The notes beneath the pieces were generated by a model. The model did not search any database, had not been told where the DNA came from, and saw nothing but the letters and a program-made list of their open reading frames with translations. From a virus, in IMG/VR virus record IMGVR_UViG_3300028743_000031, positions 1 to 21,808 of that record: a DNA stretch of 21,808 nt, one strand, 5' to 3'. Shown one piece after another: positions 1-21,808 of this stretch. The position numbers were made by a program, and so were the translations under genes. The first letter of the stretch is position 1; each line of letters begins with the position of its first letter.

Positions 1-255
1 ACGCACCAGGATGTAGTTTAACAAAGCGATGATCGAGGAGGTATAGGTGGTATCGGGTGAGAAGGCCGTATTCGTTTCGTTGGTGGCCGCAAAAACCAAC
101 AGATTCACGTTAGGCGCAGTAGAGGCGGTATATACCCCGAGATCATCTTTCGTAAACGTTCGTGCTATCTTTGAGCATTCACCGATAGGGTTAATGGTGT
201 TTGCAACGTTACTGATCAGAGAAAGATACTCTGAAAACCCTAAAATTGTTTTCAT
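1..255 (-). CDS. Unidentified protein, N-terminal 85 residues (runs off left edge)
   Basis: Reading the minus strand from an ATG at 255 gives 85 codons without a stop up to the window edge, so this is the start of a longer gene. The protein begins MKTILGFSEYLSLISNVANT and is rich in Thr, Asn, Ala and Ser. It has no charged low-complexity stretch and no clear signal peptide or membrane segment. An AAAGGGC ribosome binding site lies about 6 bases before the ATG, which supports the start. It is divergent from the gene at 337. The composition would suit a virion structural protein, but I do not recognise a family. The plus-strand open frame over the same bases (47-304) has no ribosome binding site and is a shadow. 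Confidence 0.75.
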   Translation of the reverse strand, partial: MKTILGFSEYLSLISNVANTINPIGECSKIARTFTKDDLGVYTASTAPNVNLLVFAATNETNTAFSPDTTYTSSIIALLNYILVR

Positions 256-336
256 ACTTTGCCCTTTATTTCATGGTTTGGGTTATCAAATACATAACAT
301 TTGACGCAGTGATTGGTAATTCCGGGGAGACGAGAT
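256..336. promoter_or_regulatory. Divergent intergenic region, probable promoters for both directions
   Basis: These 81 bases separate two genes that point away from each other, so at least one promoter per direction is expected here. The centre (about 281-302) is AT-rich. I see no convincing sigma70 -35/-10 pair. The minus strand contains a TATG motif, the minimal late-promoter element reported for the phiKZ non-virion polymerase, but a four-base motif is weak evidence. The GGGGAG ribosome binding site of the plus-strand gene lies at 324-329. Confidence 0.4.
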
Positions 337-747
337 GTGCTTAGTTTAAAGTTTTTATTTTGGAGCCTGCCACTGTTACGTCGCCGTTCTAAAACGTTTA
401 TGTCAGACGGCGCGACCCGCTATCACACGTCTCGAAAAGGCCAAGCCTATTTTTATGCGATGGCCCTGGTGCTCATTCTTTTTGTCGGGATCGTCACGTT
501 TGGCTACAAACAGTTTGAATTGCTGTTTAAACAAAACGTGACCATGTCGCAACAAGTGACCCAGCTCAAAGGAGACGTGCAGATCTACCCGGGTCTGGCG
601 GAGACGGTGGAACAAAACAGGCTCTTACTGAAACAAAATGCTGATCTCGTCCGCGACTTGCTTGCTGAGCGTCATGAAAACGACGTGCTTGAACAAGAAA
701 ATCGCGCACTTAAACGACGAATAGGCATCATCGCTCCTACCCAGTAA
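337..747 (+). CDS. Membrane-anchored coiled-coil protein
   Basis: I chose the GTG at 337 as the start because GGGGAG lies about 7 bases before it; the in-frame TTG at 313 has no such site, and an ATG at 400 is a third option. The product of about 136 residues has a basic N-terminus with several Arg. One strong membrane segment follows (FYAMALVLILFVGIVTFGY, about residues 44-62). After it comes a long charged, heptad-like helix rich in Leu, Gln and Glu, about residues 63-130. This predicts an inner-membrane protein with its N-terminus in the cytoplasm and a coiled coil in the periplasm. That layout resembles an inner-membrane spanin or a membrane organiser, but no lysis genes are nearby, so the role is open. 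It is followed after 55 bases by the RNase H gene. Confidence 0.7.
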   Translation: MLSLKFLFWSLPLLRRRSKTFMSDGATRYHTSRKGQAYFYAMALVLILFVGIVTFGYKQFELLFKQNVTMSQQVTQLKGDVQIYPGLAETVEQNRLLLKQNADLVRDLLAERHENDVLEQENRALKRRIGIIAPTQ

Positions 748-802
748 AAACGTACTTTTATGTGCCATCATAAGAGAACTTAACACTTTAGAGGAATTTA
801 CG

Positions 803-2308
803 ATGACGGATGAGGTTAAACTCCCACGGGTGTCTATGGTGCTCTACACGGATGGCGGGTGTCGCCAAGGCGCCGGTGGGTGGGGGATTCACGGCTACAC
901 CTACTTAATAGATGACCCTGACAACAAAAAGAAAAAGAAACCGGCCTTAAACGTCCCCAGCACGATTGGGTATATCGACAAGTCTGACACCGAAATCGAG
1001 CAGCGCGAGGTGGTCAGACCGCTTGAGACCTTACAATCGTTTGGGGGCATAGCACCGGAAACCACCAACAACGTGGCTGAATTGACGGCCACGATCAACG
1101 GACTGACGCTTGCCTTGCAGCACAACACCCAAGACCTTTATATACGCTCGGACTCCGAATACGTCTGTAAAGGCCTTAACCAATATATGCCGGGTTGGCT
1201 TAAAAACAAGTGGCGTAAGTCCGATGGCAACGAAGTGGCCAACAAAGGGTTGTGGGTTGCCCTTAATACCGCGGTCGAAAAAGTCAAGGCAGCCAACGTC
1301 GGGTTTGAGATCCGCTGGATCAAAGCCCACGATGGCTACAAAGGGAATATGTATGCCGACTATATGGCCACCCGTGGGGTCTTTTTAGCCAAGCAAGGCA
1401 ACGTTGAGCCGGTACACGAAGTCCTTGAGGGTGGGGGACTGGACAAATACGACGCCGCGCGTCCGGTGCTCTTTGCCCACCCACGCTGGTATTTTAACTT
1501 AACCGACGGGGTGCTGACCGAACCCAACGCCTCGGGCCTTTATGAGTATTGCTTTGGCTCGCCGTCCAAAACGGATGTGGATGAAGAGTACTTGGGAAAA
1601 GCGATCGCAGATAAGGCTTACTCGGTGGTGTGGTTGCGGGCACCCGAGCCGGCGCTGTCGACCCTTTATAACGCCACCAAGCGCTTAGTGCAAGACTATT
1701 TTGGTAACGTGATGATTGGTCGCATGGATCATATCTATAATCCCTTTAACCACAAAGACTTGGTGGATTACCAAGGGGGGTTGCTGGCCCGTGCACCGAT
1801 GCGGGTGAATAAGATCGTCAATTGTACTGAAGCGGTGTTAGTAGAAGAGCGTAATCCCCCGGGAATCTCGTATCGTGCCGTGGAGTCTTTACGCCAACTC
1901 GGGGGCATCTTAAGCGATTTTTATCGCCAAGAGGTGAGTGCCCAAACGGCGTTCTTTGAAGTCACTGATGCGTTGTATCACACCGTGGAGACGAAAAAGG
2001 CGTCTAAGTTGGCTTTAGTCGATTCGATCAAACAAATCACTAAAGCTGTTAAGTTTACGGTACCCTGTGCGGTGTTAGGTCGCGCGCATAGCGTGGACCT
2101 CACGTGTACGTTGGGGCTTTCCCTGCCACCTCGCAACGTGTTGTCCGGTATTGCCGGGTTAAATCCCAAAGTCTACGTGTTTACCTTGAAAGAATCCGAT
2201 ATCGCCTTCCACTACGGCACCATCGTGGTCTGCGATGAAGGGTACCTAATTATGGCCAACGTGTACGCTGATCTGCGCATTCTCTCCAAAAAAGAGCTTA
2301 CGCAGTGA
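803..2308 (+). CDS. RNase H-domain protein with a long C-terminal extension
   Basis: The first ~195 of 501 residues form an RNase HI domain, which cuts the RNA strand of RNA:DNA hybrids. All core acidic residues are visible: D17 in YTDGG, E93 in NVAELTA, D117 in RSDSEYV and D186 in MYADYMA, plus H176 in the flexible loop. A 40-residue insert with a run of five Lys (about 38-80) separates the first two motifs. Residues ~200-501 are not part of the RNase H fold and match nothing I recognise; typical RNase HI is about 155 residues. GAGGAATTTACG before the ATG gives a good ribosome binding site. Likely roles are primer removal or clearing R-loops during phage replication. From memory, phiKZ has an RNase H-like gene (gp155) near its uvsX-like gene, matching this layout. 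Confidence 0.9.
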   Translation: MTDEVKLPRVSMVLYTDGGCRQGAGGWGIHGYTYLIDDPDNKKKKKPALNVPSTIGYIDKSDTEIEQREVVRPLETLQSFGGIAPETTNNVAELTATINGLTLALQHNTQDLYIRSDSEYVCKGLNQYMPGWLKNKWRKSDGNEVANKGLWVALNTAVEKVKAANVGFEIRWIKAHDGYKGNMYADYMATRGVFLAKQGNVEPVHEVLEGGGLDKYDAARPVLFAHPRWYFNLTDGVLTEPNASGLYEYCFGSPSKTDVDEEYLGKAIADKAYSVVWLRAPEPALSTLYNATKRLVQDYFGNVMIGRMDHIYNPFNHKDLVDYQGGLLARAPMRVNKIVNCTEAVLVEERNPPGISYRAVESLRQLGGILSDFYRQEVSAQTAFFEVTDALYHTVETKKASKLALVDSIKQITKAVKFTVPCAVLGRAHSVDLTCTLGLSLPPRNVLSGIAGLNPKVYVFTLKESDIAFHYGTIVVCDEGYLIMANVYADLRILSKKELTQ

Positions 2309-2323
2309 GAGCGAGGATACTCT

Positions 2324-2686
2324 ATGACAACCATCTTTGCCGGATCACCCACCAAACGCTCGTATATGGAGTTTGCGGCGTTAACCGATCCTGACCTTGA
2401 CCTTGAGCTTCACCTCAAACGCAAGGTGCTGTTGACCTACGTGTGTTACTGTCGCCACCCCAACGCGTCTGCTGATGAGATTAACCGGGTGTATCATATC
2501 TCGGTGGATTCCTCGGAGGTGGAGCGATGTTTGGCCTTTATCAGAGCGAGGATAGCGGAATTCAAACACGTGTATACCGATTTACCGACGGCGTCGGTAA
2601 TCGACTTCTTGGCCCGAACCCCGTCTTGGTTGCGTTATGGCTCAACCGTCGAGATGTGGTCGGATATCAACCAAGTGATCCAATAA
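2324..2686 (+). CDS. Unknown small protein, 120 residues
   Basis: It starts 15 bases after the RNase H gene, with GCGAGGA just ahead of the ATG, so the two are probably co-transcribed. The protein is soluble, moderately acidic and mostly helical by composition, with Cys residues in YVCYCRHP and ERCLAF. I see no membrane segment, signal peptide or catalytic motif and do not recognise a family. It is the last gene before the two-way terminator at 2708-2736. Confidence 0.7.
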   Translation: MTTIFAGSPTKRSYMEFAALTDPDLDLELHLKRKVLLTYVCYCRHPNASADEINRVYHISVDSSEVERCLAFIRARIAEFKHVYTDLPTASVIDFLARTPSWLRYGSTVEMWSDINQVIQ

Positions 2687-2707
2687 CCGTGCAAGCCGGC
2701 ATAAACT

Positions 2708-2736
2708 AGGGTAGCGCCCGCAAGGGGCGCTACCCT
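2708..2736. terminator. Bidirectional hairpin terminator between convergent genes
   Basis: A perfect 12-bp stem (AGGGTAGCGCCC at 2708-2719 and its complement at 2725-2736) with a five-base loop lies between two converging genes that end at 2686 and 2742. The T content after the stem is modest on both sides (GGCCTTTAT on plus, AGTTTATGCC on minus). Position and stem strength make a shared terminator the best reading. Confidence 0.8.
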
Positions 2737-2741
2737 GGCCT

Positions 2742-3539
2742 TTATGCTTTCATTTTTTGTTTAAGTTCGAGTGCGGTGTTCGACAGTGCCGCGCCAGTGG
2801 TGATCAGCAAGGTGATACAGATGCTGTAAAGATCCACCGCCCGGGCCGCGTTAAGTACCGTATTTGACACGTTATCAACCGCATGACGATCCAAGGTAAT
2901 GGTTTTGGTGGCGATCGCGTCTTGTAAGGCACTAACCACCTCACTTAAGCGGGTGACCTTACGGGACACTGCATCGACGTCGGTCTTGCCGACCAAGGTC
3001 GCCAGGTTGTTAAATTCCACGTAGACGTTTTTGAAATCCAACAAGTTACTAAAGCGATCACCAAAGGGTGCGGTGGTGACATCTTTACCGGACAAGGCTT
3101 TACCAAGTTCCCCTTCGACTTTGTTGTAAAGCTCCTTTTTAAACTTCGGTGCGTAAGCAACGGAGGCTTTGCCAACTGACAACTCCGCCATCCACGTTAA
3201 GGTCGAGGGGAGCAAATCGGTTTCTACGTAGGTGCAATACGCGGCCAAGACGTTCAACACGTCGAGCCATTCGTGATAGCTTATCGCTAAGCGTGCCGGT
3301 TGAAAGACCGGGCGCTCCATAAAGTCCGTATAGTTATAGTGTCCGTAGGCTTTAAGGATCGGAGAAAAGTCGGCTTTCACCAGGGCTTTTTTCGTTTCCG
3401 GGGCTGCGGTGATGAAGTACTGCTTGACTTTGGTAAAAAAGGTGCCGGCGGTATTCACGAAATTAAAGGCTTCTAAACCAGCGTCAAGCTTCAGGCTTTT
3501 AATGCTGGCTTCAAGTTCGCCGAGGGTGATCTCAGACAT
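2742..3539 (-). CDS. Unknown helical protein, possible internal virion protein
   Basis: 265 residues, almost entirely predictable as helix, with no membrane segment or catalytic motif. The C-terminal third has a long hydrophobic helix (DLYSICITLLITTGAALS) and ends in a Lys-rich tail. GGAGCGGACT before the ATG gives the ribosome binding site. It stands alone on the minus strand between the RNase H unit and the RecA-like gene. In phiKZ, as I recall, a virion protein (gp153) sits between the UvsX-like and RNase H genes, so this may be its positional counterpart. An A-P-E triplet at residues 46-48 fits the S/A-X-E rule I recall for phiKZ-type prohead protease cleavage, but such triplets are common. 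Function is not established. Confidence 0.7.
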   Translation of the reverse strand: MSEITLGELEASIKSLKLDAGLEAFNFVNTAGTFFTKVKQYFITAAPETKKALVKADFSPILKAYGHYNYTDFMERPVFQPARLAISYHEWLDVLNVLAAYCTYVETDLLPSTLTWMAELSVGKASVAYAPKFKKELYNKVEGELGKALSGKDVTTAPFGDRFSNLLDFKNVYVEFNNLATLVGKTDVDAVSRKVTRLSEVVSALQDAIATKTITLDRHAVDNVSNTVLNAARAVDLYSICITLLITTGAALSNTALELKQKMKA

Positions 3540-3623
3540 AGTCCGCTCCAGGATAAAGTAACAATTTACATAAGATGACTTTATATGAACTTCTTTTTTT
3601 TTATTTCAACAAGGACTCTCGCA
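3540..3623. promoter_or_regulatory. Divergent promoter region with a T-tract
   Basis: These 84 bases lie between a minus-strand start at 3539 and a plus-strand start at 3624. The stretch AAAGTAACAATTTACATAAG near 3555 and TTTATATGAAC near 3581 are AT-rich and suitable for promoter melting. A nearly pure T-run follows at 3591-3600. The AAGGAC ribosome binding site at about 3611 serves the plus-strand gene. No standard sigma70 promoter is clear. Confidence 0.4.
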
Positions 3624-5024
3624 ATGATTCCATTTGGTGATGTCATCGCAGCATCAGCGCCGATCCGTCCCTTTCCGAACCTTGGAGCAGGGTTTGACAT
3701 ACCCACCGGGGCGTATCGCTTTGGTAAACACGGTGAATCGATTTTAAACGGCGGCTTAGCCCCCTTTACCTCGATCGTTGGCAAAGGCAACACCTTTAAG
3801 ACCGCGATCGCTTTATTCTTTATGGGCCGGGTGTTGCAGCGCTATCTGCACTCCAACGGCTTGCACTACGACACCGAGTGCACGATGTCTTCCGAACGTA
3901 TCTTGCAATTTGCCACCAATCCTTCGATGGAAGGTGCCGATCCCTTGGAGTGGTTAAACGACGGTCGTGTGTATTTGTCAGATGACTCCAAGGTCAAAGG
4001 CAACGAATGGTTTAAAAAGACCGTACAAGACTATTCCAACAGCAAAGCCGGCAACAAGCAAGAGATGGGAACCCTGCCCTTTATTGACACCAAAGGCCAA
4101 TCGATTCGCTACCTTTACCCGACGGTCAACATCGGCGATTCGATCTCAGAGATGAAGTTCTCAGATTTAGAAAAGAACTTCTCCAAGATGGAGATCGGCC
4201 AAGGCGAGATGCAACCGGAGGCCATGCGGGTATCGAACGCCAAACGCATGCTGATTGAAAAAGTGCAAGGCTTTGCCAACAACGGTGGGTTATACGTCAT
4301 TATGACCGCGCACTTGGGTAAAGAGATCTCGATGGACGGTAAACCCCAAGAGAAGAAAACCACCTTTATGAAACAAGGTGAAAAGATCTCCAAGGTCCCG
4401 GGCCAGATCCTCTCTTTACCCAACAACTCGTGGGAGATCTCCACGGGCACGGTACTGAAGAACAAAACCACCAAGGTGTGGGAATACCCCAAAGAAGGGA
4501 TCCCAGATGAAGATACCGAAGGCAACCCGGATTTGATCACCTTGATTTGCCGTAATATCCGGGGCAAGTCGGGTCCGTCGGGAGCCCCCTGGGAAATCGT
4601 GATGTCCCAATCCGAAGGGCTGTTGGCCGGCTTAACGGAGTTTCACCATATCCGCTCGATGGGGGGCTACGGCTTAGGGGGTAACGATCGCAACTATTGG
4701 GTGGAGCTTGCCCCACACCACAAACTCCAACGCACCACCGTGCGCGGGAAGATCGATAACAACGCCGATTTACGCCGGGCGCTGGAGATCACCATGGAGA
4801 TGTGCCAAATGCGCATGCTATGGTTTACGCGCGATCCTAAGTACAATATGACCCCACTCGAGCTGCGTGAAGGGCTAGAGAAGAAAGGGTATAAGTGGGA
4901 TGTGTTGTTAAACACCCGGGGGTATTGGACCTATGACGAAGATAACCACCCGTTGCCGTTTCTCAGTACGATGGATCTTTTACGGATGTATCATGACGAG
5001 TACCGCCCTTATTGGCTCAAGTAA
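3624..5024 (+). CDS. RecA/UvsX-like ATPase
   Basis: The start is placed at the ATG at 3624 because CAAGGAC precedes it at a proper distance; an upstream in-frame ATG at 3585 would add 13 residues, mostly Phe, and lacks a site. The 466-residue product has a nucleotide-binding loop GKGNTFKT at residues 53-60, preceded by a hydrophobic strand. A second buried strand (LYVIMTAHLGKEIS, about residues 216-229) looks like the RecA/DnaB sensor strand ending in a polar residue. This fits a RecA-fold recombinase acting in phage strand exchange and recombination-dependent replication. From memory phiKZ-like phages carry such a UvsX-like gene near RNase H. The P-loop is unusual: Phe replaces the Gly before the Lys of GxxxxGKT. 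A DnaB- or KaiC-type ATPase is the main alternative. Confidence 0.7.
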   Translation: MIPFGDVIAASAPIRPFPNLGAGFDIPTGAYRFGKHGESILNGGLAPFTSIVGKGNTFKTAIALFFMGRVLQRYLHSNGLHYDTECTMSSERILQFATNPSMEGADPLEWLNDGRVYLSDDSKVKGNEWFKKTVQDYSNSKAGNKQEMGTLPFIDTKGQSIRYLYPTVNIGDSISEMKFSDLEKNFSKMEIGQGEMQPEAMRVSNAKRMLIEKVQGFANNGGLYVIMTAHLGKEISMDGKPQEKKTTFMKQGEKISKVPGQILSLPNNSWEISTGTVLKNKTTKVWEYPKEGIPDEDTEGNPDLITLICRNIRGKSGPSGAPWEIVMSQSEGLLAGLTEFHHIRSMGGYGLGGNDRNYWVELAPHHKLQRTTVRGKIDNNADLRRALEITMEMCQMRMLWFTRDPKYNMTPLELREGLEKKGYKWDVLLNTRGYWTYDEDNHPLPFLSTMDLLRMYHDEYRPYWLK

Positions 5025-5029
5025 CGGCC

Positions 5030-5049
5030 TAGGCGGGGAAACCCGCCTA
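5030..5049 (+). terminator. Hairpin after the RecA-like gene, no U-tract
   Basis: A perfect 8-bp GC-rich stem (TAGGCGGG and CCCGCCTA) with a stable GAAA tetraloop begins 5 bases after the stop codon at 5024. The bases that follow (CCAGGGTGACACG) are not T-rich, so it may be a weak terminator, an RNA-processing site or a 3'-end stabiliser rather than a full intrinsic terminator. Confidence 0.5.
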
Positions 5050-5097
5050 CCAGGGTGACACGTCAAGGACGCTAAAAAACTTTAATAGGACAGTCAG

Positions 5098-5517
5098 ATG
5101 ATCAATAAAGAAGTCCGTATCGTGGTGGCCTCCATGCGGGGGTTTACCGATATGGTACGCACCAAACTGGCCGTGGATGCCCTGCTCCAAACCATCTACT
5201 TGCTTAACGAGGGGATTGACGACACCGACCCCGATTATGTCACCCCGGAAAAGATCGTGTTTATCTCCAACGGCGAACAAGGTACCATCGCCCATCAACT
5301 CCCAGAGCTCTTGCAGGCCTATCACCTGGAACACGTTGACGTGCCCGTCGATTGGGCCACCGGTAAAGCGGCCTTTTATGAGAACTGTGTGGCGTTGGGT
5401 TCGCAAGCCACCTACGCCATTATCTTTTGGGATCACGAAGACCAAGGGATGAACGCCTTGTATAAAAGTTGCTTGCAAGCGGGGGCACCGGTTCGCAGTT
5501 ATAACGTGCACATCTAA
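5098..5517 (+). CDS. Stand-alone SLOG/DUF2493-like Rossmann-fold protein
   Basis: 139 residues. The N-terminal strand RIVVASMRGF (7-16) stands where DUF2493 proteins have their AGSR-type loop. A second strand ends in ISNGEQG (about 56-62), and VPVDWATGKAAFYEN aligns with the family pattern vPAdW..GkaAG..RN. YAIIFWDHEDQGMNALYKSC then matches the alI.FWdg.S.GT..mi..a pattern. SLOG domains bind nucleotide-derived ligands, including NAD+/ADP-ribose relatives; ThsA of the Thoeris system uses one as a sensor. The key Gly residues of the first loop are poorly conserved, so this may bind a ligand without catalysis. It resembles the C-terminal domain of the next gene, which starts 12 bases downstream, and is probably a diverged paralogue expressed with it. 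Confidence 0.65.
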   Translation: MINKEVRIVVASMRGFTDMVRTKLAVDALLQTIYLLNEGIDDTDPDYVTPEKIVFISNGEQGTIAHQLPELLQAYHLEHVDVPVDWATGKAAFYENCVALGSQATYAIIFWDHEDQGMNALYKSCLQAGAPVRSYNVHI

Positions 5518-5529
5518 GGGGGTTCTTTT

Positions 5530-6825
5530 ATGACGATCGTCAGCGAAGGGTATACCAACGTCTTTAAAGCGGCTACCAGCCACGTGGTGTGCACGGTGAA
5601 CTGTCAGGGACACATGGGCCGGGGTGTGGCGCTCTACCTGCGTAAGGCCGTCCCAGGGCTTTATGATGCCTATCGGGCCAAGGTCGCCCGAGGCGAACAA
5701 ACGGTCAATACGCTGTGGGTCTATCCGGGCACCCCCAACATATTGATCTTCCCGACCAAAGACCGGACGTGGGAGCCCTCAAAGATTGAGTGGATCAAAG
5801 ACAACCTTCAGTACCTGCGCGAGCACTACCAAGACCTGGGGATCACGTCCTTGGCCCTGACGCCCTTAGGGTGTAAAAACGGGGAACTGGCGTGGCCTGA
5901 GGTTCGCGCCCTTATTTATGCCGCGCTAGATGACATCCCCTTGCCGGTTACCCTGTGCTTAGGAGTTAAAAAGATGGACGAGATCGAACCGTTAGACGAT
6001 GGTACGGAGCATCTGAATGTTTATTCGAAGGGCAAAACCTGGTTAGGGAAAGCCTTATCGAATATGTCTGCCTACGGCTTTACCCACCCCACGTACGGCG
6101 AGTTTGCGTCGTTAGAGGGATATTGGTATTGGTTGGCCACGGGGAAGTGCCACGAGGCTCTGAGGAGCTTAACGGGCTATAAGGCCAAAGAGGTGGGCAA
6201 GTCCTTTCCCCTGGTAGAATACCGGGAGTTCAAACAAGACTTCTTAGACGGGATGAAGCTGCGCCTGGTGCAAAACAAAGTGTTGGGTGATGGGGTACGG
6301 GAATCACGCTTACCCTTCTTGCACTATTTTGAGTACGGCGGGAAGGTGGTTGATCGCACGGAAAAGCACCGTTGGCAACTGGACTTTTATGACGAATGGC
6401 GCACCAACACGGTCGTCACCGAAAAACCGGTGATTCTGATTGCAGGTTCTCGAACGGCAACAGAATATGACGCCTTTGAAGCAGGGGTGTTTGGGGCACT
6501 AAAGAAGTGGAACTTTGAAGCGTGTTATCCCTACGACATCACCATCTTAAGTGGCTTGGCCTGGAAGGGGCCGGATGATCTGGCCATCACCTTGTGCCGT
6601 AAGAACGGCTTTTTACTGCAAGGGATTCCGGCGCTGTGGAAATTGCAAGGCAAACCGGCAGGGATGATCCGTAACGGGGTAATGGCCCAAAAAGCCACTC
6701 ACGCGTTGATCTTTTGGGACGGGGTATCACCCGGTACCAAAGAGATGATCAAGCTGGTAAAAGGCAAAATCCCGCTGTATTTGTGGATCCACGGGGTGGC
6801 CGATCCGCAGTGGTACCCGGTGTAG
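5530..6825 (+). CDS. Macrodomain-NADAR-SLOG fusion protein
   Basis: 431 residues in three parts. Residues 1-145 are a macrodomain of the DarG/ADP-ribose-phosphatase type: VNCQGHMGRGVAL (23-35), FPTKDRTWEPSKIEWI (74-89) and LTPLGCKNGELAW (110-122) match its ligand loops. K77 sits in the FPTK motif whose Lys is, as I recall, needed by DarG. Residues ~161-290 look like NADAR (YbiA-like): VYSKGKTWLGKALSN, then SLEGYWYW with the conserved Glu at 196, then basic residues in GYKAKEVGK. Residues 301-431 are a SLOG/DUF2493 domain: LIAGSRT (303-309), SGLAWKGPD (341-349), IPALWKLQGKPAGMIRN (366-382) and ALIFWDGVSPGTKEMI. Macrodomains and NADAR proteins include enzymes that remove ADP-ribose from DNA bases or proteins; SLOG binds related ligands. 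I infer a role in reversing ADP-ribosylation or sensing or destroying an ADP-ribose signal. A good GGGGG-type ribosome binding site precedes the ATG. Confidence 0.8.
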   Translation: MTIVSEGYTNVFKAATSHVVCTVNCQGHMGRGVALYLRKAVPGLYDAYRAKVARGEQTVNTLWVYPGTPNILIFPTKDRTWEPSKIEWIKDNLQYLREHYQDLGITSLALTPLGCKNGELAWPEVRALIYAALDDIPLPVTLCLGVKKMDEIEPLDDGTEHLNVYSKGKTWLGKALSNMSAYGFTHPTYGEFASLEGYWYWLATGKCHEALRSLTGYKAKEVGKSFPLVEYREFKQDFLDGMKLRLVQNKVLGDGVRESRLPFLHYFEYGGKVVDRTEKHRWQLDFYDEWRTNTVVTEKPVILIAGSRTATEYDAFEAGVFGALKKWNFEACYPYDITILSGLAWKGPDDLAITLCRKNGFLLQGIPALWKLQGKPAGMIRNGVMAQKATHALIFWDGVSPGTKEMIKLVKGKIPLYLWIHGVADPQWYPV

Positions 6826-6862
6826 ATACTATAGCGTATCGCTTTATACAGGAGCCTTTTTA

Positions 6863-7534
6863 ATGAATATCGCCCGTCAAGAAACCCAAGACTACATCTT
6901 AAAGTGCATCGACGACCTGCTCCCAGGGGGGCGTAACAAGGCCATCTATCAAGACTTCTTTGCCCGCACCACCGATCAACAGTTCGACGCGATGATGACC
7001 CGCTTTGAGGAAGATCACGAGTACTTGCCCTTTTACCACCCCAACTTCACGGGCACGGTCATTGACGTGGAAAACGTGATCAAGCTGATCACCCGGGAAG
7101 GCGGTAAGTTGATGGAGCGGGTGTGGGACATCGATCCGGAAACCGGGGAGGAGTTCTTAACCCCCTTAGAATACCCGATCTTGATCCTGCCTTTGCGTAT
7201 CCAGCAGCAAAAGCTCTCAAAGAAGATGTCGATCCCCAAAGACAACTCACATATCGACGATCTCACCAACCAACCGACTACCGAGTCCAAGGGTGCGTCG
7301 ATCTCGTACCCTGAAGTCCAGATCATCTACGCGATGGGTGGGGAGAAGATCCTCGAAGAAACCCTCAAAGTGCGTGGCGGTGATGATAAAGCCTTTCGCG
7401 ACTACAACAACGAGCTGATTGCCAACGGTGGCGTCACGATCTCCAGTATCTCCTCTGACAAGACCAAAGTGAAGTCCACCAAGACCGTGGCCACAATCTT
7501 AAAGACCGGGATGCACTTAGACAACAATTTGTAA
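6863..7534 (+). CDS. RNA polymerase beta subunit C-terminal-like protein
   Basis: 223 residues that follow, almost end to end, the pattern of the last ~200 residues of bacterial RpoB. [15 protein letters not shown] (88-101) aligns with E. coli RLYDGRTGEQFERP, and the next strand PILILPLRI with [20 protein letters not shown] (134-144) aligns with VTQQPLGGKAQ, and [20 protein letters not shown] (149-168) with [38 protein letters not shown] aligns with MLTVKSDDVNGRTKMYKN, and the last helix (about 204-214) with the final helix of RpoB. In RpoB this region packs against the clamp and beta'. The catalytic lysines lie upstream in RpoB and are absent here, so alone it cannot be a polymerase. It may be a separately encoded piece of the phage polymerase, a reduced counterpart of phiKZ gp149, or a regulator. 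AGGAG precedes the ATG. Confidence 0.65.
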   Translation: [223 protein letters not shown]

Positions 7535-7545
7535 GGAACGAAGAG

Positions 7546-8100
7546 ATGTCAACCCCGTCTGAATTGCTAGAAAGACTCCAAGGCCAGCGCTTAAACGTTA
7601 CCGAACGTAACGATCGGGCCCAAGAGATCGTTACCGAGTTTGTGTTGGTGTATTTAAAAGGCCGGGTGCTGTTGTCCAAGCTGACCAAACAACCGGTGTC
7701 AACCGACAGTAAATACACCGCAATCGTGGACTTTATCTCCAAGTTTAACATGGAGTATTCGTACATGCGCTTGTGGACGCCGTCGGTGATCAGCACCACC
7801 GTGATGGAAGCCTTGTTAGAAAACCAACAACTGCTCGAGTTTGTCTATCGGGGGGCCTCGTTACTCCAAGCCCGTTTGTTCACGACCAACGAGAGCCTAA
7901 CGGAGCTGATTACCCATGTGGCCGACGCGCTCTCGTGCATGTCATCAACCGAATCGAGCGTGATGCCCGAAGCCATCCGGGCGATCCTCCCTCGGTATCA
8001 AGAAGTGGTCGAGCTGATGGAAGAGAACCATTGGGTGTTGTTTTTGTATTATTTATCCCGTATTGACGTGGCTCACGTGTTTCTTGTAGAGGCAGACTAA
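7546..8100 (+). CDS. Unknown helical protein, 184 residues
   Basis: It starts 11 bases after the beta-like gene, with AAGGAACGAAGAG as ribosome binding site, and is probably in the same transcript. The protein is soluble and rich in Leu, Glu and Val, and reads as a bundle of helices (for example SVISTTVMEALLENQQLLEFV). No membrane segment or catalytic motif is visible and I do not recognise a family. The antisense open frame at 7434-7799 is a shadow. Confidence 0.7.
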   Translation: MSTPSELLERLQGQRLNVTERNDRAQEIVTEFVLVYLKGRVLLSKLTKQPVSTDSKYTAIVDFISKFNMEYSYMRLWTPSVISTTVMEALLENQQLLEFVYRGASLLQARLFTTNESLTELITHVADALSCMSSTESSVMPEAIRAILPRYQEVVELMEENHWVLFLYYLSRIDVAHVFLVEAD

Positions 8101-8102
8101 AA

Positions 8103-8825
8103 ATGGATCAAACCTTAGGGTGTTATGTTGACCTGGATTCGTTACTCGATACCCGCATTGCCACCATTGCCAAAGTGGGGGGCGAAGCGGCGTTAGAGCG
8201 GGTTAAGCCGTTTTACCATCTGCGGACCTCTGATCTCTTTGGCCAACGGGGCACAAGCTTAACCCAAGAGGCCTACGACGCGTCTTACGCCACCCGTGAC
8301 GAGGAAACCCTGGCGTTGTCGAGAATGACTTTTGTGCCGGTGTATTTGCTTCACCTGATTTCTAAATTCACCACCACCAAGGGTATGCCGGTACTCGCCT
8401 CGGGGATCAAGGTGACGGTAAACACCTTTCCGTATAACTTACCTGAAGAGCGTCAACGGGGTTTGGTGAACTATTTACAAGAATACACCGGCGGGGCGGC
8501 CGATATCGAGCTGATTGACGTTGACCCGGCCAAGTTGTCGTTGGCCTTTTTAAAGGCGAATTACAAAGTCTTTTTTGTCTATGAGTTTGATCGGTGGTTG
8601 ATGGGGCACACGGAGGAGTTTAAAACGACACAGATCCCAGACGTCTCGGTACTGACGCCCCGGTTGATGTTAAAGGATGTGACGGAGGAAGCCCGACAAA
8701 AGGGGCTGAGCGCATCAGGGTTTGAATCGACCTCGGTCGCCCTGTTTGGCTTTGTGACGGTGGTGTTCTTAGACGTGAGGTTGTTTTCCTACGTCACCGA
8801 CACACCACCGAGTTTGGAGGGTTAA
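8103..8825 (+). CDS. Unknown protein, 240 residues
   Basis: It begins two bases after the previous stop codon, which points to translational coupling. The N-terminus GCYVDLDSLLDTRIATI has acidic residues after a strand, which is faintly like a HAD or RNase H first motif, but the rest gives no support for either. The protein mixes strands and helices, with hydrophobic strands near its C-terminus (VALFGFVTVVFLDVRLFSYV). No family is recognised. Its stop codon shares bases with the stop of the opposing gene at 8822 (TTAA). Confidence 0.7.
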   Translation: MDQTLGCYVDLDSLLDTRIATIAKVGGEAALERVKPFYHLRTSDLFGQRGTSLTQEAYDASYATRDEETLALSRMTFVPVYLLHLISKFTTTKGMPVLASGIKVTVNTFPYNLPEERQRGLVNYLQEYTGGAADIELIDVDPAKLSLAFLKANYKVFFVYEFDRWLMGHTEEFKTTQIPDVSVLTPRLMLKDVTEEARQKGLSASGFESTSVALFGFVTVVFLDVRLFSYVTDTPPSLEG

Positions 8826-9280
8826 GCTTTCGTTTTCGTGGGATGCATGATATCATCATACTCGATATGCTCCACCCCTTGCAGTGTTTCGCCTTCGGCA
8901 AAGGTGGCCGGGGGCAGGGCGTCGAGTTTCGGGGTAGGCACGTTAGCGCTCAAGACCCCTTGCACGGTGTTGGCCAGCGCCAACCCACCCGATTGCAACA
9001 CGTGGGTTAACAGCAGCCCCATCACGTCGGCGTTGTTCTTGCTGGTTTCGTTTTGCTGTTTGTCCAAATCCAGGCGTTGACGATTGATCACGTCTTTAGA
9101 GATGTCCGCCATCGCGGTTAACGCCACCTTTAACACCTTGGTGTCTTTTTTGTTATGGGGAATCAACTTACCTTCGCTATCGCGTTCATCAAGGATGTCT
9201 TGCACGATCTGAAGGCGCCTGACTTGCATCGCCCGCAAAAGGCCGGCTTCGTCGTCAACAACGGTAATGGGTTCACTCAT
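8822..9280 (-). CDS. Unknown charged helical protein on the opposite strand
   Basis: 152 residues, rich in Asp, Lys, Gln and Leu. The middle (about 46-90) reads as helices: ALTAMADISKDVINRQRLDL, then DKQQNETSKNNADVMGLLLT. The C-terminal 40 residues are acidic and probably disordered. The organisation, a helical core with a charged tail, is reminiscent of small terminase or other DNA-packaging accessory proteins, but this is only a resemblance. The minus reading is chosen over the plus open frame at 8838-9080 because its composition is protein-like and GTGGAG precedes the ATG. It interrupts an otherwise plus-strand run. Confidence 0.65.
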   Translation of the reverse strand: MSEPITVVDDEAGLLRAMQVRRLQIVQDILDERDSEGKLIPHNKKDTKVLKVALTAMADISKDVINRQRLDLDKQQNETSKNNADVMGLLLTHVLQSGGLALANTVQGVLSANVPTPKLDALPPATFAEGETLQGVEHIEYDDIMHPTKTKA

Positions 9281-9353
9281 GCTCAGTTACTCCACAAAAA
9301 TAGAAACCTACATTATTAAAAGGTAATGTGCGTACCACTTTAAGGACACGACA
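9281..9353. promoter_or_regulatory. Divergent intergenic region with a dyad
   Basis: 73 bases separate the minus-strand start at 9280 from the plus-strand start at 9354. An AT-rich core contains a 6-bp inverted repeat, ACATTA at 9310-9315 and TAATGT at 9324-9329, with 8 bases between the arms. This is the size of an operator or of a paired promoter element. The plus gene's AAGGAC site lies at 9342-9347. No protein partner can be named. Confidence 0.4.
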
Positions 9354-9881
9354 ATGCGTTGGTATCGTAAGTTAGTCCTGCGACGCTGTACGGCTTTACT
9401 TGAAGGCGTAAAACGAACGGTTTACACGTCAACTGAAAGCTTGCACGCTATAGAGGCACTCGACTATATCATTTCTAGTAGAAACATCATAAAATACTTC
9501 AATTCCCGTAAAACCCTGGAGGTTAACCTTACCACCCAAACCCCCAACGCCGCGGCGTTACTCACCACGCTTATCCACGTGAACAGCGTGCTAAGCGATG
9601 AGAGCCCCGATCTTAGTGACATGCATTGGCTAACCAATCACCTTACCCCGGTGTCAACCACGACGTTGTATGATTGGTTAGCGGACGACAACGGGTTAGG
9701 TCTTGACCCCATTTCGTATTTCCGTTTGCTCAACGTAGAGCTTGAACGTTTTATTTCCGTTATTAAAAACTGTGATGATGATGTCTCCCGCGACTACTAT
9801 TTACGAAAGCTTTCGGTGGTGTATACCGAACTCTTGGAAGTCTTTCGCGCGGTAGTGTATTGTGGGTTACTCAGTTTATAA
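9354..9881 (+). CDS. Unknown helical protein, 175 residues
   Basis: ATG at 9354 follows AAGGAC at a good distance. The N-terminus is basic (MRWYRKLVLRRC), the rest is Leu-rich and helical, with many Thr, Ser and Asn. No membrane segment, motif or family is recognised. Its codon choice looks a little more AT-rich than that of its neighbours in places (9440-9500), a possible sign of a different history, though this was judged by eye. It is followed after 12 bases by the next gene. Confidence 0.65.
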   Translation: MRWYRKLVLRRCTALLEGVKRTVYTSTESLHAIEALDYIISSRNIIKYFNSRKTLEVNLTTQTPNAAALLTTLIHVNSVLSDESPDLSDMHWLTNHLTPVSTTTLYDWLADDNGLGLDPISYFRLLNVELERFISVIKNCDDDVSRDYYLRKLSVVYTELLEVFRAVVYCGLLSL

Positions 9882-9893
9882 AAGGAGTCGTAG

Positions 9894-10340
9894 GTGGCAG
9901 ATCCTAATAAACCTTCTGATATTGCGTCAGGGATCCTGACTGACGTGACCAAAAGGGCGTATGAAACCAGCCATACGCTCCTTAGGTTATGGCGCTTGTT
10001 TATGTCAGCCGAAGAAGTCGGCATCTCAAAGTGGAATGCGTTGGTCTCAAATCATGTGAATCGGTTGCGTGCGTTTAAAAAGATGGACGTGCAAGCCATT
10101 GGGACTGAACGGGGGAATTTGAAAAAGGCGATGCTCGAAAAGCCGAAGATGTCGTGGCCGGCGTTTATCAAGGCGATGACCTTTTTGGGCTATCGTAAGC
10201 TCACGATCACGATCACCGCGGAGCGCCCTAACGGCACCACCGTGGAGATGAAAGAAACCGTGGTGCTCCAGCGCCCGATGTTTGGTGACACCCCGTCTCC
10301 CCAACCCACACCCCCGAGCGTTCCACCCGAAACACCGTAA
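9894..10340 (+). CDS. Unknown protein with proline-rich tail, 148 residues
   Basis: The start is a GTG at 9894, supported by AAAGGAG eleven bases upstream. The body is basic (for example VNRLRAFKKMDV and RGNLKKAMLEKPKM), with two predicted strands (KLTITITAER and TVEMKETVVLQ). It ends in a Pro/Thr-rich tail (TPSPQPTPPSVPPETP) that is probably disordered. No family is recognised. It is the last gene before a strong terminator that starts 4 bases after its stop codon. Confidence 0.7.
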   Translation: MADPNKPSDIASGILTDVTKRAYETSHTLLRLWRLFMSAEEVGISKWNALVSNHVNRLRAFKKMDVQAIGTERGNLKKAMLEKPKMSWPAFIKAMTFLGYRKLTITITAERPNGTTVEMKETVVLQRPMFGDTPSPQPTPPSVPPETP

Positions 10341-10343
10341 ACG

Positions 10344-10382
10344 TAAAGAGGGGCAACCCTCTTTATCTCTTTATTTTTTTTT
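10344..10382 (+). terminator. Strong intrinsic terminator
   Basis: A perfect 9-bp stem (TAAAGAGGG at 10344-10352 and CCCTCTTTA at 10357-10365) with a GCAA tetraloop is followed by a T-rich run ending in about ten consecutive Ts up to 10382. This is a textbook Rho-independent terminator on the plus strand. It lies only 17 bases before the next start codon at 10400. Confidence 0.9.
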
Positions 10383-10399
10383 GTTGGTAAGGCACCCTT

Positions 10400-11473
10400 A
10401 TGGCCCTCGTCGATATTGGCAACAACATAAACAAAGTCGTCTCGGCCTCCCAATCGGGGTCGGTGAATGCCGTGAACAAAACCTCGTCGCTGTTTGTCTC
10501 CGGTGTGCAAGAAAACTTGACCTTGGTCGACACCAAAGCCAAGACGTCGCTGGCGGCGATGAACAACTACAAAGACCAAGCCATCGGCAACGTGGATGGG
10601 TTTATTAAAAAAGTCACCAACAACGTCTTGAGCATCTCCGCGTTGTCCTCGATTGTCGATGTGCGAAACGGTAACGCCATTAACTACGACGCCTTATACA
10701 AACGCATCGGCGACGCCACCGGCTTTCCGTTGTCCTCCATCGTAGGCTTAGGCGATTCGCTTAAAAAGGAAGCCGCCCAGTTAGCCGATGATATCTCCAA
10801 TAAAAAGTGGCGAGACGTCTTAAACGCCGCGGGCATCAAACTGCCCTTAAACGACCCGACCTGGCAACTGGTGCAATTGGTCACCTCGATTACCAACAAG
10901 GTGGCGGCCACCACCCCTAACTCCACCACTTCAGCGTTAATCGATGCGCCTGCGCAAAAGGCCGGCTGGGACACGATGTTGATGCAATTGGTCTCAGCCG
11001 GGGCCTTTAGCTCGATCGACGAGCTCCTGGCCAAGTACACGGTCGCCAGTGACGGGATCAATGCGTTGGCCTCGTATGCCTATCTTGCGATCAAAGGCGG
11101 GGACGTCTACACCTTGGAGTATATTATCAACAAAGTGGGGATTGCCCCGTTGGTGGCCTTAAACACCGATTGGACTGCCTCGATCTTACGGTACTTCAAA
11201 TTTAAATCGGGTACCCAAACGTCAGAATACGGCGAGCTCCTCACCAAGTTGCTCTTTTGTTTGAACGCGGCGAACGCAAATTGGGCGGTCTTTACCTTTG
11301 GTCCTTTTCAAGCGGTAAACTTGTTGCCCTTTGCCAGCGCTTCAGCCAACGCCAAGACCTTGCTTGAATACACCGAACTTTACCGCACACCGGTGGCGAT
11401 CGCCGGGCTTTTTGCCTCACGGACCAAGATGGCAATGATCCAGCAATATTACCCCAAAGTAGCCATCCTTTAA
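10400..11473 (+). CDS. Probable virion structural protein, 357 residues
   Basis: ATG at 10400 follows TAAGG about 7 bases upstream. The protein is rich in Ala, Ser, Thr, Asn and Leu, with little Cys, a composition common in phage structural proteins. The N-terminal 80 residues (SASQSGSVNAVNKTSSLFVS onward) look like a flexible or coiled region, the rest like a helical solenoid. No enzyme motif is visible. It sits between two strong terminators as a single-gene unit and next to two large virion genes, which supports a late structural role. No specific family is recognised. Confidence 0.6.
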   Translation: MALVDIGNNINKVVSASQSGSVNAVNKTSSLFVSGVQENLTLVDTKAKTSLAAMNNYKDQAIGNVDGFIKKVTNNVLSISALSSIVDVRNGNAINYDALYKRIGDATGFPLSSIVGLGDSLKKEAAQLADDISNKKWRDVLNAAGIKLPLNDPTWQLVQLVTSITNKVAATTPNSTTSALIDAPAQKAGWDTMLMQLVSAGAFSSIDELLAKYTVASDGINALASYAYLAIKGGDVYTLEYIINKVGIAPLVALNTDWTASILRYFKFKSGTQTSEYGELLTKLLFCLNAANANWAVFTFGPFQAVNLLPFASASANAKTLLEYTELYRTPVAIAGLFASRTKMAMIQQYYPKVAIL

Positions 11474-11483
11474 AAAAGAAAGG

Positions 11484-11536
11484 CTAAGGGAAACTGCGTG
11501 AGCAGTTTCCCTTAGGACCTTTATGCTGTTTTTTTT
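11484..11536. terminator. Bidirectional intrinsic terminator between convergent genes
   Basis: A perfect 14-bp stem (CTAAGGGAAACTGC at 11484-11497 and its complement at 11502-11515) closes a GTGA loop. On the minus strand it is followed at once by CCTTTCTTTTTT, a good U-tract for the 665-residue gene. On the plus strand a run of nine Ts (11529-11537) follows after about 13 bases, overlapping the end of the opposing gene. It serves both converging genes. Confidence 0.9.
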
Positions 11537-13533
11537 TAGTTAACGGGGGTACCCAACATGAACGCGGACATCAACTTCCCGGCAAGCGATTGGGAGAAGT
11601 TCGCGGCAAACTGGGTCGGGGAGACCCACTGCTTGATATCCACGTTGGTTTTGGCCAACACGCGAGCAAGCTGCTCGGAGCGATAGATCTGGTCGTTGAC
11701 CCCCAAAGCTGCCAGGATCGCCATATAGTCAGAGTACGGCGTTTCATCGCCCATCAACTTCATCGCAGCCCGCGCAGGGTTGACCAGATCGGCCGGAGAC
11801 AGCGCAGGGTCGATTGGGATGGCAAACATCGGTGAAAGATCGGCCACCGACCAGCTCACGTCTATTCCCAGCGCTTCCTTACTTTGGGTCCAGCCGACGT
11901 TACCCACCCCACGGGTGATGGTCATCGAGTCGATCATCCCTAAGCGAATCTGGCTTCGTCCCTTGGCGTACGCTTCGACTAAAAAGGGGGAAGTGTGAGC
12001 CTGAGGGCCCGCAGCATGTGCGAGAGCCATATTCAACAAGCACACGAGCGGGATGATCAAGTTCTGAATCCGTGAGACCGGATTCCCGTAAGGCGAACGC
12101 AAGTTCACCGTGTAGGTTTCACGCGGTAACGAGGCATCAGAACCAATCCAGTGCTTAGGAATCTCAACAAACCCTTGGCCGAGGAAGATGTTCACCAACC
12201 CCGAAAGCCCGGTTCCGGCGGCGTAGCCTTGCAACACATCGGTCACCCCACCGATCACCGCATCGATTGGGGCAATCCCGGTCTTACCGCCAGCAACCGA
12301 GAACTTGGCTTCTTGCGTTGCCGAAGACGTCCCGTTTAAAAAGCCGGCCAGTTTGTTCTCACCAAAGGAGTTAGAAAACGACTCCGAAAGCGACCCGTTG
12401 TGGTTAACCTTAAAGCCGATAAACGAACCGCCATCGCGCAACTCCGACTCCAAATGCGTTAAGACCGACGAGGCGTAGGTGAGAGGCGTTTCAATGGAGG
12501 TCACCGACGCTTGGTCCCCGGTGGCCGTGGGTGCGGTCACCCCGGTATCCCCGTCCTTATCCACGGTATACCCGCCGGTGGGTTCTACGCCGGGGGATTT
12601 GTCAAAGGTCCCTTGGCCTAAGCCCGTGTCAAAGTAAGATTGAAGATAGGTTTTGATATTGGAATCTGACGAATCTCCGGCCGGGTCTTTCCAGTTATTC
12701 CCATGCTCGTAAATTGCTTGCACGGCGCTAGTGCGATTGACCACGGAGGCGGACTCCACCTTTTGCTTTAGCGCCTTTTGCCAGCGGATATACTTGCGAT
12801 TCGCCCGGTTGGCCAAATAATAGAGATCAACCGATCCGTCGGCTTTCCACAACCCCGGGAGCATGTTCGCCATCTGCTTGCGCTGGGCGTCGGTGTACAT
12901 GTCAAAGTCGTAGGTGGCTTCTTTGGCCGTTTGGTGATAGGTACGAAACGCTGGAGGGATCATCCCCATGTTCACGAGAATCTGGTTGAGCATGTTATTA
13001 CACGATTTCCAATAGAGCGGCATCGCGTTTTTAGAATAATAGAACTTGGTTTTGGGAATCCCTTGTAACCAGGTTAAGGTGGTGTAGGTCACCGAGATCG
13101 CCTGTATAGGCCAATGGATAATCGAGGAGATCCCTTCGGCGATAGTAAAGAGCCACCCCGGTGCACGCCCGGTGCGGGCGAGGTAGGCGGCAGTCGGGTC
13201 AAACATATTGGTTAAAAAGGAGAACAAGCCGTTAAACTCGGGCACCCCCATGCGAAAATACACCACATCGGCGTTGTCATCGATGGCGTTAGAGTAGTCG
13301 CCCCCCATACCGCCGAACTGGTCGTTAAAAAACCGGGTCGAGCGGATATCACACGTCGGTGACCACTGCGGGGGTGGGTTGATCCAAAAGTTGCCCCCAG
13401 GTGTAGTGTCGGTAAACTTGTTGCGAGACTTTTGAAACTTACGCCGGTCTTTGAGGCCGTCGTTGATATTGACCCCTGAGAGCATAAAGGCTTGTTGGAG
13501 GTAGTCATGGTCCTTGATACTTAAATTACTCAT
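11536..13533 (-). CDS. Large virion structural protein, 665 residues
   Basis: The protein is rich in Asn, Ser, Gly and aromatic residues. Its N-terminus has TPGGNFWINPPPQWSPTCDI (44-63) and a Gly/Asp-rich loop near 75-90. A hydrophobic stretch around IAEGISSIIHWPIQAISVTY may be buried or membrane-associated. The middle (~300-350) is Asp/Gly/Thr-rich and probably a flexible linker (DKDGDTGVTAPTATGDQ). Another Gly-rich hydrophobic part lies near GIAPIDAVIGGVTDVLQG. No enzymatic motif is seen. It lies 57 bases downstream of the giant GH19 protein gene on the same strand. In phiKZ, as I recall, the gene next to gp181 also encodes a virion protein. A tail or baseplate-associated role is likely but unproven. 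AGAAGGT precedes the ATG. Confidence 0.7.
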   Translation of the reverse strand: MSNLSIKDHDYLQQAFMLSGVNINDGLKDRRKFQKSRNKFTDTTPGGNFWINPPPQWSPTCDIRSTRFFNDQFGGMGGDYSNAIDDNADVVYFRMGVPEFNGLFSFLTNMFDPTAAYLARTGRAPGWLFTIAEGISSIIHWPIQAISVTYTTLTWLQGIPKTKFYYSKNAMPLYWKSCNNMLNQILVNMGMIPPAFRTYHQTAKEATYDFDMYTDAQRKQMANMLPGLWKADGSVDLYYLANRANRKYIRWQKALKQKVESASVVNRTSAVQAIYEHGNNWKDPAGDSSDSNIKTYLQSYFDTGLGQGTFDKSPGVEPTGGYTVDKDGDTGVTAPTATGDQASVTSIETPLTYASSVLTHLESELRDGGSFIGFKVNHNGSLSESFSNSFGENKLAGFLNGTSSATQEAKFSVAGGKTGIAPIDAVIGGVTDVLQGYAAGTGLSGLVNIFLGQGFVEIPKHWIGSDASLPRETYTVNLRSPYGNPVSRIQNLIIPLVCLLNMALAHAAGPQAHTSPFLVEAYAKGRSQIRLGMIDSMTITRGVGNVGWTQSKEALGIDVSWSVADLSPMFAIPIDPALSPADLVNPARAAMKLMGDETPYSDYMAILAALGVNDQIYRSEQLARVLAKTNVDIKQWVSPTQFAANFSQSLAGKLMSAFMLGTPVN

Positions 13534-13550
13534 GCAACAGACCTTCTGAT

Positions 13551-13577
13551 AAAAGGAAGGGGGCCGAAACCCCCTTC
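13551..13577 (-). terminator. Intrinsic terminator after the giant virion gene
   Basis: On the minus strand GAAGGGGG (13577-13570), a six-base loop and CCCCCTTC (13563-13556) form an 8-bp stem followed by CTTTTATC. It begins 14 bases after the end of the 2200-residue gene and lies 18 bases before the start of the next gene on that strand. It should reduce, not abolish, read-through into that gene because the U-tract is short. Confidence 0.75.
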
Positions 13578-13590
13578 AGTACGTGGGTGG

Positions 13591-16500
13591 TTAGTACTGA
13601 CGTTTAAAAGACACCGAAGGGCCGTCTGTACCGTTCGCCGCGGGCGCAGGTGTCGCACCTGGGGTCACGGCACGCCCGCTTTGGGCAACTCCGCCTTGAC
13701 CACCGGCGATCGTTTTCAAGTAGGCCAGTTGTTGTGACATCAGATCAACCATCTGCGCGGTGTTTTGCGCAATACGGTCTTGTGATGAGGCCGACTGCGC
13801 CAAGACCGCGGTGTGGTTCGGTGCCGCGGGTGTTGCCACGGGTGTCTGCTGAGGTTGCATACTCGTGACGTTCATCGAAGGTGGCGGCACCGCAGCACGA
13901 GACGCCGGTGCGGCACCGACGGTCTGGGTGTTGTCCTTGGTCGCTTGCGCTTCGATAGCCGAGGCCGTCGAGTCCTTGGCACCGGGTGTAACAGAACCGG
14001 CGTTAACGGCTGCGGCCACCGAAGGCCCGGTGGGGGCTGCCAAGTTAGGCGGGGTTGTGCTACCCGGGGCGTTAGCCGGACCAGCGGTCAGTTGAGCCGC
14101 GGTCTTCACCCCTGATAACGCAGGATTCGATACCCCTCCTCCACTTTGCGCGGCACTTTGCGCCATCGTGGTTGCCATACTGGTACCCGATGGATTGGCG
14201 CTGGCCTCCCCATCCCCATCCTTACCGGTGATGATCCCGTCGTATTTGCCCCCGTCCATGATCTGGGAGTATTGTTGGAATAACGTGGCCCGCTCTTGCA
14301 ACCCGTTAGATCCCCCGTTGATCGTTTTGGTAACGGCGGTGACGTCCCCCTTCTTTGCCGCGTCTTCGAGTGCCCCGTGGCTTTTCCAAAACCACAAGGC
14401 GGTTTTTGCCGCCACATCGTTATCAGACGACACCTTATCCGGATCGTTGACCAAATCCATCCCCAGCGCCTTCCCGGCCGCAGAGTAGTTGTCTTTGCCC
14501 GTTAATTGGATAAAGCCCCGGCCCCGGTACTTCCACCCATCCCCTGGGGCGTTGTTGCCCATCCTGCCGCCATAGATCGCATTAGCCACGGCCACCGGTC
14601 CGGCTGAGGCCACCGCTTGGGCCGATTCCAAAGTAGGAAACCGATTGGGAAAGAGTCGCATCAAGGTATCGGCTTTATAGCGCAAGTTTTCCTCAAGGGT
14701 TGAGAAACCCCCGGATTCTTCATGTAGTTGGGCCAACAACATCGCGAGTTCTTTCTTATCGGTGATCCCGCCTTTCACGGCTTCGCGGATCATCAGCCGC
14801 ACGCCTTCCTCGGTACCCGGTCCCATCTTAAGCGGCGTCACCTTGCCGGTCATGTCCAGTTGCGGGGCACTCCCCGAGGCCACACCGCCTGCTGCGCCGC
14901 CGTAGGCCTGCTCCATTTGCCCGGTTTGCGGGTTAAAGACCGTTTGCTGGGTGTTGGAGGTGTAGACCGATCCGTCGGCATTGCGCACTTGATTAGAGAC
15001 CATCTGTCCGGTCTTTTCATCTTTGTGCCACTGGTTGGCCGTCGTGCCTTCCTTAGCTTGTACCACCCCACCGGCGACCTTCTCTGCCGCGTACTGGGCG
15101 ACTTTCACGTTGGCTTTTAAATTGGCAATGTGGTTGGCCAAAATAGAGGCGTCAGCGTTTAAGGTGCCCATGTTCCAAGGCGAGGCGGTGGTTTTCCAAA
15201 TGGATTGTGCGCTATCACGCCCCCACGACTGAGCCGCTGACATCGCGTTCACCAGTTGAAGCTGGGTTTCCGGTGGCAGCCGTTTAAAGTTAAGGGTGGG
15301 GTTCTTTTCACCGGTTTGGTTAAAAGCGATATTGACAAACGAGAGATACACCGGTAAGAAGCGTTTGGTGAACCACTCATCCCAGGCTTTAAACGAGTAC
15401 TCAGACGAAGGAGACAACCCAAAGAGCGGCGCGGTCAAGTGATAGATATCCGAAGACAGTCCATCAAAGACCACCTTGCTACCATTGAACTTGATCTTGT
15501 TGGCCATGACCAGCTCAAGTTGCAAGAGCGTCGAGACCTTGTCGATGTCCAACGACGGCAACCCGTAGATCTTCATTCTCGCGGCGGTAAAGTCGTCCAT
15601 GGCTTCACCGGGTTTGGGTAACAACCCACCCAGCACGTCGCCCACCGACACCACCGTGCGATCACCGGTAAACCACGAGGTCTCCTTATGGCCTTCCAAG
15701 TTCATCCCGGCAATCTTCCCCCCGGTGGGGTTAATCGCTTTAAGGATATCACTGGAGACTTCGCCTTTCTCCGTGGTGGCAGCAGAGCCCGTGGTGTACG
15801 TTGAGGTTGACTTGGTGGCACTCGACATCTTCTGGGCTTTCTCACGAAGCTGCCCTACCACGTCTTGTACCAACGCCTCGGTGGTCTTTTGATCGGTGGC
15901 GATCAGATCGGGGAAGATCTTGGCGGTCACCGTGTACGGGTTGTCGTTGTTCGGATCAAATTGCTGCGTGCGTTTGGCAATCTCGTATTTCGCTGCCGCA
16001 TCCGGGGAAGCGTCCAAGTCGAGAAAGGCCTGGTTAGGCAGCACCTGTTTGGAGACCGCTTTGTGGGTCAGATACACCGGTTTAAAGCGGTGTAAGAACC
16101 AGCCCGCAAAGTTTTGCACTTGATCACGATCGTTAGGATCGTCGACAAAGTCCGAGGCCAACTTGGAGATCGGGGCCGACGGATCTAAAAACGCATGACC
16201 ATCATCGGTGACCTTGACGTAAGGCTCGAGGGCAGCTTCCAGTTTAAAGATCTTGCCGGTGTGATCGGAATTGTTATCGGGAATGCCGTATTGGCGCAAA
16301 CGCATCTGTTGTAACAACCCCGGCGAAGCAATCCACTTGTAAAGCGCCCCTCCGATGGCCGAACCACCTATCCCCCCTATCACACCCCCCACGACTCCCC
16401 CGATCAGTGTCCCCACCACGGGGACTACCGAGCCGATTGCGGCACCCATTGCCGCCCCACCTAAGATCCCACCAACACCGCCCCCGACGTCTTCAGCGAC

Positions 16501-19500
16501 GCCTTCGTAGTTGCCCGCTCGGTAATCAGAGATCGCTTCATAGCCGGCCATTGCCGCCGTGGCAATCCCCCCGAGCTTCAAACCGCGGGTCACGTTACCT
16601 TTAAGCCCTCTGGCAACAAAAGTACCGGTGTTTTTCGCCGAGGTCCCCAAAGCCCACTTGCCCACCGAGCCGACCCCTTTGGCCGTGGCTTTAAGACCGC
16701 GACCGACCAGGCCTGCGCCCCGACGTAACAACCCTTTCTTAGCCACCGTACCTGCTCCCCCGGCAGCGGTTGCCGCCCCCTTGCCTTTGAGCACAGACTC
16801 CGCACCGGCTGTGGCCACATCTTCGGCCATATCCGCTGCTGCCCCCACGGCTTTCTTGCCTAGAATGAGCTTGCCAAGCGACACCAACCAACCCATTTTT
16901 AAGAACTTCGCTAACGATTCGATAATGCCAAACTTGGTAAATTTGGCAACAAATTCACCGATGCCGGCAACCGCCCCCGCGACCAGTCCTAACAACCCTT
17001 TACCGCTGTCTTTCTCTTCGGGTTTTTTGTCGGTCGGTTCCGCGCCCTTTTCCGCTTTCTTTTTGTTGCGCCGTCTTAAGAGGTCAAATACCCCGTTCAC
17101 CCGATCTGGCTTTTCGCTGTCGTCTTCATCGTCCTTTTTGGCCCGACGAGACTTCAGCACACCCCACAACACTTTTGAGGTTTTCCACCCCAGTGCTAAG
17201 GGCAACAAGGTGGTCCACTTCATCACGGTTAAAGCCGGTTTGTTAAAATTGGGCAACAGATGCATAAACTTGCTTAACGGATTGTGCTTAAGCCTGGAGT
17301 CCATGCGTTTGGTCAACCCTTTTAACCAACCCTGGCGTTCGGTGGTGGAGTTGGCCATCACGGCAGGATCACCGGTCATGTTCGCAATCGTCGCATCCTT
17401 GGTGGCCACGATCTGATCACGTGCTGAGGCCATAATACCGATCATCTCTTTGACCAGGTCATTGTTCTCGGTTTGCAGTTGTAAGCGTGCTTGGGCTTCG
17501 GTGAGTTCGGCTTTCGCCGTAGATGCCAACTCTGCCCCCGTAGCGCCTACCCTACTTCCCAAACCCTGGGCCTTTTGAGTCACCTCCTTAACATCGTCAC
17601 CGGCCACGTTCCGCGCTTTGTTAGCAAACCCGCTCAGTTGATCTTTTACCCCGTCAACCGAAAGATTGCTTAAGAACCCTTTGGCTTTCCCGCCTAAAGC
17701 CCCCAACCGGTCTTTCACGCCTTGGGCCTTGGTCTGTTGACCAAATTGTTGTGAGAGCACCGACACGATCTGTTCGCCTTGGGCCAGGGCTTGTTTGATC
17801 TGGGGGTTCTCTTGGGCGACGTCGCGGTATTCCAAGAGCTGGGCGTTGATCTCAGCGATAAGCTGCTTGCCATTGGTTTTCGCGGTGTCGAGGGTGCGTT
17901 CCACTTCCCCCTCGTCGGTGGCGGTTTGTAAGCGCCGTTGCACGGTTTCGATGATGTCTTGACCGCGATCCAGTGCTTCCTCGTAATAGCGTTTTAGCGC
18001 GTGATACCCGGCCGACGCCTTGATCTTGGATTTGGCCCCGGTTAAGCGATCGCGGATCTGTTGGCTGACTTTTTGTGACCCAGCCGCCAACGGGTTCTCC
18101 ACGTCTGATAACGACGATTCGTCGCCTTCTTGTTCGTAGTTGGGGTTTTGCACGTGCTTTTGTAAGTTCTTCCAATACAAGTCGTGGTTAAAGACTTCTT
18201 GGCCGTTCTTACGTTGGATAATCCCCATCTCTTTCAGTGCGTTACGATGACCGCCATTGGCCAGTACGTTGGTGGATTCTTCGACGTTGGGCATGTACCG
18301 TTGTTGTGAAGCAAAGGAACCCGCCAGGTTATTACGTAACGACGCCAGCTCTTTATCATCGCCGATGTCGTATTGCCCTTGCAACTTAGCCACCCCTTTG
18401 GCTTCGCGGGTTTTAAACCGTTGATGCATAAAGGCGGTGACCTCTTTGGCAATGTCCGGATCGGTCCCTTCCCAGGCTTTATCACCAATGAGCATGTTGA
18501 TACTAAAGGCGTCCCCCCGATCAGCCCCCTTGGCCAGCTTCATGGCAACCGCTACGCGTGCGGCCTTAGACAGCTCGTTATCCGGGTCGATCTCGGACAC
18601 GATCGAGTTAAACCCTTGGGCGGCGCCTTTGAACTCGGACTTGTTAAACACGGCGTTTCGCAAATCCGACTGGTTTCGTGCTTTAGAGGTAAACGCCCCC
18701 TGGGTGTGGTTGTATTCCACATCCTGCACGTCCTTTTTGCCGGTGGAGATCTTGGTCAGCTCGGTAAGCTGCTTGGTTAAAAGCCCAGGGATGATCTCAA
18801 TGAGCGAACGGCGTGAGATCACATCCCACTGCGCCGGGTTGGTCAGATCCTTGATACCAGGCGTTGACACCTTGGTGCGATCACCCTTTTGCGAGGGTGC
18901 GTTCCACATCAAGTTGTTTAACATCGGGTTCAAGGTTTTCTTTTGCAGCCGGCTGTACCACTTGTTGTTGGGGTCCGTGGGGTCGTAGTACTCGTCCAAC
19001 GATTCACCGCCTCGCAGATACGAATTCAACAACCCAGGCGCATTCCCGCCGAGATACGCAGCGTTAGACCCGGCAGCGGCCAACTTGGAGTTCTTTTGCA
19101 ACCGCGGCTGGATATACTTCTTGGCGAGCTCCGGGGCAAAGGAGCCCAAGACTTGTCCGGCCAGTTTCCCGTATTCACGCGAGCCCGATTGGCGCATCAT
19201 CTTTTGCATCTGGGCGGCTTGTACTAGCATCCGCATCCCAGGTGCCGCGCGAGACGCTTGATCGCCCAGTTGTTCGGACTTGTCCGAGATCGAGTCAAAG
19301 ATCGTATCGGCTAAGGTGTTGCCGTACTTAGAAACCTTGCCTTTGATCCCGCCCATCAACTGGCCTTTGACCTTTCCTTTTGCCCGATCAGAGGACGCCT
19401 TTTCAAAATCTGACATCGACGAGTTGGTGATCAACGCGCTAAAGCCGTCCAGGGCGCGTTTGTAAAACCGCTCGTGCAGTTTGGCTACCCCAATTTGCAA

Positions 19501-20193
19501 GCGATAAGAGCGATACTGGAGCTCTAAGGACTTGCGCTGGTAGGTTGCCGTGACTTGTTCGTTAAAGCCGACGTTGCGGGCTTCTAGGCGGTGTATGCCC
19601 TGTAAGAACGCCAACTGGGTGGTCATCGTGGCGTTTTGCTTAACGGCGATGGTGGCGTTTTGGGTGAGCACTTGTTTTTGCAACGACGACGCCATCTTGG
19701 CACTGGACAACGTGCCTTGTTCTAAGGCCAACAAAAGGTCGCTGGTCTTGGCATCGACGTCGTTGGCTTCGGCGTCTTCTGACGACTCGCTTTCGTAGAC
19801 CTCTTCTTTATTACTTGCCCACGCCTCGATTCCCTTTAGCACCGCATCCGGGGCAATCCCCCCGTAGGCGGCTGCCACGTCCAGGGCAGCGTCTTTGAGA
19901 TCGGCTACGCCGTCTTTGGTATTTTTCTTGACTTTATCGTATAGATCCCCCGCAAAGTCTTCGACGGATGATTCTATATCGAGCACCGGGCCAAACGACT
20001 TTGGCAAGAGGTTGCGAACGATGTTGCGAATGGCGGATTTCGAGATCACTTCGCCTTTCGCCCCTTCCCAAAGCCCGGCGGAGAACTCTTTAATCTTCTC
20101 TTTGGTGGTGGTGGGTTTTTTGTCATCGAAGTCAAAATCAAAATTCACGTCGATATCAGAAAAGTCGTCAAAATCAAGTTTAATATCTGACAT
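13591..20193 (-). CDS. Giant virion protein with GH19 muralytic domain (phiKZ gp181-like)
   Basis: 2200 residues, the largest product here. The N-terminus is very acidic with alternating Asp and Phe (NFDFDFDDKK). Residues ~60-1000 are mostly charged helix with Gln-rich coiled-coil parts. Residues ~1060-1290 contain hydrophobic segments and a Gly-zipper (about 1235-1285: GAAMGAAIGSVVPVVGTLIG). Residues ~1795-1976 are a GH19 chitinase-like endolysin domain: HEESGG at 1824-1829, EENLRY (1834-1839) with the likely second acid, the hallmark YRGRGFIQLTGKDNY, and TKTINGGSNGLQER. GH19 enzymes cut beta-1,4 bonds in chitin or peptidoglycan. The last 200 residues are Ala/Pro-rich and disordered. The likely job is local cell-wall digestion during DNA injection, from the tail or inner virion. 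phiKZ gp181, of similar size, is described as a virion-associated muralytic protein. AAGGTAAC precedes the ATG. Confidence 0.85.
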   Translation of the reverse strand: MSDIKLDFDDFSDIDVNFDFDFDDKKPTTTKEKIKEFSAGLWEGAKGEVISKSAIRNIVRNLLPKSFGPVLDIESSVEDFAGDLYDKVKKNTKDGVADLKDAALDVAAAYGGIAPDAVLKGIEAWASNKEEVYESESSEDAEANDVDAKTSDLLLALEQGTLSSAKMASSLQKQVLTQNATIAVKQNATMTTQLAFLQGIHRLEARNVGFNEQVTATYQRKSLELQYRSYRLQIGVAKLHERFYKRALDGFSALITNSSMSDFEKASSDRAKGKVKGQLMGGIKGKVSKYGNTLADTIFDSISDKSEQLGDQASRAAPGMRMLVQAAQMQKMMRQSGSREYGKLAGQVLGSFAPELAKKYIQPRLQKNSKLAAAGSNAAYLGGNAPGLLNSYLRGGESLDEYYDPTDPNNKWYSRLQKKTLNPMLNNLMWNAPSQKGDRTKVSTPGIKDLTNPAQWDVISRRSLIEIIPGLLTKQLTELTKISTGKKDVQDVEYNHTQGAFTSKARNQSDLRNAVFNKSEFKGAAQGFNSIVSEIDPDNELSKAARVAVAMKLAKGADRGDAFSINMLIGDKAWEGTDPDIAKEVTAFMHQRFKTREAKGVAKLQGQYDIGDDKELASLRNNLAGSFASQQRYMPNVEESTNVLANGGHRNALKEMGIIQRKNGQEVFNHDLYWKNLQKHVQNPNYEQEGDESSLSDVENPLAAGSQKVSQQIRDRLTGAKSKIKASAGYHALKRYYEEALDRGQDIIETVQRRLQTATDEGEVERTLDTAKTNGKQLIAEINAQLLEYRDVAQENPQIKQALAQGEQIVSVLSQQFGQQTKAQGVKDRLGALGGKAKGFLSNLSVDGVKDQLSGFANKARNVAGDDVKEVTQKAQGLGSRVGATGAELASTAKAELTEAQARLQLQTENNDLVKEMIGIMASARDQIVATKDATIANMTGDPAVMANSTTERQGWLKGLTKRMDSRLKHNPLSKFMHLLPNFNKPALTVMKWTTLLPLALGWKTSKVLWGVLKSRRAKKDDEDDSEKPDRVNGVFDLLRRRNKKKAEKGAEPTDKKPEEKDSGKGLLGLVAGAVAGIGEFVAKFTKFGIIESLAKFLKMGWLVSLGKLILGKKAVGAAADMAEDVATAGAESVLKGKGAATAAGGAGTVAKKGLLRRGAGLVGRGLKATAKGVGSVGKWALGTSAKNTGTFVARGLKGNVTRGLKLGGIATAAMAGYEAISDYRAGNYEGVAEDVGGGVGGILGGAAMGAAIGSVVPVVGTLIGGVVGGVIGGIGGSAIGGALYKWIASPGLLQQMRLRQYGIPDNNSDHTGKIFKLEAALEPYVKVTDDGHAFLDPSAPISKLASDFVDDPNDRDQVQNFAGWFLHRFKPVYLTHKAVSKQVLPNQAFLDLDASPDAAAKYEIAKRTQQFDPNNDNPYTVTAKIFPDLIATDQKTTEALVQDVVGQLREKAQKMSSATKSTSTYTTGSAATTEKGEVSSDILKAINPTGGKIAGMNLEGHKETSWFTGDRTVVSVGDVLGGLLPKPGEAMDDFTAARMKIYGLPSLDIDKVSTLLQLELVMANKIKFNGSKVVFDGLSSDIYHLTAPLFGLSPSSEYSFKAWDEWFTKRFLPVYLSFVNIAFNQTGEKNPTLNFKRLPPETQLQLVNAMSAAQSWGRDSAQSIWKTTASPWNMGTLNADASILANHIANLKANVKVAQYAAEKVAGGVVQAKEGTTANQWHKDEKTGQMVSNQVRNADGSVYTSNTQQTVFNPQTGQMEQAYGGAAGGVASGSAPQLDMTGKVTPLKMGPGTEEGVRLMIREAVKGGITDKKELAMLLAQLHEESGGFSTLEENLRYKADTLMRLFPNRFPTLESAQAVASAGPVAVANAIYGGRMGNNAPGDGWKYRGRGFIQLTGKDNYSAAGKALGMDLVNDPDKVSSDNDVAAKTALWFWKSHGALEDAAKKGDVTAVTKTINGGSNGLQERATLFQQYSQIMDGGKYDGIITGKDGDGEASANPSGTSMATTMAQSAAQSGGGVSNPALSGVKTAAQLTAGPANAPGSTTPPNLAAPTGPSVAAAVNAGSVTPGAKDSTASAIEAQATKDNTQTVGAAPASRAAVPPPSMNVTSMQPQQTPVATPAAPNHTAVLAQSASSQDRIAQNTAQMVDLMSQQLAYLKTIAGGQGGVAQSGRAVTPGATPAPAANGTDGPSVSFKRQY

Positions 20194-20230
20194 ACGGTTA
20201 CCTTGTTTTCTCGCTCAAAGGACCACCATT
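20194..20230. promoter_or_regulatory. 37-base divergent gap between giant virion and RNA polymerase genes
   Basis: Only 37 bases separate two opposing start codons. They are almost filled by the two ribosome binding sites (AAGGTAAC on the minus strand, AAAGGA at 20217-20222 on the plus strand). There is no room for a classical sigma70 promoter for either gene without using coding sequence. Both starts have T before ATG, giving TATG, the short element reported for phiKZ late promoters; a four-base match is weak support. Confidence 0.4.
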
Positions 20231-21808
20231 ATGAAAACGGCCTTGTTGCCCTTTAACATTAAAATACTGGATGCAAAAACCATCCCCTGGAAACTGATCA
20301 CCCCGGTAACCTCGCTAGACATCTACGACGGGCTGACGACTGAGCTCAACGACAAAGGGTTGTACTCGATCCCGATCTTTGGTCGGGTGGGCTCGGAAGA
20401 ACGCGACGATCGCTATTCGTATATTCATATCAAATCCTCCGTGTTCCACCCGGACATCTATAATGCGTTGGTGGCGTTAAAGCAGCTTTACGCCGGAGTG
20501 CTTTCCGGTTCGGTGTGGGCAAAGTGGGATGACGACCAAAAAGACTTTGTCAAATCGACCCAGCTTGAAGGCCAAACTGGCTACGCGTTCTTTTTATCGC
20601 ACTGGAAGAGCATAGAATTTAAACGTAACGAATCGCCCAAGCGCAGCGACAACATCGAACTGGTCGAGAAGTTTAAAGACGTGGCGCTCTATCGCAACGT
20701 GTTGGTGACGCCGGCGGGCTTGCGTGATATCGAAATTGACCCCCGTGGGCGAACTACCGAAAACGAGGTCAATAGCCTGTATCGGAAATTATTGAGTGCT
20801 GCTAATACGATTACCGACGACTTAGAGGGCGCAAACACCTCGCTTTACGACGGGGTGCGTTGGACGCTACAACAGCGCTTTAACGAGATCTATCAAAACT
20901 ACGCCGATATGCTTGAAGGTAAGCGCGGGATTCTCCAGCAAAAGTGGGGACGCCGGCGGATCTTTAACGGCACGCGTAACGTGATCACCGCCGCCAAGAT
21001 CGGTTGTGAGACCTTGGGCGCCGCCAATTCCCCGCACATGGACGACACCCAGATCGGGTTGTTACAGCTCGCCCGTGGGGCCCTGCCTTTAACGATCTAT
21101 GGGTTACTGAACGGCTGGCTTAAGCACGTCTTTACCGACGGCACCAGGATCACCGTGGTCAACCCCAAAACGCTGACCCGTGAAGTGATTGACGTGGATC
21201 AACCGACCGTCACCAAGTGGACCACCAAAGAAGGTTTAGAAAAGCTGATCTATGGCTTTAAAGACACCCGACTTCGCAACAAGCCGATTACCATCCAGGG
21301 ACGGTATCTCGGCTTAACCTATGCAGATAACGACCACTTTCGGGTGTTTGGCGATATCACCGAGCTGCCAGAAGGCTGGAACCCCGGCTTAGTGCATCCG
21401 TTAACCTACACCGAGTTATTGTACCTGTGCCTTTATAAGCGCTGGAACACGCTCTACATGGTGGTGACCCGTTATCCGATCACCGGGATGGGTTCGGTTT
21501 ACCAAACCCGTGCCTACGTTAAGACCACGGTCAAAGCCACCATCAAAGTAGAACTCGACGAGAACTGGCAACCTATAGAGGACGGCGTAGCGTTAGAGTT
21601 TCCGGTACACGATCGTGACGCTTCCTTTATGGACTCGATGTCAGTTCATCCCTCGCGTCTCGGCCTTCTTGGCGGGGACTATGATGGTGATACCATGTCG
21701 GCCATCGTGCTGCTAGGTGATGATGTGTTGCGAGAATGTGAACGGCTGCTTAACGAACGTGAATCGTTTATCACCGGGCGTGGGGAGTTCTTGGTGGATG
21801 TGACCAAT
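20231..21808 (+). CDS. Phage multisubunit RNA polymerase beta' subunit, N-terminal half (partial at right edge)
   Basis: The first 526 codons are in the window with no stop. The decisive motif is DYDGDTM at residues 483-489, the counterpart of bacterial NADFDGDQM, whose three aspartates (here D483, D485, D487) hold the catalytic magnesium. Upstream, WGRRRIFNGTRNVITAAK (239-256) matches GKRVDYSGRSVITVG of beta', and DDTQIGLLQLARGALPLTIY follows as in the family. The product would be one part of a split polymerase that transcribes phage genes without host polymerase. By its position beside the gp181-like gene it corresponds to phiKZ gp180, a virion-polymerase subunit that is packaged and injected; the choice of virion over non-virion enzyme rests on context. 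AAAGGA lies 8 bases before the ATG. Whether the protein ends soon after the active site cannot be seen. Confidence 0.85.
   Translation, partial: MKTALLPFNIKILDAKTIPWKLITPVTSLDIYDGLTTELNDKGLYSIPIFGRVGSEERDDRYSYIHIKSSVFHPDIYNALVALKQLYAGVLSGSVWAKWDDDQKDFVKSTQLEGQTGYAFFLSHWKSIEFKRNESPKRSDNIELVEKFKDVALYRNVLVTPAGLRDIEIDPRGRTTENEVNSLYRKLLSAANTITDDLEGANTSLYDGVRWTLQQRFNEIYQNYADMLEGKRGILQQKWGRRRIFNGTRNVITAAKIGCETLGAANSPHMDDTQIGLLQLARGALPLTIYGLLNGWLKHVFTDGTRITVVNPKTLTREVIDVDQPTVTKWTTKEGLEKLIYGFKDTRLRNKPITIQGRYLGLTYADNDHFRVFGDITELPEGWNPGLVHPLTYTELLYLCLYKRWNTLYMVVTRYPITGMGSVYQTRAYVKTTVKATIKVELDENWQPIEDGVALEFPVHDRDASFMDSMSVHPSRLGLLGGDYDGDTMSAIVLLGDDVLRECERLLNERESFITGRGEFLVDVTN

Follow-up and report, generated by a model that had tools for sequence, protein, structure and literature searches.

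Certain phages carry a macrodomain, a NADAR domain and a SLOG domain in one polypeptide, and the locus described here raises the question whether such a protein keeps the nucleic acid of its phage free of ADP-ribose. The DNA analysed is a virus fragment of 21,808 nt (21.8 kb; IMG/VR record IMGVR_UViG_3300028743_000031), hereafter called the window. An earlier note, made from the letters of the window, had proposed that the protein is a candidate counter-defence factor that could reverse two kinds of DNA ADP-ribosylation and could also bind a signal derived from ADP-ribose, SLOG domains being sensors of such signals in Thoeris.

A fused three-domain gene under purifying selection

The open reading frame at 5530-6825 on the plus strand begins with ATG and encodes 431 aa without an internal stop. 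Of the window's 16 main genes, it has the strongest ribosome-binding site at its start. The protein and its parts are as follows.

5530..6825, plus strand: macro-NADAR-SLOG protein, 431 aa (ORF call, domain profiles, structure model)
5530..5964, plus strand: DarG-type macrodomain, residues 1-145 (Pfam, PADLOC, NCBIfam and PDB searches, Foldseek)
5986..6405, plus strand: phage-type NADAR domain, residues 153-292 (profile, AlphaFold2 model, fold search)
6415..6825, plus strand: probable YAcAr/DUF2493 SLOG domain, residues 296-431 (family profiles of homologues, motifs)

Domain profiles set the boundaries at residues 10-141 (macro), 153-291 (NADAR) and 301-418 (SLOG). All five motifs quoted in the earlier note were located in the 431-aa protein: TVNCQGHMGRG from residue 22, FPTKDRTW from 74, SLEGYWYW at 194-201, LIAGSRT at 303-309 and GKPAGMIRN from 374. 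Residues 1-431 carry, in the order that the note had named, a DarG-type macrodomain, a phage-type NADAR domain and a probable YAcAr/DUF2493 SLOG domain. The macrodomain is certain by sequence, with DarG matches to both profile and fold; the NADAR domain is confirmed by its fold, and the assignment of the SLOG domain depends on the family profiles of its homologues.

A frame of the same fused form is found at approximately 50% identity in other phages and in metagenomes. Furthermore, pairs from the fused clade that have enough substitutions for an estimate gave low dN/dS values (0.03-0.15) in each domain for which the ratio was computable (values for NADAR are saturated in most pairs), and the macro-NADAR-SLOG genes are under purifying selection. 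The gene is therefore neither a chance open reading frame nor an assembly error, since the identical fusion recurs in isolates and other contigs. A single-sequence scan of IMG/VR with the whole protein returned no relative, and domain alignments were required to find the IMG/VR relatives. The structure model of the whole protein has a pLDDT of 87.6 and a pTM of 0.60, so that the mutual packing of the three domains is uncertain. A first large alignment, in which distant macrodomains were misplaced onto the SLOG domain, was excluded from modelling.

The macrodomain is of the DarG type

Residues 1-145 match Pfam Macro with an E value of 7e-5, and the DarG profiles of PADLOC and NCBIfam (NF048014) at 9e-35 and 9e-32. 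Searches of the PDB gave DarG at 1e-20 with the single sequence and at 3e-33 with a profile, and Foldseek with the full model ranked DarG 5m3e first (6e-12). The NF048014 score of 110.7 bits compares with a curated cut-off of 250, and the match is confined to profile positions 7-141 of 338; along DarG it covers positions 7-142 of ~330, which indicates that the C-terminal, DarT-binding half is absent. In the T. aquaticus protein (TaqDarG), mutation of N22, K29 or K80 reduces or abolishes activity, and the DarG macrodomain by itself is a sufficient antitoxin (PMC5179494). The corresponding residues of the window protein are N24, R31 and K77, the last at the position of the catalytic lysine. The position of TaqDarG G119, where a G119E change reduces activity (PMC5179494), is occupied by K116.

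A NADAR domain that Pfam does not detect

Neither the window domain nor any of the ten phage relatives tried matched Pfam NADAR (PF08719), and NADAR profiles drew no sequence match from the PDB. The best 50 PDB matches to the full model were macrodomain-like folds only, and the NADAR part was therefore modelled separately. An AlphaFold2 model of this domain built from 27 sequences has a pLDDT of 97.3, and a fold search of the PDB with it returned YbiA (2b3w), the P. nicotianae NADAR (8bau) and the G. lovleyi NADAR (8bat) with probabilities of 1.00, 1.00 and 0.95, respectively. The next fold has a probability of 0.03. This result confirms, at the level of predicted structure, that the middle domain is a NADAR, because the sole credible PDB matches are NADAR structures.

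The family profile is collinear with T4 gp30.3 and E. coli YbiA. The glutamate at the catalytic position (E196) is conserved in 39/42 family members, the phage-type histidine (H265), at the last-strand position where NADARs have Glu, Asp or His, in 35/42 and W282 in 40/42. The phosphate-binding lysine expected seven residues after the glutamate (E+7; K95 in C7, K50 in P. nicotianae) is A203 in the window, where the nearest basic residue is K206. K or R stands at E+7 in 11/42 relatives and somewhere between E+7 and E+12 in 33/42. The earlier note was right about most of the ligand-site residues.

Every NADAR tested in the literature surveyed strips ADP-ribose (ADPr) from guanine, and K95 is essential in the E. 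coli C7 NADAR (PMC11543638). The phage NADAR T4 gp30.3 hydrolyses guanine-ADPr in vitro, yet does not rescue cells from DarT1 (PMC11125620). The proposal that the window protein reverses two kinds of DNA ADP-ribosylation accordingly has precedent in its families, but is set back by the T4 result and by the absence of a lysine matching K95.

The window NADAR domain matches 538 phage records by tblastn, and PHROGs annotate this divergent family as of unknown function. Adjacent pairs of NADAR genes, one of them often degenerate at the catalytic glutamate, were seen in cyanophage Pam2, Xanthomonas phage LucasX and metagenome phages (loci L212, L008, L018, L020 and L030). The sole bacterial genome contig found with the family, from Paraburkholderia adhaesiva (L216), is possibly a prophage or phage contig.

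The SLOG domain probably belongs to the YAcAr family

When searched alone, the window SLOG domain matches Pfam YAcAr (PF10686) with an E value of 0.005 and 17.1 bits, under the cut-off of 28.2. In contrast, 26 of 42 aligned sequences match PF10686, the best at 1e-18. The family motifs AGSR, SGxAxxGPD, GKxAGxxRN and WDGxSxGT are intact in the window protein. The position that we take to be that of the catalytic glutamate of LOG enzymes (PGGxGTxxE motif) is M406 (GTKEM) in the window, and methionine stands there in 70/83 family members. LOG-type phosphoribohydrolase activity is therefore rejected for this domain, and a binding role would be likelier than LOG chemistry. PDB searches with SLOG profiles gave no match to ThsA or Tad, but just noise or weak DprA, and 12/42 family members match DprA (PF02481) weakly. 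The earlier suggestion that the domain might sense an ADP-ribose-type signal, in the manner of Thoeris, found no confirmation: the domain probably belongs to the YAcAr/DUF2493 family, sequence gives no link to ThsA, and the NADAR-SLOG homologue described below is nuclear.

The locus is shared by nucleus-forming phages

Four further genes of the neighbourhood bear on the argument.

803..2308, plus strand: RNase H family protein (conserved neighbour)
3585..5024, plus strand: UvsX/RecA-like recombinase (homologous to RAY gp150)
5098..5517, plus strand: SLOG1, 139 aa, another SLOG protein that has diverged (immediately precedes the macro gene in annotated relatives)
6863..7534, plus strand: fragment of an RNA polymerase beta subunit (conserved neighbour on the downstream side; corresponds in RAY to virion RNAP beta subunit 2)

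The gene order (RNase H, a small gene, a minus-strand gene, UvsX, the SLOG gene, macro-NADAR-SLOG, the RNAP beta fragment and more shared genes) is common to Erwinia Agricanvirus, Erwinia phage pEa_SNUABM_37, Salmonella phage SA002 and Proteus phage 10, with sizes of 223-294 kb. From this synteny we infer that the 21.8-kb fragment comes from a jumbo phage, in agreement with the earlier note. Chimallin is encoded by every complete relative searched, and the phage of the window is thus very probably nucleus-forming.

No DarT was found in five complete relatives searched, and none was seen among the gene families of the window. On the evidence of these five relatives, a phage-borne toxin-antitoxin pair (DarTG) is rejected in favour of an orphan gene, and the counter-defence idea of the earlier note stands in the form of an orphan, antitoxin-like factor. 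As background only, DarT was present in 24/369 host genomes of a class-wide sample.

The ligand motifs of SLOG1 are broken (SxMR, NGEQG, ENC), whereas those of the adjoining SLOG domain are intact, and SLOG1 is possibly an inactive partner of that domain. Farther downstream (13591-20193), a gene of 2200 aa with tail-fibre and endolysin (chitinase-like) PHROG matches encodes a tail-associated lysin of very large size.

Four arrangements of the module in one lineage

Application of the domain profiles to all fetched loci, with gene-by-gene reading, revealed a series of gene structures. The fused form is present in the window, pEa_SNUABM_37 and four IMG/VR contigs, and SNUABM_48 gives the same single-piece match, so that the architecture recurs in two Erwinia isolates and four metagenome contigs. 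Agricanvirus has the split form, with a macro gene and a NADAR-SLOG gene. In Salmonella phage SA002 (L005, 6004-7880) the NADAR region is tandemly duplicated, the copies being 96% identical, to give a macro-NADAR gene and a second ORF with NADAR-SLOG. In Proteus phage 10 (L006, 3998-4828) the macrodomain is joined straight to the SLOG domain; NADAR is missing there, and the genome holds no other NADAR of the window family.

In a tree of five neighbour proteins the window joins Agricanvirus (support 85), and under this topology it is simpler to take fusion as ancestral. The simplest account would be an ancestral fusion followed by a single split, a single duplication and a single loss of NADAR, although two independent fusions may have occurred instead. 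The split locus of AH06 carries an extra ORF of 115 aa between the macro and NADAR-SLOG genes (L003, 3456-3803), and a similar-looking insert lies at the macro/NADAR junction of an IMG/VR relative (L139).

At the macro/NADAR junction of the window (5961..5976, plus strand), AGGAG stands eight bases before an in-frame ATG at codon 149. Speculatively, this ATG (5974) might be the internal start of a separate 283-aa NADAR-SLOG protein equivalent to RAY gp153. An equally good ribosome site precedes 18/128 in-frame internal ATGs, so the signal may be due to chance, and the junction ATG is missing in other fused phages, including pEa_SNUABM_37/48.

A split homologue lies in the phage nucleus

RAY gp153 is 52% identical over 278 aa to window residues 153-428. 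It has been classed with recombination and placed outside the Chimalliviridae core genome, and it co-localises with phage DNA in the phage nucleus, as does UvsX gp150 (PMC10299810). Its macro homologue, gp152, goes unmentioned in that paper (PMC10299810). The 'DprA' identity of gp153 is rejected here, because its N-terminal half is a NADAR and its SLOG half matches YAcAr.

Localisation relied on a plasmid-expressed GFPmut1 fusion (PMC10299810), and phiKZ imports the GFPmut1 tag by itself (PMC12908238). Four other fusions in the RAY study remained cytoplasmic (PMC10299810), which argues against a pure tag effect. The nuclear location favours action on nucleic acid rather than removal of a cytosolic signal. 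In fused phages the macrodomain would travel along with NADAR-SLOG. Host proteins that attack DNA are excluded from the phage nucleus, and DarT may for this reason never reach phage DNA.

What the protein may do

The explanation that we favour, tentatively and as one a little short of probable, is that the protein serves nucleus-forming phages as an orphan, antitoxin-like enzyme that removes ADP-ribose from nucleic acid. This reading is supported by the kinship with DarG, a hydrolase of thymidine-ADPr, the catalytic residues, the lack of DarT in five relatives, the recombination neighbourhood, the nuclear location and the precedent of anti-DarT proteins made by phages. It is weakened by the failure of T4 NADAR to rescue cells from DarT1, the missing E+7 lysine, K116 at the G119 position, the exclusion of host proteins from the nucleus and the GFPmut1 tag. 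Its catalysis, substrates, SLOG ligand and benefit against DarT are predictions. The macrodomain would use K77 to hydrolyse ADP-ribose attached to a base as in the thymidine (DarT2) type, and the NADAR domain would use E196 and the phage-type H265 to hydrolyse ADP-ribose attached to guanine (DarT1/ScARP type). The YAcAr SLOG domain would bind nucleotide or single-stranded nucleic acid, and so regulate the enzyme or place it on its substrate. Beside the UvsX recombination machinery, the protein would rid phage DNA, and possibly RNA, of ADP-ribose added by host toxins.

Bacteria divide the two ADP-ribose chemistries, thymidine and guanine, between DarG2 and DarG1. That a single polypeptide repairs DNA ADP-ribosylated at both bases, and is carried into the phage nucleus to act beside UvsX, is an unlikely elaboration of the favoured reading. 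If it were true, DNA ADP-ribosylation would reach nucleus-forming phages in spite of the protein shell, and these phages would own a repair station for its removal, in which SLOG would provide ligand control or DNA targeting.

Alternatively, the three domains might act on soluble derivatives of ADP-ribose (cADPR variants, ADPr-1''-phosphate) made by host TIR/SIR2-type defences, by degrading or sequestering them, which we regard as possible but rather unlikely. Two papers predict such a role for phage Macro/NADAR/SLOG proteins (PMC9503650, PMC7824862), ADPr binding is general among macro domains, and both the intact SLOG motifs and the adjoining second SLOG gene fit. Against it, the split homologue gp153 is found with DNA in the nucleus and not in the cytosol, the macrodomain is of the DNA-directed DarG type, guanine conjugates are the target of all tested NADARs, and ThsA and Tad are absent from the PDB sequence matches of the SLOG profiles.

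A housekeeping role in phage recombination or NAD/ADP-ribose metabolism, with SLOG as a DprA-like binder of ssDNA or nucleotide and the other domains clearing ADPr by-products rather than opposing host defence, seems improbable. It would suit the UvsX, RNase H and RNAP neighbours, the classification of gp153 with recombination (PMC10299810), the locus order kept across distant relatives and the weak DprA matches in the SLOG family. However, Proteus phage 10 does without NADAR and gp153 is outside the core genome, so that NADAR at least is dispensable, and the identified genes of the window include none for NAD salvage. Far less probable still is an RNA de-ADP-ribosylase that shields the mRNA or tRNA of the phage against ART toxins aimed at RNA, such as those of the CmdT type that ADP-ribosylate mRNA. 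NADARs do undo the ADP-ribosylation of guanosine in RNA (PMC11833690), the ADP-ribosylation of mRNA is a genuine defence against phages (PMC11618068), and phage mRNA exits the nucleus and is hence exposed; yet gp153 is nuclear rather than cytoplasmic and the closest macrodomains are those of DNA-directed DarG.

As far as our searches show, the new elements are the fold proof for a NADAR family invisible to Pfam, the series of gene forms (fused, split, duplicated, without NADAR) and the new identity of RAY gp153. The first gives an identity to a divergent phage family, and the last turns a published nuclear protein into a NADAR-SLOG protein. The natural series makes it testable whether phages that form a nucleus depend on removing ADP-ribose from DNA, and why this should happen within the nucleus.

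Comparison with known systems

The window macrodomain shares its fold, 36% identity and the catalytic lysine and asparagine with DarG of T. aquaticus (5m31/5m3e) and M. tuberculosis (5m3i). It differs in having TKDxTW where DarG has the loop TKKHW and K116 for G119, and the protein lacks both the DarT-binding C-terminal half and a toxin gene. With the NADAR superfamily (YbiA 2b3w, T4 gp30.3, E. coli C7 DarG1, 8bau) the middle domain shares the fold, the catalytic-position glutamate and the phage-type histidine, but it is missed by PF08719 and is without the E+7 lysine.

Gene 156 of pEa_SNUABM_37/48, annotated as a hypothetical protein, has the same fused order and is 51% identical over its full length; it belongs to another branch of the lineage and is without the junction ATG. 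The 'DprA-like' gp153 and the 'phosphatase' gp152 of Erwinia phage RAY and other Agricanvirus are the orthologous NADAR-SLOG and macro proteins in the same gene order, but as two genes, and gp153 was published as DprA/recombination, unrecognised as a NADAR. Among phage anti-DarT factors, AdfN is a NADAR without macro and SLOG domains. Another, AdfB (ICP1 gp145), binds DarT (PMC11481870). Both are orphan phage proteins against DarTG, the role proposed for the window protein.

The earlier note took the three-domain order to be undescribed as a system. In fact, a 2021 jumbo phage survey and Iyer et al. (2022) already report viral fusions of SLOG with Macro and/or NADAR and assign them a counter-defence role (PMC7824862, PMC9503650), and the exact macro-NADAR-SLOG order may already stand in a figure of these fusions. 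The window protein belongs to the same class of domain combinations and shares the counter-defence idea. Those sources favour soluble ADPr targets, whereas the window locus adds the exact order, the gene-structure series and the nuclear localisation.
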